A stretch of DNA of 64,000 nucleotides from Muricoccus nepalensis (lineage in GTDB: Bacteria > Pseudomonadota > Alphaproteobacteria > Acetobacterales > Acetobacteraceae), in NCBI RefSeq assembly GCF_006438825.1, contig NZ_RCZP01000002.1, forward strand, positions 32,568-96,567. The letters run 5' to 3'. The number at the start of each line of letters is the position of its first letter. The first letter of the stretch is position 1. Position numbers and translations under genes: made by a program. This document shows, in pieces, positions 1-64,000 of the stretch. The notes beneath the pieces were generated by a model. The model did no database searches and was not told the origin of the DNA. It saw nothing but the letters and a program-made list of their open reading frames with translations.

Positions 1-120
1 GCGTCCAGGGCGACCGCGCCCAAGGCGCGCGGTACCGCGAAGGCGCCCGCCGCCCGGCCGCGCGCGGGGGCCGCGCCGCGCCGGACGCCGCCGCGCAAGC
101 CGCCCACCCGCCGCTCCTGA
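1..120 (+). CDS. C-terminal tail of a basic Ala/Pro/Arg-rich protein (partial)
   Basis: The first 39 codons are open in frame 1 and end at a TGA (118-120). They encode a tail of Ala, Pro, Arg and Lys with almost no hydrophobic residues, like the disordered C-terminal extensions seen on many alphaproteobacterial DNA- or RNA-binding proteins. The start lies outside the window and no domain is visible, so no function is assigned. The only supporting evidence is the open frame, the biased composition and a strong hairpin directly after the stop. Confidence 0.4.
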   Translation, partial: ASRATAPKARGTAKAPAARPRAGAAPRRTPPRKPPTRRS

Positions 121-124
121 GGCG

Positions 125-149
125 CGCGCCCGGGTTCCAACCGGGCGCG
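125..149 (+). terminator. GC-rich hairpin, possible terminator
   Basis: A perfect 9-bp stem (CGCGCCCGG at 125-133, CCGGGCGCG at 141-149) encloses a 7-base loop. It sits 4 bases after the stop of the partial upstream gene and before the next start at 170. There is no T run after it, so efficient intrinsic termination is uncertain. Confidence 0.4.
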
Positions 150-169
150 GCGCGGCGCAGGATGGGGCG

Positions 170-1327
170 ATGCAACGCGCGCTTGTCCTCGGGGCCGGGA
201 TCATGGGCCTCTCCGCCGCCTGGGCGCTGGAGGCGGCGGGCCACGCGGTGACGGTCGTCGAGGCGGAGGCGGTGCCCAACCCGCGCGGCGCCTCGGTGGA
301 CGACCACCGCCTCATCCGCCACGCCTACGGGGCCGCGGCCGGCTACACGCGCATGGTGGACGAGGCCTACGCGGTCTGGGAGGACCTCTTCGACGCCCTT
401 GGCGAGCGGCCCTATGTCGAGACGGGGGTGCTCGCCCTCGCCGGCGGCGCCGCGGCGGAAGGGGACTGGTTCGGCGCCAGCCGGCACGCCCTGCTCGGGC
501 GGGGGATGGCCGCCGAGGACCTCCAGCCGGGCGCGCTGGAGGTGCGGTTTCCTTGGTTGCGCGGGGAGGGGCTGGCGGAGGGCTTCCACGCCCCGCGGGG
601 CGGCGTGCTGCTCGCGCGCCGGATCGTCGCGTCGCTGGCCCGGCACCTCGAGGGGCGCGGCGTCGCCTTCCGGCGGGCGCGGGCGACCGGCGTCGATCCC
701 ACCCGCGCGCGCCTAGCCCTCTCCGACGGCGCGGCGGTCGAGGGCGACCTCCTGGTCGTGGCCGCGGGACCCTGGGCGCCGCGGCTGCTGCCCGGCCTCG
801 CCGGCCGCGTCACGCCCTCGCGCCAGGTGGTGGTCTACTTGGAGCCACCCCCGGCGCATCGCGAGGCCTGGGCGCGGGCGCCGATGGTGCTCGACCTTTC
901 GGAGACCGGGGGCTTCTACGCCGTGCCGCCGGTCGCGGGCACGGGGCTCAAGATCGGCGACCACCGCTTCTCGCTCCGGGGCGACGCGGAGGACCCGCGG
1001 GAGGTCACCCCGGCGGAGCGCGACGCCATCCTCGCCCTCGCCCTGCCGCGGCTGCGCGACGCCGCCTCCTACCGGGTGACGGCGGCGCGGGCCTGCTACT
1101 ACGACGTGGCGGAGGGGGAGCGCTTCGTGGTGGAGCCCTTGTCGCCGCGCTGCGTGGTGATGAGCGGCTTCTCCGGCCACGGCTTCAAGTTCGGCCCGCT
1201 GCTCGGCCGCGCCGTGGCGGCCGCGCTCGGCGACCCCGCCCGCATGGCGGCGCTGCCGGGCTGGGCGGCGGGCGGCCCCGACGAGATCCGATTCCCGCAG
1301 CGATCACAGGAGGACGTCAGCGCATGA
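170..1327 (+). CDS. FAD-dependent amine oxidase, monomeric sarcosine oxidase type
   Basis: 385 aa, the usual length for DAO-family flavoenzymes that oxidise secondary amines such as sarcosine or N-methyl amino acids. An N-terminal GAGIMGLSAAW dinucleotide-binding motif (about residues 8-18) is followed by the DAO fold. Near residue 310 is ACYYD, at the place where monomeric sarcosine oxidase attaches its FAD through cysteine. Near the C-terminus SGFSGHGFKFGP matches the conserved flavin-contact loop. The start is the first ATG, after a GGGG stretch. The stop overlaps the next start as ATGA, so the two genes are probably translated together. The exact amine substrate cannot be read from the sequence. 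Confidence 0.85.
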   Translation: MQRALVLGAGIMGLSAAWALEAAGHAVTVVEAEAVPNPRGASVDDHRLIRHAYGAAAGYTRMVDEAYAVWEDLFDALGERPYVETGVLALAGGAAAEGDWFGASRHALLGRGMAAEDLQPGALEVRFPWLRGEGLAEGFHAPRGGVLLARRIVASLARHLEGRGVAFRRARATGVDPTRARLALSDGAAVEGDLLVVAAGPWAPRLLPGLAGRVTPSRQVVVYLEPPPAHREAWARAPMVLDLSETGGFYAVPPVAGTGLKIGDHRFSLRGDAEDPREVTPAERDAILALALPRLRDAASYRVTAARACYYDVAEGERFVVEPLSPRCVVMSGFSGHGFKFGPLLGRAVAAALGDPARMAALPGWAAGGPDEIRFPQRSQEDVSA

Positions 1328-2925
1328 TGATGCCGCCCGCCGAGGCCCTGGCCTTCGCCCTCACCCGCCTGCACGACCTGCCGGCGCTCTCGGCCCGGCT
1401 CGGCACGCCGCTCGAGGCCGGGGACATCGCGGCGATCCTGGAGGAGGCCGCGCGCTTCGCCGAGGAGCGCATCGCGCCCGGCCGCGTCGAGGCCGACCGC
1501 ACGGGCTGCGCGCTGGAGAACGGGGTGGTGCGCACGCCCCCCGGCTACGCGGCGCTGCTGGAGGAGTGGCGCGCCGCGGGCTGGCAGGGAGTGGCCGCGC
1601 CCGAGGCGCATGGCGGACAGGGCCTGCCCCACGCCATGCTGACCTCGGTCTTCGAGCTCGCGACCTCCGCCGACATGTCCTTCGCGCTGATGCCCATGCT
1701 GACCGCGGGCGCGATCGAGCTGCTGGTGCACCACGCGAGCGAGGACCAGGCGGCGCGGCTGCTGCCGCCGCTCGTCTCCGCCGCCTGGAACGGCACCATG
1801 TGCCTGACCGAGCCGCAGGCGGGGAGCGACCTCTCCTCCATCCGCACGCGCGCCGTGCCGGACGGGGCGGGCGGCTACCGGATCAGCGGGCAGAAGATCT
1901 ACATCACCTGGGGCGAGAACGACCTCGCGGAGAACACGCTCCACTTCGTCCTCGCGCGGCTGCCGGACGCGCCGGCGGGGTCGCGCGGGATCTCGCTCTT
2001 TGCCTGCCCGAAGGTGCTGCCCGACGGGCGGCGCAACGCGCTCCGCTGCGGGGGGATCGAGCGCAAGCCGGGCATCCACGCCTGCCCGACCTGCACGATG
2101 ATCTTCGAGGAGGCCGAGGGGGAGCTGGTGGGCGAGCCGCACCGGGGCCTGGCCGCCATGTTCTCGATGATGAACGCGGCGCGCCTCGCGGTGGGGGTCG
2201 AGGGGGTGGGCCAGTGCGCCCGCGCGACGCTGCTGGCCGAGGCCTACGCGGCGGACCGCGTGCAGGGCGGGCGGCCGATCGCGGAATACCCGGACGTGGC
2301 CCGGATGCTGTCGGAGATGCGGGCCGTGACCCACGCGGCGCGCCTCCTCTCGCTCGACGCCGCCGTCTGCATCGACCGAGCGCGGGCGGGGGAGGCGGGG
2401 GCCGAGGGGCGGCTCGCGCTGCTGACCCCTATCGTGAAGGCCTGGTGCACCGAGCGCGGCGTGGAGGTCGCGAGCCTCGGCATCCAGGTCCATGGCGGCG
2501 CCGGCTACGTCGAGGATTCCGGGGCGGCGCAGCTCTGGCGGGACGCGCGGATCGCGCCGATCTACGAGGGGACGAACGGCATCCAGGCGATGGACCTGCT
2601 GGTGCGGAAGCTGCCGCGGGCCCTGCCGGAGTTCCTCGCGCTGGTGGAGGAGGCGGGGGCCTCCGATCCAGCCCTGCGCGGCCCGGCGGAGGCGCTGGCG
2701 CGCGCGGCCCGGCACCTGGCCGCGGCCTCCCCGGAGGAGGCCGGCGCGGCGGCCGCGCCCTTCCTTGACGCCGCGGGCTGGGTGCTCGGCGGCGGCTGGC
2801 TGGCTCGCGCGGCGGCGATCGAGCCGGCGCTGGCGGCGGACGGCGCCTTCTTCCTCCGGCGCCTGCTGCCCCGGGCCGGCGCGCGGCTGGAGGAGGCGCT
2901 CGCCGGGGAGATGGCGCCCGCTTGA
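1324..2925 (+). CDS. Acyl-CoA dehydrogenase
   Basis: 533 aa flavoprotein expected to catalyse alpha,beta-dehydrogenation of an acyl-CoA. The middle domain has the family signature MCLTEPQAGSDLSS. The C-terminal helical domain carries IQVHGGAGYVEDSG and IYEGTNGIQAMDL, whose Glu is the usual catalytic base. The protein is longer than classical 380-aa enzymes, as in the FadE-like subgroup with an extra C-terminal helical region. The ATG overlaps the stop of the upstream amine oxidase (ATGA), and reading continues as MMMPPAEA. A link between this pair and the carotenoid genes that follow after 109 bases is possible but unproven. Confidence 0.9.
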   Translation: MMMPPAEALAFALTRLHDLPALSARLGTPLEAGDIAAILEEAARFAEERIAPGRVEADRTGCALENGVVRTPPGYAALLEEWRAAGWQGVAAPEAHGGQGLPHAMLTSVFELATSADMSFALMPMLTAGAIELLVHHASEDQAARLLPPLVSAAWNGTMCLTEPQAGSDLSSIRTRAVPDGAGGYRISGQKIYITWGENDLAENTLHFVLARLPDAPAGSRGISLFACPKVLPDGRRNALRCGGIERKPGIHACPTCTMIFEEAEGELVGEPHRGLAAMFSMMNAARLAVGVEGVGQCARATLLAEAYAADRVQGGRPIAEYPDVARMLSEMRAVTHAARLLSLDAAVCIDRARAGEAGAEGRLALLTPIVKAWCTERGVEVASLGIQVHGGAGYVEDSGAAQLWRDARIAPIYEGTNGIQAMDLLVRKLPRALPEFLALVEEAGASDPALRGPAEALARAARHLAAASPEEAGAAAAPFLDAAGWVLGGGWLARAAAIEPALAADGAFFLRRLLPRAGARLEEALAGEMAPA

Positions 2926-2972
2926 ACGGCCCCTCCCTTCGCAACTGGCGCGCAACCTGCTCCAACGGCATC

Positions 2973-2995
2973 TTGCGCGCGCGCCTTCCGCGCAA
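2973..2995. promoter_or_regulatory. Inverted repeat upstream of the carotenoid operon
   Basis: TTGCGCG (2973-2979) and CGCGCAA (2989-2995) form a 7-bp inverted repeat with a 9-base spacer. It lies 40 bases before the first carotenoid gene, in the only sizeable gap of this stretch. It could be an operator or a short hairpin. No known regulator is assigned. Confidence 0.3.
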
Positions 2996-3034
2996 ACATC
3001 CCCTTTCCCAGCCCCCCTGGCTAAACGGAGTCCG

Positions 3035-4582
3035 ATGAACGCCCTCAGCCGCCCCTCCTTGCGACCTGAGAGGCCGCACGCTGTCATCATCGGGGCCGGG
3101 CCCGGCGGCCTCGCCTCCGCCATGCTCCTCGCCGCCCGGGGGCTTCGCGTCACGGTGCTGGAGAAGGACCGCGTCGTCGGCGGCCGCAGCCGGACGCTCG
3201 AGACGGCCGAGGGCTACCGCTTCGACCTCGGCCCCACCTTCTTCCTCTACCCCCGCATCCTCGGCGAGATCTTCGCGGAATGCGGCACGAAGCTGGAGGA
3301 GGAGGTGGAGCTCATCCGCCTCGACCCGCAGTACCGGCTCGTCTTCGAGGCGGCGGCGGGGAACGTCACCGTGGACGCGACGCCCGACCTTGCCCGGATG
3401 GAGCGGGAGATCGCCAAGATCGACCCGCGGGACGCGGCGGGGGTGCGCCCCTTCATGGAGGAGAACCGCCGCAAGCTCGCGGCCTTCCGCCCCGTGCTGG
3501 AGCGCGCCTTCACCAAGGCGACCGACCTGATGGCGCCGGACATGCTGCGCGCGCTGCCGTTGCTCAAGCCCGGCCGCTCCGTCGACCAGGACCTGCGCCG
3601 GCACTTCCGCGACCCGCGCACGCGCCTCGCCTTCTCCTTCCAGTCGAAGTACCTGGGGATGAGCCCGTTCCGCTGCCCCAGCCTCTTCACCATCCTCTCC
3701 TTCCTCGAGTACGAGCACGGCGTGTTCCACCCGCGCGGCGGCTGCGGCACGGTGGCGACCGCCATGGCGCGGGTCGCGGCCGACCTCGGCGTCGAGTTCC
3801 GGCTGGGCACCTCGGCCGAGCGCATCACCTTCGACGGCGACCGCGCGACGGGCGTCGAGGCGGGAGGCGCTCATATCCCCGCCGACTCCGTGGTGCTGAA
3901 CGGCGACTTCGCCCATGCCATGCCGCGCCTCGTGCCCGACGCCATCCGGCGGAAGTGGTCGGACAAGCGGATCGAGCGCGCGCGCTACTCCTGCTCCACC
4001 TTCATGCTCTACCTCGGCGTGGAGGGGGAGTTCCCGGGCCTCTCGCACCACTCGATCCTTCTCTCGGAAGGCTACCAGCGGAACATCCAGGACATCGAGG
4101 AAGGCATCATCCCGGAGACGCCCTCGCTCTACCTGCAGAACCCGAGCGCGACCGACGCGACCATGGCGCCGCCGGGGCACTCGAGCCTCTACGTCCTCGT
4201 CCCCGTGCCGAACCTGACGCACGGGCACGAGTGGACCGAGGCGGACACGGCGCGCTACCGCAAGCTGGCGCTCGACCGCCTGCGGGGCCTGGGCGTGCCC
4301 GATATCGAGGCGCGCATCCGCTACGAGCGCATCGTGACCCCCCGCGACTGGCGGGACGACTATGCCGTGGGTTATGGCGCGACCTTCAACCTCGCGCATG
4401 ATCTCCGCCAGATGCTGACCTTCCGGCCCGGCAACCGGTTCGGCGACACGAAGGGGCTCTACCTCGTCGGCGGCGGCACGCATCCGGGCTCCGGGCTTCC
4501 CGTCATCTACGAGGGCGCGCGGATCAGCGCCGACCTCCTGCTGCGCGACCTCGGCCGCGCGCCCGTCTCCACGAGGATCTGA
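3035..4582 (+). CDS. crtN: CrtN-like C30 carotenoid desaturase (diapophytoene/squalene desaturase family)
   Basis: 515 aa CrtI/CrtN-family FAD enzyme expected to introduce double bonds into a C30 backbone. N-terminal FAD motif is IIGAGPGGLASAM (about 18-30). Recalled Staphylococcus CrtN landmarks are present: FDLGPTFF near the N-terminus, YSCSTFMLYLGV, GYQRNIQDIEEG, then YVLVPVPN, and the C-terminal GGGTHPGSGLPVIYEGA that closes the flavin site. The ATG at 3035 is chosen because the FAD motif follows directly and a GGAG lies just upstream. The next gene starts 2 bases after the stop. With an HpnC-HpnD protein as the only prenyl-condensing enzyme nearby, the likely substrate is squalene or hydroxysqualene rather than diapophytoene; this is inference. 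Confidence 0.85.
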   Translation: MNALSRPSLRPERPHAVIIGAGPGGLASAMLLAARGLRVTVLEKDRVVGGRSRTLETAEGYRFDLGPTFFLYPRILGEIFAECGTKLEEEVELIRLDPQYRLVFEAAAGNVTVDATPDLARMEREIAKIDPRDAAGVRPFMEENRRKLAAFRPVLERAFTKATDLMAPDMLRALPLLKPGRSVDQDLRRHFRDPRTRLAFSFQSKYLGMSPFRCPSLFTILSFLEYEHGVFHPRGGCGTVATAMARVAADLGVEFRLGTSAERITFDGDRATGVEAGGAHIPADSVVLNGDFAHAMPRLVPDAIRRKWSDKRIERARYSCSTFMLYLGVEGEFPGLSHHSILLSEGYQRNIQDIEEGIIPETPSLYLQNPSATDATMAPPGHSSLYVLVPVPNLTHGHEWTEADTARYRKLALDRLRGLGVPDIEARIRYERIVTPRDWRDDYAVGYGATFNLAHDLRQMLTFRPGNRFGDTKGLYLVGGGTHPGSGLPVIYEGARISADLLLRDLGRAPVSTRI

Positions 4583-4584
4583 CC

Positions 4585-6204
4585 ATGGCAAAGGTTGCCG
4601 TCATCGGCGGGGGCCTGGGCGGCCTGGCCGCCGCCTGCGTGGCCCAGGCCCGCGGGCACCAGGTGACGCTGTTCGACAAGAACGAGTGGCTGGGCGGCAA
4701 GGCCGCCGTGCTGCACCTCGACGCGCCGGCCACGCCCGCCGGGCGCAACGGCGGCAGCTTCCGCTTCGACATGGGGCCGACCATCCTGACGGTGCCGCGC
4801 GTGCTGCGCCGCATCTTCGCGGAAGCGGGCCGCGACCAGGCGCGCGACCTGCCGCTGATCCGCCTCGACCCGCAGTGGCGCTGCTTCTTCGAGGACGGCA
4901 CGCGGATCGACCTCTCCGAGAACGTCGACGAGATGGCGGCGAAGATGGACGCCTTCGCGCCCGGCAACGGCGAGGGCTACCGCGCCTTCCAGCGCGAGTC
5001 CGAGAACCTGCACCGCATCTCCGAGGGCTTCTTCTTCTGGAAGTCCGTCGAGGACCTGACGGACACGATGGACTTCCGGTCAAACATGCAGGCCGACACG
5101 CTCAAGGACGTGATGGCGCTGCGGATGGGCAAGACGGTGGCCAAGGTCATCCGCGGGCACGTGCCGGACGCGCGGCTGGCGCAGATGCTGGACCACTACA
5201 CGCAGTATGTCGGCTCCTCGCCCTACCTCGCGCCCGCGGTCATCTGCGGCATCGGCGACATGCAGGCGAGCGAGGGGATCTGGTACCCGGTCGGCGGCAC
5301 GCGCGCGGTCGCGGAGGGGCTGGCGAAGCTCGCGGAATCGCTCGGCGCGGAGCTGCGGCCCGCGACGGAGGTGACGGGGCTCGACCTCCGCGACAACGGC
5401 ACGCGGGTGGCCGGCGTGGTCGCCAAGGGGGAGACGATCCCCTTCGACGCCGTGATCTCGAACATGGACGCGATCCGCACCTACAAGGAGCTGGTCGGCG
5501 GCAAGACGGGGCGCAAGTACGAGAAGAAGGGCTTCAAGCCGGCCTGCTCGGGCGTCGTGCTCTATCTCGGGCTGAACAAGCGCTACGAGCATCTCGGCCA
5601 CCACGACTTCGTCTTCTCGCGCGACGCGGAGGAGGAGTTCGACGCCATCTACAAGAAGGGCATCCCCGCGCCCGACCCCACCGCCTACCTCGCGGCGCCG
5701 TCCGGCACGGATCCCTCCGTCGCGCCCGATGGCGGGGAGGCGCTCTACGTCCTCGTGCACACGCCGCATCTCCGCCCCGGGCAGGACTGGTCGAAGATGC
5801 TGCCGGAGTACCGGCAGGTGATCCTCGACAAGCTGAAGCGCACGGCCGGCATGGAGGACATCGAGGAGCGCATCGTGGTGGAGCGGGCGCTGACGCCGCA
5901 GGACATCCACGAGCGCTACAAGGTGCTCGACGGCGCCATCTACGGCCTCGCCTCGCACGGGGCCTTCCTCGGCGCCTTCAAGCCGGGCAACCGCTCGCGC
6001 CGGGTGAAGGGGCTCTACCTCGCGGGCGGGGCGGCGCATCCGGGCCCGGGGATGCCGATGGTGATGATGTCGGGCTGGATCGCGGCCGACGCGCTCGACC
6101 AGGACATGGGCGGGCCCGGCATGTCGCCGGAGGCCCGGCGCGCCGGGACGCGGGACGCGCTGCTCGCGCGGATGGAGGCCTCGATGGCCCCGGCGGCGGA
6201 ATAG
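4585..6204 (+). CDS. crtP: CrtP-like C30 carotenoid oxidase/desaturase
   Basis: 539 aa second CrtI-family flavoprotein. It starts with VIGGGLGGLAAAC. It resembles Staphylococcus CrtP (oxidation of the terminal methyl of diaponeurosporene) more than CrtN: FDMGPTILTVPRV, DPQWRCFFEDGT, YVGSSPYLAPAV, VISNMDAIRTYKELV and GGAAHPGPGMPMVM all have counterparts there. Predicted role is terminal oxidation of the C30 polyene to aldehyde or acid, giving a group the next enzymes can glycosylate. It is separated from crtN by 2 bases and from the acyltransferase by 3, so it lies in mid-operon. A second desaturation role instead of oxidation cannot be excluded. Confidence 0.82.
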   Translation: MAKVAVIGGGLGGLAAACVAQARGHQVTLFDKNEWLGGKAAVLHLDAPATPAGRNGGSFRFDMGPTILTVPRVLRRIFAEAGRDQARDLPLIRLDPQWRCFFEDGTRIDLSENVDEMAAKMDAFAPGNGEGYRAFQRESENLHRISEGFFFWKSVEDLTDTMDFRSNMQADTLKDVMALRMGKTVAKVIRGHVPDARLAQMLDHYTQYVGSSPYLAPAVICGIGDMQASEGIWYPVGGTRAVAEGLAKLAESLGAELRPATEVTGLDLRDNGTRVAGVVAKGETIPFDAVISNMDAIRTYKELVGGKTGRKYEKKGFKPACSGVVLYLGLNKRYEHLGHHDFVFSRDAEEEFDAIYKKGIPAPDPTAYLAAPSGTDPSVAPDGGEALYVLVHTPHLRPGQDWSKMLPEYRQVILDKLKRTAGMEDIEERIVVERALTPQDIHERYKVLDGAIYGLASHGAFLGAFKPGNRSRRVKGLYLAGGAAHPGPGMPMVMMSGWIAADALDQDMGGPGMSPEARRAGTRDALLARMEASMAPAAE

Positions 6205-6207
6205 GGG

Positions 6208-7002
6208 ATGCCTGGGCCGTCCCCCGTCACGCTGCGGGACGCGCGGCTCTTCGCCTTCTTCCACGTCGTCTTCTCCCGCCACTTCCGGCGCGGCATGGGG
6301 GCGCTGCGGGTGCCGGCCTGGGGCCTCCCGCAGGAGCACCGCGGGCGGCCGCTGATCGTGCTGGCGAACCACCCCTCCTGGTGGGACGGGGTGGCCTTCA
6401 TGCTCCTCTCGGCCCGGCTGTTCCCGTCGCGCCATGTCTTCATCCCCATGGCGGCGGAGGCGCTGCGCAAGTACCGCTTCATGCGGCGCCTCGGCGTCTT
6501 CGGGATCGAGCCGGGGGCGCGCGGGGCGGCGGCCTTCCTCCGCACGGCGACCGAGGTGCTGGCCGCGCCGCGCGCGATGCTCTGGATGAACGTGCCCGGG
6601 CGGTTCCAGGACGTGCGGGAGCGGCCGGTGGCCATCGTGCCCGGGGTGACGCGGCTGGCCGAGATCGCGCCCGGCGCCATCGTCCTGCCGCTGGCGCTCG
6701 ACTACGTCTTCTGGACCGAGAGCCGGCCGGAGATGCTGGCCGCCTTCGGCCCGCCCATCGAGGCGGCGGCGCTGCTGGCGCTGGACCGCGACGCGCGGGA
6801 GGAGGCGCTGCGGGAGGCGCTGACGGCCACGATGGACCGGCTGGCCGAGGAGGCGATCACGCGCGACGCCGCCCGCTTCGAGGTGGTGGCCGAGGGCGCG
6901 GAGGGCATGGGGGGCCTCTACGACCTCTGGCGCCGCGCCCGCGCCCTGGCCCGTGGGCAGCGCTTCGACCCCCGGCATGTGCGCGACGCCAAATCCGGCT
7001 AG
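6208..7002 (+). CDS. PlsC-type acyltransferase of the carotenoid operon
   Basis: 264 aa LPLAT-fold acyltransferase. The catalytic NH-x4-D box is present as NHPSWWDG (about residues 53-60). The second box, usually EGTR in PlsC enzymes, reads NVPGRFQD here, a variation seen in acyltransferases that act on substrates other than lysophosphatidate. Position between CrtP and a glycosyltransferase suggests it acylates a sugar on the C30 carotenoid. That would be the role filled by the unrelated CrtO in staphyloxanthin synthesis. The assignment is contextual. The ATG follows the upstream stop by 3 bases, so translation is probably coupled. Confidence 0.75.
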   Translation: MPGPSPVTLRDARLFAFFHVVFSRHFRRGMGALRVPAWGLPQEHRGRPLIVLANHPSWWDGVAFMLLSARLFPSRHVFIPMAAEALRKYRFMRRLGVFGIEPGARGAAAFLRTATEVLAAPRAMLWMNVPGRFQDVRERPVAIVPGVTRLAEIAPGAIVLPLALDYVFWTESRPEMLAAFGPPIEAAALLALDRDAREEALREALTATMDRLAEEAITRDAARFEVVAEGAEGMGGLYDLWRRARALARGQRFDPRHVRDAKSG

Positions 7003-7047
7003 ACTGCGCGGCGTGACGCCAGAAGAAGCCAGTCGGGGGGATGCGCG

Positions 7048-8142
7048 GTGATCGACGTCCTCTCCCTCCTCATCGCGACCTTTCCCGCGAGCATGACGGC
7101 CGCGAACCTCGTCCTGCTCGGCCGCGCGGCGGGGGCGCCCGCGCCCGGGGCACTCGTCTCGGTTCTTATTCCCGCGCGCGACGAGGCCGCGAACATCGGC
7201 GCCTGCCTGGACGCCGCGCTGGCCAGCGCCGGGGTGCCGATCGAGGTGCTGGTGATGGACGACGGCTCCACCGACGGCACCGCGCGGATCGTCGAGGCAC
7301 GGGCCGCGGCCGACCCGCGGCTGCGCCTCCTCCAGGCGCCGCCGCTGCCGCCGGGCTGGACGGGCAAGGTGCACGCCTGCGCCCGCCTGGCCGAGGCCGC
7401 GCGGGGCACGCATTTCCTCTTCATCGACGCCGACGTGCGCCTGGCGCCCGACGCCGCGGCGCGCATGGCGGGGCACGCGGCGGCGAACGGCCTCGCCCTC
7501 GTCTCCGGCGTGCCGCGCCAGCGGATCGGCAGCCTCGGTGAGGGGGTCACGGTGCCCGCCATCAACCTCATGATGCTCGGCTACCTTCCCGGCGCCGGGC
7601 GGGCCTTCACCAACCATCCCGCCATGGCCGCGGCCTGCGGGCAGCTCCTGATGGCGGAGCGCGGCGCCTACGAGGCCGTGGGCGGGCACGCCGCCTTCCC
7701 GCGGCGGCTGCACGACGCGCTGGCGCTGTCGCGCAACCTCCGCGAGGCCGGGCACCGGACCGAGGTGGTGGACGGCAGCCCGCTCGCCGATTGCCGGATG
7801 TATTCGGGCTTCGCCGAGGCCTGGGCCGGCTTCGCCAAGAACGCGCGGGAGGGCATGGCGACGCCGCTCGGCCTGCCGGTCTGGACGGTGCTGCTGGGCG
7901 CGCCGCACCTGCTGCCCTGGCTGCTGCTGCCGAGCCCCTGGGCGATCGCCGCCCTGATCCTCTCCTTCCTCACCCGCGCCGCCATCACGCTCCGCGTGCG
8001 CGAACCGCTCTGGACCATTCCCTTGCATCCCGTGACCGTCGCCGTGGCCCTGGCCATCCAGTGGACCGCCCTCATCCGCTCCGCCCTCGGCCGCCCCGCG
8101 GGGTGGAAGGGCCGCGCCTACCAGCCCGTGGACGTCCCGTGA
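7048..8142 (+). CDS. Membrane GT2 glycosyltransferase, CrtQ/HpnB-like
   Basis: 364 aa family-2 glycosyltransferase. A short hydrophobic N-terminus precedes the GT-A domain: SVLIPARDEAANI, DDGSTDGT (71-78), PPGWTGK (101-107) and the DAD metal site (127-129). The PPGWTGK element is typical of the CrtQ and HpnB groups that modify terpenoid lipids. Two or more hydrophobic segments near residues 275-345 anchor it in the membrane. The predicted job is transfer of a sugar to the oxidised C30 carotenoid. Start is GTG at 7048 with a G-rich ribosome site at 7035-7040; an ATG at 7041 is out of frame. The stop overlaps the next start as GTGA. Confidence 0.78.
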   Translation: MIDVLSLLIATFPASMTAANLVLLGRAAGAPAPGALVSVLIPARDEAANIGACLDAALASAGVPIEVLVMDDGSTDGTARIVEARAAADPRLRLLQAPPLPPGWTGKVHACARLAEAARGTHFLFIDADVRLAPDAAARMAGHAAANGLALVSGVPRQRIGSLGEGVTVPAINLMMLGYLPGAGRAFTNHPAMAAACGQLLMAERGAYEAVGGHAAFPRRLHDALALSRNLREAGHRTEVVDGSPLADCRMYSGFAEAWAGFAKNAREGMATPLGLPVWTVLLGAPHLLPWLLLPSPWAIAALILSFLTRAAITLRVREPLWTIPLHPVTVAVALAIQWTALIRSALGRPAGWKGRAYQPVDVP

Positions 8143-9761
8143 GCGGCGACGTCGTGGAGGCGGGCGTCGCCGCGGGCGCGCCGACGCGCGGGCCGGATTC
8201 CGAGAACTTCCCCGTTGCCTCGCGCCTGCTGGCGCCGGCGGTGCGGGGGCGGGTTCTGGCCTTCTACCGGGTCGTGCGCCTGTCGGACGACATCGCGGAC
8301 AGCCCGGACCTCGACCCCGCGGAGAAGCTGCGGCGCCTGGACGCGATCGACGCCGCGCTGGACGGGGCTCCGGGCGTGCCCGAGGCGGCGGCGCTGCGCG
8401 CGAGCGGCGCGGGGGTGGAGGAGGCGCGGGCCATGCTGACCGCCTTCCGCCGCGACGCCCGCAACGAGGGCTGCGAGGACTGGGCGGCGCTGGTGGACTA
8501 CTGCGCGCATTCCGCCGTGCCCGTGGGCCGCATCCTGCTCCGCCTGCACGGCGAGGATGCCGGGCCGGTGCCGGCGGCGGACGCGCTCTGCACCGCGCTG
8601 CAGGTGCTGAACCACCTGCAGGACATGGGCGAGGACCGCGACGCCATCGGCCGGATCTACCTGCCCCGCACCTGGATGGACGAGGTGGGCGGGGAGAGGG
8701 CGGTCTTCACCGAGGCCGCGCCGCGCCGCGCGCTGCTGGACGCGCTGCTCGACCGCTGCGAGGCGCTGCTGGACGTGGCCTCCGCCCTGCCGCATCGGCT
8801 CCGCAGCCGCCGCCTGGCGCTGGAATCGGCGACGACCATCGGCTGCGCCCGCCGCCTGCTGGCGCGGCTGCGCGCGGCGGACCCGATGGCCGGGCGCGTG
8901 GCGCTGAGCAAGGCCGACACGCTGGCGGCGCTGCTGGCCTCGCCGCGCCCGGCCTCGGACGCGGCGGTCGTGCGGGCGGCGGTGGCGCGGGCGGGGTCCT
9001 CCTTCTCGCGCGGCATGGCCTCGCTGCGGGGGGAGCGGCGGCGGGCGCTCTACGCCGTCTACGCCTTCTGCCGCGCGGTGGACGACATCGCCGACGGCGC
9101 CGCGCCCTTCGGGGAGAAGCGCGGCTTCCTGGCCGAGTGGCGCGCGAAGCTGGACGCGCCGGACTGCGCCCTCTCGCGCGAGCTGGCCTGGGCGCGGGCG
9201 CGCTTCGGGCTGCCGCGCGAGGAGTGCGTCGCCATGATCGAGGGCATGGAGACCGACGCCGCGCCGCGGCTGCGCCTGCCGGACGAGGCGGCGCTGGAGC
9301 TCTACTGCCGGCGCGTGGCGGGCAGCGTCGGCGCCATGTCGGTGCGCATCTTCGGCGCGCCGGAGGCGGTGGAGTTCGGGCTCGCGCTCGGCCGCACGCT
9401 GCAGCTCGTGAACATCCTCCGCGACATCGACGAGGACGCGGCGCGGGACCGGGTCTACATCCCCCTCTCCTGGCTCGGCCCGGACGCGGAGCCGGCGGCG
9501 CTGCTGGAGCGCCCCGACCTGCACGAGGCCTGCCACCGGCTGCTGGGACGCGCGGAGGCGGGCTTCGCGGCGGCGGAGGCGGAGCTGGCGCGCGCCGGGG
9601 CCGGCGCGGGGCCGCTCCGCCCGGCGCGGGTGATGATGTGGGCCTACCGACGCATCCTGGACCGGCTCATCGCCCGCGGCTTCCACCCGCCGCGCCTCCG
9701 CCCGCGCCTGGGCACGGCCGAGCGCGCGCGGCTGGCGGCCATGGCGCTCGGCTGGGGGTAG
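8139..9761 (+). CDS. hpnCD: HpnC-HpnD fusion: hydroxysqualene synthase joined to presqualene diphosphate synthase
   Basis: One uninterrupted 540-aa frame holds two complete squalene/phytoene-synthase-family domains. Residues about 21-265 are HpnC-like (SENFPVASRLL, first Asp motif DDIAD at 50-54, second motif LQDMGED at 160-166). Residues about 280-535 are HpnD-like (SFSRGMASL, DDIAD at 315-319, NILRDIDED at 425-433). By family knowledge HpnD condenses two farnesyl diphosphates to presqualene diphosphate and HpnC converts it to hydroxysqualene; HpnE, not in this window, reduces that to squalene. HpnC and HpnD are normally separate adjacent genes. Start GTG overlaps the previous stop. No stop codon lies between the halves; internal GTGs near 8970 have no clear ribosome site. 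The fused enzyme replaces CrtM in a C30 carotenoid operon. Confidence 0.88.
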   Translation: MSGDVVEAGVAAGAPTRGPDSENFPVASRLLAPAVRGRVLAFYRVVRLSDDIADSPDLDPAEKLRRLDAIDAALDGAPGVPEAAALRASGAGVEEARAMLTAFRRDARNEGCEDWAALVDYCAHSAVPVGRILLRLHGEDAGPVPAADALCTALQVLNHLQDMGEDRDAIGRIYLPRTWMDEVGGERAVFTEAAPRRALLDALLDRCEALLDVASALPHRLRSRRLALESATTIGCARRLLARLRAADPMAGRVALSKADTLAALLASPRPASDAAVVRAAVARAGSSFSRGMASLRGERRRALYAVYAFCRAVDDIADGAAPFGEKRGFLAEWRAKLDAPDCALSRELAWARARFGLPREECVAMIEGMETDAAPRLRLPDEAALELYCRRVAGSVGAMSVRIFGAPEAVEFGLALGRTLQLVNILRDIDEDAARDRVYIPLSWLGPDAEPAALLERPDLHEACHRLLGRAEAGFAAAEAELARAGAGAGPLRPARVMMWAYRRILDRLIARGFHPPRLRPRLGTAERARLAAMALGWG

Positions 9762-9771
9762 GGCGGGGCCG

Positions 9772-10428
9772 TCAGGCGGCCTCGCGCAGGGCGGCGCGGA
9801 TGGCGGCGGCCATGGCCTCGGATTGCTCGGCGCCGGAGACGATCACCTGCCGGCCGAGGACGACGGCCGGCACGCCCCCGAGCCCCGCGGCGCGGGCGGC
9901 GTCCTCCGCCACCTCCGCCGCGCCCTCGTCGCCCGCCAGCATCGCGGCGGCGCGGCCGGGGGGCAGGCCGGCCGCGTCCCCGATCGCCGCCAGCACCGCG
10001 GGGTCGCCGATGTCGCGGCCCTCCGCGAAGTAGGCGGCAAAGACGGCCTCGGCCACGGCGTCGGCCAGGGCCGGCCCGCCCTCCCGCGCGGCGAGGCGGA
10101 TCAGGCGGTGGCTGTCGAGGGAGTTCGGCGTGCGCTCGATCCGCTCGAAGTCGAAGGGCAGGCCGTCCTTCGCCCCCTCCGCCGCCAGGCGCGCGTCCAG
10201 CGCGCGGCCGCGCTCCACGCTGCCGAACTTGCGGGCGCGGTACTCGGCGCGCGGCATGCCGCCCGGGGGCATGGCGGGGTTGAGCTGGAAGGGGTGCCAC
10301 TGGCGCGCGAGGCGGGCGCCCTCGCCGGCCAGGACCGCCAGCGCCGCGTCCAACCGGCGCTTGCCGACCCAGCACCAGGGGCAGACCGTGTCCACCACGA
10401 CGAGCAGCGTCGTCCCCTCTTCCGGCAT
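9772..10428 (-). CDS. DsbA-family oxidoreductase, FrnE/HCCA-isomerase-like
   Basis: 218 aa thioredoxin-fold protein with a CPWC active site in DTVCPWCWVGKRR, about 15 residues from the N-terminus. A helical insertion and a C-terminal GVPAVVLG (cis-Pro) motif follow, as in FrnE-like enzymes. There is no signal peptide, which fits cytoplasmic action as a disulfide isomerase or glutathione-dependent isomerase. The ATG at 10428 is preferred over an upstream one at 10503 because AAGGAAGG lies just before it and the core fold starts there. It converges on the carotenoid operon with a 10-base gap. Confidence 0.8.
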   Translation of the reverse strand: MPEEGTTLLVVVDTVCPWCWVGKRRLDAALAVLAGEGARLARQWHPFQLNPAMPPGGMPRAEYRARKFGSVERGRALDARLAAEGAKDGLPFDFERIERTPNSLDSHRLIRLAAREGGPALADAVAEAVFAAYFAEGRDIGDPAVLAAIGDAAGLPPGRAAAMLAGDEGAAEVAEDAARAAGLGGVPAVVLGRQVIVSGAEQSEAMAAAIRAALREAA

Positions 10429-10600
10429 GGCGCGGCCCTTCCTTTCCCGGTGCCCGGGGATGCAACCACGCGGCGCGCGCGGCGGCCACGGGGCCGGTTT
10501 CACCGCTTGGCGAGCCGCGGGCCCGCTTCACCGGTTCTTGAGAGAAAGCTCCCCCTTATTGCCGCGTTGTGGCTGCGGACGGATTTTCGGGTGGAACGAC

Positions 10601-11413
10601 GTGTGGCGTAACGGATTGATCCTCGCCGGGCTCCTGGCGCTGGGCGGGTGCTGGGAGGAGGCCCCGCCGAAGGGCCAGGCCGCCGCGGCGCCGCGCGGGG
10701 GCGACGTGGTGGCGCAGGTGAAGGTGGCGGCGGAGGAGCGCGTGCGGGCGGTGGCGCGCGAGGCCGACACGCTCCGCTTCCGCGCCGTCGAGGCGCATCG
10801 CCAGGCCATGCCCGACACCTACGCCGTCTGCGGGCAGGCGAACGTCTCGGGCGGGGCCGTGTTCATCCCCTTCGTCTCCGTGGTGAAGACCGCGGGCGGG
10901 GTGACGGAGGTGGAGCAGCACATCGGCCGCACGAACATCGAGGCGACGCGCGTCTACGTGGAGCTCGTCAGCCGCTGCTTCGACGGCGGCGGGCCGGTGC
11001 AGCGGGCGGGCGGGGGCACGGTGTCCTCGCCGACGCCGCCGCTGCCCAACGGGCTGCCGATCCTCGAGCAGGTGGGCGAGGGACCGGCCCCTGCCACGGC
11101 CCCGGCCGTGGCCCCGCCGGGCCCGACCGCCTCGGCGCCGGCCGTGCCGGTGCAGCCGAGCGGCGGCACGCTCGTCATGCGGCAGAACGGCAACCTCCGG
11201 GCCTCGCCCGGCGGGGGCGGGGCGGTGCTGCGGGTGGCGCGCCCGGGCGCCGTGCTGACGATCTTCGGCACCGCGCCGGGCGGCTGGTACCAGGTGGGCG
11301 AGGGCGCGCCCGAGGGCTGGATCCATGGCAGCGTGGCGACCGTGCAGCCCTACGGGCCGGAAGGGGCGGCGCGGCGCCCGCTCCCGCTCGGATCCTTCGC
11401 CTCGACGCAGTAG
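10601..11413 (+). CDS. Lipoprotein with C-terminal bacterial SH3 domain
   Basis: 270 aa. The N-terminus (MWRNGLILAGLLALGGC) is a short signal peptide ending in a lipobox with Cys 17, so the mature protein is probably anchored in a membrane. A middle region of about 110 residues contains two cysteines and no recognised domain. A Pro/Ala linker follows, and residues about 190-255 form an SH3-type module (NGNLRASPGGG, GWYQVG, EGWIHGSVA) that in other envelope proteins binds peptidoglycan or protein. The start is GTG at 10601; the longer open frame upstream lacks signal character. The function is not known. Confidence 0.7.
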   Translation: MWRNGLILAGLLALGGCWEEAPPKGQAAAAPRGGDVVAQVKVAAEERVRAVAREADTLRFRAVEAHRQAMPDTYAVCGQANVSGGAVFIPFVSVVKTAGGVTEVEQHIGRTNIEATRVYVELVSRCFDGGGPVQRAGGGTVSSPTPPLPNGLPILEQVGEGPAPATAPAVAPPGPTASAPAVPVQPSGGTLVMRQNGNLRASPGGGGAVLRVARPGAVLTIFGTAPGGWYQVGEGAPEGWIHGSVATVQPYGPEGAARRPLPLGSFASTQ

Positions 11414-11510
11414 CGGGCGCCCTTCGGGGCCATCGCCCGCCCGGGGGGCGGGGTGCCGCGGGGTGACCCTCCGCGGCCCGGGGCGCCGGCCGGGAGGCCC
11501 CTCCGGCGGC

Positions 11511-11520
11511 GTTTCGAAAC
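11511..11520. promoter_or_regulatory. Palindrome GTTTCGAAAC upstream of the binding-protein/GGDEF-EAL pair
   Basis: A perfect 10-bp palindrome lies 65 bases before the TTG start of the PstS-like gene. It is followed by two TTAGGG units at 11525 and 11537. It is one of few AT-containing stretches in this 172-base gap and could be an operator or promoter part. No regulator is identified. Confidence 0.25.
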
Positions 11521-11585
11521 CGGGTTAGGGGTTGCTTAGGGTCGCCGCCGGATGATGCCGACCGAGCATCTCCGGGGCCACGACC

Positions 11586-12404
11586 TTGCGAAACCGTCTC
11601 CCGATCCTGTCGGCCGGCCTGGCCGCCCTGCTGGCCCTGTCGGCGCTGCCGGCCCGGGCGGCCGACGTGCTGCGGGTCGGCGGGACGGGTGGGGCCACGG
11701 CCCTGCTGGCGCATCTGGGCAAGCCCTTCACCCGGCAGACCGGCATCGTCGTCGAGGTGATCCCGAGCCTGGGCAGCGGCGGGGGCATCGCCGCCACCGC
11801 GGACGGCGTGCTCGACCTTGCCGTCTCCGGCCGCCCCCTCTCCGCCGCCGAGAAGGCGCGCGGCCTGGTCCAGGCGGCCGCGGTGCGCACCCCTTACGTG
11901 CTCGCCACCTCCCACCGCGCACCGCCCGCCATGACCGAGTCGGAGGTCGTCGGCGCCTATGCGTCGGAGACGGCGAGCTGGCCGGACGGGTCGCCGATCA
12001 AGCTCGTCCTGCGGCCGCGCGCGGAGAGCGACAACCAGGTGCTGGCGGCCCTCTTCCCCGGCATGGGCGCGGCGCTGGACGGGGCGCGCCGGCGGCCCGA
12101 GCTGCCGGTCGCGGCCACGGACCAGGACAACGCCGACGCGGCCGAGGGCCTGAGGGGTTCGCTCATCGGCACGACCTACACCCAGGTCGTCATGGAGGAG
12201 CGCAACCTCCGCATGATCGCGATTGGCGGAGTCGCGCCCTCGATCGAGTCCTTCGAGAGCGGGGCCTACCGCCACACGAAGGTGTTCCACGTCATCCACG
12301 CGCAGCGGCCGGGGGGCGTGGCCGAGCGGTTCGTGCGGTTCCTGCGGAGCGAGGAGGGCGTGCGCGCGCTGCGCGAGGCCGGCTGCCTGCCGGCCGCCGA
12401 CTAG
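11586..12404 (+). CDS. PstS-like periplasmic substrate-binding protein
   Basis: 272 aa with a clear Sec signal peptide (RNRLPILSAGLAALLAL then ARAAD). The mature part begins VLRVGGTGGATALL, like type-2 periplasmic binding proteins of the phosphate-binding group, and contains LAVSGRPLS and SDNQVLAALFPGM. The start is TTG at 11586, because two nearby ATGs (11552, 11555) are out of frame. No ABC permease or ATPase is near. Instead the gene is followed after 9 bases by a membrane GGDEF/EAL protein, suggesting that this protein senses a small anion or ligand and passes the signal to that protein. The ligand is unknown. Confidence 0.75.
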   Translation: MRNRLPILSAGLAALLALSALPARAADVLRVGGTGGATALLAHLGKPFTRQTGIVVEVIPSLGSGGGIAATADGVLDLAVSGRPLSAAEKARGLVQAAAVRTPYVLATSHRAPPAMTESEVVGAYASETASWPDGSPIKLVLRPRAESDNQVLAALFPGMGAALDGARRRPELPVAATDQDNADAAEGLRGSLIGTTYTQVVMEERNLRMIAIGGVAPSIESFESGAYRHTKVFHVIHAQRPGGVAERFVRFLRSEEGVRALREAGCLPAAD

Positions 12405-12413
12405 GCCCCGCCC

Positions 12414-14642
12414 GTGCGCCTGCCCCATATCCGGAACCTCGTCAGCGGGATCGGCCTGCTCGTCGCCCTGGTGACGGCGCTCGCGGTGCCGGTGGGGTAC
12501 TTCGCGGTCCGCTCCTCCGACGCCGCCGCGGCGCTCGGCTTCAAGGCAAGCCTGAGCGCGGGCCGCGCCGCGAAGTACATCTTCACCTACGAGCGCCTGT
12601 GGCAGTACCAGCAGGTGCGCCTGGCCGAGATGATCGAGCTGCCCGACGAGCGGGGCGAGCGGGTGCGCCAGCGCATCGTCGATCTCACGGGAAAGGTGGT
12701 CCTGCAGGAGGCGGGCGACCTGCCGTTCCCGGTGCAGATGGTCCGGCAGCCGATCGTGGTCCGCGGCGAGACCGTCGCCTGGCTGGAGGCGGAGACGACC
12801 CAGCGCCCCCTGCTGGTCAGCACGGGCCTCGTGGCCGTGGTCAGCTCCGTCCTGGGCCTGCTGGCCTGGCTGACGGTGCGCCTGCTGCCGCTCCGCGTGC
12901 TGGACCAGACCCTGCTCAGGCTGTCCACCGAGAGCGCGCGCTTCCAGGCCGCGCTCGACAACATGACGCAGGGGCTGTGCCTGTTCGACGCCCGGCACCG
13001 GCTGGTGGTGCACAACCGGCGCTTCGTCGCGATGTTCGGCGCGCCCGCCGCGGGCGCGGCCGCGTCCGGGCTGCTGCCGGGCCACCACCTGGGCCGGCTG
13101 TTCGTGCCGCCCGACCCGCAGCGGCCCGACGAGCAGGACGGCGGCACGCACGAGCTGGCGGACGGGCGCGTGATCCAGATCTCGCGTCAGGCCGTCGCTG
13201 GCGAGGGCTGGGTCGCCACCTTCGAGGACGTTACGGAGCGCAAGCGGTCCGGCGAGCGGCTGTCGCACATGGCGCGGCACGATGCGCTCACCGGCCTGCC
13301 CAACCGCGTGCTGTTCCGCGAGCACATGGAGCGCGTCCTGCCGCGCCTGCGCCGCGGGGAACCTCTGGCCGTGCTCTGCCTCGACCTGGACGGCTTCAAG
13401 GGGGTGAACGACACGCTCGGCCACCCCGCGGGGGACGAGCTGCTCCGCGCCGTCTCCCGGCGCCTGCGCGACAGCACGCGCGAGACCGACCTCGTCGCGC
13501 GGCTCGGGGGCGACGAGTTCGCCATCGTCCAGGTGGGGGCGGAGCAGCCGCAGAGCGCGGCGGCGCTGGCCGATCGCCTGGTGGAGGCGCTGCGGGAGCC
13601 CTTCGACCTGCAGGGCCAATGGGTCGAGATCGGCACCAGCATCGGCGTCGTGCTGGCCGACGAGGGGATGGGCACGGCGGACGAGCTGCTGCGGAACGGC
13701 GACATCGCCCTCTACCGCGCCAAGGCCGCGGGGCGGGGGACGTGGCGCCTCTTCGAGCCGGAGATGGACACCGAGATCCAGAAGCGGCGGCAGGCGGAGA
13801 TCGACCTGCGCCGCGCCATCGCGGAGGAGCAGTTCGAGGTCCATTACCAGCCGCTGATCGAGGCGCGCGGGGGGGTGCTGACGGGCTTCGAGGCGTTGCT
13901 GCGCTGGCACCACCCCGAGCGCGGGATGATCTCGCCGGCCGAGTTCATCCCGCTCGCGGAGGAGATCGGCCTCATCCGGGCCATCGGCGCCTGGGTCCTG
14001 CGCAAGGCCTGCGCCGACGCGGCCGGATGGCCCGGGCACGTCCGGATCGCGATCAACCTCTCGCCCGTGCAGTTCGTCAACGGCCACCTGGTGCAGGAGG
14101 TCGAGCAGGCGCTGGCCTCGGCCGGGCTGGCGGCGAGCCGCCTCGAGCTGGAGATCACGGAGTCCGTGCTGCTGCAGGACAACGACGCGACGCTCGGCGT
14201 GCTGCACCGGCTGCACGACCTCGGCGTCCGCATCTCCATGGACGACTTCGGCACCGGCTATTCCAGCCTCAGCTACCTGCGCCGCTTCCCCTTCGACAAG
14301 ATCAAGATCGACCAGAGCTTCGTGCGCAACCTCGGCGGGGAGAAGGGCAGCATCGAGATCATCCGCGCGGTGGTGGGGCTGGGGAAGGCGCTGGGCATGA
14401 ACGTCCTCGCCGAAGGGGTGGAGACGGCGGAGCAGCGCGGCATCCTGGAGGTCGAGGGATGCGACGAGCTGCAGGGCTACCTGTTCAGCCAGCCCCGGCC
14501 GGTGCGGGACGTGCCGGCCATCATCGCGGCCCATCCCATGGCAAGGGACGCGGCGGCGCGCGGCCCCCTGCTGGTCGTCGACAACGCCGGGGAAGGGCGG
14601 GCCGAGGCGGCACCGTCCGGCGGGGCGGCGGCTCGCGCGTGA
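12414..14642 (+). CDS. Membrane sensor with PAS, GGDEF and EAL domains (c-di-GMP turnover)
   Basis: 742 aa. A transmembrane helix (about 10-32), a periplasmic segment of about 100 residues and a second helix (about 133-157) precede a PAS-like domain (175-275), GGDEF (about 285-445) and EAL (about 460-705). GGDEF is intact (365-369) and RETD at 356-359 is a correctly spaced inhibitory I-site. EALLR at 493-497 and later acidic motifs (EITES, DDFGTGYSS) are intact too, so both cyclase and phosphodiesterase activities are possible. The GTG start is 9 bases after the binding-protein stop. The small periplasmic domain is the natural place to contact that protein. Confidence 0.88.
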   Translation: MRLPHIRNLVSGIGLLVALVTALAVPVGYFAVRSSDAAAALGFKASLSAGRAAKYIFTYERLWQYQQVRLAEMIELPDERGERVRQRIVDLTGKVVLQEAGDLPFPVQMVRQPIVVRGETVAWLEAETTQRPLLVSTGLVAVVSSVLGLLAWLTVRLLPLRVLDQTLLRLSTESARFQAALDNMTQGLCLFDARHRLVVHNRRFVAMFGAPAAGAAASGLLPGHHLGRLFVPPDPQRPDEQDGGTHELADGRVIQISRQAVAGEGWVATFEDVTERKRSGERLSHMARHDALTGLPNRVLFREHMERVLPRLRRGEPLAVLCLDLDGFKGVNDTLGHPAGDELLRAVSRRLRDSTRETDLVARLGGDEFAIVQVGAEQPQSAAALADRLVEALREPFDLQGQWVEIGTSIGVVLADEGMGTADELLRNGDIALYRAKAAGRGTWRLFEPEMDTEIQKRRQAEIDLRRAIAEEQFEVHYQPLIEARGGVLTGFEALLRWHHPERGMISPAEFIPLAEEIGLIRAIGAWVLRKACADAAGWPGHVRIAINLSPVQFVNGHLVQEVEQALASAGLAASRLELEITESVLLQDNDATLGVLHRLHDLGVRISMDDFGTGYSSLSYLRRFPFDKIKIDQSFVRNLGGEKGSIEIIRAVVGLGKALGMNVLAEGVETAEQRGILEVEGCDELQGYLFSQPRPVRDVPAIIAAHPMARDAAARGPLLVVDNAGEGRAEAAPSGGAAARA

Positions 14643-14659
14643 CGCGCTTCGCCCCGGAA

Positions 14660-14745
14660 TGGTCCCCCCTGCCGGATTCGAACCGGCACACCCCTGCGGG
14701 TGAGCGATTTTAAGTCGCCTGCGTCTACCGTTCCGCCAAGGGGGG
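14660..14745 (-). tRNA. tRNA-Leu (anticodon TAA)
   Basis: On the minus strand the acceptor stem CCCCCCT pairs with AGGGGGG, the D arm begins GGCGGAACGGTAGACGC, the anticodon loop CTTAAAA gives anticodon TAA, a long variable arm is present as in class II tRNAs, and the T arm is GCCGG-TTCGAAT-CCGGC. Discriminator A is followed by an encoded CCA (complement of 14660-14662). Length is 86 with CCA. The tRNA reads leucine codon TTA, which is very rare at this GC content. Confidence 0.95.
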
Positions 14746-14776
14746 CCGCCGCATCATAGCGCGCCCAGCCGGTCCG

Positions 14777-16828
14777 TCACGCCGCCGGGCGGGCCGCCAC
14801 GCGCGCGGCGCCCCCGGCGCCGGAGACCGCCTCGATCAGCATCCGCTCCGTCAGGATCTGCGGCAGCACCACGGGGGCGCCGCCGCCCGCGGGGTAGAGG
14901 AGGTAGAGCGGCACCCCGTCGCGCCCGCTCTCCCGCAGGAGGGCGGAGATGGCGGGGTCGCCGCGGGTCCAGTCCCCGGTCAGCAGGGCCACGCCCTCCC
15001 GCGCGAAGGCGGCGCGGGTGGCGGCGGTGTCGAGGGCCACGCGCTCGTTCACGCGGCAGGTGATGCACCAGGCCGCCGTCAGGTTCACGAAGACCGGGCG
15101 GCCCTCCGCCCGCAGCGCCGCGACGCGCGCGGCGGACCAGGCCTCGCCGCCCGCCTCGGCCACGGGCGGCGCCCCGCGCGAGACCTGGGGAAGGAGGGCG
15201 AGCGCCGCCAGCAGCGCCAGCGCCGCCGCGCCGCGCCCGACCCGTGCCCCCTTGGCCGAGGCCGCCTGAGCGGCGCCGAGGGCCCAGGCCGCGAAGCCCA
15301 CCAGCACGGCACCGGCCAGCACCCAGGCGGCGCCCTCCGGCCCCGCCTGCACCATGACCACCCAGGCGAGCCAGGCCGCCGCCGCGTACATCGGGAAGGC
15401 GAGGACGCCGCGCAGCCGCTCCATCCAGGCGCCGGGGCGGGGCAGGAGGCGGGCGAGGCTGGGGAAGGCCGCGAGCAGCGCGTGGGGCGCGGCCATGCCG
15501 AGGCCCATGGCGCCGAAGACGGCCAGCGACGCGGCCGGCGGCAGGGCCAGCGCCGCGCCCAGGGCCGCGGCCATGAAGGGGGCCGTGCAGGGCGTCGCCA
15601 CCACCACGGCCAGCGCGCCGGCGCCGAAGCTGCCCGTCCGCCCGCCGCCGGAGGGGCCGCCCACCGCGAAGACGCCGGACAGGTTCAGCCCCACCGCCAG
15701 CATCAGCCAGGCGAGGCCGGCGACGAAGGCGGGCGCCGTGAACTGGAAGCCCCAGCCCGCCGCCGAGCCCGCCAGCCGCGCGGCCACGAGGGCGCCGCCG
15801 ATGGCGAGGAAGGCCGCGACCACGCCCGCCACATAGGCCAGCGCCTCCGCCCGCACCGCCGCGCGCGGGGCGCCGGAGAGGCGCGCGAGGCCCATCGCCT
15901 TCATCGCCAGCACGGGGAAGACGCAGGGCATGAGGTTGAGGATGAGCCCGCCGAGCGCGGCCCAGAACACCACCCGCAGGAGGCCCGCGCCGGCCTCCGG
16001 CACCGGGCCGGGCGCGGCGGAGACCGTGTAGGCGCTACGCACCCCGGCCGCGTCGGTGAGGGCGACCACGCCCGAGACCGCCGCCGGCACCGCCGCCGCC
16101 CCGCGCTTGAGCGAGAGCACGAGCGCGCCGTCCCGCAGCGAGAGAGGCTGGGGGGCGGCGTTGTCGATCAGGCCGGGCTCGTCGGGGAAGAAGAAGGCGT
16201 TGCGCACCGAGGCCGGGGCGAGGCCGGGGCCGGAGAGCTCGACGGCGCCGCGCCCGCCGTCGAAGCCCGCGCGGACCGCGAAGGGGGAGGGGCGGGGCAG
16301 GGCGCCCTCGGCGGCGCGGAAGAGGCTCGCTGCCGCCGGGTCAGGCCGCGGCGCGGCCTCCACGGGCAGGTCGAGGCGGAAGGAGCCCTCCTCGGGGATG
16401 CAGAGGTCGGCGCAGACGAGCCAGCGCGCGGTGCCCTCGATCGTGAGGAGGCGCCCGGGCGCGATGCCCTCGGGCGGGGTGACCGTGAGAGGGAAGACGG
16501 CCTCGCCGAGGTAGCCGAAGTTCACCAGCGGACCGTAGGGAATGCGGGTGGGCGCGGGGAAGGCCAGGGGGCCGGCCGTGCCGCCGTCGGGCAGGGAGAG
16601 CTCGAGCGAGGGCGCCTCCCCGGCGTCGCCCGGGTTGGTCCAGTAGGTGTGCCAGCCCGGCGCCAGCACCTGGCGCAGCGCGAGGCGGAAGGGCTGGCCG
16701 GGCGCGACCGCCGCCGCCTCGGTCACCAGCGTCACGCGCGCGCGGGGGGAGGCCACGGCGGCGCTCTCGGCCGCGCGGGCGGCGCCGGGCAGCAGCAGGG
16801 CCGCCAGCAGCAGGAGGAGGGCGCGCAT
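14777..16828 (-). CDS. DsbD/ScsB-type thiol:disulfide interchange protein
   Basis: 683 aa. A signal peptide (MRALLLLLAALLL, ending near ARAAE) leads to a DsbD-alpha-like periplasmic domain with VCADLCIPEEG. About eight transmembrane segments follow, carrying the two redox cysteines in LMPCVFPVL and ATPCTAPFMA. The C-terminal thioredoxin domain has active site AAWCITCRVN. The family moves electrons from cytoplasmic thioredoxin to periplasmic disulfide isomerases or cytochrome c maturation. The domain order matches DsbD/ScsB, slightly longer than E. coli DsbD. The ATG at 16828 is chosen because the signal peptide starts there; an in-frame start at 16864 would add a basic, non-hydrophobic leader. 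Confidence 0.88.
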   Translation of the reverse strand: MRALLLLLAALLLPGAARAAESAAVASPRARVTLVTEAAAVAPGQPFRLALRQVLAPGWHTYWTNPGDAGEAPSLELSLPDGGTAGPLAFPAPTRIPYGPLVNFGYLGEAVFPLTVTPPEGIAPGRLLTIEGTARWLVCADLCIPEEGSFRLDLPVEAAPRPDPAAASLFRAAEGALPRPSPFAVRAGFDGGRGAVELSGPGLAPASVRNAFFFPDEPGLIDNAAPQPLSLRDGALVLSLKRGAAAVPAAVSGVVALTDAAGVRSAYTVSAAPGPVPEAGAGLLRVVFWAALGGLILNLMPCVFPVLAMKAMGLARLSGAPRAAVRAEALAYVAGVVAAFLAIGGALVAARLAGSAAGWGFQFTAPAFVAGLAWLMLAVGLNLSGVFAVGGPSGGGRTGSFGAGALAVVVATPCTAPFMAAALGAALALPPAASLAVFGAMGLGMAAPHALLAAFPSLARLLPRPGAWMERLRGVLAFPMYAAAAWLAWVVMVQAGPEGAAWVLAGAVLVGFAAWALGAAQAASAKGARVGRGAAALALLAALALLPQVSRGAPPVAEAGGEAWSAARVAALRAEGRPVFVNLTAAWCITCRVNERVALDTAATRAAFAREGVALLTGDWTRGDPAISALLRESGRDGVPLYLLYPAGGGAPVVLPQILTERMLIEAVSGAGGAARVAARPAA

Positions 16829-16889
16829 CAGCACGGCATAGGGCCGATGCGGCGCCCGCCGCAACGCCCGGCGCGGACCGGGCGGGGCA

Positions 16890-17840
16890 TCAGCCGCTCG
16901 CCGCGTCCAGCGCCGCGATGTCCTCGGGCGGCAGGGCGAGGTGCACGGCGCGGACGAGGCTCTCGAGCTGCGGCCGGCTCGTCGCGCTCGCGATGGGGGC
17001 GGTCACGCCCTCCCGCGCGATGACCCAGGCGAGGGCTACCTCGGCCGGCTTGGCGCCGCGGCGCCCGGCCACCTCGTCCAGCGCGGCGAGGATCCGCATG
17101 CCCCGGTCGTTGAGGTACTTCTCCACCCGCCCGCCGCGGGCGCGACCCTCGATATCGGCCTTCGAGCGGTACTTTCCGGAGAGGAAGCCGGAAGCCAGGC
17201 TGAAGTAGGTGATCACGCCGATCCCCTCGCGGATCGCGAGGTCGCGGAGCGGGCCGTCGAAGCCCGCGCGGTCGTAGAGGTTGTACTGCGGCTGCAGGCT
17301 CTCGTAGCGGGGCAGGCCCTTCGCGCGCGCGGTCTCCAGCGCCTGCGAGAGCTGGGCCGCGTCGAAGTTCGAGCAGCCGATGGCGCGGACCTTGCCGGCC
17401 TGGATCAGCGCCTCGTAGGCCCGCAGCGTCTCCTCCTGCGGCGTGGCCGCGTCGAAGGCGTGGGACTGGTAAAGGTCGATGCGGTCCGTGCCGAGGCGGC
17501 GGAGCGAATCCTCCACCGCGCGCTCGATCCAGCGGGGCGAGAGGCCCTTGCGGTCTTCCCCCATGTCCATGCCGACCTTGGTGAGGAGGAGGACCTTCTC
17601 GCGCTTGCCGGGGTTAGCGCGCAGCCAGCGGCCGATGATCGCCTCGGACTCGCCGCCTTGGTGGCCCGGCGCCCAGCGGGAATAGACGTCCGCCGTGTCG
17701 ATGGCGTTCAGCCCGGCGTCCACGAAGCCGTCCAGCAGGGAGAAGCTGGTCGCCTCATCCGCGGTCCAGCCGAAGACGTTGCCGCCGAAGACGAGGGGGG
17801 CGATCTCCAGGCCGGTCCGGCCGAGCGCGCGCAACTGCAT
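16890..17840 (-). CDS. Aldo/keto reductase
   Basis: 316 aa NADP-dependent TIM-barrel oxidoreductase. The catalytic tetrad can be placed: Asp and Tyr in NAIDTADVYSRW, Lys in LLLTKVGM, His in LYQSHAFD. The C-terminal cofactor region is present. It resembles the general stress/YajO/Tas-like group acting on small aldehydes and ketones. The substrate is not predictable. It is divergent from hrpB with a 120-base shared upstream region and ends 61 bases from the dsbD-like start. Confidence 0.88.
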   Translation of the reverse strand: MQLRALGRTGLEIAPLVFGGNVFGWTADEATSFSLLDGFVDAGLNAIDTADVYSRWAPGHQGGESEAIIGRWLRANPGKREKVLLLTKVGMDMGEDRKGLSPRWIERAVEDSLRRLGTDRIDLYQSHAFDAATPQEETLRAYEALIQAGKVRAIGCSNFDAAQLSQALETARAKGLPRYESLQPQYNLYDRAGFDGPLRDLAIREGIGVITYFSLASGFLSGKYRSKADIEGRARGGRVEKYLNDRGMRILAALDEVAGRRGAKPAEVALAWVIAREGVTAPIASATSRPQLESLVRAVHLALPPEDIAALDAASG

Positions 17841-17960
17841 GGGATGGTCCTTCGTGGTGCAGGCCCCAAGGTGGGCGGCGGGCCCCGCCCTGCCCAGGGG
17901 CGATGGGGTGGCGGGGCGGCGTTTGACAAGCCGTGCCGCTCCGCCGAGACCGCGGGCACG

Positions 17961-20399
17961 ATGCAGCTTCCCGAACTTCCCGTCGCCGAGGCCCTTCCCG
18001 CCCTGCTCGCGGCGCTGCGGGCGGGCTCCAACGCCGTGCTCGTCGCCCCGCCCGGCGCGGGCAAGACGACCATCGTGCCGCTCACCCTGCTGGACGAGCC
18101 CTGGGCCACCGGGAAGATCCTCGTGCTCGAGCCCCGGCGCGTCGCGGCGCGGGCGGCGGCGCGGCGCATGGCGGAGCTGGCGGGGGAGGGGGCGCCGGGC
18201 GGCCTGGTCGGGCTCTCCACGCGCCTCGACCGCGCGGTGTCCGACCGCACGCGGATCGAGGTGGTGACGGAGGGGCTGCTCGTGCGGCGCCTGCAATCGG
18301 ACCCGGATCTCGCGGGCGTCTCGGCCGTGCTGTTCGACGAGGCGCACGAGCGGCACATCGACACCGATCTCGGCCTCGCGCTCTGCCTCGACATGCAGCG
18401 GGCGCTGCGGCCGGAGATCCGGCTGGTCGCGATGTCCGCCACGCTCGACGCCGCGGGCTTCGGGGCGCTGCTCGACGCGCCGCTGATCGAGAGCGCGGGG
18501 CGGGCCTTCCCGGTCGTTGTCCACCACCGCCCGCGCGACATCAAGGAACCGCGCGACCTGCCCGAGGCCATGGCGGGCGCCATCCGCGAGGCGCTGCGGG
18601 CGCACCCGGGAGACGTCCTCGCCTTCCTGCCGGGCTGGGGCGAGATCCGGCGCACGGCCGAGCGGCTGTCCGGCATCGAGGCGGAGGTGCTGCCGCTGCA
18701 CGGCGAGATGCCGCCGGCCGAGCAGGACCGGGCGCTGAACCCCTCCGCGCGCCGGAAGGTGGTGCTGGCGACCTCCATCGCCGAGACCTCGCTGACCGTG
18801 CCGGGGGTGCGGATCGTCGTCGACGGCGGCTTCCGGCGCGCGCCGCGGCTGGACGCGGCCACGGGGCTGACCCGGCTGGCCACCGTCCGCATCTCCCGCG
18901 CCGCCGCCGAGCAGCGGGCGGGTCGCGCGGGGCGGACCGAGCCGGGCGTCGCCATCCGCCTCTGGACGGAGGCGCTGCACCGCGGCCTGCCGATCGCGAA
19001 CCGGCCGGAGATGCTGGAGGCGGAGCTCTCGGGCCTCGCCCTCGACTGCGCGGCCTGGGGCGCCGATCCCCGCGCGCTGTCCTTCCTCGACCCCCCGCCC
19101 GAGGGGGCGCTGGCGGCGGCGCGCGCCCTGCTGCACGACCTCGACGCGCTGGACGGGGAGGGGCGGATCACCGCGACCGGGCGGCGCATGGCCCGCCTCG
19201 GCGCCCATCCCCGGCTCGCCCGCGTGATGGTGGAGACCCGCACGCCCGGCGAGGGCGCGCTGGCCGCGGACCTCGCCGCGCTGCTGGAGGAGCGCGACCC
19301 CATCCGCAACCGCGAGGCGCCGACCGACCTGCACCTGCGGCTCGACCTGCTGCGCGGGGGCGACCACCCGGAGGCCGACCGCGGCGCCGTCCAGCGCATC
19401 CGCCGCACCGCGCAGCTTCATCGGCGCCGCCTCTCCGTGCCCGAGCGGACGGAGCCGGAGGGCGATCCCGCGGCGCTGCTGGCGGCGGGCTTCCCGGACC
19501 GCATCGCGGCGCGGCGGGGCACGATGGAGGGGGCCTACCGCCTCGCCTCCGGCCAGGGGGCACGGCTGGCCGCGACCGACCCGCTGCGCAAGTCCGCGCT
19601 GCTGGCCGTCGCGGCGCTCGAGCTGCAGGGAACGGAGTCCCGCATCCGCATGGCGGCGCCGCTCGACCGCGCGGTGCTGGAGGCGCGCTTCCCCGAGCGC
19701 TTCGTGCGCGAGGAGGTGACGGAGTTCGACGCGCGGGCGAACGCCGTCGTCGCCCGCCGGCGGCTGCGCTTCGGGCCGCTGGTGCTGGAGGAGGCGACGC
19801 TTCCCCACGCCGACCCCGCCCTCGTCGCGGGGGCGCTGGCCCGCGCCGCGGCGTCGCGCGGCTTCCGCGACCTCGACTGGACGAAGGCGGCGGTGGCGCT
19901 CCGCGCGCGCCTGCGCTGGGCCCGCGCGACGGAGGGCGCGCCCTGGCCGGAGGTGTCCGACGCGGCGCTGGCCGCGACGGCCGAGGAATGGCTGGCGCCG
20001 CACCTGCACGGGAAGTCCCGCCTGGCGGAGCTGCGCGGGCTGGACGCGGCGGCGGTGCTGCAATCCTTGGTGCCCTGGGAGCTGCGCCGGCGGCTGGACG
20101 CCGAGCTGCCGCCCCGGGTGGATCTGCCGGAGGGCCGCAGCGCCGCCATCGACTACGACCGCGAGGTGCCGGCGATCGAGGCGCGGGCGCAGCACCTCTT
20201 CGGCCTCGCCGCCGCGCCGCGGCTGATGGGCGGGCGCGTGCCGCTGCAGGTCTCGCTCCTCTCGCCGGCCGGGCGGCCCATCGCGGTCACCTCGGACCTG
20301 CCGGGTTTCTGGCGGGGCGGCTGGGCGGAGGTGCGGCGGGAGATGCGGGGGCGCTACCCGCGCCACGCCTGGCCGGAGGATCCCTCCGCGGGCGGGTGA
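17961..20399 (+). CDS. hrpB: ATP-dependent helicase HrpB
   Basis: 812 aa, typical length for HrpB DEAH-box helicases. Walker A is APPGAGKTT near residue 33; motif II is FDEAHERH; motif III MSATLD; motif V ATSIAETSLT; motif VI EQRAGRAGRTEPG. The C-terminal third is the HrpB-specific region, ending with LPGFWRGGWAEVRREMRGRYPRHAWPE-like sequence diagnostic of the family. The ATG at 17961 directly precedes the conserved N-terminus; the open frame extends far upstream but is antisense to the aldo/keto reductase. The cellular role of HrpB is not well defined; an RNA substrate is assumed. Confidence 0.93.
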   Translation: MQLPELPVAEALPALLAALRAGSNAVLVAPPGAGKTTIVPLTLLDEPWATGKILVLEPRRVAARAAARRMAELAGEGAPGGLVGLSTRLDRAVSDRTRIEVVTEGLLVRRLQSDPDLAGVSAVLFDEAHERHIDTDLGLALCLDMQRALRPEIRLVAMSATLDAAGFGALLDAPLIESAGRAFPVVVHHRPRDIKEPRDLPEAMAGAIREALRAHPGDVLAFLPGWGEIRRTAERLSGIEAEVLPLHGEMPPAEQDRALNPSARRKVVLATSIAETSLTVPGVRIVVDGGFRRAPRLDAATGLTRLATVRISRAAAEQRAGRAGRTEPGVAIRLWTEALHRGLPIANRPEMLEAELSGLALDCAAWGADPRALSFLDPPPEGALAAARALLHDLDALDGEGRITATGRRMARLGAHPRLARVMVETRTPGEGALAADLAALLEERDPIRNREAPTDLHLRLDLLRGGDHPEADRGAVQRIRRTAQLHRRRLSVPERTEPEGDPAALLAAGFPDRIAARRGTMEGAYRLASGQGARLAATDPLRKSALLAVAALELQGTESRIRMAAPLDRAVLEARFPERFVREEVTEFDARANAVVARRRLRFGPLVLEEATLPHADPALVAGALARAAASRGFRDLDWTKAAVALRARLRWARATEGAPWPEVSDAALAATAEEWLAPHLHGKSRLAELRGLDAAAVLQSLVPWELRRRLDAELPPRVDLPEGRSAAIDYDREVPAIEARAQHLFGLAAAPRLMGGRVPLQVSLLSPAGRPIAVTSDLPGFWRGGWAEVRREMRGRYPRHAWPEDPSAGG

Positions 20400-20414
20400 G
20401 GCGCCTCGCGAGAC

Positions 20415-20445
20415 CTTGAACACCCCCTTATCCTTCCCCCTCTAT
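20415..20445 (+). promoter_or_regulatory. Sigma32 (RpoH)-like promoter for the HtrA protease
   Basis: CTTGAA at 20415-20420 and CCCCTCTAT at 20437-20445 are separated by 16 bases. This resembles the heat-shock consensus (CTTGAA, 13-17 bases, CCCCATnT). It ends 44 bases before the ATG of an HtrA-type protease, a known class of RpoH target in alphaproteobacteria. The call is a visual match only. Confidence 0.5.
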
Positions 20446-20489
20446 GGGAAGACCGTCCCCGCCGACTCGCCGGAGAGCCGATAGACCGC

Positions 20490-21635
<1,146 letters not shown>

Positions 21636-21756
21636 GGCGGGGCGGGGCCGATGCCCCGGTGCTGGACAGTCCTGCCGCGGTCTTCCAAGAAAGGCGGGAA
21701 TCTCCGGCGGGAAGCCGTCCCGGGCCGATCACGCCCGGGATAGAACAAGGACCACC

Positions 21757-22443
21757 ATGCGTATCCTCCTCGTCGAGGACGACCCCGAGGTCGCCCGCTT
21801 CGTCCGCCGCGGCCTGACCGAGGCCGGCCACGCCGTCGAGCACCGCGACAACGGGCGCGACGGCCTCTTCGCCGCCGCCGGCGAGCCCTTCGACCTGCTG
21901 GTGATCGACCGCATGCTGCCGGGGGGCGTCGACGGGCTGCGCCTGGTGGAGACGCTGCGGGGGCAGGAGAACCGCACCCCCGTGCTGTTCCTGACGGCCC
22001 TTTCCTCGGTCGACGAGCGGGTGCGCGGGCTGAAGGCGGGGGGCGACGACTACCTCACCAAGCCCTTCGCCTTCGCCGAGCTCCTCGCCCGCGTGGAGGC
22101 GCTGGGGCGGCGCCCCGCCGCCGAGGTGCCGGCGACGCGGCTTCGGGTGGCGGACCTGGAGCTGGACCTGCTGTCGCGCTCCGTCACGCGGGGCGGCAAG
22201 CGGATCGACGTGCAGCCCCGCGAGTTCCGGCTGCTCGAGCACCTGATGCGCCACGCGGGGCAGGTGGTGACGCGCACGATGCTGCTCGAGAAGGTTTGGG
22301 ACTACCACTTCGACCCACAGACGAACGTCATCGACGTGCACGTCTCGCGGCTGCGCCAGAAGCTCGACCGCGGCTTTGACAAGCCGCTCATCCACACCAT
22401 CCGCAACGCCGGCTACATGATCCGGGCGGAGGACGCCGCCTAA
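21757..22443 (+). CDS. OmpR/PhoB-family response regulator
   Basis: 228 aa. The receiver domain has the acidic pair EDD (7-9), phosphoacceptor Asp in LLVIDRMLPG (about 51), Thr in FLTALS, and Lys in LTKPFAF. A winged-helix DNA-binding domain (about 130-225) follows with DVHVSRLRQKLD and the IRNAGYMI end. It is followed after 13 bases by its cognate sensor kinase and preceded by an HtrA protease, so envelope-stress output is a reasonable guess. Confidence 0.92.
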   Translation: MRILLVEDDPEVARFVRRGLTEAGHAVEHRDNGRDGLFAAAGEPFDLLVIDRMLPGGVDGLRLVETLRGQENRTPVLFLTALSSVDERVRGLKAGGDDYLTKPFAFAELLARVEALGRRPAAEVPATRLRVADLELDLLSRSVTRGGKRIDVQPREFRLLEHLMRHAGQVVTRTMLLEKVWDYHFDPQTNVIDVHVSRLRQKLDRGFDKPLIHTIRNAGYMIRAEDAA

Positions 22444-22456
22444 GGGGCGCGCGGCC

Positions 22457-23890
22457 GTGGTCGCCGGGCAGATCCGCCGCGCTCCCGTCCCCCGCCTGGT
22501 GGACAGCGCGGGGTTCCGCTTCGCGGTCTTCTTCGCCGTCATGTTCCTCCTCGGCGGCGTCGCCTTCGCGGGCATCGTCTGGTGGAACACGGCGGGCGGG
22601 CTGGACCGGCAGACGGACGCGGCCATCCGCGCCGACGTCGCGGCCCTCGTGCAGCGCTTCCGCCAGGCCGGGCGCGAGGGGGTGGAGGAGGCGATCGCCT
22701 TCCGCCTGCTGCGCGACGGCGACGCGCAGGACCTCTACCGCCTGACTGATTCCACGGGCCGCCAGATCGCGGGCAACCTCGACGCGACGCCGGACGAGCT
22801 CGACGGGCCGCCGCCGGAGGGGGAGCCGCTGCGCTGGCTGCGCGCGCCGCTGGTGCGGGAGGGCTCGCTGACGGAGGCGCGGCTCTACCGCGCGGACCTG
22901 CCCAACGGGGACCGGCTGATCGTCGGGCGCGACGTGGAGGAGCGGCTGCGGCTGCGCGAGCTGCTCGGGCGGGGCCTCGGCTGGGCGGCCAGCGCCTCCT
23001 GCCTCATCGCCCTCATCGGCGCGCTGCTGCTGCGGCGGGCGCTGCAGTCCCGCCTCCGCCCGGCCGCCGAGACGGTGACGTCCATCGCCCAGGGCGACCT
23101 CACCCAGCGCGTGCCGCTCTCGGGCCGCGAGGACGAGTTCGACCGGCTGGGGCGGGCGCTGAACGCCATGCTGGACCGCATCGGCACGCTGATGGCCGGC
23201 GTCCGCGGCGTGTCCGACGCCATCGCGCACGACCTGCGCACCCCCGTGGCGCGGGCGCGCGGGCGCCTGGAGGAGGCGCTGGACGGCGATGCCGAGACGA
23301 TGCGGCGCGCCATCGAGACGGGGCTGGCCGACCTCGACGGGATGACGCGGATCTTCCAGGCGGTGCTGCGCATCACGGAGGCCGAGGCGGGGGCGCGGCG
23401 CGCGGCCTTCGCCGCCCTCGACCTCACGCCGCTGCTGGCCGACGCCGCCGAGCTCTACGAGGTGCTCGCCGAGGCGCGCGGGGCGGCGCTGGCGGCCGAG
23501 CTGCCGGAGGCGCTGCCGATGACGGGCGACCGCGACCTGCTGCTCCAGGCGGTCGCCAACCTCCTCGACAACGCCGTGAAGTTCTCCCCGGCCGGAAGCA
23601 CCATCCGGCTCCTGGCGGGCGTGTCGGAGGGGTCTCTCCGGATCACCGTGGCGGACGAGGGGCCGGGGCTCTCCCCGGCGGACCGGGCGCGGGCCGGGGA
23701 GCGGTTCTTCCGGGCCGACAGCGCGCGGGCGACGCCGGGCTACGGGCTCGGCCTCTCGCTCGTCCGCGCGGTGGCGGGGCTGCACGGGGGGGAGCTGGTG
23801 CTGGAGGACACCCATCCGGGCGCGGTGCCGCCGGGCCTCTCGGCCACCCTCGTCCTGCCGGCCGACGTCGCGCCCGCGGCCGAGGCCTGA
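22457..23890 (+). CDS. Sensor histidine kinase
   Basis: 477 aa partner of the preceding response regulator. Transmembrane helices at about 21-43 and 175-193 flank a periplasmic sensor region of roughly 130 residues with no recognised domain. HAMP (about 195-250), a HisKA domain with His258 in AIAHDLRTP, and an ATPase domain with N box LLDNAVKF, G1 DEGPGLS and G2 GYGLGLSLV complete the kinase. The start is GTG at 22457. The following MFS gene begins 4 bases after the stop. Confidence 0.92.
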   Translation: MVAGQIRRAPVPRLVDSAGFRFAVFFAVMFLLGGVAFAGIVWWNTAGGLDRQTDAAIRADVAALVQRFRQAGREGVEEAIAFRLLRDGDAQDLYRLTDSTGRQIAGNLDATPDELDGPPPEGEPLRWLRAPLVREGSLTEARLYRADLPNGDRLIVGRDVEERLRLRELLGRGLGWAASASCLIALIGALLLRRALQSRLRPAAETVTSIAQGDLTQRVPLSGREDEFDRLGRALNAMLDRIGTLMAGVRGVSDAIAHDLRTPVARARGRLEEALDGDAETMRRAIETGLADLDGMTRIFQAVLRITEAEAGARRAAFAALDLTPLLADAAELYEVLAEARGAALAAELPEALPMTGDRDLLLQAVANLLDNAVKFSPAGSTIRLLAGVSEGSLRITVADEGPGLSPADRARAGERFFRADSARATPGYGLGLSLVRAVAGLHGGELVLEDTHPGAVPPGLSATLVLPADVAPAAEA

Positions 23891-23894
23891 GGGG

Positions 23895-25037
23895 GTGGGG
23901 AAGCGCAACCCGTCCCTTTCCGCGGCGCTGGCCGGGGCGGCCGCGCTCTGCGCCGTCATCGGCCTCGCGCGCTTCGGCTACGTGCCCCTCTTCCCCGCCC
24001 TCGTCGCTGCCGGCTGGGTGGGGGGCGGGGAGGCGGGGGCGCTGGGGGCGGTGAACTTCACGGGCTACCTCGCGGGCGCGCTGATCGGGCCGCGGGTGGG
24101 GGCGCGGCTCGGCACGCGGCGGGCGCTGGACGCGGGGATGGGGCTGGCGGCGCTGTCCTTCCTCGCCTGCGCGCTGCATCTCGGCTTCCCCTGGCTGGCC
24201 CTCTGGCGCGCGGCGGCGGGGCTGGCGGGGGGCGTCACCATGGCGCTGATCGGCCCCGCGGTGCAGGCGGTGACCGAGCCCTCCCGCCGCGGGCGCGCGG
24301 GCGGGCTGGTGCTCGGCGGGGTGGGCTCGGGGGTGATGCTGGCCTCCCTCCTCGTGCCCGTGCTGGTGGGCGCCGGGGGGCTCGCGGCGACCTGGGCGGG
24401 GCTCGGCCTCGCGGTCGCGGCGCTCTGGGCCTTCGCGCATCCGCGCTGGCCGGACCCGCCGGCCCTGCCGCGGCCCGTCGCCGGGGAGGCCCCGGTGGCG
24501 GCGCCGGCGGGGGTGGGGATGCTCGTCCTCGCCTATACCCTCTCGGCGGCCGGCATGGCGGCGCCGATGGTCTATCTCGGCGACCTCGCCGCGCGGGGGC
24601 ACGGGCTCGGCGTGGCGGCGGCCGGGCTGGTCTGGGGGCTCTTCGGCCTCGGCGCCCTCGGCGGGACGCTCGCCGGCGGGCTCGCGACCGATCGGCTGGG
24701 GCCGCGGGCCATGCCGCTCTGGCTGGGGGTGCAGGTCGCGGCGCTCGCCGCGGCGCTGCTGCCGCACCCGGCGGCGGTGCCGCTGGCCTCGCTCCTCTCG
24801 GGCTTCTCGGGGGTCGGGATCTCCGCGGTCGCCCTGGCGCGGCTCCGCTCCATGACGGGGCCGGCGACGCCGCGGCACTGGTCGCGCGCGACGGCGCTCT
24901 ACGCGGGCGCGCAGGCCGCCACGGGCTACGGCCTGGCCTGGCTCTTCGCCCTCGCCGGCGACGCCCACGCGCCGGTCTTCCTGGCGGGGCTGCTGCTCAG
25001 CCTCGCCGGGCTGCTCGTCGCGCTCCGGCGGGGGTGA
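23895..25037 (+). CDS. YbfB/YjiJ-family MFS transporter
   Basis: 380 aa, about twelve hydrophobic segments and few charged residues outside loops. The N-terminal IGLARFGYVPLFPALV stretch is characteristic of the YbfB/YjiJ (MFS_4) group. Substrates of this group are not established. The GTG start is 4 bases after the kinase stop, so it is probably co-transcribed with the two-component system and could be an output of it. It converges on hemN with a 9-base gap. Confidence 0.82.
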   Translation: MGKRNPSLSAALAGAAALCAVIGLARFGYVPLFPALVAAGWVGGGEAGALGAVNFTGYLAGALIGPRVGARLGTRRALDAGMGLAALSFLACALHLGFPWLALWRAAAGLAGGVTMALIGPAVQAVTEPSRRGRAGGLVLGGVGSGVMLASLLVPVLVGAGGLAATWAGLGLAVAALWAFAHPRWPDPPALPRPVAGEAPVAAPAGVGMLVLAYTLSAAGMAAPMVYLGDLAARGHGLGVAAAGLVWGLFGLGALGGTLAGGLATDRLGPRAMPLWLGVQVAALAAALLPHPAAVPLASLLSGFSGVGISAVALARLRSMTGPATPRHWSRATALYAGAQAATGYGLAWLFALAGDAHAPVFLAGLLLSLAGLLVALRRG

Positions 25038-25046
25038 GGGCGCGCC

Positions 25047-26420
25047 TCAGACCGCCGCGGAGTGCCGCTGCGGCGAGGGCGCGAGATGGGCGTCGAAGCA
25101 GGCCGCGACCTGGCGCACGAAGCGGCGGCCGGCGGGCGTCACGGTCAGGCGGCCGGGCCGGATCTCGACCAAGCCCTGCGCCTCCAGCGGCGCCATGGCC
25201 GCGATCGCCTCGCGCAGGATCGGCTCGAGCGGCACGGCCGCCGTGGCCGGGGCGGCGAGGTCGAGGGCGAAGTCGCACATCAGGCGCTCGATGAGGGCGC
25301 CGCGGGCGCGGTCCTCCGGCGTGATCGCGACGCCGCGGGCGATGGGCAGGCGGCCCTCCGCCACGGCATCGGCGTGATTGCGCTCGTCGAGGATGTTGCC
25401 CGCGAGGCCGCCGGGCAGGCTGCCGATAGCCGAGGGGCCGAGGCCGAGCAGCACGGGCGCGTCGTCCGTGGTGTAGCCCTGGAAGTTCCGCCGCAGCCGG
25501 CCCTCGGCCGCGGCGCGGGCCAGGGGGTCGCCGGGGGCGGCGAAGTGGTCGAGGCCCAGCGCCGCGTAGCCGGCGCGGGTGAGCACCCTCTCGGCGGCCT
25601 CGGCCTGCTCCATCCGCGCCTCGGCGCCCGGCAGGGCGGTGGCGTCGAGGGCGCGCTGGTTCGGCTTCATCCAGGCGACGTGCGCGTAGCCGAAGACCGC
25701 GATCCGGTCGACGCCGAGCCAGGCGGCGAAGCGCGCGCTCCGCTCCACGTGGTCCACGGTCTGGCCGGGCAGTCCGTACATGAGGTCGAGGTTCACGCCG
25801 GAGAAGCCCGCCCGGCGGAGGCGCTCCACGGCGATGGCGACCATCTCGGAGGGCTGCGTCCGGCCGATCCGCGCCTGGACCTCGGGCGAGATGTCCTGCA
25901 CGCCGAGGCTCGCCCGGGTGAAGCCGAGCTCGGCCAGGGTCGTGACCATGTCGTCGTCGAGCAGGCGGGGGTCGAGCTCGATCGCCAGCTCCGCGCCGGG
26001 GCGGAGGCCGAAGCGCGCGAAGAGGCCGTTCACGAGGGTGCGCATCCGCACGGGGCCGAGGATGGAGGGGGTGCCGCCGCCGAGATGCAGGTGCGCGACG
26101 CCGCCGTGCTCGGGCAGCGCTGCCGCCAGGAGGTCCGCCTCGCCCTCCAGGGCCGCGGCGAAGGCGTCGATCCGCGCCTCGGAGCGGGTCGGCTTGGCGT
26201 GGCAGGCGCAGTACCAGCAGAGGTCCCGGCAGTAGGGGACGTGAAGGTAGATCGAGAGCGGGTCGCCGGCGCGGACGCCGTCGCGCAGCCAGCCGCGGTA
26301 GGTGGCCTCGTCCAGCGGGCCGAACTGCGCGGCCGTGGGGTAGCTCGTGTAGCGCGGCACCTTGGCCTCGGCGAGGGCGAGCAGCGCGCGGGAGGGGGCG
26401 GGGGCGGCGGTCATGGCCAT
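25047..26420 (-). CDS. hemN: Oxygen-independent coproporphyrinogen III dehydrogenase
   Basis: 457 aa radical-SAM enzyme that converts coproporphyrinogen III to protoporphyrinogen IX without oxygen. The N-terminus VPRYTSYPTAAQF matches E. coli HemN. The cluster motif is C64-x3-C68-x2-C71, followed by the HemN-specific Cys73 (CRDLCWYCAC). GGGTPS, the later GLDHFA and RNFQGYTT are also HemN landmarks. The ATG at 26420 (with a second at 26414) fits family alignment. An FNR/FixK-like palindrome lies 30 bases upstream, fitting low-oxygen induction. Confidence 0.95.
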   Translation of the reverse strand: MAMTAAPAPSRALLALAEAKVPRYTSYPTAAQFGPLDEATYRGWLRDGVRAGDPLSIYLHVPYCRDLCWYCACHAKPTRSEARIDAFAAALEGEADLLAAALPEHGGVAHLHLGGGTPSILGPVRMRTLVNGLFARFGLRPGAELAIELDPRLLDDDMVTTLAELGFTRASLGVQDISPEVQARIGRTQPSEMVAIAVERLRRAGFSGVNLDLMYGLPGQTVDHVERSARFAAWLGVDRIAVFGYAHVAWMKPNQRALDATALPGAEARMEQAEAAERVLTRAGYAALGLDHFAAPGDPLARAAAEGRLRRNFQGYTTDDAPVLLGLGPSAIGSLPGGLAGNILDERNHADAVAEGRLPIARGVAITPEDRARGALIERLMCDFALDLAAPATAAVPLEPILREAIAAMAPLEAQGLVEIRPGRLTVTPAGRRFVRQVAACFDAHLAPSPQRHSAAV

Positions 26421-26449
26421 GGGCGTAGCCGCGCGCGGCTCCCGCAACC

Positions 26450-26463
26450 TTGATCTAGCGCAA
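26450..26463. promoter_or_regulatory. FNR/FixK-like site between hemN and the CoA transferase
   Basis: TTGAT-CTAG-CGCAA matches the FNR/FixK box (TTGAT-N4-ATCAA) with one half degenerate, as in many alphaproteobacterial sites. hemN is a classic target. The centre is only about 36 bases from the hemN ATG, so a class II promoter would give a nearly leaderless hemN mRNA. It could instead serve the divergent gene starting at 26560. On the hemN side a perfect 14-bp palindrome, AGCCGCGCGCGGCT, lies between site and start. Confidence 0.5.
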
Positions 26464-26559
26464 AGGGCCGGCGGGCCCCGCCGCGCGGGTCCGCGCCCGC
26501 GCCCCCTTGCCAGCGCCCCCGCGCCGGGGAACATCCCCGCCGATCAGGGAGAGACGCCG

Positions 26560-27795
26560 ATGCCGGACGAGGCCAAGCCCGGGACGCCCCCGCCCGAGGC
26601 GCCGAGGGAGGATCCGCGCCTGCCGCTGACGGGGCTGCGGGTGGTGGAGCTCGGCCACTACATCGCGGCGCCCTTCGCGACCCGGCTGCTGGCCGATCTC
26701 GGCGCCGAGGTGATCAAGGTGGAGCCGCCGGGCGGCGACCCGCACCGCGACTGGGGCGCGCGGGTGAACGGGCACGCCGTGTGGTTCTCCATCCACGGGC
26801 GCAACAAGCTTTCGGTCACGCTCGACCTCAGGACGGCCGAGGGGAAGGAGAAGCTGCGCGCCCTGCTCGCCCGCGCCGACGCGCTGGTGGAGAACCTGCG
26901 GCCGGGCGCGATCGAGCGGATGGGGCTCGGCCCCGAAGCGCTGCACGCGATGAACCCGCGCCTCGTCATCGCGCGGGTCTCGGGCTACGGGCAGGACGGG
27001 CCCTACCGCGACAAGCCGGCCTTCGGCGCCATCGGCGAGGCGATGGGCGGCCTGCGCCACTTGACCGCCAATCCCGGCCAGGCGGACCTGCCGCCGCCCC
27101 GCTGCGGCGTCTCGATCAGCGACGACCTCGCGGGCATGTACGCGGCGATGGCGCTCGTCTCCGCCTGCTGGGGGCGGGACCGGAGCCCGGAGGGGAAGGG
27201 GACGGTGATCGACCTCGACCTCGTCTCCTCCGTCTTCTCGCTGATGGAGGGGATGCTGCCGGAATACGGGCTGCTCGGCCGCGTGCGACAGCCGATGGGG
27301 GCGGCCCTGCCGAGCGCGGCGCCGACGAACACCTATCCCTGCGCGGACGGGAAGTGGCTGGCGGTCGCGGGCAACTCCGACCCTATCTTCCGCCGGCTGA
27401 TGACGCGGATCGGGCGCGAGGACTTGGCCGACGACCCGCGCATGGCCGGCAACTCCGGGCGCTGCGCCAACGCGGCCGAGCTGGACGAGGCGATCGCGGC
27501 CTGGACGCGCACCCTGCCGGCCAAGGAGGCGCAGGACGCGCTGGAGGCGGTGGAGGTGCCGTGCTCGCGCCTCTTCGACATGAAGGACTGCGTCGAGGAC
27601 CCGCACTTCCAGGCGCGCGACATGCTGCTGCCGGTGGAGGACCCGCTGATCGGCGCCACGGTGCCGCACCCGGCCGCGCCCTTCCGCTTCCAGGGCATCG
27701 CGCCGCGCGACATGGTGCGCTGGCCCGGCCCCGCGGTCGGCGCGCACAACGAGCACGTCTTCGAATCGCTGCTGAAGCAGGAGGCCAAGCCATGA
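26560..27795 (+). CDS. CaiB/BaiF-family (type III) CoA transferase
   Basis: 411 aa. LTGLRVVELGHYIAAPFATRLLADLGAEVIKVE is the family N-terminus in reduced form; ENLRPGAIERMGLG and SGYGQDGPYRDKPAF follow. SDDLAGMYAA contains the Asp expected to form the acyl-CoA anhydride. The ATG has AGGGAGA about 7 bases upstream. It overlaps the following HMG-CoA-lyase-like gene by ATGA. The pair could activate a dicarboxylate or hydroxy acid as its CoA ester and cleave it. The exact substrate is unknown. Confidence 0.88.
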   Translation: MPDEAKPGTPPPEAPREDPRLPLTGLRVVELGHYIAAPFATRLLADLGAEVIKVEPPGGDPHRDWGARVNGHAVWFSIHGRNKLSVTLDLRTAEGKEKLRALLARADALVENLRPGAIERMGLGPEALHAMNPRLVIARVSGYGQDGPYRDKPAFGAIGEAMGGLRHLTANPGQADLPPPRCGVSISDDLAGMYAAMALVSACWGRDRSPEGKGTVIDLDLVSSVFSLMEGMLPEYGLLGRVRQPMGAALPSAAPTNTYPCADGKWLAVAGNSDPIFRRLMTRIGREDLADDPRMAGNSGRCANAAELDEAIAAWTRTLPAKEAQDALEAVEVPCSRLFDMKDCVEDPHFQARDMLLPVEDPLIGATVPHPAAPFRFQGIAPRDMVRWPGPAVGAHNEHVFESLLKQEAKP

Positions 27796-28697
27796 CCAAC
27801 CCGCGCGCCATCATCAGCGACGTCGCCCCGCGCGACGGGCTGCAGTCCATCGGGCCCTTCGTGCCGACGGCGACGAAGATCGCCCTCGTGCGCGCGATCT
27901 ATGACGCCGGCATCCGGCGGATGGAGATCGGCTCCTTCGTCTCGCCCAAGGCCGTGCCGCAGATGGCCGACACGGCGGAGGTGCTGCGCGCGGCGCTCGC
28001 GATGCCCGGCCTCGAGTGCACGGTGCTGGTGCCCAACCGGCGCGGCTTCGACCTGGCGGCGGCCTCGGGCGCGCAGCGGCTCGGCCTCTTCATGTCGGTG
28101 ACGGAGAGCCACAACAAGGCGAACCTGAACCGCACGCGCGAGGAATCCTTCGCCGACCTCGCGGCCATCGTGCGCGATGCCAAGGCCGCCGGGCTGGAGC
28201 TTCGCTTCAACCTCTCCACCGTCTTCCATTGCCCCTTCGAGGGCGTGGTGCCCGACGGCGAGGCGCTGGACTGGATCGAGCGCGTGGTCGCGCTGGACCC
28301 CGCCATGGAGGTCGCGCTGGCCGACACCACCGGCAACGCGGCCCCCGACCAGGTGCGGCGGATTTTCGAGCGCGCGCACCGCTCCTGGGGCCTGCGCTTC
28401 GCCTTCCACGGGCACGACACCTACGGGATGGGGGTGGCCAACGTCTCCGCGGCCTGGGCGGCGGGGGTGCGGATCTTCGATTCCGCGGCGGGCGGGCTGG
28501 GCGGCTGCCCCTTCGCGCCGGGCGCCACGGGCAACGTCGCGACCGAGGACGTGGCCTGGCTGTTCCGCCGCATGGGGGTGGAGACGGGCGTCGACTGGAA
28601 CCGGCTGCTGGCGGCCGCCGACCTTGCCGCGCAGATCCCGGGCGGCACGCCGGGCGGGCGGCTTCGCGGCGTGCCCTCGGTGCGCCAGGCGGCCTGA
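27792..28697 (+). CDS. Hydroxymethylglutaryl-CoA lyase family protein
   Basis: 301 aa TIM-barrel lyase. The metal and catalytic residues sit in APRDGLQ (residues 12-18), in FHGHDTYGMGVAN, and in the Cys signature GGLGGCPFAPGATGN. Length matches MvaB/YngG proteins. It would cleave HMG-CoA or a related 3-hydroxy-3-methyl acyl-CoA to acetyl-CoA plus a keto acid. It is translationally coupled to the CoA transferase before it. The same pairing occurs in catabolic operons where the true substrate is not HMG-CoA, so only the family is assigned. Confidence 0.88.
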   Translation: MTNPRAIISDVAPRDGLQSIGPFVPTATKIALVRAIYDAGIRRMEIGSFVSPKAVPQMADTAEVLRAALAMPGLECTVLVPNRRGFDLAAASGAQRLGLFMSVTESHNKANLNRTREESFADLAAIVRDAKAAGLELRFNLSTVFHCPFEGVVPDGEALDWIERVVALDPAMEVALADTTGNAAPDQVRRIFERAHRSWGLRFAFHGHDTYGMGVANVSAAWAAGVRIFDSAAGGLGGCPFAPGATGNVATEDVAWLFRRMGVETGVDWNRLLAAADLAAQIPGGTPGGRLRGVPSVRQAA

Positions 28698-28813
28698 GGC
28701 GCGCCGCCCGGGCCTGGACGGACGGGCGCGGAACGACGGGCGCGCGCCCTGCCCGGGGCGGCGGGGACGCCGCATAATGCGGGCCCTCGCCCCACCCAAG
28801 GAACCGCCCCGGC

Positions 28814-30148
28814 ATGTCGTTCTTCCCCCGCTGGCCGCTCGCCCGCGGCGCCACCGTCCAGCCCGACGAGCGCCTGCCCTGGGGGACCACCGGCCTGCTC
28901 GGCGTGCAGCACTTGGTGGCCATGTCCGGCTCGACCATCCTCGGGCCGCTGCTGATGGGCTTCGACCCGAACCTCGCCATCCTGTTCTCGGGCATCGGCA
29001 CGTTGATCTTCTTCGTGCTCGTCGGCGGGCGGGTGCCGAGCTACCTCGGCTCCTCCTTCTCCTTCATCGCGGTCGTCATCGCGGTGACGGGCTACGCGGG
29101 CACGGGGCCGAACCCCGACATCGGGCCGGCGCTGGGCGGCATCATCGCGGCGGGGGCGCTCTACGCCGCCATCGGGGGGCTCGTCATGGTCACGGGCTCG
29201 GGCTGGGTGGAGCGGCTGATGCCGCCGGCGGTCACCGGCGCGGTGGGGGCGGCGATCGGGCTCAACCTCGCGCCCGTGGCGGTGAAGGGGATCGAGGGGA
29301 GCGGGGCGCATGTCCTGGTGGCGCTCGGGACGCTGGTGGCGACGGCGCTGATCGCGGTCTACGCGCCGCTCGCGCTCCGCCGCGTCTCCATCCTGGCGGG
29401 GATCGCCGCCGGCTACGCGCTCTACCTTCTCGTCGGCAACGTCATGGGGCTGCTGCCGCCGGTCTCCTTCGCGGAGCTCTCGGCCGCGCCCTGGTTCGGC
29501 CTGCCCGCCTTCCGCGCGCCGCGCTTCGGGGCGGGGGCCATGGCGCTGGTCGCGCCCGTGGCCTTCATCCTCGTCGCGGAGAACCTCGGGCACATCAAGG
29601 CGATCGGTGCGATGACCGGGCGCAACCTCGACCCCTATATCGGCCGCGGCTTCCTCGGCGACGGCATCGCCACCATGGTCTCGGGCTTCGGCGGGGGCAC
29701 GGGGGTGACGACCTATGTCGAGAACATGGGGGTCATGGCCGTGACCCGCGTCTTCTCGACGCTTCTCTTCATCGTGGCGGCGGTGGCGGCGATCGCCCTC
29801 GGCTTCTCGCCGAAGTTCGGGGCGCTCTTGCGGACCATCCCGGGGCCCGTGCTCGGCGGGCTTGCGGTCATCGTCTTCGGGCTGATCGCGGCGGCCATGA
29901 TCCGGCTCTGGGTCGACAACCGCGTGGACTTCTCCGACCCGCGCAACCTGCTGACGGTCGGCACCGCGCTCGTGCTCGGCTCGGGCAACTTCACGGTGAC
30001 GGTCGGCGGTTTCTCGGTCGCGGGGATCGGCACGGCGACGATCGCGGCGATCGGGCTCTACCAGCTTCTTGGCCTCGGGCGGCGGGAGCCGGTGGGGGTG
30101 GCGCACGGGATGCCCGGCGCGGAGGCCGAGGCCGGCCCGCCGCGGTGA
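28814..30148 (+). CDS. NCS2-family nucleobase permease (uracil/xanthine type)
   Basis: 444 aa with about 12-14 hydrophobic segments. WGTTGLLGVQHLVAMSGSTILGP at the N-terminus, AENLGHIKAIG and GFGGGTGVTTYVENMG are hallmarks of UraA/RutG-like uracil permeases; the last contains the substrate-binding region. It is followed after 70 bases by a carbamoylase of the nitrilase family. That suggests uptake of a pyrimidine or hydantoin whose ring-opened product the neighbour hydrolyses. The specificity is inference. Confidence 0.85.
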   Translation: MSFFPRWPLARGATVQPDERLPWGTTGLLGVQHLVAMSGSTILGPLLMGFDPNLAILFSGIGTLIFFVLVGGRVPSYLGSSFSFIAVVIAVTGYAGTGPNPDIGPALGGIIAAGALYAAIGGLVMVTGSGWVERLMPPAVTGAVGAAIGLNLAPVAVKGIEGSGAHVLVALGTLVATALIAVYAPLALRRVSILAGIAAGYALYLLVGNVMGLLPPVSFAELSAAPWFGLPAFRAPRFGAGAMALVAPVAFILVAENLGHIKAIGAMTGRNLDPYIGRGFLGDGIATMVSGFGGGTGVTTYVENMGVMAVTRVFSTLLFIVAAVAAIALGFSPKFGALLRTIPGPVLGGLAVIVFGLIAAAMIRLWVDNRVDFSDPRNLLTVGTALVLGSGNFTVTVGGFSVAGIGTATIAAIGLYQLLGLGRREPVGVAHGMPGAEAEAGPPR

Positions 30149-30218
30149 CCCCCGGTTGCCGCGGCGGCCCCCGGCGCGGCATGAAGCACTCCCCGACCCT
30201 GCGCAGGATACTCCCGCC

Positions 30219-31157
30219 ATGACCCGCATCCTCCGCCTCGCCGCCGCCCAGATGGGGCCGAACCAGCGCGCCGACGCGCGGGAGGCGATCCTCGCCCGCA
30301 TGATCGCCCTCCTCGAGGACGCGGCGGCGCGGGGGGCGCGCCTCGTCGTCTTCCCGGAACTGGCCTTCACCACCTTCTTCCCGCGCTGGCTGCTCGAGGG
30401 GGCGGAGCTGGACGCCTACTACGAGGAGGCGATGCCCAACCCCCGGGTGCAGCCCCTGTTCGACCGGGCGCGGGCGCTGGGGGTGGGCTTCTACGTCGGC
30501 TACGCGGAGCGCACGCCGGAGGGCCAGCGCTTCAACTCGGCCATCACCACGGCCCCGGACGGGACGATCCTCGCCAAGTACCGCAAGGTGCACCTTCCCG
30601 GCTCCGTCGAGCCGCGGGCGGGGGACCGCTTCCAGCAGCTCGAGAAGCGCTACTTCGAGTACGGCGACCTCGGCTTCCCGGCCTTCCGGGGCGCGGCCGA
30701 ATGGGGGGCGCCGGTGATGGGGATGCTCGTCTGCAACGACCGGCGCTGGCCGGAGGCCTGGCGGGTCTACGCGCTGCAGGGGGTGGAGCTGATGGTCATG
30801 GGCTACAACTCCGCGGCCTACGACCCCAACGGCGGCAGCACGGAGAACGAGGAGATCCGGAGCTTCCACTCCACCCTCGCCGCGCAGTCCAACGCCTACA
30901 TGAACGCGACCTGGGCGGTGAGCGTGGCCAAGGCGGGGAACGAGGACGGGTCGGGCCTCATCGGCGGCTCGGTCATCGTGGACCCCAACGGGGTGATCGT
31001 GGCCCAGGCCCGGACGCTTGGCGACGAGGTGCTGGTGGCGGACATCGACCTCGACCTCTGCCGCCAGGGGAAGGAGAAGATGTTTAACTTCGCAGCCCAC
31101 CGGCGGCCGGAGCACTACCGGCGGATCGTGGAACAGGTAGGAGCCGAACCGCCGTAG
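30219..31157 (+). CDS. Nitrilase-family N-carbamoyl amino acid amidohydrolase
   Basis: 312 aa carbon-nitrogen hydrolase. The Glu-Lys-Cys triad is visible: Glu47 (VVFPELAF), Lys123 (KYRKVHLPG) and Cys172 (MLVCNDRRWPE). Length and the NDRRWPE context match N-carbamoyl-D-amino acid hydrolases (DCase), which release CO2 and ammonia from N-carbamoyl amino acids. The ATG at 30219 precedes the first strand of the fold. The permease upstream supports a role in pyrimidine or hydantoin nitrogen salvage. N-carbamoyl-beta-alanine as substrate is an alternative. Confidence 0.87.
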   Translation: MTRILRLAAAQMGPNQRADAREAILARMIALLEDAAARGARLVVFPELAFTTFFPRWLLEGAELDAYYEEAMPNPRVQPLFDRARALGVGFYVGYAERTPEGQRFNSAITTAPDGTILAKYRKVHLPGSVEPRAGDRFQQLEKRYFEYGDLGFPAFRGAAEWGAPVMGMLVCNDRRWPEAWRVYALQGVELMVMGYNSAAYDPNGGSTENEEIRSFHSTLAAQSNAYMNATWAVSVAKAGNEDGSGLIGGSVIVDPNGVIVAQARTLGDEVLVADIDLDLCRQGKEKMFNFAAHRRPEHYRRIVEQVGAEPP

Positions 31158-31170
31158 TAACGAATCGCTC

Positions 31171-31212
31171 GGCCAAGGAATCCTCTTTGGCGGGGCTTGG
31201 TTCTTCTTGGCC
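31171..31212. terminator. Inverted repeat between convergent genes, possible bidirectional terminator
   Basis: GGCCAAG (31171-31177) and CTTGGCC (31206-31212) are inverted copies in the 59-base gap between the ends of the carbamoylase gene and nth. A smaller CCAAGG/CTTTGG element is nested inside. There is no T run, so termination is only suggested by position. Confidence 0.3.
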
Positions 31213-31216
31213 GGGC

Positions 31217-31960
31217 TCAGCCCGCGCTCGGCCCGGCCACCTTGTCCGGGTAGTTGCAGAACTCCCGCGCGACGCAGTGCCAGCATTCCGGGCGGCGCGC
31301 CTTGCAGACGTAGCGGCCGTGCAGGATCAGCCAGTGGTGGGCGTCGCGCAGCAGGGCCGGCGGGCAGCGCTTGACCAGCCCGTCCTCCACCGCCCGCGGC
31401 GTGTCGCCGGGCGCCAGGCCGGTGCGGTTGCCGAGGCGGAAGATGTGGGTGTCCACGGCCATGGCGTCCTCGCCGAAGGCGACGTTGAGGACGACGTTCG
31501 CGGTCTTGCGGCCGACCCCTGGCAGGGCCTCCAGCGCCGCGCGCTCCCGCGGGACCTGGCCGCCGTGCCGCTCGATCAGCAGGGCCGAGAGGGCGGCGAC
31601 GTTCTTCGCCTTGCCCTGCCATAGGCCGATCCGCCGGATGTGGCGGGCGATCCCCTCGGGGCCGAGGGCGACCATGGCGGCGGGGTCCGGCGCCTCCGCG
31701 AAGAGGGTGGCGGTCGCCTTGTTCACGGCGATGTCGGTCGTCTGGGCCGAGAGGACGACGGCCACGAGGAGGGTGAAGGGATCCTGGTAGAGGAGCTCCG
31801 GCTCCGGCTCCGGGTTGGAGGCGGCGAGCGCCCGGATGAAGCCCTCCGCCTGCGCCGCGGCCATGCGGCGGGCGCGGCGCGGCTTGGTCGCGGTGCCGTG
31901 CAGGGGACGGGCGGGCTTGCGGGGGGCGGTCGAGGGGGCGCGGCTCACGCGATCGTCCAT
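31217..31960 (-). CDS. nth: Endonuclease III
   Basis: 247 aa base-excision DNA glycosylase/AP lyase for oxidised pyrimidines. VVLSAQTTD, the helix-hairpin-helix with catalytic Lys (LPGVGRKTANVVL) and catalytic Asp (AVDTHIFR) are present. The 4Fe-4S ligands are C-x6-C-x2-C-x5-C at the C-terminus (CKARRPECWHCVAREFC). The N-terminus has a basic extension of about 30 residues. AAGAGG lies before the ATG. It is divergent from a DUF2244 gene 54 bases away. Confidence 0.95.
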   Translation of the reverse strand: MDDRVSRAPSTAPRKPARPLHGTATKPRRARRMAAAQAEGFIRALAASNPEPEPELLYQDPFTLLVAVVLSAQTTDIAVNKATATLFAEAPDPAAMVALGPEGIARHIRRIGLWQGKAKNVAALSALLIERHGGQVPRERAALEALPGVGRKTANVVLNVAFGEDAMAVDTHIFRLGNRTGLAPGDTPRAVEDGLVKRCPPALLRDAHHWLILHGRYVCKARRPECWHCVAREFCNYPDKVAGPSAG

Positions 31961-32014
31961 AGCGCGGAACCTCTTGGGGGAGGAAATCCGCGGGAAGGCG
32001 ACTATGTTGCGGGC

Positions 32015-32533
32015 ATGACACCGAGCCCGGACGCTCCCCTCTTCGAGGCGATGACCGTTCCCCACCAGTCCGGCACGCCCGCGGGGTTGCGGGTGATCGC
32101 GGCGCTGGTGCTGATCGTGTCGGGAGGGCTGACGGCGCTGTTCTGGTCCCTCGGCGCCTGGCCCGTCGCGGGCTTCATGGGGGGCGAGGTCGTGCTCGTG
32201 ATCGGGATGCTTCGGACGCACCGGCGCTGGTCGTCCCGGATCGCGGAGCGGATCACCCTCGCGGACGGGCGGTTGCGGGTGGACCGGACGGACCGGCGCG
32301 GCCGGCGCCGCGCGGTGGAGTTCGACGCTTACTGGACGCGGGTGGCGCTGACGCCCCGGCCCGGGCGGATCAGCGAGCTTCGGCTCGCCGCGCGGGGGCG
32401 CTCGACCGAGATCGGGCACTTCCTGCACGAGCCGGAGAAGGAGAGCCTCGCCGAGGCGCTGGCCCAGGCGCTGCGGCGCTACCGGGAGCCGGTCTTCGAC
32501 AACCCGCAGACGCGCGACGGCCTGCCGGGCTGA
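32015..32533 (+). CDS. DUF2244 family membrane protein
   Basis: 172 aa. Two adjacent hydrophobic segments (about 27-44 and 48-66) are followed by a basic cytoplasmic-type domain with RVDRTDRRGRRR and FDAYWTRV. This matches the DUF2244 family of small integral membrane proteins, whose function is unknown. The position next to nth is typical in alphaproteobacteria. GGGAAGG upstream serves the ATG at 32015. Confidence 0.8.
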   Translation: MTPSPDAPLFEAMTVPHQSGTPAGLRVIAALVLIVSGGLTALFWSLGAWPVAGFMGGEVVLVIGMLRTHRRWSSRIAERITLADGRLRVDRTDRRGRRRAVEFDAYWTRVALTPRPGRISELRLAARGRSTEIGHFLHEPEKESLAEALAQALRRYREPVFDNPQTRDGLPG

Positions 32534-32554
32534 GGAGGCGGCCGTCGCCCGGCG

Positions 32555-33010
32555 CTACTCCGTGGGGGCGAGGCTCTTGATGAGCTCGAAGACGCGCTTG
32601 CGGACGCTCGGCTCGGTGATGCGGTAGTAGGCGCGCACGAGCTCGAGGGTCTCCCGCTTGTTCATGGTGTCGTCCTCGAACCCTTCCTGGGTCTCGGCGA
32701 AGCCCGCGAGGCGGGAGCGGAAGCCGGCGGTCACGCCGCTCATGCTGTCGGGCATGTCGTCGAAGAAGAAGCCGATCGGCACGTCGAGGACGCGGCCGAG
32801 GTCGAAGAGACGGCTCGCCCCGATGCGGTTCACGCCGCGCTCGTACTTCTGGACCTGCTGGAAGGTTAGGCCGAGCGCCTCCCCGAGCTTCTCCTGGCTC
32901 ATGCCCAGGAGCGTGCGCCGCAGCCGGACGCGGCTGCCGACATGCACGTCGATCGGGCTGGGACGGTGCTCGGGCTTCTCGACCCGATCAAGCGACTCCT
33001 CACCAGCCAT
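32555..33010 (-). CDS. XRE-family transcriptional regulator
   Basis: 151 aa. A Cro/C1-type helix-turn-helix lies at about residues 22-80 (VHVGSRVRLRRTLLGMSQEKLGEALGLT...QQVQKYERG), followed by a C-terminal extension of about 65 residues rich in charged residues. This small regulator is conserved beside lnt in many alphaproteobacteria. The ATG at 33010 with GGAG upstream is preferred over one at 33076 that adds an unconserved stretch. A strong -35 element lies in the AT-richer upstream region. Confidence 0.85.
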   Translation of the reverse strand: MAGEESLDRVEKPEHRPSPIDVHVGSRVRLRRTLLGMSQEKLGEALGLTFQQVQKYERGVNRIGASRLFDLGRVLDVPIGFFFDDMPDSMSGVTAGFRSRLAGFAETQEGFEDDTMNKRETLELVRAYYRITEPSVRKRVFELIKSLAPTE

Positions 33011-33120
33011 ACGCGCCACTCCTTCATTCGACGGGACCAGGGGGCGGCGCACGTCTTGCACACCATGACCAGCCACGGCACGACCACGGCCGTCATAGAA
33101 CCCTGCAATGTTCGAAACGA

Positions 33121-33149
33121 GTCTTGAACAGATCCTAACGAATTGTCAA
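33121..33149 (-). promoter_or_regulatory. Sigma70-type promoter for the XRE regulator
   Basis: On the minus strand TTGACA (33149-33144) is followed after 17 bases by CAAGAC (33126-33121). The -35 is perfect and the -10 poor. The surrounding 33100-33190 is the most AT-rich stretch in this region, as expected for a promoter. It lies about 110 bases before the ATG, leaving a substantial leader. Confidence 0.45.
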
Positions 33150-33194
33150 CTCTTTCGAGAATTCCAATTAATGGGACGGGCCCACCGTATCCAT

Positions 33195-34751
33195 TCAGGT
33201 CCTCACAACGAGCGGACCCACGGATTCGTTGCCGCGCAATCTGGTGCCCCACCACCCCGCCAGTAGGAAAATACCCACCAGAATTGCCGGGATCAGGAGA
33301 CCGGCGCGCGCGAAAGGCGTCGGCGGCTCGGCGCCGGGGAGGGGCGCGAGGGCGAAGCCCGTCCGGCCCAGGCCAAGGCTCGCGAGCTCCCGGCCGCGCG
33401 AATCGAAAGCCGCGGAGATGCCGGTCTGGGCCGCGCGGGCGAGGGGAAGCCCCTCCTCCACCGCCCGCATCCGGGCCGCCGCGAGGTGCTGGTGGGGGCC
33501 GGCCGAGATGCCGAACCAGGCGTCGTTGGTGATGTTCAAGAGCCAGCCCGGACGTTCCGAACCAACAACGTCTCCAGGAAAAATCACTTCGTAACAGATG
33601 AGAGGACCTGCCGGCGGGAGTCCGGGAAGGCGCAACGCGACCGGCCCCGGACCGGCTCCGAAATCAACGCCGCCCCGGATCACGCGGATCGGCAGCAGGC
33701 CGGAGAGGGGCATGTACTCGCCGAAGGGGACGAGGTGCGCCTTGTCGTAGGTCGCGGCGATGGCCCCGTCCGGGCCGAGGGCGACGAGGCTGTTGAAGAG
33801 CTTCGTCGGCCGCCGGTCGGGTCCCCACTCCGCCCGGACGGTGCCCGCCAGGAGGAGGCCGTCGGGGGGGAGGGAGGCGGCGGCCACCCGGCGCGCCTCG
33901 GCGTCGTCGGCGAGGAGGAAGGGGCTCGCCGTCTCCGGCCAGACGATCACCGGACGCGTCCCGGGCCGGTCGCGCCGTGCGGCCTGCACGCCCTCCTCGC
34001 TCAACTCCAGGTAGCGACGAAAGATAGGAATTCGCGTCTCCTCGCGCCACTTGGCCTCCTGGGCCACGTTGCCCTGGACGAGCACCAGGGTGACGGGGAG
34101 GGGGTCGGGGCCGGCCGGGGAGAGGCGGGCGGCGCCGAAGGCGGCCAGGAGGGCGAGCAGCGCCAGCCCGCCCCCCATGGCGCGGCGGCCGAGGAGGGGC
34201 GTCGTGGCCAGGAGGACGGTGAGCAGCGAGAGGCCGTGCGTGCCGATCCAGGCCGCGCCCTGGGCGGAGAGGGCCGAGAAGGCCCAGGCGGTGCCGAGGA
34301 GGTTCCAGGGGAAGCCCGTGAAGGCCCAGCCGCGCACGAACTCCGCCAGCACCCAGCCGCCGGCCAGCACGAGGGCGCGCGGCCAGCCCGGTGCGGCGCG
34401 CCAGGCGAGGACGGCGGGGATGGCCGTGTAGAGGCCCATCCAGAGGGCGAGCAGGGGCACGGCGAGGGGCACGAGCCACCAGAGACGCTCCGCCTCGGTG
34501 AGGATCGAGTAGGTGATCCAGTAGAGGCCAGTGACGTGCATGCCCCATCCGAAGGCCCAGCCGATCGCCGCCGCCCGCTTCCAGCTCCCGGCGCGGCCGA
34601 GCAGCAGCAGGAGGCCGGGGAAGCAGACCAGCAGGACCGGGAGGGCGAAGACCGGCGGCATGGCGAGGGAGGAGAGGGCGCCGAGGCCGAAGGCGACGGC
34701 GAGGGCGCGCCAGCCGGCGCGCGATTCCAGGTAGCCGGCGAAGCGCTGCAA
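33195..34751 (-). CDS. lnt: Apolipoprotein N-acyltransferase
   Basis: 518 aa inner-membrane enzyme that adds the third acyl chain to lipoproteins. Several N-terminal transmembrane segments (about residues 10-190) precede a nitrilase-like periplasmic domain with the triad Glu in VIVWPETAS, Lys in YDKAHLVPFGEY and Cys in LICYEVIFP. A final transmembrane helix lies near the C-terminus. No ATG or GTG fits; TTG at 34751, 10 bases after the corC-like stop and after GAGAGA, gives MQRFAGYLE as N-terminus. The antisense shadow frame to the upstream gene was ignored. Confidence 0.93.
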   Translation of the reverse strand: MQRFAGYLESRAGWRALAVAFGLGALSSLAMPPVFALPVLLVCFPGLLLLLGRAGSWKRAAAIGWAFGWGMHVTGLYWITYSILTEAERLWWLVPLAVPLLALWMGLYTAIPAVLAWRAAPGWPRALVLAGGWVLAEFVRGWAFTGFPWNLLGTAWAFSALSAQGAAWIGTHGLSLLTVLLATTPLLGRRAMGGGLALLALLAAFGAARLSPAGPDPLPVTLVLVQGNVAQEAKWREETRIPIFRRYLELSEEGVQAARRDRPGTRPVIVWPETASPFLLADDAEARRVAAASLPPDGLLLAGTVRAEWGPDRRPTKLFNSLVALGPDGAIAATYDKAHLVPFGEYMPLSGLLPIRVIRGGVDFGAGPGPVALRLPGLPPAGPLICYEVIFPGDVVGSERPGWLLNITNDAWFGISAGPHQHLAAARMRAVEEGLPLARAAQTGISAAFDSRGRELASLGLGRTGFALAPLPGAEPPTPFARAGLLIPAILVGIFLLAGWWGTRLRGNESVGPLVVRT

Positions 34752-34761
34752 GGGGGTCTCT

Positions 34762-35748
34762 CTATTCCGCCGCCTGCGAGGGGGCCTGGGGGGCGGTCGC
34801 GCCGGATTCGATGCCGGCGCCGGGCATCTCGATGGCGGGGGTCGCGGGGGTGGGGCGGCGGACGCGCAGGCGGCGGATCCGGCGGGGGTCGCTGTCCAGC
34901 ACGCGGAACTCGATGCCGGACGAGTGGGAGACGAGTTCGCCGCGGGCGGGGACACGGCCGGCGAGGGTGAAGACGAGGCCGCCGACCGTGTCGATGTCCT
35001 GGTGGCGCTCCTCGCTCGTCAGGACCTCGCCGTAATGCGCCTCGAAGGCCTCGATGGTCATGCGGCCGTCCACGTCGAGGCTGCCGTCGGGCCGCTCCAC
35101 GGCCTGGGGCGGCGCCTCCTCGTCGTGCTCGTCGGAGATGTCGCCGACGATGGTCTCGACGAGGTCCTCGATGGTCACCAGCCCGTCGATGCCGCCGTAC
35201 TCGTCCACGACGAGGGCCATGTGGGTCCGGGCCTCGCGCATCTGCAGCAGCAGGTCCAGGACGGGCACCTGGGGGACGACGAAGAGGAGGGGGCGGAGGG
35301 CGGCCTCGAGGGAGAAGGGACCCTCCCGGCCGACGGCGGCGAAGACGTCCTTGATGTGGACCATGCCGCGGATGTCGTCGAGGTTCTCGCTGTAGACCGG
35401 GAAGCGGCTGTGGCCCTCCCGCTGGATGAGGCGGATCGATTCCTCCAGCGTCAGGTCGCAGGGCATGCCGATGATGTCGGCCCGCGGCAGCATGACGTCG
35501 ACCGCGGTCTTGTTCCGCAGCTTGAGGACGTTGCCGAGGATGACGCGCTCGTTCGCGTCCAGCGCGTCGGCCTCGGGCGCGCGGCCCTCCTCGCCCTCGC
35601 CCTCGACGAGGGCCTCCACCTGGTCGCGCACGCTCTCGGCCTCGCGCCGGCGGAGGAGGCTCTGGAAGCGCCAGAAGATGTTGTTGCGCTGGGCGCGCTC
35701 GTGCGCCCGCTCGGCCGCGCGCTCGGCATGGCCGCTCCGATCGCTCAT
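34762..35748 (-). CDS. CBS-domain hemolysin-related protein, CorC/TlyC type
   Basis: 328 aa. Two CBS domains (about 75-200) with [12 protein letters not shown] and [25 protein letters not shown]-like sequence precede the CorC_HlyC C-terminal domain (about 235-310). CorC proteins take part in Mg2+/Co2+ efflux, and their genes regularly sit between ybeY and lnt. It overlaps ybeY upstream by ATGA. There is no transmembrane domain, so it is cytoplasmic. Confidence 0.9.
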   Translation of the reverse strand: [328 protein letters not shown]

Positions 35749-36305
35749 GCCACGCCCCTCCAGGGATTGGGCAGGGCGAGGCGGCGCATGACGCGCGCCT
35801 CCGCCCGCTCCATCCGCCGCGCCTCGCCGGCGCGGAGATGGTCGTGGCCCGCGAGGTGCAGGACCCCGTGGGCGACGAGGTGGGAGAGATGCGCCATCAC
35901 GCTGCGACCGGCGGCGCGCGCCTCCCGCCGCACCGTGCCCAGCGCCAGCGCCACGTCGCCGGGCATGCCGGGGTGGAGCGGGGGGAAGGAGAGGACGTTG
36001 GTGGGCTTCGCCTTGCCGCGGTGGTCGCCGTTGAGTCGCTTGACCTGCAGGTCGCCGGTCAGCAGCACGGTGACGGCGCCGTCGATGCCGGCCTCCTCAA
36101 AGGCGGCGGCGGCGGCGCGGCGCGCCACTTCCTCGACCCGCGGCACGGCGGACCGCCAGGCGGGGTCCTCCAGCACGACGTCGATATCGTGCTCCCACCC
36201 GGGGAGGGGCTCCCCGGGCGTCTCGTCATCGTCCCGGCCGGCGTCGCGACCGGGGGGGATGTTATTCGGCCCGGCGGGTGTTCCGCCGGGCGGGCGACTG
36301 CCCAC
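35745..36305 (-). CDS. ybeY: Endoribonuclease YbeY
   Basis: 186 aa single-strand RNase needed for 16S rRNA 3' maturation and ribosome quality control. The zinc motif H-x3-H-x5-H is at His146, His150 and His156 (HLVAHGVLHLAGHDH). An N-terminal Pro/Gly-rich extension of about 38 residues is unusual. The start is GTG at 36305, with AAGGAG inside the end of phoH; a later start that removes the extension is possible. Confidence 0.93.
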   Translation of the reverse strand: MGSRPPGGTPAGPNNIPPGRDAGRDDDETPGEPLPGWEHDIDVVLEDPAWRSAVPRVEEVARRAAAAAFEEAGIDGAVTVLLTGDLQVKRLNGDHRGKAKPTNVLSFPPLHPGMPGDVALALGTVRREARAAGRSVMAHLSHLVAHGVLHLAGHDHLRAGEARRMERAEARVMRRLALPNPWRGVA

Positions 36306-36312
36306 CGCTGCC

Positions 36313-37392
36313 TTACTCCTTCAACCTCGCGCGCGCGGCGCGGCCATCGGCCGCCTCCTGCTCCGCCCGCCCATAGGCCGAGACGATGCGCCCGACCAGG
36401 GGGTGGCGCACGACATCGCCCTCGGCGAAGCGGGTGACGCCGATTCCCTCGACGCCGTCGAGGATGGAGAGCGCCTCCACCAGCCCCGACTTCTGCCCCG
36501 GCGGCAGGTCCACCTGGGAGGGGTCGCCGGTGATGACCATGCGCGTGCCCTCGCCCATGCGGGTGAGGAACATCTTCATCTGGGCCGGCGTCGTGTTCTG
36601 CGCCTCGTCGAGGATGGCGAAGGCGTGGGCCAGCGTCCGGCCGCGCATGAAGGCGAGGGGGGCAATCTCGATCTCCCCGGACACGAGGCGGCGCGCCACC
36701 TGGTCGGCCGGCATCATGTCGTGGAGCGCGTCGTAGAGGGGGCGGAGATAGGGGTCGACCTTCTCCTTCATGTCGCCGGGCAGGAAGCCCAGGCGCTCCC
36801 CGGCCTCCACCGCCGGGCGGGAGAGGATGATCTTGTCGACCTGGTTCGCCATCAGGAGCGCCACGCCCTGGGCGACCGCGAGGTAGGTCTTGCCGGTGCC
36901 GGCGGGGCCGACGCCGAAGACCATCTCGTGGCGCTGGAGCATGTCCATGTAGGCGCCCTGCGCGCGGCTGCGGGCGGCGATGGCGCCCTTGCGCGTGCGG
37001 ATCGCGGGCTTGTCGGCCAGCGGCAGGCGCGGGTCCTCCGCGGGGCCGTCGGCCATGCGGAGCGCGGCCTCGACATCGGCCATTCCGGTGATCTCTCCCT
37101 TCTCCAGGCGTTGCCAGAGGGCGCGCAGGACCGATTCCGCGAGCCCCGTGCCCTCCGCGCCGCCCGAGATCGTCGCCCGGTTGCCGCGGGAGGCGATGCG
37201 AACCCCCAATCGTTGCTCGATCCGCGCGAGGTGCCGGTCGTGTTCCCCGTAGAGCAACGGCAGCAGCGCGTTGTCGTCGAAGGTCACGGTGACCGTCCGC
37301 GGCAGGTCCGGCGCGAAGGCCGGGTTGCGCGGAAGGGCGCGGGGATCGGGCCGGAGGGCGATGCCAGCGGCGGGGGCGGCGGCCTGGGTCAA
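36313..37392 (-). CDS. phoH: PhoH-like ATPase
   Basis: 359 aa. An N-terminal KH-like region precedes the PhoH P-loop domain: Walker [13 protein letters not shown] (about 159-170) and Walker [13 protein letters not shown]. PhoH proteins are thought to act in RNA metabolism together with YbeY, the next gene 7 bases on. The start is TTG at 37392, overlapping the miaB stop as TTGA. Confidence 0.93.
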
Positions 37393-38813
37393 GCGGCGGC
37401 GGACTCCTCAGTTTCTTGGCACGGGGACGCCATGGTTGCGGAGAGAGAGTTGGGGAGGGCGGCCCGCAATGTCATCGGAACCACCGCGCCCACCGGGGCC
37501 GCGCCTGTTGCATGAACAGGCTGGAGCCACGGGCTGCGGCCCGCCACCTGGCCGGGATGCCGCCCCGTGCCGGTGACCAGGACATCGACGACGCGCCCGA
37601 CGCAGGCGCGGTTGAACCCGTCCTGCTGCGCGCGCAGCACGGACTGCAGGGCCTGGAGCCGCGCGTCCTTCTCGGCCTCCGGCACCGCGTTGGGCTGGCC
37701 GGCGGCCGGCGTGCCGGGGCGGGCGGAGTACTTGAAGGAGTAGGCGCCGGCGAAGCCGACCCGCTCCACGAGCCGCATCGTGGCGTCGAAGTCGGCGGCG
37801 GTTTCGCCGGGGTGGCCCACGATGAAGTCGGAGGTGAGCGCAAGATCGGGGCGCGCCTCCCGCAGCCGGTCCGCGAGACGGAGGTAGAGGTCGGCCTTGT
37901 GCCCCCGGTTCATCGCGGCCAGCACCCGGTCGGACCCGCTCTGCACGGGGAGGTGCAGGTAGGGCATGAGGGCCGGGATCTCCCCGTGGGCCGCAATGAG
38001 GTCGTCGTCCATGTCGCGAGGGTGGCTCGTCGTGTAGCGCAGACGGGCAACGCCGGGGATTTCCGCCAGTTCCCGCAACAAGCGCGCGAGGCGCCAGGTC
38101 CCGCCGTCCTGTGACGCGCCGGCCCAGGCGTTCACGTTCTGCCCGAGGAGGGCGATCTCGCGCGCGCCGCCGGCCGCGAGCTGCCGGGCCTCGGCGAGGA
38201 CGGCCGCGGCGGGGCGGGAGAACTCGGCGCCGCGGGTGTAGGGGACGACGCAGAAGGAGCAGAACTTGTCGCAGCCCTCCTGGATGGTCAGGAAGGCGAC
38301 GGGGCCCTGGGTGGCGCGGGCCTCGGGCAGGTGGTCGAACTTGTCCTCGGCGGGGAAGTCCGTCTCGATCACGGCGCCCGCCGCGCGCGAGGCGCGGGCG
38401 ACCATCTCGGGCAGGCGGTGGTAGGTCTGCGGGCCGAGGACGATGTCGACCCAGGGGGCGCGGGCGGTGATCTCCGCCCCCTCCGCCTGGGCGACGCAGC
38501 CGGCGACCGCGATGACGGTCTGCCGCCCCTCGGCGGCGCGGGCCTTCTTCGTCTCGCGGAGCCGGCCGAGGTCGGAGAAGACCTTCTCGCTCGCCTTCTC
38601 GCGGATGTGGCAGGTGTTGAGGATGACCATGTCGGCCTCCTCCGCGCTCTCGGTCGGCGCGTAGCCGAGGGGGGCGAGGATGTCGGCCATGCGCCCGCTG
38701 TCGTAGACGTTCATCTGGCAGCCCCAGGTGCGGATCAGGAGCTTGCGCGCGGGCTTGCCCGCCCCGGGAAGGGCGGGGGTGGCGGCCGGGACCGGGCCGG
38801 TGGAACTGCTCAT
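37389..38813 (-). CDS. miaB: tRNA-2-methylthio-N6-dimethylallyladenosine synthase
   Basis: 474 aa radical-SAM methylthiotransferase acting on A37 of tRNAs that read UNN codons. The N-terminal cluster cysteines are in TWGCQMN, NTCHIRE and AGCVAQ; the radical-SAM motif is [13 protein letters not shown] domain ends the protein, with an extra Ala-rich tail of about 25 residues. The tRNA-Leu(TAA) in this window has A37 and should be a substrate. First gene of the miaB-phoH-ybeY-corC-lnt run. Confidence 0.95.
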
Positions 38814-38990
38814 GCGGAGGAAAACCCCTTCTCCCCCGGGCCTCCCGCCATGGAGGGGGCCTCGGGACGGGGCGATGTGCGGCGCGGGGCCTTCGAGGTC
38901 AAGAAAGACCCGGGCGCGGCGGAGGGGGCGCGTCCATTTCCGGAGCCTCGCGGATGGCGCCGCGTCGCGTCAAGCGCGAAGGCGGGATCC

Positions 38991-39911
38991 TCAGGGACGC
39001 TCCGGGCGGAGGGGGCGCGGCTCGCGGTTCTGGCGCAGCGTCGCGGCGCCCTCGGCCACCACCGCCTCGGTCACGGCGGCGAGGGCCTTGCGGTTGGGGA
39101 TGGCGCCCGGCGGCAGCGGCTCGTGCAGGACGACGGTGGCGCGCAGCCCCGCGTGGCGGACGAGGCGCCACACATGCGGGGCGATCTCCATGTTGCCGTA
39201 CCAGGCGAAGAGGGGCCGGTCGCGCCGGCAGGCCGGCAGGCCGCCCAGGCGGTCGAAGACGACCGAGACGGGGCGGATCACCGCCGCCTTCTCGGCGATG
39301 GCGAGGAAGGAGGAGCGGAAGGGCAGGACGCGGGTGCCGTCGGAGCTCGTGCCCTCGGGGAAGAGGATGAGCGAATCGCCGGCGGCCAGGCGCTCGCTCA
39401 TCTCGCGCGCCTCGTCGCCGGTGCGGCGGCGCGAGCGGGAGACGAAGACGGTGCGGCCGAGCCGCGCGACGAGGCCGATCAGCGGCCACTGCCCGATCTC
39501 GGCCTTGGAGACGAAGGCCGCCTCGATCGAGCCGCCGAGGACCGCGATGTCGAGCCAGGAGGAGTGGTTGGAAAGGTAGAGGGTGCGCGGCGCCGCCGTC
39601 CGCTCCCCCACCACGCGGAGCCGCATGCCGATGACGAAGCAGACGCCGCGCCAGTAGAGCCGCGCAAAGAGGATCTTCCCCCGGCCGGGCAGCAGCAGCA
39701 GCACGGCCTGGACGGGCATGCAGAGAAGGGTCCAGAGGCCGGCGACGAGCAGCCGGCGGACGGCCCGCAGGCGGCCGCCGAAGGGGCGGTCCCCCATCAC
39801 GTCGAAGGCGCGGCCGCCGGGCAGGACGCGGCGGAACCGGAGGGGGGTGCGGCGGCGGAGGCGGCCCGGCGCGGCAAGCGCGAGGGCGGGGTCGCTGGGG
39901 ACGGCGTCCAT
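38991..39911 (-). CDS. olsA: 1-acyl-glycerol-phosphate / lyso-ornithine lipid acyltransferase
   Basis: 306 aa PlsC-family enzyme. A hydrophobic N-terminal region (about 50-85) anchors it to the membrane. Catalytic box 1 is NHSSWLD and the substrate box is FPEGTSSDGTRVLPF, a canonical EGT motif. It follows an OlsB-like gene, and in alphaproteobacteria that pair makes ornithine lipids: OlsA esterifies the lyso-ornithine lipid. Dual use in phosphatidate synthesis is possible, so the symbol rests on context. The ATG at 39911 begins the conserved part. Confidence 0.8.
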   Translation of the reverse strand: MDAVPSDPALALAAPGRLRRRTPLRFRRVLPGGRAFDVMGDRPFGGRLRAVRRLLVAGLWTLLCMPVQAVLLLLPGRGKILFARLYWRGVCFVIGMRLRVVGERTAAPRTLYLSNHSSWLDIAVLGGSIEAAFVSKAEIGQWPLIGLVARLGRTVFVSRSRRRTGDEAREMSERLAAGDSLILFPEGTSSDGTRVLPFRSSFLAIAEKAAVIRPVSVVFDRLGGLPACRRDRPLFAWYGNMEIAPHVWRLVRHAGLRATVVLHEPLPPGAIPNRKALAAVTEAVVAEGAATLRQNREPRPLRPERP

Positions 39912-40014
39912 GCCCGCGGGGTTAGCCCGCTCCTCGGGCGGCGTCCATGCTGCCGGTTGGGCCACGGGTTGCGGCGTGGGCCGCGGTTCGGCCGGGCGGC
40001 CGGCGGGGGCGCGG

Positions 40015-40851
40015 CTAGAAGCCCGCATCCGCCTCCAGCTCGTCCTCGGCCTGGGGGCCGACCCGGCGCTCGTAGTGGCGGAAGTACTTGGCCGTGACCT
40101 GGTCGGTCTTCACGACGACGCAGACGTCGGTCGTGTTGAACTGCGGGTCGACCACCGCGCCGTCCCCGACATAGCCGCCGAGCCGGAGGTAGCCCTTCAC
40201 GAGCGGCGGCAGGTTCGCGAGCACGCGGCGGGAATCGATCGTCGCGGGGTCTCGCCGGTCCATCGGCACGCGCCGCCCGGGCAGGGCGCGCGGGCGCAGC
40301 GCCGGGGGAGCGAGGTGGTGGGCGTGGAGGTAGGTCAGCGGCTCGGCCAGGGCGTCCGGGTCCGTCCCGGGGAGGGAGGCGCAGCCGAACATGAGGGCGA
40401 TGCGGCGCTGGAAGACATAGGCCGCGATGCCCTGCCAGAGGAGCTGGAGGGTGCCGCGCGTGCGGTAGCGCGCGTCCACGCAGGAGCGCCCGAGCTCCAG
40501 CAGCCCGCCCTCCTGGGCGAGGATGGGGGAGAGGTCGTACTCGGAGGCGGAGTAGAAGCCGCCCACCCGGTTGGCGGCGGCGCGGGTGATCAGGCGATAG
40601 GTGCCGACCACGGCCCGCGCGCCCTCGCCCCGCTCGTGGTCGAGCACGAGGAGGTGGTCGGCCACGGGGTCGTAGGCGTCGACGTCAAGCCGGGAGGCGG
40701 CGGTGGAAGCGTCCGGCCGGGCGCCCATCTCCTCGTAGAAGACGCGCCAGCGGAGCGCCTGGGCCGCCTCGACCTCCGCCGCGTTCTCCGCGATGCGGAC
40801 GCCGAGCCTGCCCGCGCGCAGTTCCCCCAACCCGGGGGCGAGCCCGGTCAT
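40015..40851 (-). CDS. olsB: OlsB-like ornithine N-acyltransferase (GNAT fold)
   Basis: 278 aa. The sequence LRWRVFYEEMGA, followed by DHLLVLD and VVGTYRLI, then ELGRSCVDARYRTRGTLQLLWQGI is typical of the OlsB/hemolysin-like GNAT family that transfers a 3-hydroxyacyl chain from acyl carrier protein to ornithine. The downstream acyltransferase fits the second step. Its ATG overlaps the fur stop by one base (TGATG), so synthesis is probably coupled to Fur translation. Confidence 0.8.
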   Translation of the reverse strand: MTGLAPGLGELRAGRLGVRIAENAAEVEAAQALRWRVFYEEMGARPDASTAASRLDVDAYDPVADHLLVLDHERGEGARAVVGTYRLITRAAANRVGGFYSASEYDLSPILAQEGGLLELGRSCVDARYRTRGTLQLLWQGIAAYVFQRRIALMFGCASLPGTDPDALAEPLTYLHAHHLAPPALRPRALPGRRVPMDRRDPATIDSRRVLANLPPLVKGYLRLGGYVGDGAVVDPQFNTTDVCVVVKTDQVTAKYFRHYERRVGPQAEDELEADAGF

Positions 40852-41408
40852 CACCCATCCTTCTTGGGGGCGGCCGGCGCCGGGGCCGGGGCCTGCGAGG
40901 GGGAGGGCCGGGGGGCGCGGCGGCGGGCGTCGGGCGCGGGCACCGGGGCGCGCTTGCCGAACAGCTCCAGCCGCTGCTGGACGAGGGTGAAGCCGTAGCG
41001 CGCGGCGATCGACTGCACGAGGCGCTCGTGCTCGTCGTCCTCGAACTCGATGACGATGCCCGTGTCGACGTCGATGAGGTGGTGGTGGTGGCCGCGGTCC
41101 GCCGGGTCGTAGCGGGAGCGCCCGCCGCCGAAGTCGCGCCGCTCGAGGATGCCCTTCTCCTCCAGCAGCCGCACGGTGCGGTAGACGGTGGCGATGGAGA
41201 CCTTGCTGTCGAGCGCGATGGCGCGCCGGTACAGCTCCTCCACGTCCGGGTGGTCCTCGGCCTCGCTGAGGACCCGCGCGATCAGCCGGCGCTGGCCGGT
41301 CATCTTCAGGCCGCGCTCGATGCACAGGCGCTCGATCCGGGTGGGATCCCCGCCCTGCGGGCCCTTGCCGTGCGGCGCCTTGGTCTGGGTCTGGGTGGCG
41401 TGGTCCAT
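40851..41408 (-). CDS. fur: Fur-family metal-responsive regulator
   Basis: 185 aa. A winged-helix domain (about 22-95) with TGQRRLIARVL and SIATVYRTVRLLEEKG leads to the metal site region HHHHLIDVDTGIVIEF and a dimerisation domain. The structural CxxC pairs of E. coli Fur are missing, as in alphaproteobacterial Fur/Mur proteins, so iron or manganese could be the ligand. The C-terminus adds a Pro/Ala/Arg-rich tail of about 35 residues. It overlaps the olsB-like gene. Confidence 0.9.
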   Translation of the reverse strand: MDHATQTQTKAPHGKGPQGGDPTRIERLCIERGLKMTGQRRLIARVLSEAEDHPDVEELYRRAIALDSKVSIATVYRTVRLLEEKGILERRDFGGGRSRYDPADRGHHHHLIDVDTGIVIEFEDDEHERLVQSIAARYGFTLVQQRLELFGKRAPVPAPDARRRAPRPSPSQAPAPAPAAPKKDG

Positions 41409-41582
41409 GGTCTTCCCGTTCGGGCGGAGACTACCCCGCGAGGGCCCTCGCCGCCAAACAGGGCGATGAACCGGGTGGTGCCGGCACGGGCGGCCCGGGC
41501 CGATCGGACCGCAACGATTCCGTCCGCCCGCCGCGCCCGTGGCATGGGCCCGGCCGGCGGCGCAGGGGCGGGAGGGGCCGCC

Positions 41583-42038
41583 CTACTCCTTGGCGCCGCG
41601 GCCCCGGCGCGCGGCGCGCGGGCGGGTGCCGAGTCCGATCTTCTTGGCGAGCGAGGAGCGGTGCTCCGCGTAGGCGGGCGCGACCATCGGGTAGTCCGGC
41701 GGAAGGTTCCAGCGCTCCCGGTACTGCTCGGGCGTCATGTTGTAGGCGGTCTTGAGGTGCCGCTTCAGCATCTTGAGCTTCTTCCCGTCCTCGAGGCAGA
41801 CGAGATACTCGGGCGTCACGCTCTTCTTCACGGCGACCGCGGGCTCCGGCCGGGACGGCGCGGGCGCCTCGGGCGCGCGGCCGAGGCCGGCGAGGGTGCG
41901 GTGGACGTTCTCGATGAGGCCCGAAAGCTCGGTCAGGGGCACGGGATTGTTCGAGACATGGGCCGCCACGATCTGCGCCGTCAGGCCGAGAACGCCGGAA
42001 TCCGCTGTGTCCCGGGCATTGGCCGTGCTCTCCGGCAT
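41583..42038 (-). CDS. mucR: MucR/Ros-family transcriptional regulator
   Basis: 151 aa. LTAQIVAAHVSNNPVPLTELSGLI near the N-terminus is the MucR signature. The finger region reads CLEDGKKLKMLKRHL then TAYNMTPEQYRERW: Cys81 and His94 are kept, but the second zinc Cys is Asp84 and the last His is absent, like zinc-independent relatives. MucR proteins control exopolysaccharide, motility and cell-cycle genes. The ATG at 42038 has AGGAG 6 bases upstream and is preferred over a TTG at 42065. It is divergent from tusA. Confidence 0.9.
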   Translation of the reverse strand: MPESTANARDTADSGVLGLTAQIVAAHVSNNPVPLTELSGLIENVHRTLAGLGRAPEAPAPSRPEPAVAVKKSVTPEYLVCLEDGKKLKMLKRHLKTAYNMTPEQYRERWNLPPDYPMVAPAYAEHRSSLAKKIGLGTRPRAARRGRGAKE

Positions 42039-42119
42039 GACAATCTCCTGCATGGCAGTGTTCAACGGATCCGGCGTGACGTGGTGAGACGTGGTGGTCG
42101 AGTGTCGTGACCAGCATGA

Positions 42120-42133
42120 GGCAAGGACTTGCC
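42120..42133. promoter_or_regulatory. 14-bp palindrome between mucR and tusA
   Basis: GGCAAG-GA-CTTGCC is a near-perfect dyad in the 166-base divergent gap. A GACGTGGT direct repeat lies just to its left (around 42078-42096). Either could be an operator, for example for MucR autoregulation; no published consensus was matched. Confidence 0.3.
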
Positions 42134-42204
42134 GGCATCCCGATTCGCATCTGATCTACATCGTCCCGGGCGGCGTTAACAGAGAAGAGTTGAGGAAAAC
42201 AGCG

Positions 42205-42489
42205 ATGGCCAAAGAAATGATCGGCGGAAATGCCGCCCTGGATATGGCCGGGACTTGGACTCCTCAGGCGACCCTCGACATCACTCGCGAATCCTGCCCG
42301 ATGACCTTCGTCCGCACCCGCCTCGCCCTCGACCGGCTGGCGGCCGGGGAGGTGCTGCTCGTGCTGCTGCGGGGCGAGGAGCCGCGGCGCAACGTGCCGC
42401 GCACGGCGGCCGAGCAGGGCCACGCCGTGCTCGGGATGGAGGAGGGGCCGGACGGGTCCGCCCGGCTGCTCATCCGCAAGGGGGGGTGA
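42205..42489 (+). CDS. TusA-like sulfurtransferase family protein
   Basis: 94 aa. TLDITRESCPMTFVRTR contains the conserved Cys31-Pro32 of SirA/TusA proteins, which carry persulfide sulfur for tRNA thiolation and other pathways, followed by the helix and strand LAAGEVLLVLL. GAGGA precedes the ATG at 42205. It is divergent from mucR, and its last 20 bases overlap the end of rimI on the other strand. Confidence 0.85.
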   Translation: MAKEMIGGNAALDMAGTWTPQATLDITRESCPMTFVRTRLALDRLAAGEVLLVLLRGEEPRRNVPRTAAEQGHAVLGMEEGPDGSARLLIRKGG

Positions 42490-42922
42490 TGCGCAGCACC
42501 AGCGCGTCGCTGCCATCGGGGTAGTAGCGGCGCCGGAGGCCGACCTGGGCCGCGCCGGCGCGGGCGTAGAGGGCGCGGGCTGGGGCGTTGCGCTCGGAGA
42601 CCTCGAGGAAGAGGGCCGAGGCGCCCCGCCGCGCGACCTCGGCGACGGCGGCCCCGAGCAGCGCCCCGCCCAGCCCGGCCCGCTGCGCGGCCGGGTCCAC
42701 CGCGAGGGTGAGGACCTCCGCCTCCCCGGCCGCGGCGCGGGCGAGGACGAAGCCCGCCGGTTCCTCCCCCACCGCCAGGCCGAAGGCGCCCTCGAGCGCG
42801 AGCATGAGGCGGATCGCGGACTCGCCCCAGCGCTCCTCCGGCGGGAAGGCGGCGGCGTGCAGGGCGGCGAGCACCGGCGCCTCGGCGGCCGAGACGGGCC
42901 GTGGCGGCGGGGCGGGGGTCAC
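42470..42922 (-). CDS. rimI: Ribosomal-protein-alanine N-acetyltransferase-like GNAT
   Basis: 150 aa GNAT protein. The acetyl-CoA loop is VDPAAQRAGLGGALL, followed by LEVSERNAPARALYARAGAAQVGLRRRYYP typical of RimI, which acetylates the N-terminus of ribosomal protein S18. The start is GTG at 42922, overlapping the tsaB stop (GTGA). The tsaB-rimI order is conserved in many bacteria. Confidence 0.9.
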   Translation of the reverse strand: MTPAPPPRPVSAAEAPVLAALHAAAFPPEERWGESAIRLMLALEGAFGLAVGEEPAGFVLARAAAGEAEVLTLAVDPAAQRAGLGGALLGAAVAEVARRGASALFLEVSERNAPARALYARAGAAQVGLRRRYYPDGSDALVLRITPPCG

Positions 42923-43575
42923 GCGGCCGGTTCCCGCGGCGCGGGCGCGGGCGCGGGGCGGAGCGCGAGGGGCTCGGCGTAGACGGGCGCGGCCGGGCGC
43001 GGGCGGCCCGCCGTCAGGGCGCGGGCGGCGGCGGCGGCCAGGGCGGCGGCGTCCGGCAGGCGGCCGCCGGAAAGGAGCGCGTCCGCCCCCCGCGCGCGCA
43101 GCCGGGCCGCCGCCTGGGGTGCGGCGTCGCCCACCAGCACGACGGGGCCGCCGGGATGGGGAAGCGCGGCCTCCTCGAGCATGGCCGGCGCCTCGCCGGG
43201 GCGCTCCAGGACCAGGCCGCCGCGGCCGGCGGTGGTGACGGACCAGACCGCGCGCCCCCGGGCCTGCGCGGGCGGCAGGGCCTCGGCCAGCGCCTCGCCG
43301 GTGGTCACGCCGTGGCAGGGCACCCCCCACCCCGCCGCCAGGCCCTGGCCGAGCGCGAGGGCGGCGCGGATGCCGGTGAAGCCGCCGGGGCCGATGCCGA
43401 CGGCCACCGCGTCCGGCGGGCGGTCCTGGCCGGCCAGCACCTCGGCAGCCAGCGCGGGCAGGGCGGCGGGCTGGCCGCGCGCGCCCTCCCGCCGGGCCGC
43501 GGCGAGCACCGTCCCGTCCTCCCAGAGCGCCACCGAGGCGCCCGCCAGGGCGCCGTCCAGGGCCAGCAACCGCAT
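42919..43575 (-). CDS. tsaB: tRNA threonylcarbamoyladenosine biosynthesis protein TsaB
   Basis: 218 aa ASKHA-fold protein that partners TsaD in making t6A37 on tRNAs. MRLLALDGALAGASVAL, VGIGPGGFTGIRAALALGQGLA and the Ala/Pro-rich C-terminus fit the family. The ATG at 43575 has AAGGATGAG just upstream and begins the fold. Two 12-bp direct repeats (CTTGCCGGCCCC at 43589 and 43610, 21 bases apart) lie in the upstream region. Confidence 0.9.
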   Translation of the reverse strand: MRLLALDGALAGASVALWEDGTVLAAARREGARGQPAALPALAAEVLAGQDRPPDAVAVGIGPGGFTGIRAALALGQGLAAGWGVPCHGVTTGEALAEALPPAQARGRAVWSVTTAGRGGLVLERPGEAPAMLEEAALPHPGGPVVLVGDAAPQAAARLRARGADALLSGGRLPDAAALAAAAARALTAGRPRPAAPVYAEPLALRPAPAPAPREPAA

Positions 43576-43776
43576 CGCCTCATCCTTCCTTGCCGGCCCC
43601 GCCGGCCGTCTTGCCGGCCCCAATCTGTCAACTCCGGGCCGCGCCGGCCATGCGGGCCGATTGTGCCGCCGTCACGGGCGGGACAAAATGGGCGCGCAAC
43701 GAGGGGGTCGGGACGCGCGGATGACGAGGCCGGTGATGCAGCCCCCCGCGGGGCGCCGCGGGCGCCGGGCGCGGCG

Positions 43777-45015
43777 ATGAGGGTCCTTCTCGTCCATCCG
43801 AACTTCCCGGGCCAGTACGCCCACGTGCTGCCCTTCCTGGCGGCGCGGCCGGGCACCCGGGTCGCGGGGATCGGGGCGCGCGCCTTCCCGGTGCCCGACG
43901 GCGTGGACCTCCGCGTCTACGACCCGCCGCCGCCGCCCGGCGAGGAGGTGCCGCCGCGCGCGCGCCCGGCCCAGGCGGCGCTGGCGCGGGCCGAGCGGGT
44001 CGCGCGGCTCGCGATCGACCTCCGGCGGGGCGGCTTCGTGCCCGATGTCGTGCTCGGCCATATCGGCTGGGGGGACACGCTGTTCCTGAAGGACGTCTTT
44101 CCCCAGGCGCCGCTGCTGCTCTACGCGGAGTTCTTCTACAGCGCGACGGGCGCCGATGTCGGGCACGAGCCGGGCAAGCCCGCCACCCTGCAGGACGCGG
44201 TGCGCGTCCGCACGATGAACATGCCCCTTCTCTCGGCCATGGGGGGCGCCGACTGGGGGGCGGCGCCGACGCGCTGGCAGCGCGACCGCTTCCCCGAGTG
44301 GTTCCGCAGCCGCATCAGCCTCATGCACGAGGGGGTCGACACCGAGGTCTGCCGCCCGGACCCGGAGGCGCGCTTCGCCCTGTCCGACGGCACGGTGCTG
44401 CGGCCGGGGGACGAGGTCGTGACCTATGTCGCGCGCGGGCTCGAGCCCTACCGCGGCTTCCCGACCTTCATGCGCGCGCTGCCGGCGCTGCTCGAGGCGC
44501 GGCCGGGGGCGCGGGTGGTGATCGTGGGCGCCGACGGCGCGAGCTACGGCCGCCCGCCCGAGGGCGCCGCGAGCTGGCGGGAGGCGATGCTGGCGGAGGT
44601 CGGGCCGCTCGACCCCGCGCGCGTGCACTTCCTCGGCCGCATCCCGCACCCGGCGCTGCACGCGCTGTTCCGCGTCTCGGCCGCGCATGTCTACCTGACG
44701 GTGCCCTTCGTCCTCTCCTGGAGCGTGCTGGAGGCGATGGCCTGCGGGGCGCTGGTGGTGGGCTCGGCGACGCCGCCCGTGCAGGAGGTGATCGAGGACG
44801 GCGTGAACGGCCTCCTGACCGACCTCTACGACGCGCCGGCCCTCGCGCGGCGGCTGGCGGAGGCGCTGGCCGATCCCGCGCGCCACGCGCCGTTGCGGGA
44901 GGCGGCGCGGCGGACGGTAGAGAAGCGCTTCGACCTGAAGCGCGTCTGCCTGCCGCGCCAGGTGGCGGTGATCGACGCGCTGGCCGCGCGGAAGCGGCCG
45001 CTGACCTACGCGTGA
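43777..45015 (+). CDS. GT4-type glycosyltransferase
   Basis: 412 aa GT-B fold. The N-terminal domain begins VLLVHPNFPGQYAHVLPFLA. The C-terminal domain has LEPYRGFPTFMRALP, VHFLGRIPH and the nucleotide-sugar site SWSVLEAMACGALVVGS with the EX7E-like element. Members of this group build surface polysaccharides or modify proteins. Substrates cannot be inferred. It converges on the MarR gene with a 10-base gap. Its ribosome site is weak. Confidence 0.85.
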   Translation: MRVLLVHPNFPGQYAHVLPFLAARPGTRVAGIGARAFPVPDGVDLRVYDPPPPPGEEVPPRARPAQAALARAERVARLAIDLRRGGFVPDVVLGHIGWGDTLFLKDVFPQAPLLLYAEFFYSATGADVGHEPGKPATLQDAVRVRTMNMPLLSAMGGADWGAAPTRWQRDRFPEWFRSRISLMHEGVDTEVCRPDPEARFALSDGTVLRPGDEVVTYVARGLEPYRGFPTFMRALPALLEARPGARVVIVGADGASYGRPPEGAASWREAMLAEVGPLDPARVHFLGRIPHPALHALFRVSAAHVYLTVPFVLSWSVLEAMACGALVVGSATPPVQEVIEDGVNGLLTDLYDAPALARRLAEALADPARHAPLREAARRTVEKRFDLKRVCLPRQVAVIDALAARKRPLTYA

Positions 45016-45025
45016 GCGGCGGGCG

Positions 45026-45496
45026 CTAGTCCCCCGTCGGGAAGTTCGCCCGCGCGCGCCGCAGCAGCGCGCGCAGCATTCGCGCCTCGTCCGTCGAGAG
45101 CCCGCTCGTCGCGAGCGCGTTCACCGCGTGCGCCTCGGGCACCAGCGCCTCGCGCAGGGCGCGGCCGGCGGGGGTGAGGAAGATGTGGACCTTGCGGCGG
45201 TCCGTCTCGGAGCGGATGCGGTGGATCCACCCCTCGGCCTCGATGCCGCGCAGCGCGATGACGGCGGTGGGCTCCATCATGCCGACGCGGCGGGCGAGGT
45301 CGCGCTGGGTGATGCCGTCCTCCTCCCAGAGGACGCGGAGGAAGTACCAGGCGCCCGGCGCCACCCCGTGCGCCTGCAGCCGCGCCTGGAGGTGGCGCTG
45401 GATCGCGCGGTTGAGGTCGCGGACGAGGAAGCCGACGCTCTCCTCGAAGGGCAGGGGGACGGCGCGCGGGGGCGCCGCCGCCTCAGGCGGGCTCAG
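45026..45496 (-). CDS. MarR-family transcriptional regulator
   Basis: About 156 aa winged-helix regulator: ITQRDLARRVGMMEPTAVIALRGIEAEGWIHRIRSETDRRKVHIFLTPAG, given here in overview, is the MarR DNA-binding core with the wing at DRRKV. It is the likely regulator of the aromatic-catabolic genes around it. No ATG, GTG or TTG fits the conserved N-terminus. The CTG at 45496 overlaps the dioxygenase stop as CTGA, so translation may restart there. The start is therefore uncertain; the gene itself is not. Confidence 0.85.
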   Translation of the reverse strand: MSPPEAAAPPRAVPLPFEESVGFLVRDLNRAIQRHLQARLQAHGVAPGAWYFLRVLWEEDGITQRDLARRVGMMEPTAVIALRGIEAEGWIHRIRSETDRRKVHIFLTPAGRALREALVPEAHAVNALATSGLSTDEARMLRALLRRARANFPTGD

Positions 45497-46836
45497 GCGA
45501 CGGCCGCCCGCGCCATCTCGCGCTCCTCGGGCTCCTCCTCCATGCCCGTGAGGTAGGCGGCCTCCTCGGGCGAGGCGCCGAGCGTGCGCCAGTCCTCGGT
45601 CTTGGGCACGACGCCCTGGTAGGAGCGGAGCTTCGCCTGCGGCAGGTGCGGGGCCTCGAGGCCGATGGGCGGCGCGCCGGCCTCGTGGCGGGCGACGGCG
45701 TCGAGCATGATGCGGCGGAACTGGATGACGGCGATGTCGCTCGCGCCCAGGCGCTCGCTCGTGCGGTCGGCGATGGCGCCCATCGATTCCCACATGGCGA
45801 TGTCCTGGTTGGGGATGCCGGGGATGCCCGTGAAGGAATCGCCGGTCTTCATCAGCGCGCGGTCCTGGAGGTAGTCGTTGGAGGCGTGGCGCTTGATCGG
45901 GCGGAAGTCGGCGTCGACGTCCATGCCCACCTCGGTCACGCAGAACTTCCGCCAGGCCTCGGGCGAGATGTTCTCGCGCCCCTCCTCGGTCCAGGCGATG
46001 AAATGGAAGTAGCTGCTCGTGTCGTCGCGCGGCACGATGACGCTGGCGACGTTGTAGGAGGAGTTCGGCGGGATGAGCGCCGTGAAGGGCGCGACGAAGG
46101 TGGTGATGCGCACGTAGTCCTGCGTCTGCGCGTTCATGATCGGGCGGCGGATGGCCGCGTAGCGCATGCCGTAGTTGGTGACCTGCACCTGGATGCGCGG
46201 GTTCTTGTCGGTGGAGGGACGCACCCAGTGGGTGTCGAGCGCCTTTGCCTCACCCCGCGCGGGCTTCATGTCGGAGGAATGGAGCGAGGAGGAATGGGCG
46301 CTGTCGATCTGCCCCTCCATGATCTGCGCCCAGTTGCAGGGCAGCTCGATGCGGAGGGCCGAGACCTTGGCGCCAGGCGTGGGCGCCCAGGCCGGCGGCT
46401 CGAACTCCGGCATCTCCTCGGGCTTGCCCATGTAGGTCCAGACGAAGCCGCCGGCCTCGCGCACGGGGTAGGCCTTCTGCTTCACGCGCTCGGCGAAGCG
46501 GCTCTCCTTCGGCTCGGAGGGCATGTCGACTACGTTGCCCTCCACGTCGAACTTCCAGCCGTGGTAGAGGCAGCGCAGCCCGCAGTTCTCGTTGCGCCCG
46601 AAGGCGAGCGAGGCCTTGCGGTGCGCGCAGAACTCGCCGAGCACGCCGAGCCGCCCCTCGCTGTCGCGGAAGGCCACGAGCTTCTCACCGAAGAGCGTCA
46701 CGCGCACGGGGCGGCCGTCGGGCTCGGCCACCTGCTCGGACAGCAGGGCGGGCACCCAGTGGCGGCGCATGAGGCGGCCCATGGGGGCCTCGCCCTCGAC
46801 GCGGCAGAGGGTCTCGTTCTCGGCGGCGGTCAGCAT
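45493..46836 (-). CDS. Rieske aromatic-ring dioxygenase, phthalate 4,5-dioxygenase type
   Basis: 447 aa oxygenase component. Rieske ligands are Cys70-x-His72 and Cys89-x2-His92. The mononuclear iron site lies in GQIDSAHSSSLH. MLTAAENETLCRVEGEAPMG and LRCLYHGWKFDVEGNVVDMPSEP resemble Pht3-type phthalate dioxygenases, which add two hydroxyls to an aromatic diacid. GGAGG precedes the ATG at 46836; an upstream start is ignored. Its reductase partner is the divergent gene at 47066. The promoter carries one of two mirrored operator-like sites. Confidence 0.9.
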   Translation of the reverse strand: MLTAAENETLCRVEGEAPMGRLMRRHWVPALLSEQVAEPDGRPVRVTLFGEKLVAFRDSEGRLGVLGEFCAHRKASLAFGRNENCGLRCLYHGWKFDVEGNVVDMPSEPKESRFAERVKQKAYPVREAGGFVWTYMGKPEEMPEFEPPAWAPTPGAKVSALRIELPCNWAQIMEGQIDSAHSSSLHSSDMKPARGEAKALDTHWVRPSTDKNPRIQVQVTNYGMRYAAIRRPIMNAQTQDYVRITTFVAPFTALIPPNSSYNVASVIVPRDDTSSYFHFIAWTEEGRENISPEAWRKFCVTEVGMDVDADFRPIKRHASNDYLQDRALMKTGDSFTGIPGIPNQDIAMWESMGAIADRTSERLGASDIAVIQFRRIMLDAVARHEAGAPPIGLEAPHLPQAKLRSYQGVVPKTEDWRTLGASPEEAAYLTGMEEEPEEREMARAAVA

Positions 46837-46866
46837 GGGGCGCGTCCTCCGGTAGATCAGGAATTT

Positions 46867-46886
46867 GGTTAGGGTTCTAAGGTTAT
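46867..46886 (-). promoter_or_regulatory. Candidate MarR operator, copy 1 (dioxygenase side)
   Basis: The site GGTTAG-N4-CTAAG-N-TTAT contains the dyad TTAG-GGTT-CTAA (46869-46880). It sits 30 bases before the dioxygenase ATG, directly after an extended -10-like TGCTATAAC on the minus strand. A bound repressor there would cover the transcription start. Copy 2 lies 131 bases away in mirror orientation. Confidence 0.6.
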
Positions 46887-46993
46887 AGCACCCCTGTTGG
46901 CGGTCAAGGGGGGACATCGTGCGGGGGTGCCAGCGTCCCGTGGCGGCTCGCCGGAGCGTGATGGCACCGGATAGCCCGTTCCGTCTTGCCAGG

Positions 46994-47013
46994 ATAAACT
47001 TAGTCTTCTAACC
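46994..47013 (+). promoter_or_regulatory. Candidate MarR operator, copy 2 (reductase side)
   Basis: The reverse complement of 46994-47013 matches copy 1 at 15 of 20 positions, differing only in the 4-base spacer and one further base. The dyad is TTAG-TCTT-CTAA (47000-47011). It lies 52 bases before the reductase ATG, next to a GATAAA that could be a -10. Both copies have the same orientation relative to their own gene. Confidence 0.6.
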
Positions 47014-47065
47014 GTGTCCCGCCGGCGAGAGACCGGGAGACCAGAGACCGGGAGGAAAGCCAAGG

Positions 47066-48031
47066 ATGCCCGATGCGCCCGCCGAGGGTGAGCTGATGGC
47101 GCTCCGCGTTGCCCGCGCCGAGCCCGCGGCGGAGGGGATCCACCTCTTCGAGCTGCGCCACCCCGCCGGCGGGGAGCTGCCGCCCTTCACCCCGGGCGCG
47201 CATCTGTCGGTCCGCGTGCCCGGCGGCGCCCTGCGCAACTACTCCCTCTGCAACGACCCGCACGAGCGGGACCGCTACGTCATCGCCGTGAAGCGGGACG
47301 AGGGCGGGCGGGGCGGCTCCGTCGCGCTCGTGGACGGGGTGGCCATGGGCGACGCGCTGGAGGTCTCGGCGCCGCGCAACCTCTTCGAGCTCGACCCGCG
47401 CGCCCCGGAATACCTCTTCGTCGCCGGCGGCATCGGGATCACGCCGATCCTCGCGATGATCCGCTACCTGAAGGCGACGGGCGGCAAGCCCTTCCGCCTC
47501 TTCTACCTGACGCGCCACGCGGCGGGCACGGCCTTCCTGGCCGACCCGGACCTCGCCGGGGAGGCCGTGGTGATCCACCACGACGAGGGCGACGCCGACC
47601 AGGCCTACGACCTCTGGCCGGTCTTCGAGGAGCCGACCAAGGCTCATATCTACTGCTGCGGCCCGCGCCCGCTGATGGACGCCGTGCGCGACATGACCGG
47701 CCACTGGCCGGAGAACAGCGTCCACTTCGAGGATTTCGGCTCCGACCTCGTCCGCCCGCGCGAGGACGACAAGCCCTTCCGCGTCCGCGTCGGGCGCGAG
47801 GGGGAGGCGCTGGAGGTGCCGGTCGGGGCCACCATCCTCGAGGTGCTGCGGCTCCACGGCCACAAGCTTCCCTCCTCCTGCGAGAGCGGCACCTGCGGCA
47901 CCTGCCGCACGCGCTACGTCGAGGGAGAGGTGGACCACCGCGACCTCGTGCTGACGCCGGCGGAGCGGGAAACCTCGCTCATGATCTGCGTCTCCCGCGC
48001 AGCATCGGACGAGCTGGTGCTGGAGCCTTGA
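47066..48031 (+). CDS. PDR/VanB-type oxygenase reductase
   Basis: 321 aa. A ferredoxin-reductase flavin domain (PGAHLSVRVPGG, RNYSLCNDP) and NADH domain (VAGGIGITPILAMI, CCGPRPLMDAV) are followed by a C-terminal plant-type 2Fe-2S domain (CESGTCGTC, with a distal Cys in LMICVSRA). That order is typical of phthalate dioxygenase reductase, which passes electrons from NADH via FMN to the Rieske oxygenase. GGAGG precedes the ATG. The stop overlaps the next start as TTGA. Confidence 0.92.
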   Translation: MPDAPAEGELMALRVARAEPAAEGIHLFELRHPAGGELPPFTPGAHLSVRVPGGALRNYSLCNDPHERDRYVIAVKRDEGGRGGSVALVDGVAMGDALEVSAPRNLFELDPRAPEYLFVAGGIGITPILAMIRYLKATGGKPFRLFYLTRHAAGTAFLADPDLAGEAVVIHHDEGDADQAYDLWPVFEEPTKAHIYCCGPRPLMDAVRDMTGHWPENSVHFEDFGSDLVRPREDDKPFRVRVGREGEALEVPVGATILEVLRLHGHKLPSSCESGTCGTCRTRYVEGEVDHRDLVLTPAERETSLMICVSRAASDELVLEP

Positions 48032-49215
48032 GCGGGCCGCGCATACGTCTCGGCGTCGCCGGGTTGGGGCGCGCCTTCATGCTCATGCTGCCGACGCTGG
48101 CGCGGGACCCGCGGGTGGCCATGGTGGCCGCCGCTGACCCGCGGCCGGAGGCGCGCGCGCGCTTCGAGAGCGACTTCGGGGCGCGCAGCTACGCGGAGGT
48201 GGAGGCGCTCTGCGCCGATCCCGCGCTCGACGCCGTCTATGTGGCGAGTCCCCACCAGTTCCACCTCGCCCATGTGCGCGCGGCCGCCGCCGCCGGGAAG
48301 CACGTCCTCGTCGAGAAGCCGATGGCGCTCTCGGTCGCGGACGGGCTGGCCATGGTGGAGGCGGCGCAAGCGGCGGGGGTGCATCTCGTCGTCGGGCACA
48401 GCCACTCCTTCGACGCGCCCTACCGCCGCGCGCAGGAGATGATCCAGGCCGGTGAGTTCGGCGCGGTCCGGATGATCACGGCGCTCAACTTCACCGACTA
48501 CCTCTACCGCCCGCGCCGGCCGGAGGAGCTGGACACGGCGCAGGGGGGCGGCGCCATCTTCTCGCAGGCGCCGCATCAGGTGGAGGTGGCGCGGCTGCTG
48601 GCGGGCCGCCCGGCGCGGAGCATCCGCGCGGTGGCGACGGTCTGGGACCGGGCGCGCGGGACGGAGGGCGCCTACAACGCGCTGCTCGACTTCGGCGAGG
48701 GGCTCTCGGCCACGCTCACCTACAACGGGCACGGCCATTTCGACACGGACGAGTTCCAGGACTGGATCGGCGAGATGGGCACGCCGCGCGACGCAGCGGC
48801 CTACGGCACCGCTCGCGCCGCGCTGCGCGGCGTGGCGCCCGGCGAGGAGGCGGCGCTGAAGGAGCGTCGCGCCTACGGGCGCGGGGCCGGCGCGGAGGAG
48901 GCCCGTCGCGCCCCGCCGCCCCCCGCCTACAACCACTTCGGCCTTGTCATCGCCTCGCTCGAGCGCGCGGACCTGCGGCCGACGCCGCGGGGCGTCATGG
49001 TCTACGCCGACGACGAGCGCCGCTTTGAGCCGCTGCCGCCGCCCGACGTGCCGCGCGCCGAGGTGATCGACGAGCTGCACGCCGCGATCCTCGGCGGCGT
49101 GCCCCCGCTGCACGACGGCGCCTGGGGCCTAGCGACGGCGGAGATCTGCCTCGCGCTGCTCGAATCCGCGCGGACGGGGGCGGAGGTGGCGTTGCGGCAC
49201 CAGGGCGCGGCATGA
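48028..49215 (+). CDS. Gfo/Idh/MocA oxidoreductase, phthalate dihydrodiol dehydrogenase-like
   Basis: 395 aa. The Rossmann start LGVAGLGRAFMLMLPTL and the EKP motif (HVLVEKPMAL) define the family. In phthalate pathways the cis-dihydrodiol is re-aromatised by a member of this family (Pht4), unlike most cis-diol dehydrogenases, and the context here fits that step. The start is TTG at 48028 coupled to the reductase stop. The substrate remains inferred. Confidence 0.85.
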   Translation: MSGPRIRLGVAGLGRAFMLMLPTLARDPRVAMVAAADPRPEARARFESDFGARSYAEVEALCADPALDAVYVASPHQFHLAHVRAAAAAGKHVLVEKPMALSVADGLAMVEAAQAAGVHLVVGHSHSFDAPYRRAQEMIQAGEFGAVRMITALNFTDYLYRPRRPEELDTAQGGGAIFSQAPHQVEVARLLAGRPARSIRAVATVWDRARGTEGAYNALLDFGEGLSATLTYNGHGHFDTDEFQDWIGEMGTPRDAAAYGTARAALRGVAPGEEAALKERRAYGRGAGAEEARRAPPPPAYNHFGLVIASLERADLRPTPRGVMVYADDERRFEPLPPPDVPRAEVIDELHAAILGGVPPLHDGAWGLATAEICLALLESARTGAEVALRHQGAA

Positions 49216-49244
49216 TGGCCGTAACGAATCCCGGGAGGAAACCG

Positions 49245-50216
49245 ATGACCCACGCAGCCCCCACGCGGCGCGCCGCCCTCGGCCTCGCCGCCGCCGCGGC
49301 GCTCGCCCCCGCGGCCCGCGCGCAGGCCCGCACGATCCGACTCGTCGTGCCCTACGCGCCCGGCGGCACCAACGACGTGACCGCCCGGCTGCTGCAGCAG
49401 CGCATGGGCGAGGCGCTCGGGCAGACCTGCGTGATCGAGAACCGCTCGGGCGCCAGCGGCGCGATCGGGGCGCAGGAGGTGGCGCGCTCGGCGCCGGACG
49501 GGGGGACGCTGCTCTATTCCAACGAGGTCCACCCGATCCTGCGGCTGGTGCAGCGGGGCGTGCCCTTCGACGCCATCGAGGACTTCACCCCCGTCACCCG
49601 CACCGTCAGCATTCCCTATGTCCTCGTCGGCGGCATGCGGGGCGGGGAGGCGGGCGACGCGCGCGCCCTTCTCGCGGCGGTGAAGGCGCGGCCGGCGGGC
49701 TTCACCTTCGCCTGCTCCTCGCTCGGCTCGGTCGGGCATCTCGGCGCGGCGGCGCTCGGCCAGAAGCTGGGGGTGGAGGTGACGACGGTGATCTACCGGG
49801 GCACCGGGCCGGCCATCAACGACGTCATCTCGGGCGCCGTGCCGCTGATGTTCGCGCCCGTCGGCGCCGTGCTGCCGATGATCCAGGGCGGGCAGCTCCG
49901 CGCCTTCGCCGTGACGGCGCCGGCCCGCCTCTCCAGCATGCCGACGACGCCGACCATGGGCGAGGCCGGGCAGCCCGACATGCTGTTCGAGGGATGGTGC
50001 GGCATCTGGGGCCCCAAGGGCCTGCCCGCCGCGCGCGTGGAGGCGGTGCACGCCGCGGCGCAGGCGGCGCTCGGCGACGCCGAGATCGTCCAGCGCCTCG
50101 CCGCCATCGGCTGCGCGCCGATCAGCGAGAGCCCGGCGGAGTTCGCGAAGGCGATCGTGGCGGAGCAGGCGCGCAACGGCGCCATCATCCGCGCCGCCGG
50201 CATCCAGCCGGAATAG
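49245..50216 (+). CDS. Bug/TctC-family extracytoplasmic binding protein (first)
   Basis: 323 aa with a twin-arginine-like signal (TRRAALGLAAAAALAPAARAQA). The mature part starts IRLVVPYAPGGTNDVTARLL and contains IENRSGASGAIGAQEVARSAPDG, the Bug signature. These proteins bind organic acids for tripartite tricarboxylate transporters or as sensors. The ATG at 49245 with GGAGG is chosen over one at 49212 overlapping the previous stop. No TctA/TctB membrane genes are in the window. Confidence 0.9.
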   Translation: MTHAAPTRRAALGLAAAAALAPAARAQARTIRLVVPYAPGGTNDVTARLLQQRMGEALGQTCVIENRSGASGAIGAQEVARSAPDGGTLLYSNEVHPILRLVQRGVPFDAIEDFTPVTRTVSIPYVLVGGMRGGEAGDARALLAAVKARPAGFTFACSSLGSVGHLGAAALGQKLGVEVTTVIYRGTGPAINDVISGAVPLMFAPVGAVLPMIQGGQLRAFAVTAPARLSSMPTTPTMGEAGQPDMLFEGWCGIWGPKGLPAARVEAVHAAAQAALGDAEIVQRLAAIGCAPISESPAEFAKAIVAEQARNGAIIRAAGIQPE

Positions 50217-50225
50217 GAGACAGGC

Positions 50226-50411
50226 ATGGCCCTCATCCGCATCGAGCCCGTGCTGGAGGAGCGCAGCGGGCGCTACTTCCTCGAGATCTACAGCCCGCAC
50301 GACGCGGGCGCGCCCCTGGTCACGACGCAGCCGCGCTACGCCTCGGCGGCGGCGGCGGAGAACGACCTCCTCGCCATCATCGCCGCCGCCGCCAGCGCGC
50401 CGCGCGGCTAA
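50226..50411 (+). CDS. Small 61-aa protein in the catabolic operon, unknown function
   Basis: Begins MALIRIEPVLEERSGRYFLEIY and ends in an Ala-rich helix (AENDLLAIIAAAA). No signal peptide, cysteine or known motif. AGGAGA lies before the ATG, and it fits exactly between two operon genes with gaps of 9 and 12 bases, so it is probably real. It might be a subunit or chaperone of a neighbouring enzyme; this is only a guess. Confidence 0.6.
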   Translation: MALIRIEPVLEERSGRYFLEIYSPHDAGAPLVTTQPRYASAAAAENDLLAIIAAAASAPRG

Positions 50412-50423
50412 GGGAGCCAAGGC

Positions 50424-51413
50424 TTGCCCAACCTCCGCCTCTCGCTCGCCATCGGCGATTACGACCGCATCCGGCCGCTCGTGGACGGCAACGTGCGGAT
50501 CGACGGGCTCGATCCCGTCTTCTCGATCCTCGACCCCGAGGAGATCTTCTTCCGCGCGTTCAAGCACGCCGACTTCGACATCTGCGAGCTCTCGCTCTCC
50601 TCCTACACGGTGAAGACGGCCAAGGGGGACTGCCCCTATATCGGCGTGCCCGTCTTTCCTTCGCGGGCCTTCCGCCACACCTCCGTCTACATCCGCACGG
50701 ATCGGGGGATCGAGACGCCGGAGGACCTCAAGGGCCGGCGGGTGGGCGTGCCGGAGTACCAGCTGACCGCCAATGTCTGGGTGCGCGCGATCCTCGAGGA
50801 ATACGGCGTGCGCCCGGCCGACATCACCTGGGTGCGGGGCGGCTACGAGCACCCGGGGCGGGAGGAGAAGATCGCGCTCAGCCTGCCCGCCGACGTGCGG
50901 CTGGAGAGCCTGCCGGCGGGGGCGACGATCTCCTCCGCGCTGGCGGACGGGACGATCGACGCGGTGATCGGGCCGCGCGCGCCCTCCTGCTTCGAGCGCG
51001 GGCACCCGCAGGTGGGGCGCCTCTGGGCGGACCCGGTCGCCGCGGCCTCGGAGTGGTACGGGCGGCACCGGATCTTCCCCATCATGCACCTGCTGGGCAT
51101 CCGCAAGGACGTGGCGGAGCGGCACGGCTACCTGCCGGGCGCGCTGGTGAAGGCCTTCGAGGAGGCGAAGTCCTTCGCCCTCGCGCGGCTCTCCAACACG
51201 GCCGCCACGAAGGTGACGCTGCCCTTCGTGGAGGAGCGCCTGCAGCAGGCCCGCGCCCTGATGGGCGACGACTTCTGGTCCTACGGGCTGGAGGCGAACC
51301 GCCATGGGCTCGACGCCTTCCTCGCCGCGCACCACGCCCAGGGCCTCTCCGCGCGCCGCCTCGCGCCGGAGGAGCTGTTCCACCCGGCCTCGCTGGACGC
51401 CTTCCGCCTCTGA
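50424..51413 (+). CDS. 4,5-dihydroxyphthalate decarboxylase-like protein
   Basis: 329 aa. It begins RLSLAIGDYDRIRPLVDG without a signal peptide and has a type-2 binding-protein fold (GIETPEDLKGRRVGVPEYQLTA-like region), as in Pht5 decarboxylases, which are often misnamed as ABC binding proteins. The Pht5-like FPSRAFRHTSVYI stretch and the neighbouring Rieske and dehydrogenase genes support removal of a carboxyl group from a dihydroxylated aromatic diacid. The start is TTG with AGGGAG upstream. Confidence 0.82.
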   Translation: MPNLRLSLAIGDYDRIRPLVDGNVRIDGLDPVFSILDPEEIFFRAFKHADFDICELSLSSYTVKTAKGDCPYIGVPVFPSRAFRHTSVYIRTDRGIETPEDLKGRRVGVPEYQLTANVWVRAILEEYGVRPADITWVRGGYEHPGREEKIALSLPADVRLESLPAGATISSALADGTIDAVIGPRAPSCFERGHPQVGRLWADPVAAASEWYGRHRIFPIMHLLGIRKDVAERHGYLPGALVKAFEEAKSFALARLSNTAATKVTLPFVEERLQQARALMGDDFWSYGLEANRHGLDAFLAAHHAQGLSARRLAPEELFHPASLDAFRL

Positions 51414-51433
51414 CCCGCAGGAGAGACGACGCC

Positions 51434-52621
51434 ATGCCCGCCATCCAGAACCGCGTCGAGGACATCATGGCCTCCGCTACCCGGCGCGGCCTGCCCCGCC
51501 GGATCCAGCACCCCGTGGCCGACACGGGCGCCTTCCTGCGCGGCATGGACAACTTCTGCCGCGTCATGGCCATCCGCCCCGGCGACCACGTGGTCATGCT
51601 GACCGACCCGCTGCTCGACCCACGGGTGGTGCAGGCAGTGCAGGGCCTGGCCCGCGGGCGCGGCGCCACCTTCATCGCCTACATGGGCGATTCCACCCGC
51701 TACGTGACCGTGCCGGAGGAGGCCAAGCCCCTGCTGGAGCGCGCGACCTTCGTGGTCTCCACCTGGTTCGCCTCCGTGCTCGATCCCTACTGCATCGGGC
51801 TCCGCCGCCAGAAGGGGCAGCGCTGGGTCAAGATCACCTTCTTCCGCGACCTCGACCTGCTGCACACGCCCCAGGCGCAGTTCCCCATCGAGCTGCTGGG
51901 CGAGATCATCCGCGCCACCGGCCGGATGTTCCCCGAGGCCGGGGACTTCACGCTGCGCGTCACCGACCCGCGCGGCACCGACTTCCGCGTGCCCTTCACG
52001 GAGGCGATGCTGACGAAGATGCGCGCCCACAACCGCTGGCGCGGCCACAACTTTGCCGACGAGGACGGCTGCTACGTGCACTACCTGCCGACCCACGGCC
52101 CGAACCTCTTCGAGCCGAACATGGTTGGCCTTCGGCCCGACGAGAAGATCGGCGTCACGGGCACCATCTGGCCGCAATGGGCCGTGGGCTTCGACGAGCC
52201 CTTCCGCGAGCCGCTCGGCGTCGAGTTCCGCGACGACGTGGTCCACGCCGTCCACGGCGAGGGATGGGAGGCGGAGGTGATGCGCGACTACCTCATCGGC
52301 GGCACGCTCGAGGAGGTCGGCTGCGGCCACAACCCCAAGGCGCCGCGCTTCGACATCTACCCCGCCGGCCCGAACTCGCCGGGCGCGCTGCATTTCGGCA
52401 TCAACGCCCTCAAGCCCTCCGAGTACCTGCGGCGCGTGATGCCGAACTGGGAGGAGCCGCACATCCACATGGACCTCGTCTCCTTCGACGCGACCGTCAT
52501 GGCCGGCAATCGCACGATGGTGGAGGACGGCTACCTCCTCTCGCTCCGCGACCCCGCCGTGCGGGCCCTGGCCGAGACCTACGGCGACCCCGTCGAGCTT
52601 CTCGAGGCCTATCCGGTCTAG
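51434..52621 (+). CDS. NicX/M29-like metalloenzyme
   Basis: 395 aa. The C-terminal half resembles the fold shared by M29 aminopeptidases and NicX (2,5-dihydroxypyridine 5,6-dioxygenase): EGWEAEVMRDYL (about 276-287), EEVGCGHNPKAP (293-304) and an H-x-D pair, His345 and Asp347. NicX uses such an H-x-D pair for iron. At the place of another NicX iron ligand I align Glu rather than His, so peptidase-like or other hydrolytic activity is possible. AGGAG precedes the ATG. In this operon a ring-opening role is attractive but unproven. Confidence 0.6.
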   Translation: MPAIQNRVEDIMASATRRGLPRRIQHPVADTGAFLRGMDNFCRVMAIRPGDHVVMLTDPLLDPRVVQAVQGLARGRGATFIAYMGDSTRYVTVPEEAKPLLERATFVVSTWFASVLDPYCIGLRRQKGQRWVKITFFRDLDLLHTPQAQFPIELLGEIIRATGRMFPEAGDFTLRVTDPRGTDFRVPFTEAMLTKMRAHNRWRGHNFADEDGCYVHYLPTHGPNLFEPNMVGLRPDEKIGVTGTIWPQWAVGFDEPFREPLGVEFRDDVVHAVHGEGWEAEVMRDYLIGGTLEEVGCGHNPKAPRFDIYPAGPNSPGALHFGINALKPSEYLRRVMPNWEEPHIHMDLVSFDATVMAGNRTMVEDGYLLSLRDPAVRALAETYGDPVELLEAYPV

Positions 52622-52647
52622 CGCCGCCACCCCGGGAGGGAGCCACC

Positions 52648-53616
52648 ATGAGAGCAACCCGTCGCGCGCTGCTCGGCGGCGGCGCCGCCCTGCTGGCCGC
52701 GCCCGCGCTCGCCCAGTCCTACCCCGACCGCCCGATCCGCCTGATCGTGCCCTTCCCGCCCGGCGGCGGCGGCGACACGCTGGGCCGCCTCTCCGCCCAG
52801 GCCGCGCAGGCGCACCTGGCGCAGCCCATCGTCATCGACAACCGCGCCGGCGCCGGCGGGAACATCGGCGCCGAGGCGGCCGCCCGCGCGCCCGCCGACG
52901 GCTACACCCTGCTCTACGGCACCAACGGCACGCACGCGATCAACGAGGCGCTCTACCCGCGCCTGCCCTTCCGGCCCGAGGCCGACTTCACCCCTGTGGC
53001 CGCGCTGACGCGCATCGCGCTCGTCGTCGTCGTGCGGCGCGACCTGCCGGCGGAGACGCTGCCCGACCTCGTCGCCTACCTGAAGGCCCATCCGGGGCGC
53101 GTCAGCTACGCCTCGGCCGGGAACGGCACGACGGGGCACATCGCCGCCGAGATGTTCCGCGCCGCCGCGGGGGTGGAGATCCTGCACGTTCCCTACCGCG
53201 GCAACGCCGCCGCCATGACCGACCTCGCGGGCGGGCGCGTGGACATGGCCATCGACCTCCTCCCCGCCGCCGCCCCGGTGCTGGAGGGAGGCGCCGTGCG
53301 GGCGCTCGCCGTCACCAGCGCCCGGCCGCTGCCGAGCCATCCCGCGCTGCCCACCGTCGCCGCCACCCTGCCGGGCTTCGAGGTGGCGGCCTGGGACGGC
53401 GTCTTCGCCCCCGCCGGCACGCCGCCCGCGGCGGTGGCGGCCCTCAACGCCGCCTTCCGCCAGGGCCTGCGCGATCCCGAGGCCGTGGCCCGCCTCCGCC
53501 AGCGCGGGGCCGAGGTGGTGCCGGTGGAGACCCCCGCCGAGTTCGCCGCCTTCGTCGCGGCCGAGCGCGCCAAGTGGGCGGCGGCCGTGCGCGCCAGCGG
53601 CGCCCGGATGGACTGA
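52648..53616 (+). CDS. Bug/TctC-family extracytoplasmic binding protein (second)
   Basis: 322 aa. Signal MRATRRALLGGGAALLAAPALAQS, then YPDRPIRLIVPFPPGGGGD and IDNRAGAGGNIGAEAAARAPADG. It is the same family as the protein at 49245 but clearly diverged, so two related ligands may be bound. GGGAGGGAG precedes the ATG. It is the last of the tightly spaced catabolic genes; the ABC transporter follows after 66 bases. Confidence 0.9.
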   Translation: MRATRRALLGGGAALLAAPALAQSYPDRPIRLIVPFPPGGGGDTLGRLSAQAAQAHLAQPIVIDNRAGAGGNIGAEAAARAPADGYTLLYGTNGTHAINEALYPRLPFRPEADFTPVAALTRIALVVVVRRDLPAETLPDLVAYLKAHPGRVSYASAGNGTTGHIAAEMFRAAAGVEILHVPYRGNAAAMTDLAGGRVDMAIDLLPAAAPVLEGGAVRALAVTSARPLPSHPALPTVAATLPGFEVAAWDGVFAPAGTPPAAVAALNAAFRQGLRDPEAVARLRQRGAEVVPVETPAEFAAFVAAERAKWAAAVRASGARMD

Positions 53617-53682
53617 GCCGGCGCCCCCTCTCGCGCCGGAGGGGTGGCGGAAGGGCGGCCGTCCCGCTAAGGGCGGGGTTCC

Positions 53683-54456
53683 ATGAACCCCCCCGGCCTC
53701 CCCGTGAGCGGCGCGCCCCTCCTCGCGCTGCGCGGCGTCACCAAGCGCTACGCGAACGGCACGGTGGCGGTGCAGGGGGTGGACCTCGGCATCGCGCGGG
53801 GGGGCTTCGTCAGCCTTCTCGGCCCCTCGGGCTGCGGCAAGAGCACCCTGCTGCGGATGATCGCGGGGCTGGTGCCGCCCACCGCCGGGGGGATCGCCTG
53901 GGAGGGCGGGCGGCGGCCGAGCCTCGGCTTCGTGTTCCAGGACCCGACGCTGATGCCCTGGCGGACCGCGCTCGACAACGTGGCGCTGCCGCTGCGCCTG
54001 GCCCATGTCCCGAAGGCCGAGCGGCAGGAGCGGGCGCGCGCCATGCTCGCCCTCGTCGGGCTCGCGGAGGCGGCCATGCGCTACCCGCGGGAGCTTTCGG
54101 GGGGGATGCGGATGCGCGTCTCCATCGCCCGGGCGCTGGTGACCGAGCCCGAGGTGCTGCTGCTCGACGAGCCCTTCGCGGCGCTCGACGAGATCACGCG
54201 CTTCCGGCTCAACAACGACCTGCTGCGGCTGTGGGAGGCGCGGCGCTTCACGGCGGTCTTCGTGACGCACTCCATCTTCGAATCCGTCTACCTGTCGGAG
54301 CGCGTGGTGGTCATGGCCGCGCATCCGGGCCGGCTGCACGCCGACATCGCGCTGGAGGCGCCCGCCGCGCGCGACGAGGCCTTCCGGACCTCCCCGGCCT
54401 ACGCGGCGCTGTGCCGCACCGTCTCGGGCGCGCTGGAGGGGGCCATGGCGGCATGA
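53683..54456 (+). CDS. ABC transporter ATPase, nitrate/sulfonate/taurine type
   Basis: 257 aa. Walker A GPSGCGKSTLL, Q-loop VFQDPTLMPWRT, signature ELSGGMRMRVSIARAL, Walker B VLLLDEPFAALDE and H-loop VTHSIFE are all intact. QDPTLMPWRT is typical of the NitT/TauT group that takes up small organic acids, sulfonates or nitrate. The stop overlaps the permease start (ATGA). No matching binding protein is adjacent. Confidence 0.92.
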   Translation: MNPPGLPVSGAPLLALRGVTKRYANGTVAVQGVDLGIARGGFVSLLGPSGCGKSTLLRMIAGLVPPTAGGIAWEGGRRPSLGFVFQDPTLMPWRTALDNVALPLRLAHVPKAERQERARAMLALVGLAEAAMRYPRELSGGMRMRVSIARALVTEPEVLLLDEPFAALDEITRFRLNNDLLRLWEARRFTAVFVTHSIFESVYLSERVVVMAAHPGRLHADIALEAPAARDEAFRTSPAYAALCRTVSGALEGAMAA

Positions 54457-55262
54457 GCGCGGCGTCCGAGGGAGGGCGGGGCGGCGCCTGGGCGCGCGTC
54501 CTCGCGCCGCTGCTGATGGGGGTGCTGGCGCTCGGCGCCTGGGAGATGGCCGTGCGGCACTTCGGGGTGCCCGCCTACATCCTGCCCGGCCCCGTCGACA
54601 TCGCGCGCACGCTGGCGGCGGATGGCGGGTCGCTCGCGGCCTCGCTGATGGTCACGCTGCGGATCACGCTGCTGGCGCTGCTCATCGCCGTGGTCTCGGG
54701 GGTGGCGCTCTCGGTGCTGTTCAGCGGGTCGCGCTGGGTGGAGATGACCTTCCTGCCCTACGCCGTGATGCTGCAGGTGACGCCCGTGGTCTCGATCGCG
54801 CCGCTGATCATCATCTGGGTCGACAACGTGCAGGCGGCGCTGCTCGTCTGCGCCTGGATCGTCGCCTTCTTCCCGATCGTGTCGAACACGACCATTGGGC
54901 TGAACAGCACGGATCGGAACCTGCTCGACCTCTACCGGCTGCTCGGGGCCTCGCGCTGGCAGACGCTGGTGCATCTCCGCCTGCCGGCCGCGCTGCCCTT
55001 CTTCCTCGCGGGGCTGCGCGTCTCGGGCGGGCTGGCGCTGATCGGCGCCATCGTGGCCGAGTTCGTGGCGGGCACGGGGGGCGCGAGCTCGGGCCTCGCC
55101 TACCGCATCCTTGAGGCCGGGTACCAGCTGCAGATCCCCCGGATGTTCGCGGCGCTCGCGCTCATCTCGCTCTCGGGGGTCGCGATCTTCCTCGCCCTCT
55201 CGCTCGTCTCGCACCTTCTCCTGCGGCGCTGGCACGAGAGCGCGCTGCCCGGGGAGCGCTGA
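54453..55262 (+). CDS. ABC transporter permease, nitrate/sulfonate/taurine type
   Basis: 269 aa with about six hydrophobic segments and the cytoplasmic EAA loop near DLYRLLGASRWQTLVHLRLPAALPFFLAGLRVS. Its N-terminus GAWEMAVRHFGVPAYILPGP is typical of the SsuC/TauC family. It is translationally coupled to the ATPase. Likely part of the uptake of the aromatic or heteroaromatic acid handled by the upstream operon. It converges on the glycosyltransferase with a 6-base gap. Confidence 0.9.
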   Translation: MSAASEGGRGGAWARVLAPLLMGVLALGAWEMAVRHFGVPAYILPGPVDIARTLAADGGSLAASLMVTLRITLLALLIAVVSGVALSVLFSGSRWVEMTFLPYAVMLQVTPVVSIAPLIIIWVDNVQAALLVCAWIVAFFPIVSNTTIGLNSTDRNLLDLYRLLGASRWQTLVHLRLPAALPFFLAGLRVSGGLALIGAIVAEFVAGTGGASSGLAYRILEAGYQLQIPRMFAALALISLSGVAIFLALSLVSHLLLRRWHESALPGER

Positions 55263-55268
55263 GCGCCC

Positions 55269-57305
55269 TCAGCGCCCGCGGAGGCGCAGCAGGACCGTCC
55301 GCGTGCCCTGGGCGGCGCGGCGCAGCACCCGCCAGACCTTGCGCGGCACCGGCAGGGCCGTGAGGAGCTGGTAGACGAGCACCCGCCGGTTCCCCGGCGT
55401 CAGCCGGTCGAGGTAGAGCGCGGGGGGCATGCCGCTGCCCGCCTGCAGGTCGCCGAGCAGGCGCTGCGACACGTCGAGCGCGTCGTAGCGCGCGGGGTGC
55501 AGGTCGCGGATGGCCTCGAGGTCGGGGCGCACCTCGCCGTGCATGTCGCGCTCGGCCTCGCCGCTCTCGACAAGGCCGAGGAAGAAAGGCCGGCGGCGGT
55601 CCACCGTCACGCTCGCGCGCGCGGTCGTGACGCCCTTGGCGTAGACCGCGAGCGCGGCGGTCGCGCGCAGGTCGAGGCTTTCCAGCAGGAGCTCCCGCAC
55701 CGTCCCGAAGGCGCCGGCGCGGAAGAGGAAGCGCGCGAGGCCGATCGGCGCGCCGGGGTCGCCGCTCACGAGGTCGAGGGGGGGCTCGACGGAGAAATGC
55801 GGCTCGCCGGCGCCGTCGTTCAGGCAGACGATCGCCTTCGACCAGGCGTAGTCGGCCGCCGGGTGGCGCGAGAGAAGGCCGGCGAGCATGGACGCGTGGT
55901 TGCTGAACACGGTCTCGTTCGGCGCGACGAAGAGGAGGAGGGAGCCCTCCGGCGCCGTCTCGAACTCCGTCTTCAGGACTGGGCCGATGCGGTTGCGGCG
56001 GACCACCTTGCCCGCGCCGTCGCGCTGGAAGAAGGCGGCGCCGCGGAGGTCGGGCGGGGCGGTGCCTTCGGGAAGGAGCGCGGCCGCGCGCTTGCGGGCC
56101 TCGAGCAGGTCGCGCTCGTCGACGAGGAGGGCGGCCTCGAAGCCCTGTTCGCGGTGAGCGAGCGCGGCCGCGACCTGGCGCCCGAAGGCCTCGGTCGCGG
56201 GGTCGGGGGCGAGGAAGACCATGCGCAGCGGCGCCGCGCCCTCGGCCGGGCGCTGGAGGGCGGCGAGCTCGGCCTTGCGGGCCTGCAGCCCGCCGTAGAT
56301 CGTGGCGAGCGAGGCGTCCATCGTGTAGCCGCGCTTGAAGATCGCCTGCGCGCGGGCGGCGAGCGCGAGCGCCTCCTCCGGGTTCGCGCGCGCCCACTTC
56401 ACGTGCTCCATGATCCGCCGCGCGACGGCCTCGGCGCCGTTGCGCAGGTCGACGTAGAGGAGCGTGTCGCCGAAATGCGTGCGGGCCCAGGGGTTCTCGT
56501 CGCAGATGACGAGCGCGCCGGCGGCCAGGCCCTCGAAGAGGCGGTTCGACATCAGCGCCGCGTCCTTGTGCGGCTCCGACGAGAGGGCGAGGCAGATGCC
56601 GGCCTTGTGGATCTCCTCGATGACGGAGGTGCCGTCGAAGGGAAGCGGGCGCTGGTAGCTGCCGAAGCCCTCCCACACGCGCACGCCGCGCAGCGTCTCC
56701 GGCCCGAAGATCCGCAGCACCGAGGACTTGTCGAGGATGTTCAGCACGGTCTGGTGGCGCGACCCGCCGCGGCCGAGGCGCTCCCAGTTGATGCCCATGT
56801 AGAAGATCTTGAGGTCGCCGAGGCTGGGTGGCAGGACCGGGGTCGAGAGGGCGTGGAAGAGGTTGAAGGCGGGCGGGAGGTGCGTGCTGCCGTCGTGGAT
56901 GAGGCGCTTGAGGTGGAGATCCGCCACCGGCGACTGGCAGCTCAGGAAGTCGTCGTGGGTGAGGAGGTTCTCGGTGGTGGAGCGGTAGCCGAAGTCGTGC
57001 AGGAACTGGACCGGGTTCCAGAGAGTCACGAAGGAGAAGATGTCGTAGGCCTTGGGCGTGCTGAAGTGCAGGTGGATGACGAAGTCGAGGTCGGCCGCGG
57101 TCAGCGGCTCGCCCTTGCTCCCGAGCACGCGGCCCATGTGGTCGAGCACGACGCATTCGAGGCCGAGCAGCCTCGCGGTGTTCTCGAGCCGCGCGATGAC
57201 CTCGTCCTCGGCCACCTGGATGTCGGGCCAGAGCTTCACGACGCCGAAGCGCCCGAGCAGCCCCGCGGGAAGCGTGAAGTCCGGGGCGGTCTGGGTCGGG
57301 GTCAT
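55269..57305 (-). CDS. Large glycosyltransferase-family protein
   Basis: 678 aa, cytoplasmic. The first half (about 1-350) is GT-B-like with a CgeB-type C-lobe: MSNRLFEGLAAGALVICDENPWARTHFGD is represented in the family as the donor site. The second half (about 360-640) has a different character, with LVDERDLLEARK and VAPNETVFSNHASM, and may be a second transferase-like or accessory domain. The neighbouring GDP-fucose-synthase-like gene suggests surface glycan assembly. Donor and acceptor are unknown. Confidence 0.7.
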   Translation of the reverse strand: MTPTQTAPDFTLPAGLLGRFGVVKLWPDIQVAEDEVIARLENTARLLGLECVVLDHMGRVLGSKGEPLTAADLDFVIHLHFSTPKAYDIFSFVTLWNPVQFLHDFGYRSTTENLLTHDDFLSCQSPVADLHLKRLIHDGSTHLPPAFNLFHALSTPVLPPSLGDLKIFYMGINWERLGRGGSRHQTVLNILDKSSVLRIFGPETLRGVRVWEGFGSYQRPLPFDGTSVIEEIHKAGICLALSSEPHKDAALMSNRLFEGLAAGALVICDENPWARTHFGDTLLYVDLRNGAEAVARRIMEHVKWARANPEEALALAARAQAIFKRGYTMDASLATIYGGLQARKAELAALQRPAEGAAPLRMVFLAPDPATEAFGRQVAAALAHREQGFEAALLVDERDLLEARKRAAALLPEGTAPPDLRGAAFFQRDGAGKVVRRNRIGPVLKTEFETAPEGSLLLFVAPNETVFSNHASMLAGLLSRHPAADYAWSKAIVCLNDGAGEPHFSVEPPLDLVSGDPGAPIGLARFLFRAGAFGTVRELLLESLDLRATAALAVYAKGVTTARASVTVDRRRPFFLGLVESGEAERDMHGEVRPDLEAIRDLHPARYDALDVSQRLLGDLQAGSGMPPALYLDRLTPGNRRVLVYQLLTALPVPRKVWRVLRRAAQGTRTVLLRLRGR

Positions 57306-57414
57306 GGTGTCTTCCAGCGCGCCCGCGCGCTTGGACGGACGCCCGGCGTGGCGGGCGGCCGCCGGGCGCGAATCACCCCCGCCGCGGCGCGGGCGGCCGC
57401 GCCGGGGAGGGCGG

Positions 57415-58344
57415 TCAGCGGCGGGCGACGGCGGCGTGCGCCGCCAGCCACTCGTAGGTCTCGAGAAGCGCGTCGCGCAGCGTGTAGCGCGGCTTGAAGC
57501 CGAGCGACTGGAGCTTGCTGACGTCGTACTGCCGCAGCTTCTGGCCGTCGGGCTTCGTGCGGTCCCACTCGACCGGGCCCTTGAAGCCGGAGACCTCGGT
57601 GATGAGCTTGACGGTGTCGGCGATGGAGATGGCCGTGCCGGTCGCCATGTTGATCGGCCCGGTGAAGCCCTCGGCGATCATGCGGAGCGCGAGCGCCGCG
57701 TCCTTGGCGTAGAGGAAGTCGCGCTGGGGCGTGCCGGTGCCCCAGATGGTCACGGCCTCGCCGGTCTGGTTGGCGCGCAGGAACTTCGACATCAGCGAGG
57801 GGATGACGTGGCCGTGCTGCTCGTCGAACTTGTCGTGCGGGCCGAAGAGGTTGGTCGAGATGCAGTAGGCGTAGTCGAGCCCGTACTGGTCCTTGTAGGC
57901 CTCGAGATGGGCCAGCATGCCGCGCTTGGCGTGGGCGTAGCCGGACTCGGAGTAGTGCGGCGGGCCGTTCCAGATCTGGTCCTCGGTCATCGGCAGGCGG
58001 ACGGCGTCGGAGTAGATGGCGGTCGAGCCCATGGCGACGACCTTGGTGGTCCCGGCCAGGCGCGCGGCCTCGACGACGTTCGAGTTCATGCGGGTGTTGT
58101 CGAGATAGGCCTGGCCCTGGGCCCGCATGTTGCCCATCAGCCCCGCGACGCGGGCGGCCAGGTGGAAGACCACGGCGGGGCGGTGGCGCTCGAAGGCGGC
58201 GCGGGTGGCCTCGAAGTCGGTGAGGTCCACGTCGCGGCTGGTCAGCCCCACCACCTCCCCCTTGGAGGCGGTGCGAAGCTCGTCCACCAGGGCATGCCCC
58301 AGGAGGCCGGAGGCCCCCGTCACCAAAAACTCGGCTCTTTGCAC
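57415..58344 (-). CDS. GDP-L-fucose synthase-like NAD-dependent epimerase/reductase
   Basis: 309 aa SDR protein. The cofactor motif is VTGASGLLGHAL; AGLMGNMRAQGQAYLDN, SGYAHAKRGML (the YxxxK pair) and TNLFGPHDKFDEQHGHVIPSL line up with Fcl, the enzyme that makes GDP-L-fucose from GDP-4-keto-6-deoxymannose. GMD is not in the window, so another deoxysugar nucleotide may be the product. GTG at 58344 starts the fold; the track-length frame upstream adds an unlikely 15 residues. Confidence 0.85.
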   Translation of the reverse strand: MQRAEFLVTGASGLLGHALVDELRTASKGEVVGLTSRDVDLTDFEATRAAFERHRPAVVFHLAARVAGLMGNMRAQGQAYLDNTRMNSNVVEAARLAGTTKVVAMGSTAIYSDAVRLPMTEDQIWNGPPHYSESGYAHAKRGMLAHLEAYKDQYGLDYAYCISTNLFGPHDKFDEQHGHVIPSLMSKFLRANQTGEAVTIWGTGTPQRDFLYAKDAALALRMIAEGFTGPINMATGTAISIADTVKLITEVSGFKGPVEWDRTKPDGQKLRQYDVSKLQSLGFKPRYTLRDALLETYEWLAAHAAVARR

Positions 58345-58593
58345 CTGGCGCAACCCTCTGGGATGGCAGCGGAAATGCCCGTGGGACACCCGGCTCCAAC
58401 GTCAATCCTGGCGCTGTGTCGCAGATGAGGCCGGGGCTGTGAAGCGGTTATGTGACGGAACAAGCCGCGGCCGGGCGGCCCGGGGGCGCGTTTCGGAATG
58501 GAATCGACCACCCGCGCGGCGCCCGGCTCCGACGCGGCGGCGGCCTCCCGGCGAAGGGGCGAGGGGCCCGGCGGAGGGGCGGGGGCGAGCGTC

Positions 58594-59325
58594 TCAGGCC
58601 ACCACCAGGCGGGTCGGGCGCGCCTCGCCCTCCGGCAGGAGGGCGACCTCGGCGATGACCGGCCGGTGGTCCGAGGCCGCCCGGGCTCCCCGGTCCGTCC
58701 AGCTCCGGACGAGGGAGGCGCGGGGGCGGGCGTAGATGCGGTCGAGCGCGAAGAGGGGGCGGCCCGCGGGGAAGGTCCGGGCGCGGGTGCGGGAGGGAAG
58801 GGTGCCCAGGAAGGCGCGGTCCACCGGGCCGTGCGGCTCCCAGTCGTTGAAGTCGCCCAGGGCCAGCAGCGGGTCCGCGGTGGCGCGCGCCAGGGCGGCG
58901 AGGCGGGCCGCCTGGGCGCGTCGCTCCCCCCAGCCGAGGCCGAGATGGGCGGCCAGCAGGCGCAGCGCCCCGCCCGGCGTCTCCACCCGCGCCGTGATGG
59001 CCGTGCGCGGCTCCCGCCCGGGGACGGAGAGGTCGTGCAGCGCGCCCTCCTCCAGCGGCCAGCGGCTGACGAGCATGTGGCCGTAGCAGCCGTCGGCGGC
59101 GCGGAGCGTCGGCGCCTCCACCGCGTGGCCGCCCAGCGCCTCGCGCAGCGCGGTGAAGGGAAGGCTGCCCGGCCGGTTTCGGCCCTCCACCTCCTGGATC
59201 GCCACGACGTCGGGCGCGTGGCGGAGGATGAGGTCGATGGCGCGCTGCAGGTCGTGCCGGCCGGCCGGGCAGACGGCGCTGTGGATGTTCCAGGTCATGG
59301 CCCGGAGGGTGAAGCCGGGGATCAC
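58594..59325 (-). CDS. Endonuclease/exonuclease/phosphatase-family protein
   Basis: 243 aa. MTWNIHSAV, VVAIQEVEG, LLAAHLGLGWGERR, LALGDFNDWEP and ASDHRPVIAEV are the consecutive metal and catalytic motifs of the EEP fold, which includes sphingomyelinases, nucleases and phosphatases. It lies 8 bases after the phospholipase D/VTT gene, with GAGGA in that gene's end. A phosphodiester lipid substrate is plausible. The start is GTG at 59325; ATG at 59298 is the alternative. Confidence 0.85.
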   Translation of the reverse strand: MIPGFTLRAMTWNIHSAVCPAGRHDLQRAIDLILRHAPDVVAIQEVEGRNRPGSLPFTALREALGGHAVEAPTLRAADGCYGHMLVSRWPLEEGALHDLSVPGREPRTAITARVETPGGALRLLAAHLGLGWGERRAQAARLAALARATADPLLALGDFNDWEPHGPVDRAFLGTLPSRTRARTFPAGRPLFALDRIYARPRASLVRSWTDRGARAASDHRPVIAEVALLPEGEARPTRLVVA

Positions 59326-59333
59326 GCGGGGCC

Positions 59334-61520
59334 TTATTCCTCGTGGCGCAGGCGGCGGAAGAGCTTCTGCAGGCCCCAGGTGATGCCCGCCCAGGCCGTG
59401 AGGACGAGGACCAGCAGGCCGATGTTGCGCGGCGTCGGGTGCTCCAGGATGCGGGAGAGGCCCTCGCCGACGAGGGAGAGGAGGGCGATGCCCGGCAGCA
59501 GGCCGAGGGCGGTGCCCAGCATGTAGTCGAGGAAGCGGATCCGCATCGCCCCGGCCACGAGGTTCACGAGGGTGAAGGGGGCGACCGGCAGCAGGCGGAT
59601 GGTGGTGACGGCTAGGATGCCGTTGCGGTTCACCGACTGGCTGACTCGGTTGATCCGCGGGCCCAGCATCCGGCGGAGCAGGTTGGGGCCGAGCTTCCGC
59701 CCCGCCCCGTAGGTGGCCGCCGCCGAGACCAGGGCGCCGACCGCGGCGTAGAGCAGCCCGGGCCAGGTGCCGAAGGCCGCGGCCGTGCCGAGGATGAGGA
59801 CGTTGACCGGGAAGGCCACGAAGCCGAGCAGCAGGAAGAGCCCGACCGAGGCCGCCGGGCCCCAGGAGCCGCCGGCGGTGAGCGCCGCCTTCATCGCCTC
59901 CGGCGTCATGTACTGGGCGACGGGCGTCGCCTTCCACAGCAGCAGGAGGAGGGCGACCGGCAGCAGCATGAGCGCCGCGCGGGCGAGCAGCGGCCAGGGC
60001 TCCCCGGAGGAGGGGGCGACGTCGGGGTGGCCGAGGTAGTCGGCCAGGAACTCGCCGGACTCGATGGGGCGGCGGGGGTCGGCCGCGCGCTCGATGCCCG
60101 GCAGCAGGCTGCGGGCGGGGGCGTCGCCGTCCTCGACGTCGCGCAGGCTGTGGCCGTCGCGCGAGAGGCCCTTCACGGCCTTCAGGATCGAGCCCGTCTC
60201 GCGCAGCCGCGCCGCGACCTCGCCAGCGGTCGCCCCCGTGTGCTCGGCGATGAGGCGGTCCCGGATGCCGGCCACCGCCGCGCGCTGGGCCTCGTCCGCG
60301 GCCTCGACCATGAGGTCGCACTCGGTGTCCGTGCCCATGGAGCGGTTGCAGAGGTTGGAGGAGGCGACGCGGAGCAGGCGATCGTCCACCACCATGACCT
60401 TCGCGTGGACCATCACCTCCGATTCCGCCGCCCCGCGCGCGACGTGCGGGAAGGTGAGCCGCACCCGGTCGCCCACCCCCGCCCGGCGCAGCGCCCGCAT
60501 GAAGCGGATGCGGCCGGCGAGCATCGTGCGGTGCTCGAGCCAGGTCTGGTGGGTCTTGGGGGCGACGATCAAGGCCTCGAGCGCCGGGCGCTCCTTGAGG
60601 CGGCGGATGAGGGCGCGGGCGATGCGGCCGCAGGTGAGGAACTGGTTCTCGATGTAGAGGCTGCGCTCCGCCGCGCCGATCATGTCGAGGTAGAGGGCCT
60701 CCACCTCCCGCACCTCGGGGGCGCCGTCGTGCTTCGGATGGGTGCGGGCGATGCCGAGGGTGACGTCGCGCAGGTCCGGCGCCACCGAGGCCGGCCAGGG
60801 GTCGCGGCCGGCGGGCGGGGTGGGGTCGGCGGGCATGCACTCCTCGCAGGCGCGCGCCCAGCGGTCGGCGACGAGCTCCGCCAGCGCCGCCGCGGCCTCG
60901 CCGTCGACCACCATCTGCACGTCGTGGAAGGGCGGGTAAGGCTTGCCCCCGGGGTCGGTGCGGCCGGGGTCCTCGGGCTCGTGCGCGTTGCGGTCCCAGC
61001 GGCGGATGGTCAGGTCCAGCCCGCCGGAGAAGGCGACGAGGCCGTCGACCACGACCACCTTCTGGTGGTGGGAGGCGCCGAAGGGGGTCCGGTCGTCGAG
61101 GCAGAGCTCCACCCCCTCCGGCACGCCCCAGCGAAGGGTGATCGCCGGCAGGAGCTGGCGCTCGAGCGCGTAGAGGACGGAGTAGTCCCAGAGGAGGAGC
61201 TTCACCGAGAGGCCTGGGCGGCGCTCGACCAGGGCGGTGAGGAAGGCGCCCAGCTCCTCCGGCAGGCCGTCCTCCGGCGGGTGCTCGCCCACGAGCCGGG
61301 TGCGGCTGTCGATGTCCCAGCCCACGATGTGGATGCTGCGCTCGGCCGCGAGCATCGCCTCGCGCAGCGCGGCGAAGTAGGTGGCGCCGTCCGACAGCAC
61401 CGCCGCCCGGGGCGCGCGGGCCACGCGCCAGGCGTTGCGGCCGGGGTCGAGCAGGGAGGCGGGGGCGGGGGCCGCGCGCGGGGGCAGGGTCCGGGGGCGC
61501 GGGGGAGCGTCGGTGAGCAT
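59334..61520 (-). CDS. Phospholipase D-family protein fused to a VTT/DedA-like membrane domain
   Basis: 728 aa. Residues about 30-470 form two PLD repeats with HKD-type motifs HHQKVVVVDGLVAFSGG and HAKVMVVDDRLLRVASSN. Residues about 505-725 are a VTT/SNARE-associated membrane domain with about six helices (FVAFPVNVLILGTAAAFG, RLLPVAPFTLVNLVAG). This architecture is known in cardiolipin-synthase-like bacterial proteins. Together with the EEP-fold neighbour it suggests membrane lipid remodelling. Confidence 0.88.
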   Translation of the reverse strand: MLTDAPPRPRTLPPRAAPAPASLLDPGRNAWRVARAPRAAVLSDGATYFAALREAMLAAERSIHIVGWDIDSRTRLVGEHPPEDGLPEELGAFLTALVERRPGLSVKLLLWDYSVLYALERQLLPAITLRWGVPEGVELCLDDRTPFGASHHQKVVVVDGLVAFSGGLDLTIRRWDRNAHEPEDPGRTDPGGKPYPPFHDVQMVVDGEAAAALAELVADRWARACEECMPADPTPPAGRDPWPASVAPDLRDVTLGIARTHPKHDGAPEVREVEALYLDMIGAAERSLYIENQFLTCGRIARALIRRLKERPALEALIVAPKTHQTWLEHRTMLAGRIRFMRALRRAGVGDRVRLTFPHVARGAAESEVMVHAKVMVVDDRLLRVASSNLCNRSMGTDTECDLMVEAADEAQRAAVAGIRDRLIAEHTGATAGEVAARLRETGSILKAVKGLSRDGHSLRDVEDGDAPARSLLPGIERAADPRRPIESGEFLADYLGHPDVAPSSGEPWPLLARAALMLLPVALLLLLWKATPVAQYMTPEAMKAALTAGGSWGPAASVGLFLLLGFVAFPVNVLILGTAAAFGTWPGLLYAAVGALVSAAATYGAGRKLGPNLLRRMLGPRINRVSQSVNRNGILAVTTIRLLPVAPFTLVNLVAGAMRIRFLDYMLGTALGLLPGIALLSLVGEGLSRILEHPTPRNIGLLVLVLTAWAGITWGLQKLFRRLRHEE

Positions 61521-61634
61521 CCGTCGGCTAACGCCGCAGGCTCCGTTTCGTTCGCGGGTGCGGGATGGGCGGCCCGGCTCTTGCTAAATCACATCCTCAT
61601 GGGGCCAGGTGCCTGTTTTGCTGGGGGGAACGCG

Positions 61635-63383
61635 ATGCTGTGGGACGTGGCGAGGGACAGGGGCCCCGAGGCGGCGGCGCGCGCCGCGCTGGACCGGATC
61701 GAGGCCTGGGCCGACCCCGCCCTCTTCCTCCATCGCGTCCCCGAGGCGGCGGTGATGGCCGAGGCCGCGCGCCTGGCCGCGGAGGGCCCGATGGGGCGGC
61801 CCCTCTACGGCATCCCCTATGTCGTGAAGGACAACATCGACGCGGCCGGCCTGCCGACCACCGCGGCCTGCCCCGACTTCGCCCGCGTGGCGGAGGCCGA
61901 CGCGCCCACGGTCGCCCGGCTGCGCGCGGCGGGGGCGATCCTGCTCGGCAAGGTGAACCTCGACCAGTTCGCGACGGGTCTCGTCGGCGTGCGCAGCCCC
62001 TATGGCACGCCGCGCAACGCGGTGGACGCGGCCTGCGTGCCCGGGGGCTCCTCCTCGGGCTCGGCCAGCGCCGTCGCGGCGGGCATCGCGGCCTTCTCGC
62101 TGGGCACGGACACGGCGGGATCGGGGCGGGTGCCGGCGGCGTTCCAGAACATCGTCGGGCTGAAGCCGAGCCTCGGCCTCGTGCCGACGCGGGGCGTGGT
62201 GCCGGCCTGCCGCTCGCTCGACGCCGTCTCGGTCTTCGCGCTGACGGCCGCGCAGGCGGGGGCGGTGCTGGCGGTGCTGGCCGGGCCGGACGCGGCCGAT
62301 CCCTACTCCCGCGCGGCGCCCGCGGGCTGGCGGGCCACGGGCGGCGCGGTGCCCCCCGCGCTCCGCGTCGCGGTGCCGGAGGAGGCGGAGCTTCTCTTCG
62401 ACACGCCGGACGACGCCGCGCTGTTCCGCGCCGCCCTCGCGCGGCTGGAGGGGATGGGGGCGGTGCTGGAGCGCGTCTCCATCGCGCCCTTCCTGGCGCT
62501 CGCCCGCCGCCTCTACGACGGCGCCTGGGTGGCCGAGCGGACGGCGGCGCTGCGGGACTGGGTGGAGAACCGCCCGGCCTCGCTGCACCCGGTCACCCGG
62601 ACCATCCTGGAGGGCGGCCTCGCCCGTCGCACGGTGGACGCCTTCGACGACTTCCACGCGGTGGCGGAGGCGCGGCTCCTCTCGCGGGCGCTGTTCGCGC
62701 GCGCCGACCTGCTGGCGGTGCCGACCGCGCCGGGCATCCCGACGCTGGCGGACCTGGCCGCCGAGCCGGTGGCCGCCAACAGCCGCTGCGGCACCTACAC
62801 GAACTTCGTGAACCTGCTGGACCTCTCGGCGCTGGCGCTGCCCGCGGGATTCCGGGGCGACGGGCGGCCGGCGGGGGTCACCCTCATCGGCCCCGCCTTC
62901 GCCGAGGCGCGGCTGCTCGCGGTGGGGGGCGCCCTGCACCACGCGGCCGGGCTGCCGCTCGGCGCCACCGGCGAGCCGACGCCGCCGCCCGAGGCGGGGG
63001 CCGGCGCGGGGGCGGGGGAGATCCCGCTCTTCTGCATCGGCGCGCACATGGCGGGCCTGCCGCTGAACGGGCAGGTCACCGCGCTCGGCGGGCGCTTCCT
63101 GCGGCGGGACCGGGCGGCGCCGGGCTACCGGCTCTACGCGCTGGGCAACCGGCCCGGGCTGATCCGGGGCGAGGGCGAGGCGGCGATCGAGGGGGAGGTC
63201 TGGGCCCTGCCGGCCGCGGGGATCGGCCCCCTGCTGGCCCAGGTGCCGCCGCCGCTCGGCTTCGGGACGGTGGCGCTGGAAAGCGGGCCCTGCCTCGGCT
63301 TCCTGGCGGAGCCCGCCGGCCTGGTGGGGGCGCCCGAGATCACGGCGCTTGGAGGATGGCGGGCCTACCTGGCATCGCGCTGA
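61635..63383 (+). CDS. atzF: Allophanate hydrolase
   Basis: 582 aa amidase-signature enzyme that splits allophanate into CO2 and ammonia. The Ser-cisSer-Lys triad is at Lys65 (YVVKDNID), the Ser run of GGSSSGSAS (about 139-141) and Ser163 (TDTAGSGR). The C-terminal domain of about 110 residues specific to allophanate hydrolases is present (IPLFCIGAHMAGLPLN). The ATG at 61635 follows GGGGGAA; an in-frame ATG at 61599 is possible. No urea carboxylase gene is in the window. Its last 44 bases overlap the SulP gene on the other strand. Confidence 0.9.
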   Translation: MLWDVARDRGPEAAARAALDRIEAWADPALFLHRVPEAAVMAEAARLAAEGPMGRPLYGIPYVVKDNIDAAGLPTTAACPDFARVAEADAPTVARLRAAGAILLGKVNLDQFATGLVGVRSPYGTPRNAVDAACVPGGSSSGSASAVAAGIAAFSLGTDTAGSGRVPAAFQNIVGLKPSLGLVPTRGVVPACRSLDAVSVFALTAAQAGAVLAVLAGPDAADPYSRAAPAGWRATGGAVPPALRVAVPEEAELLFDTPDDAALFRAALARLEGMGAVLERVSIAPFLALARRLYDGAWVAERTAALRDWVENRPASLHPVTRTILEGGLARRTVDAFDDFHAVAEARLLSRALFARADLLAVPTAPGIPTLADLAAEPVAANSRCGTYTNFVNLLDLSALALPAGFRGDGRPAGVTLIGPAFAEARLLAVGGALHHAAGLPLGATGEPTPPPEAGAGAGAGEIPLFCIGAHMAGLPLNGQVTALGGRFLRRDRAAPGYRLYALGNRPGLIRGEGEAAIEGEVWALPAAGIGPLLAQVPPPLGFGTVALESGPCLGFLAEPAGLVGAPEITALGGWRAYLASR

Positions 63384-64000
63384 CGGGGGGCGCGGCGGGA
63401 GGCGGTGCCAGCTCCGCCCGGGCCGCCGCCACGGCCTCGGCGAGGCTGGCCCGGAAGCGGACGGCGGGCGGGCGCACCCCGTGGGTGCGCAGAACCCGCC
63501 GGATCGGCGGGCTCGCGCCGGCGAGGAGGACGAGCGCGCCCGCGCGCCGCGCCTTGCGGGCGAAGCCCTCGATCGTCGCGGCCGCCGTGGAATCGAGCAC
63601 GGGCACGGCCGAGACGTCGATCACGTAGGCCCGGGGCGGCGCGCCCACCCCGTCCAGCGCGGCTCCCACCCCGGCCGCCGCGCCGAAGAAGAAGGCGCCG
63701 GCGATGCGGATGACCGCGATGTCGGGATCGGCGGGGAGGGCGTCGCCCTCCTCCGCGGCGTCGGCCTGGTCGGCCTCCACCACGGGGCGGCCGGTCTCCA
63801 CCCGCACGGCCTGGGCCATGCGGTGCAGGAAGAGCAGCGCGCCGATGCCGAAGCCGATGACGATGCCCTCGATCAGGTCGCGGAAGACGACGAGGAGGAG
63901 GGTGGCGAAGAGCACCACGCCGTCCCCACGCGAGCCGCGCAGGAGGGCGGCCATGGCGTGCCGCTCCACCATGTTCCAGGCGACCACCGCCAGCAGCCCG
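63340..64000 (-). CDS. SulP-family anion transporter with STAS domain (partial, 3' end)
   Basis: The C-terminal 220 or so residues are present; the rest runs beyond the window edge. VAWNMVERHAMAALL and LFATLLLVVFRDLIEGIVIGFGIGALLFLHRM are the last transmembrane part of SulP permeases. A cytoplasmic STAS domain follows (IAVIRIAGAFFFG, YVIDVSAVPVLDSTAAATIEGF). Likely substrates are sulfate, bicarbonate or another small anion. The end overlaps the allophanate hydrolase gene convergently. Confidence 0.9.
   Translation of the reverse strand, partial: GLLAVVAWNMVERHAMAALLRGSRGDGVVLFATLLLVVFRDLIEGIVIGFGIGALLFLHRMAQAVRVETGRPVVEADQADAAEEGDALPADPDIAVIRIAGAFFFGAAAGVGAALDGVGAPPRAYVIDVSAVPVLDSTAAATIEGFARKARRAGALVLLAGASPPIRRVLRTHGVRPPAVRFRASLAEAVAAARAELAPPPAAPPVSAMPGRPAILQAP

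Follow-up and report, generated by a model that had tools for sequence, protein, structure and literature searches.

Fused HpnCD proteins have been described before. In the part of PMC5462960 available to us, they occur in Acidobacteria (subdivision 2), in Actinobacteria (Actinopolyspora and Blastococcus) and in Rhodospirillum centenum. As in the locus analysed here, a single gene holds both domains and is about twice the size of either. An HpnC-HpnD fusion as such is thus already known from that source. The separate HpnC, HpnD and HpnE of hopanoid operons (TIGR03464, TIGR03465 and TIGR03467) share the domains, motifs, gene order and predicted reactions of our locus. Their HpnC and HpnD are two polypeptides, whereas our locus encodes one. 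Squalene from HpnCDE also serves pigment synthesis: according to the accessible portions of PMC10448405 (Methylobacterium extorquens) and PMC13274349 (Azospirillum brasilense), it passes to CrtN/CrtP-type enzymes, a glycosyltransferase and an acyltransferase, as predicted for our locus. In M. extorquens, the squalene precursor is common to pigment and hopanoids, and hpnC, hpnD and hpnE are separate genes, unlike here. A. brasilense loses its pigment upon deletion of hpnCDE, which, unlike here, lie at a different locus from the pigment cluster; a fusion is not reported in the accessible text. For Roseococcus thiosulfatophilus, PMC12654162 records a C30 carotenedioate together with the diglucosyl ester of this compound.

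We analysed a stretch of 64,000 nucleotides from Muricoccus nepalensis, called the window. It carries an HpnC-HpnD fusion as the last gene of a C30-carotenoid cluster of the squalene route (Table 1), and this position of a fusion is new here. The acidobacterial fused gene of PMC5462960, as far as the available text goes, instead belongs to an hpnC-D-E group studied for hopanoid synthesis. The gene order in the window is crtN1-crtN2-acyltransferase-glycosyltransferase-fusion. Two CrtI-family enzymes, an acyltransferase, a glycosyltransferase and HpnCDE together make up such a cluster, and only hpnE lies outside the window. Since the fusion closes the C30-carotenoid cluster, its first use should be pigment synthesis. 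We find the same gene order in 17 of 20 fused contexts from the same family and on a Microvirga plasmid; reading roughly 20 kb of each of the remaining three contexts (L093, L100 and L105) revealed no carotenoid genes. At least two of the four cluster genes flank the fusion in 55 of the 67 fused named loci. The whole cluster with the fusion is also carried by R. thiosulfatophilus (L175).

Table 1. Features of the fused hpnC-hpnD gene and its carotenoid cluster in the window.
Feature	Position	Strand	Evidence
CrtI-family desaturase 1, probably CrtN/CrtP type	3035..4582	+	TIGR02734, 509.9 bits; cluster-conserved
CrtI-family desaturase/oxidase 2, probably CrtN/CrtP type	4585..6204	+	TIGR02734, 392.9 bits; cluster-conserved
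Acyltransferase of the carotenoid cluster	6208..7002	+	PF01553; cluster-conserved
Family-2 glycosyltransferase, 4-nt overlap with the fusion start	7048..8142	+	PF00535; cluster-conserved
Fused hpnC-hpnD gene, 540 aa	8139..9761	+	GTG start, stop included; homologues run across the junction
HpnC half, residues 20-267, hydroxysqualene synthase type	8196..8939	+	TIGR03464, 212 bits alone
HpnC half, first Asp motif, D50 D51 D54	8286..8300	+	invariant in 43/43 rows
HpnC half, second Asp motif, D162-D166	8622..8636	+	invariant in 43/43 rows
Linker, residues 268-281, short and variable	8940..8981	+	gap separating both family matches
HpnD half, residues 282-534, presqualene diphosphate synthase type	8982..9740	+	TIGR03465, 214.3 bits alone
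HpnD half, first Asp motif, D315 D316 D319	9081..9095	+	invariant in 43/43 rows
HpnD half, second Asp motif, D429-D433	9423..9437	+	invariant in 43/43 rows

The fused gene is a single open frame of 540 codons. It begins at a GTG that overlaps by 4 nt the end of the glycosyltransferase gene ahead of it. GC at third codon positions remains at 0.95-1.00 throughout, including the junction. The two halves are the best NCBIfam matches of HpnC and HpnD, and both matches span practically the whole models (positions 5-264 of 267 for TIGR03464 and 2-262 of 267 for TIGR03465). This agrees with the initial sequence-only reading, which had seen both enzymes joined in one polypeptide. Scored alone, each half stays below its equivalog cut-off (250.45 bits for HpnC and 278.6 bits for HpnD), while the separate HpnC and HpnD of Roseomonas marmotae lie above theirs. 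The whole protein exceeds both cut-offs (296.7 bits for HpnC and 300.6 bits for HpnD) because each score sums two related stretches. The family cut-offs therefore pass the fused protein only by adding up its two halves; a single place reaches the TIGR03464 cut-off in just 4 of 80 fused genomes. The claim that each half keeps its own pair of Asp motifs held in all 43 aligned fused proteins, a set that includes the window and has the fusions of G001 and of the family codes f33, f91 and f133 outside it. We also compared the fusion at columns at least 90% conserved in the separate enzymes (61 for HpnC and 64 for HpnD). It deviates, in the window or in more than 30% of its clade's rows, at 9 and 13 of them, respectively. 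No motif Asp is among these columns, and loss of a catalytic motif in either half is rejected. The stretch from P249 to F289 measures 37-41 aa in the Acetobacteraceae rows and 41-53 aa in the others. A structure look-up placed the solved HpnC 4hd1 on the HpnD half (270-520), not on the HpnC half; by sequence, 4hd1 matches the HpnC half (residues 93-263).

We searched 397 genomes of the same family for the same architecture, as the sequence-only reading had proposed. At least 90 of them, counting the window genome, contain a full-length match in a single stop-free frame. Apart from the window itself, these matches are 45-93% identical to its fusion. Both domains within one frame, as in the fused HpnCD of PMC5462960, are likewise present in 67 of the 80 best named records. 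In a phylum-wide sample, 58 of 299 genomes matched at E <= 1e-30. Of the matches listed, the only one both full-length and stop-free was that of the window genome; in G970 and G777, a reading that spans both halves has to pass one stop. A further search added at least 14 fusion-bearing genomes, making at least 104 in total. The sequence-only reading had left it open whether such a fusion had been described; in fact fused hpnCD was published in 2017 (PMC5462960, accessible portion). It had also called the enzymes normally two genes, and the unfused relatives that we read do have separate hpnC and hpnD, mostly as neighbours with hpnC ahead of hpnD. The HpnC-first order that it had remarked upon is real and matches this usual gene order, because the fusion retains the order of the operon. 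The fusion would derive from adjacent hpnC and hpnD genes.

We then compared the hopanoid operon of the window genome. It reads hpnA-hpnB-hpnE-shc-hpnG and lacks hpnC and hpnD; only about 20 bp separate the hpnB and hpnE matches. The operon is on the same contig, and its hpnE lies about 420 kb from the carotenoid cluster, which is itself without hpnE. A second hpnC was sought in the window genome and not found. The genome has two other squalene/phytoene-synthase matches: one is a crtB-like gene adjoining a crtI-like gene, and the other, a distant match, sits beside a superoxide-dismutase-like gene (neighbours recognised by eye). By homology, the HpnD half would join two farnesyl diphosphates into presqualene diphosphate. 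From this the HpnC half would make hydroxysqualene, which the separate HpnE would convert to squalene. As the genome yielded no further HpnC or HpnD, the hopanoid operon, with its own shc and hpnE, would have to be supplied by the fusion as well. The complementary gene content, with an operon devoid of hpnC and hpnD, thus points to dual supply, and the fusion is most likely the hydroxysqualene source for both pigments and hopanoids. We regard it as very probable that the protein is a two-domain HpnC-HpnD enzyme of the C30-carotenoid cluster, arisen from neighbouring genes and supplying both products.

The searches with the HpnC model, the cyclase and HpnE covered 80 of the at least 104 fusion-bearing genomes, 66 of them from the same family; the other 24 are extra members of genera already represented. 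The fusion is the best HpnC-model match in each of the 80, and no other place in them scores above 152.5 bits, so that no other HpnC was found. Of 38 genomes that lack the fusion, by comparison, 34 have a separate HpnC scoring 235.7-287.5 bits. HpnE is present in 78 of the 80; it forms a single match in 77 of these and comes as two pieces in the other. It was not found in G087, where the contig ends inside it, or in G213, where its absence is unexplained. A squalene-hopene cyclase was found in 53 of the 80 and not found in 27 (21 of the 66 same-family genomes); hopanoid supply by the fusion is therefore not general. These negative results fit poorly with PMC8776678, according to which hopanoid genes are present in every type strain of the Acetobacteraceae.

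Three other readings of the fused frame are all improbable. That a sequencing or assembly artefact joined two genes is practically negligible: the same joined frame recurs in the 90 or more family genomes and in the 67 named records, and these single-frame homologues together with the 43-row alignment rule out a sequencing error at 8940-8980. It is very unlikely that a free HpnD, made by an internal start or by proteolysis, exists in the cell alongside the fusion, although in-frame GTG codons stand at the junction (8970 and 8982). Slightly less credible still is a fused protein turned into a direct, CrtM-like dehydrosqualene synthase whose HpnC half no longer makes hydroxysqualene. The HpnC half has only invariant Asp motifs, HpnE, required only for hydroxysqualene, accompanies the fusion in nearly all of the 80 genomes, and a squalene-using cyclase occurs in most of these, with no other HpnC found in any of them.

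Constructing trees of both halves (83 rows, without three duplicates and four loci where no HpnD fragment was found), we count 8 changes between the fused and separate labels, and 6 once eight long or uncertain rows are removed. A single fused clade, and with it a single origin of all the fusions found, was rejected (p 1.7e-12 and 4.5e-4) on 36 rows, 17 fused and 19 separate, chosen after the 83-row tree was seen. Within Alphaproteobacteria, the window's fusion belongs to a different lineage from the hopanoid-operon fusions that we found, in trees that have the published PMC5462960 sequences outside them. Such repeated fusion would fit the hand-over of presqualene diphosphate proposed in the sequence-only reading, in which the fusion exists to channel this intermediate, unreleased, from the active site of the HpnD half to that of the HpnC half, and this advantage drove repeated fusion. 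The short linker points the same way, as does an AlphaFold2 model of the fused protein (mean pLDDT 91.4, pTM 0.90), which suggests that the two halves sit in a settled mutual arrangement. Against this, separate HpnC and HpnD serve the close relatives G102, G159, G236 and G016, the tree of crtN1 plus crtN2 points to loss of the fusion from the cluster, suggesting at least two such losses, and neighbours in one pathway can fuse without channelling. Fused and separate versions interchange among close relatives, so the pathway can do without the fusion. Channelling as its purpose is possible, but we consider it rather doubtful. Still more speculative, and in our view unlikely, is the wider picture of a portable squalene module that entered or formed within the C30-carotenoid cluster, displaced the hpnC and hpnD of the hopanoid operon and now makes membrane hopanoids depend on a pigment operon, with repeated fusions selected for direct hand-over of presqualene diphosphate. 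The repeated fusions offer natural replicates for studying channelling.

For the dual-supply enzyme, what matters is an either-or sharing: one set of hpnC, hpnD and hpnE is divided between two lipid clusters, and divided differently in close relatives. Reading both clusters in 16 genomes, we find that they divide the squalene genes according to five complementary patterns; in G312, shc stands without neighbouring hpnA or hpnB. As far as gene content goes, fused and separate enzymes can therefore replace each other. Hopanoid operons of Roseomonas-like bacteria that seem incomplete need not be broken, and the sharing predicts that knocking out a pigment-cluster gene would also abolish hopanoids. 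Muricoccus pecuniae DSM 25622 (L173, G266) carries the fusion and, in the accessible portion of PMC12583986, contains one bacteriohopanepolyol at 0.1 mg/g. Its genome (GCF_014199205.1) stands outside the 80 searched with the HpnC model; a whole-protein search, with 3 of 23 candidates scored, gave one match in it.

The sequence-only reading had claimed that complete HpnC and HpnD are joined in one frame, each with its own pair of Asp motifs, and both parts held. The fused gene has 540 open codons, and its GTG start sits four nucleotides inside the upstream glycosyltransferase gene. NCBIfam models place HpnC at residues 20-267 and HpnD at residues 282-534, and Pfam finds two squalene/phytoene-synthase stretches. 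Both Asp-motif pairs are present and invariant in 43/43 aligned fused proteins, the window's included, in an alignment made without the fusions of genome G001 and families f33, f91 and f133. The fusion is real, with both halves intact, and of a kind already known. The architecture is not new because PMC5462960 (2017) describes hpnC and hpnD as one fused gene in most genomes of Acidobacteria subdivision 2, and its BLAST hits add some Actinobacteria and Rhodospirillum centenum. Our partial literature search turned up neither a description of the fusion from Roseomonas-like bacteria nor one of squalene genes shared between pigment and hopanoid clusters. What deserves following is the location of the fusion in a pigment cluster and the single squalene gene set common to two clusters.

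Scored alone, the HpnC half reaches 212 bits against an NCBIfam equivalog cut-off of 250.45, and the HpnD half 214.3 bits against 278.6. With the same models, the separate proteins of Roseomonas marmotae score 275.1 (HpnC) and 317.9 bits (HpnD). The whole fused protein exceeds both cut-offs only through summing what its related halves score, so automatic names of fused proteins may mislead. Residues 396, 420 and 424 of the HpnD half are Ser, Thr and mostly Val in window-clade fusions, and the matching positions are Ala, Ala and Thr in 33/33 separate HpnD proteins compared; residues 420 and 424 lie directly ahead of the second Asp motif. On an AlphaFold2 model, eukaryotic squalene synthases align across the HpnC half into the first HpnD-half helices (residue ranges about 17..347), which may be a chance overlap of helices.

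The genome search that the earlier reading had proposed did recover the same architecture. At least 90/397 same-family genomes (window genome included) match over the full length in a single stop-free frame, and both halves share a frame in at least 14 further genomes of a 385-genome class sample. Among the matches listed, four more from the family are partial, and the class sample adds one genome with a partial match at a contig end. The window genome alone gave a full-length stop-free match in the phylum sample (299 genomes), among the matches listed. A sequencing or frame error as the origin of the fusion is ruled out by the same open frame in the 90 or more family genomes.

Named records were examined for the best 80 of 375 relatives, and 67/80 are fused. 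They come from Muricoccus/Roseomonas, Siccirubricoccus, Roseococcus, Rubritepida, Falsiroseomonas, Neoroseomonas, Belnapia, Roseicella, Caldovatus, Humitalea and others, with Microvirga and Niveispirillum also among them. Of the 13 unfused records, twelve are hopanoid operons that keep hpnC and hpnD as two genes, and the last is a contig-end fragment. Muricoccus (Roseomonas) pecuniae DSM 25622 (genome G266, locus L173) has the same genus code as the window. Genome G346, of the window's genus, matched neither the fusion nor the HpnC model, and genome G348 (L254), whose pigment cluster has a glycosyltransferase split over two frames, likewise lacks a match to the fusion; loss of the pathway and assembly gaps are both possible in these two.

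The fusion is the last gene of the window's pigment cluster, for whose genes the names CrtN, CrtP, CrtQ and CrtO follow the available text of PMC10448405.

Genes of the pigment cluster and the gene that follows it
Feature	Position	Strand	Remark
CrtI-family desaturase	3035-4582		pigment cluster
CrtI-family desaturase	4585-6204		pigment cluster
Acyltransferase	6208-7002		pigment cluster
Glycosyltransferase	7048-8142		pigment cluster
hpnC-hpnD fusion	8139-9761	+	pigment cluster
Gene after the fusion	9772-10503	-	no NCBIfam match; hpnE position in most relatives

Of 20 fused contexts read in the same family, 17 show this gene order, as does a plasmid of Microvirga ossetica; the other three contexts (L093, L100, L105) hold the fusion and hpnE only. 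hpnE comes next in 19/20, and an aldehyde dehydrogenase gene also follows in most. In 55/67 fused named loci, two or more of the four cluster genes stand beside the fusion; 2/67 lie in hopanoid operons and 10/67 are undecided or short. Roseococcus thiosulfatophilus, known for a C30 carotenedioate and its diglucosyl ester (review PMC12654162, available text), has the complete cluster (L175), which supports a C30 carotenoid as the predicted product. The window gene after the fusion has a CPWC motif, which we take to suggest a DsbA-like protein. In all seven Microvirga pigment clusters read (L091, L215, L217, L219, L220, L225, L228), a gene for a SAM-dependent methyltransferase separates the two desaturases, and ispH comes after hpnE. 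In family f15 (L113, L115, L261), a CrtI-family gene directly adjoins the fusion in two genomes; one of these carries, in addition, a distinct desaturase-acyltransferase-glycosyltransferase cluster that lacks hpnCD.

We read the surroundings of both clusters in 16 genomes, the window genome included, a deliberate selection of fused and unfused cases rather than a random one. In the window genome, G396 and G372, the pigment cluster has the fusion without hpnE, and the operon is hpnA-hpnB-hpnE-shc without hpnC and hpnD. The window genome's operon (G000:C65:452500-472400, L153) reads hpnA-hpnB-hpnE-shc-hpnG, and hpnH and ispH are encoded on the other strand; the fusion is ~420 kb away on this contig. 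The operon's hpnB and hpnE matches have 20 bp between them, and tblastn of this 20-kb stretch at E 1e-10 detected neither hpnC nor hpnD. G202, G205 and G162 also have the fusion without hpnE, with an hpnA-hpnB-hpnD-hpnE-shc operon. In G003, G312, G166, G216, G278 and G063, the pigment cluster holds both fusion and hpnE, and hpnC, hpnD and hpnE are all absent beside shc, where five keep hpnA-hpnB-shc and G312 lacks hpnA and hpnB too. G016 has hpnE without the fusion in its pigment cluster, and hpnC and hpnD without hpnE in its operon. G102, G159 and G236, of the window's genus, have neither fusion nor hpnE in the pigment cluster and a complete operon. Within the stretches read, hpnC and hpnE each occur once per genome in 16/16, whichever cluster holds them. 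Genome-wide searches agreed in the twelve fused genomes; in the four unfused ones they covered hpnC, with hpnE taken from the stretches read. Such sharing may account for part of what the available text of PMC8776678 (2021) states.

In a tree of the two desaturases (quick method, no bootstrap), G102/G159/G236 group with fused G312 (SH-aLRT 96), and G016/G348 with fused G205/G162 (SH-aLRT 100). The unfused clusters lie inside the set of fused ones, which suggests that pigment clusters lost the fusion at least twice. Its interchange with separate genes suggests that direct transfer of the intermediate between halves is not essential.

Most likely, the HpnD half would convert two farnesyl diphosphates to presqualene diphosphate, the HpnC half would convert this to hydroxysqualene, and HpnE would yield squalene for both the CrtI-family enzymes and squalene-hopene cyclase (reactions from Pan et al. 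2015, as summarised in the available text of PMC5462960). A precursor common to pigment and hopanoids has been published for Methylobacterium (PMC10448405), and deletion in Azospirillum shows that hpnCDE feeds pigments (PMC13274349). In the available part of a table in PMC12583986, the fusion-bearing strain Muricoccus pecuniae DSM 25622 has a single bacteriohopanepolyol, at 0.1 mg/g dry weight, and no entry for C30 hopanoids. A second hpnC in this strain is unlikely, since the family-wide search gave the fusion as the single match (3/23 candidates scored).

Genome-wide model searches covered 80/104 fused genomes. The fusion was the top HpnC match in every one, with at most 152.5 bits elsewhere; of 38 genomes in the family that lack a full-length fusion, 34 encode HpnC separately, at 235.7-287.5 bits. 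A separate HpnD above cut-off occurs in 3/80 (G162, G202, G205), and the next places outside fusions score at most 199.2 bits, a range that includes the window genome's crtB-like gene (189 bits). HpnE was found in 78/80 (E <= 1e-40, 18 candidates scored per genome), as a single match in 77, of which those of G035 and G088 are partial, and as two pieces in one. A search for squalene-hopene cyclase found it in 53/80 but not in 27/80, 21 of them same-family. In those 53 genomes with the cyclase, we found no other HpnC source for the hopanoid branch. Outside the window, at G000:C98 (L001), a crtB-like gene was seen by eye beside a crtI-like gene, and the window genome probably makes C40 carotenoids besides C30 ones.

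Trees of the HpnC and HpnD halves (83 rows each) concur on the main point. All fused rows of the window's family except G001 group with those of Microvirga in one clade of 31 (support 100/95 and 100/99), and the f15 fusions adjoin it. Other fusions are scattered: the G001 fusion falls among the unfused genes that hopanoid operons of its family carry, the f51 fused pair beside separate f51 genes, and the G596 fusion beside a separate f91 gene. A single clade of all fusions was rejected (p 1.7e-12 and 4.5e-4; 36 rows picked after viewing the large tree). The fused/separate label requires 8 changes on either tree, or 6 without eight long or uncertain rows, and these changes may be gains or losses. 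The fusions read keep the C-D order, as in the operon.
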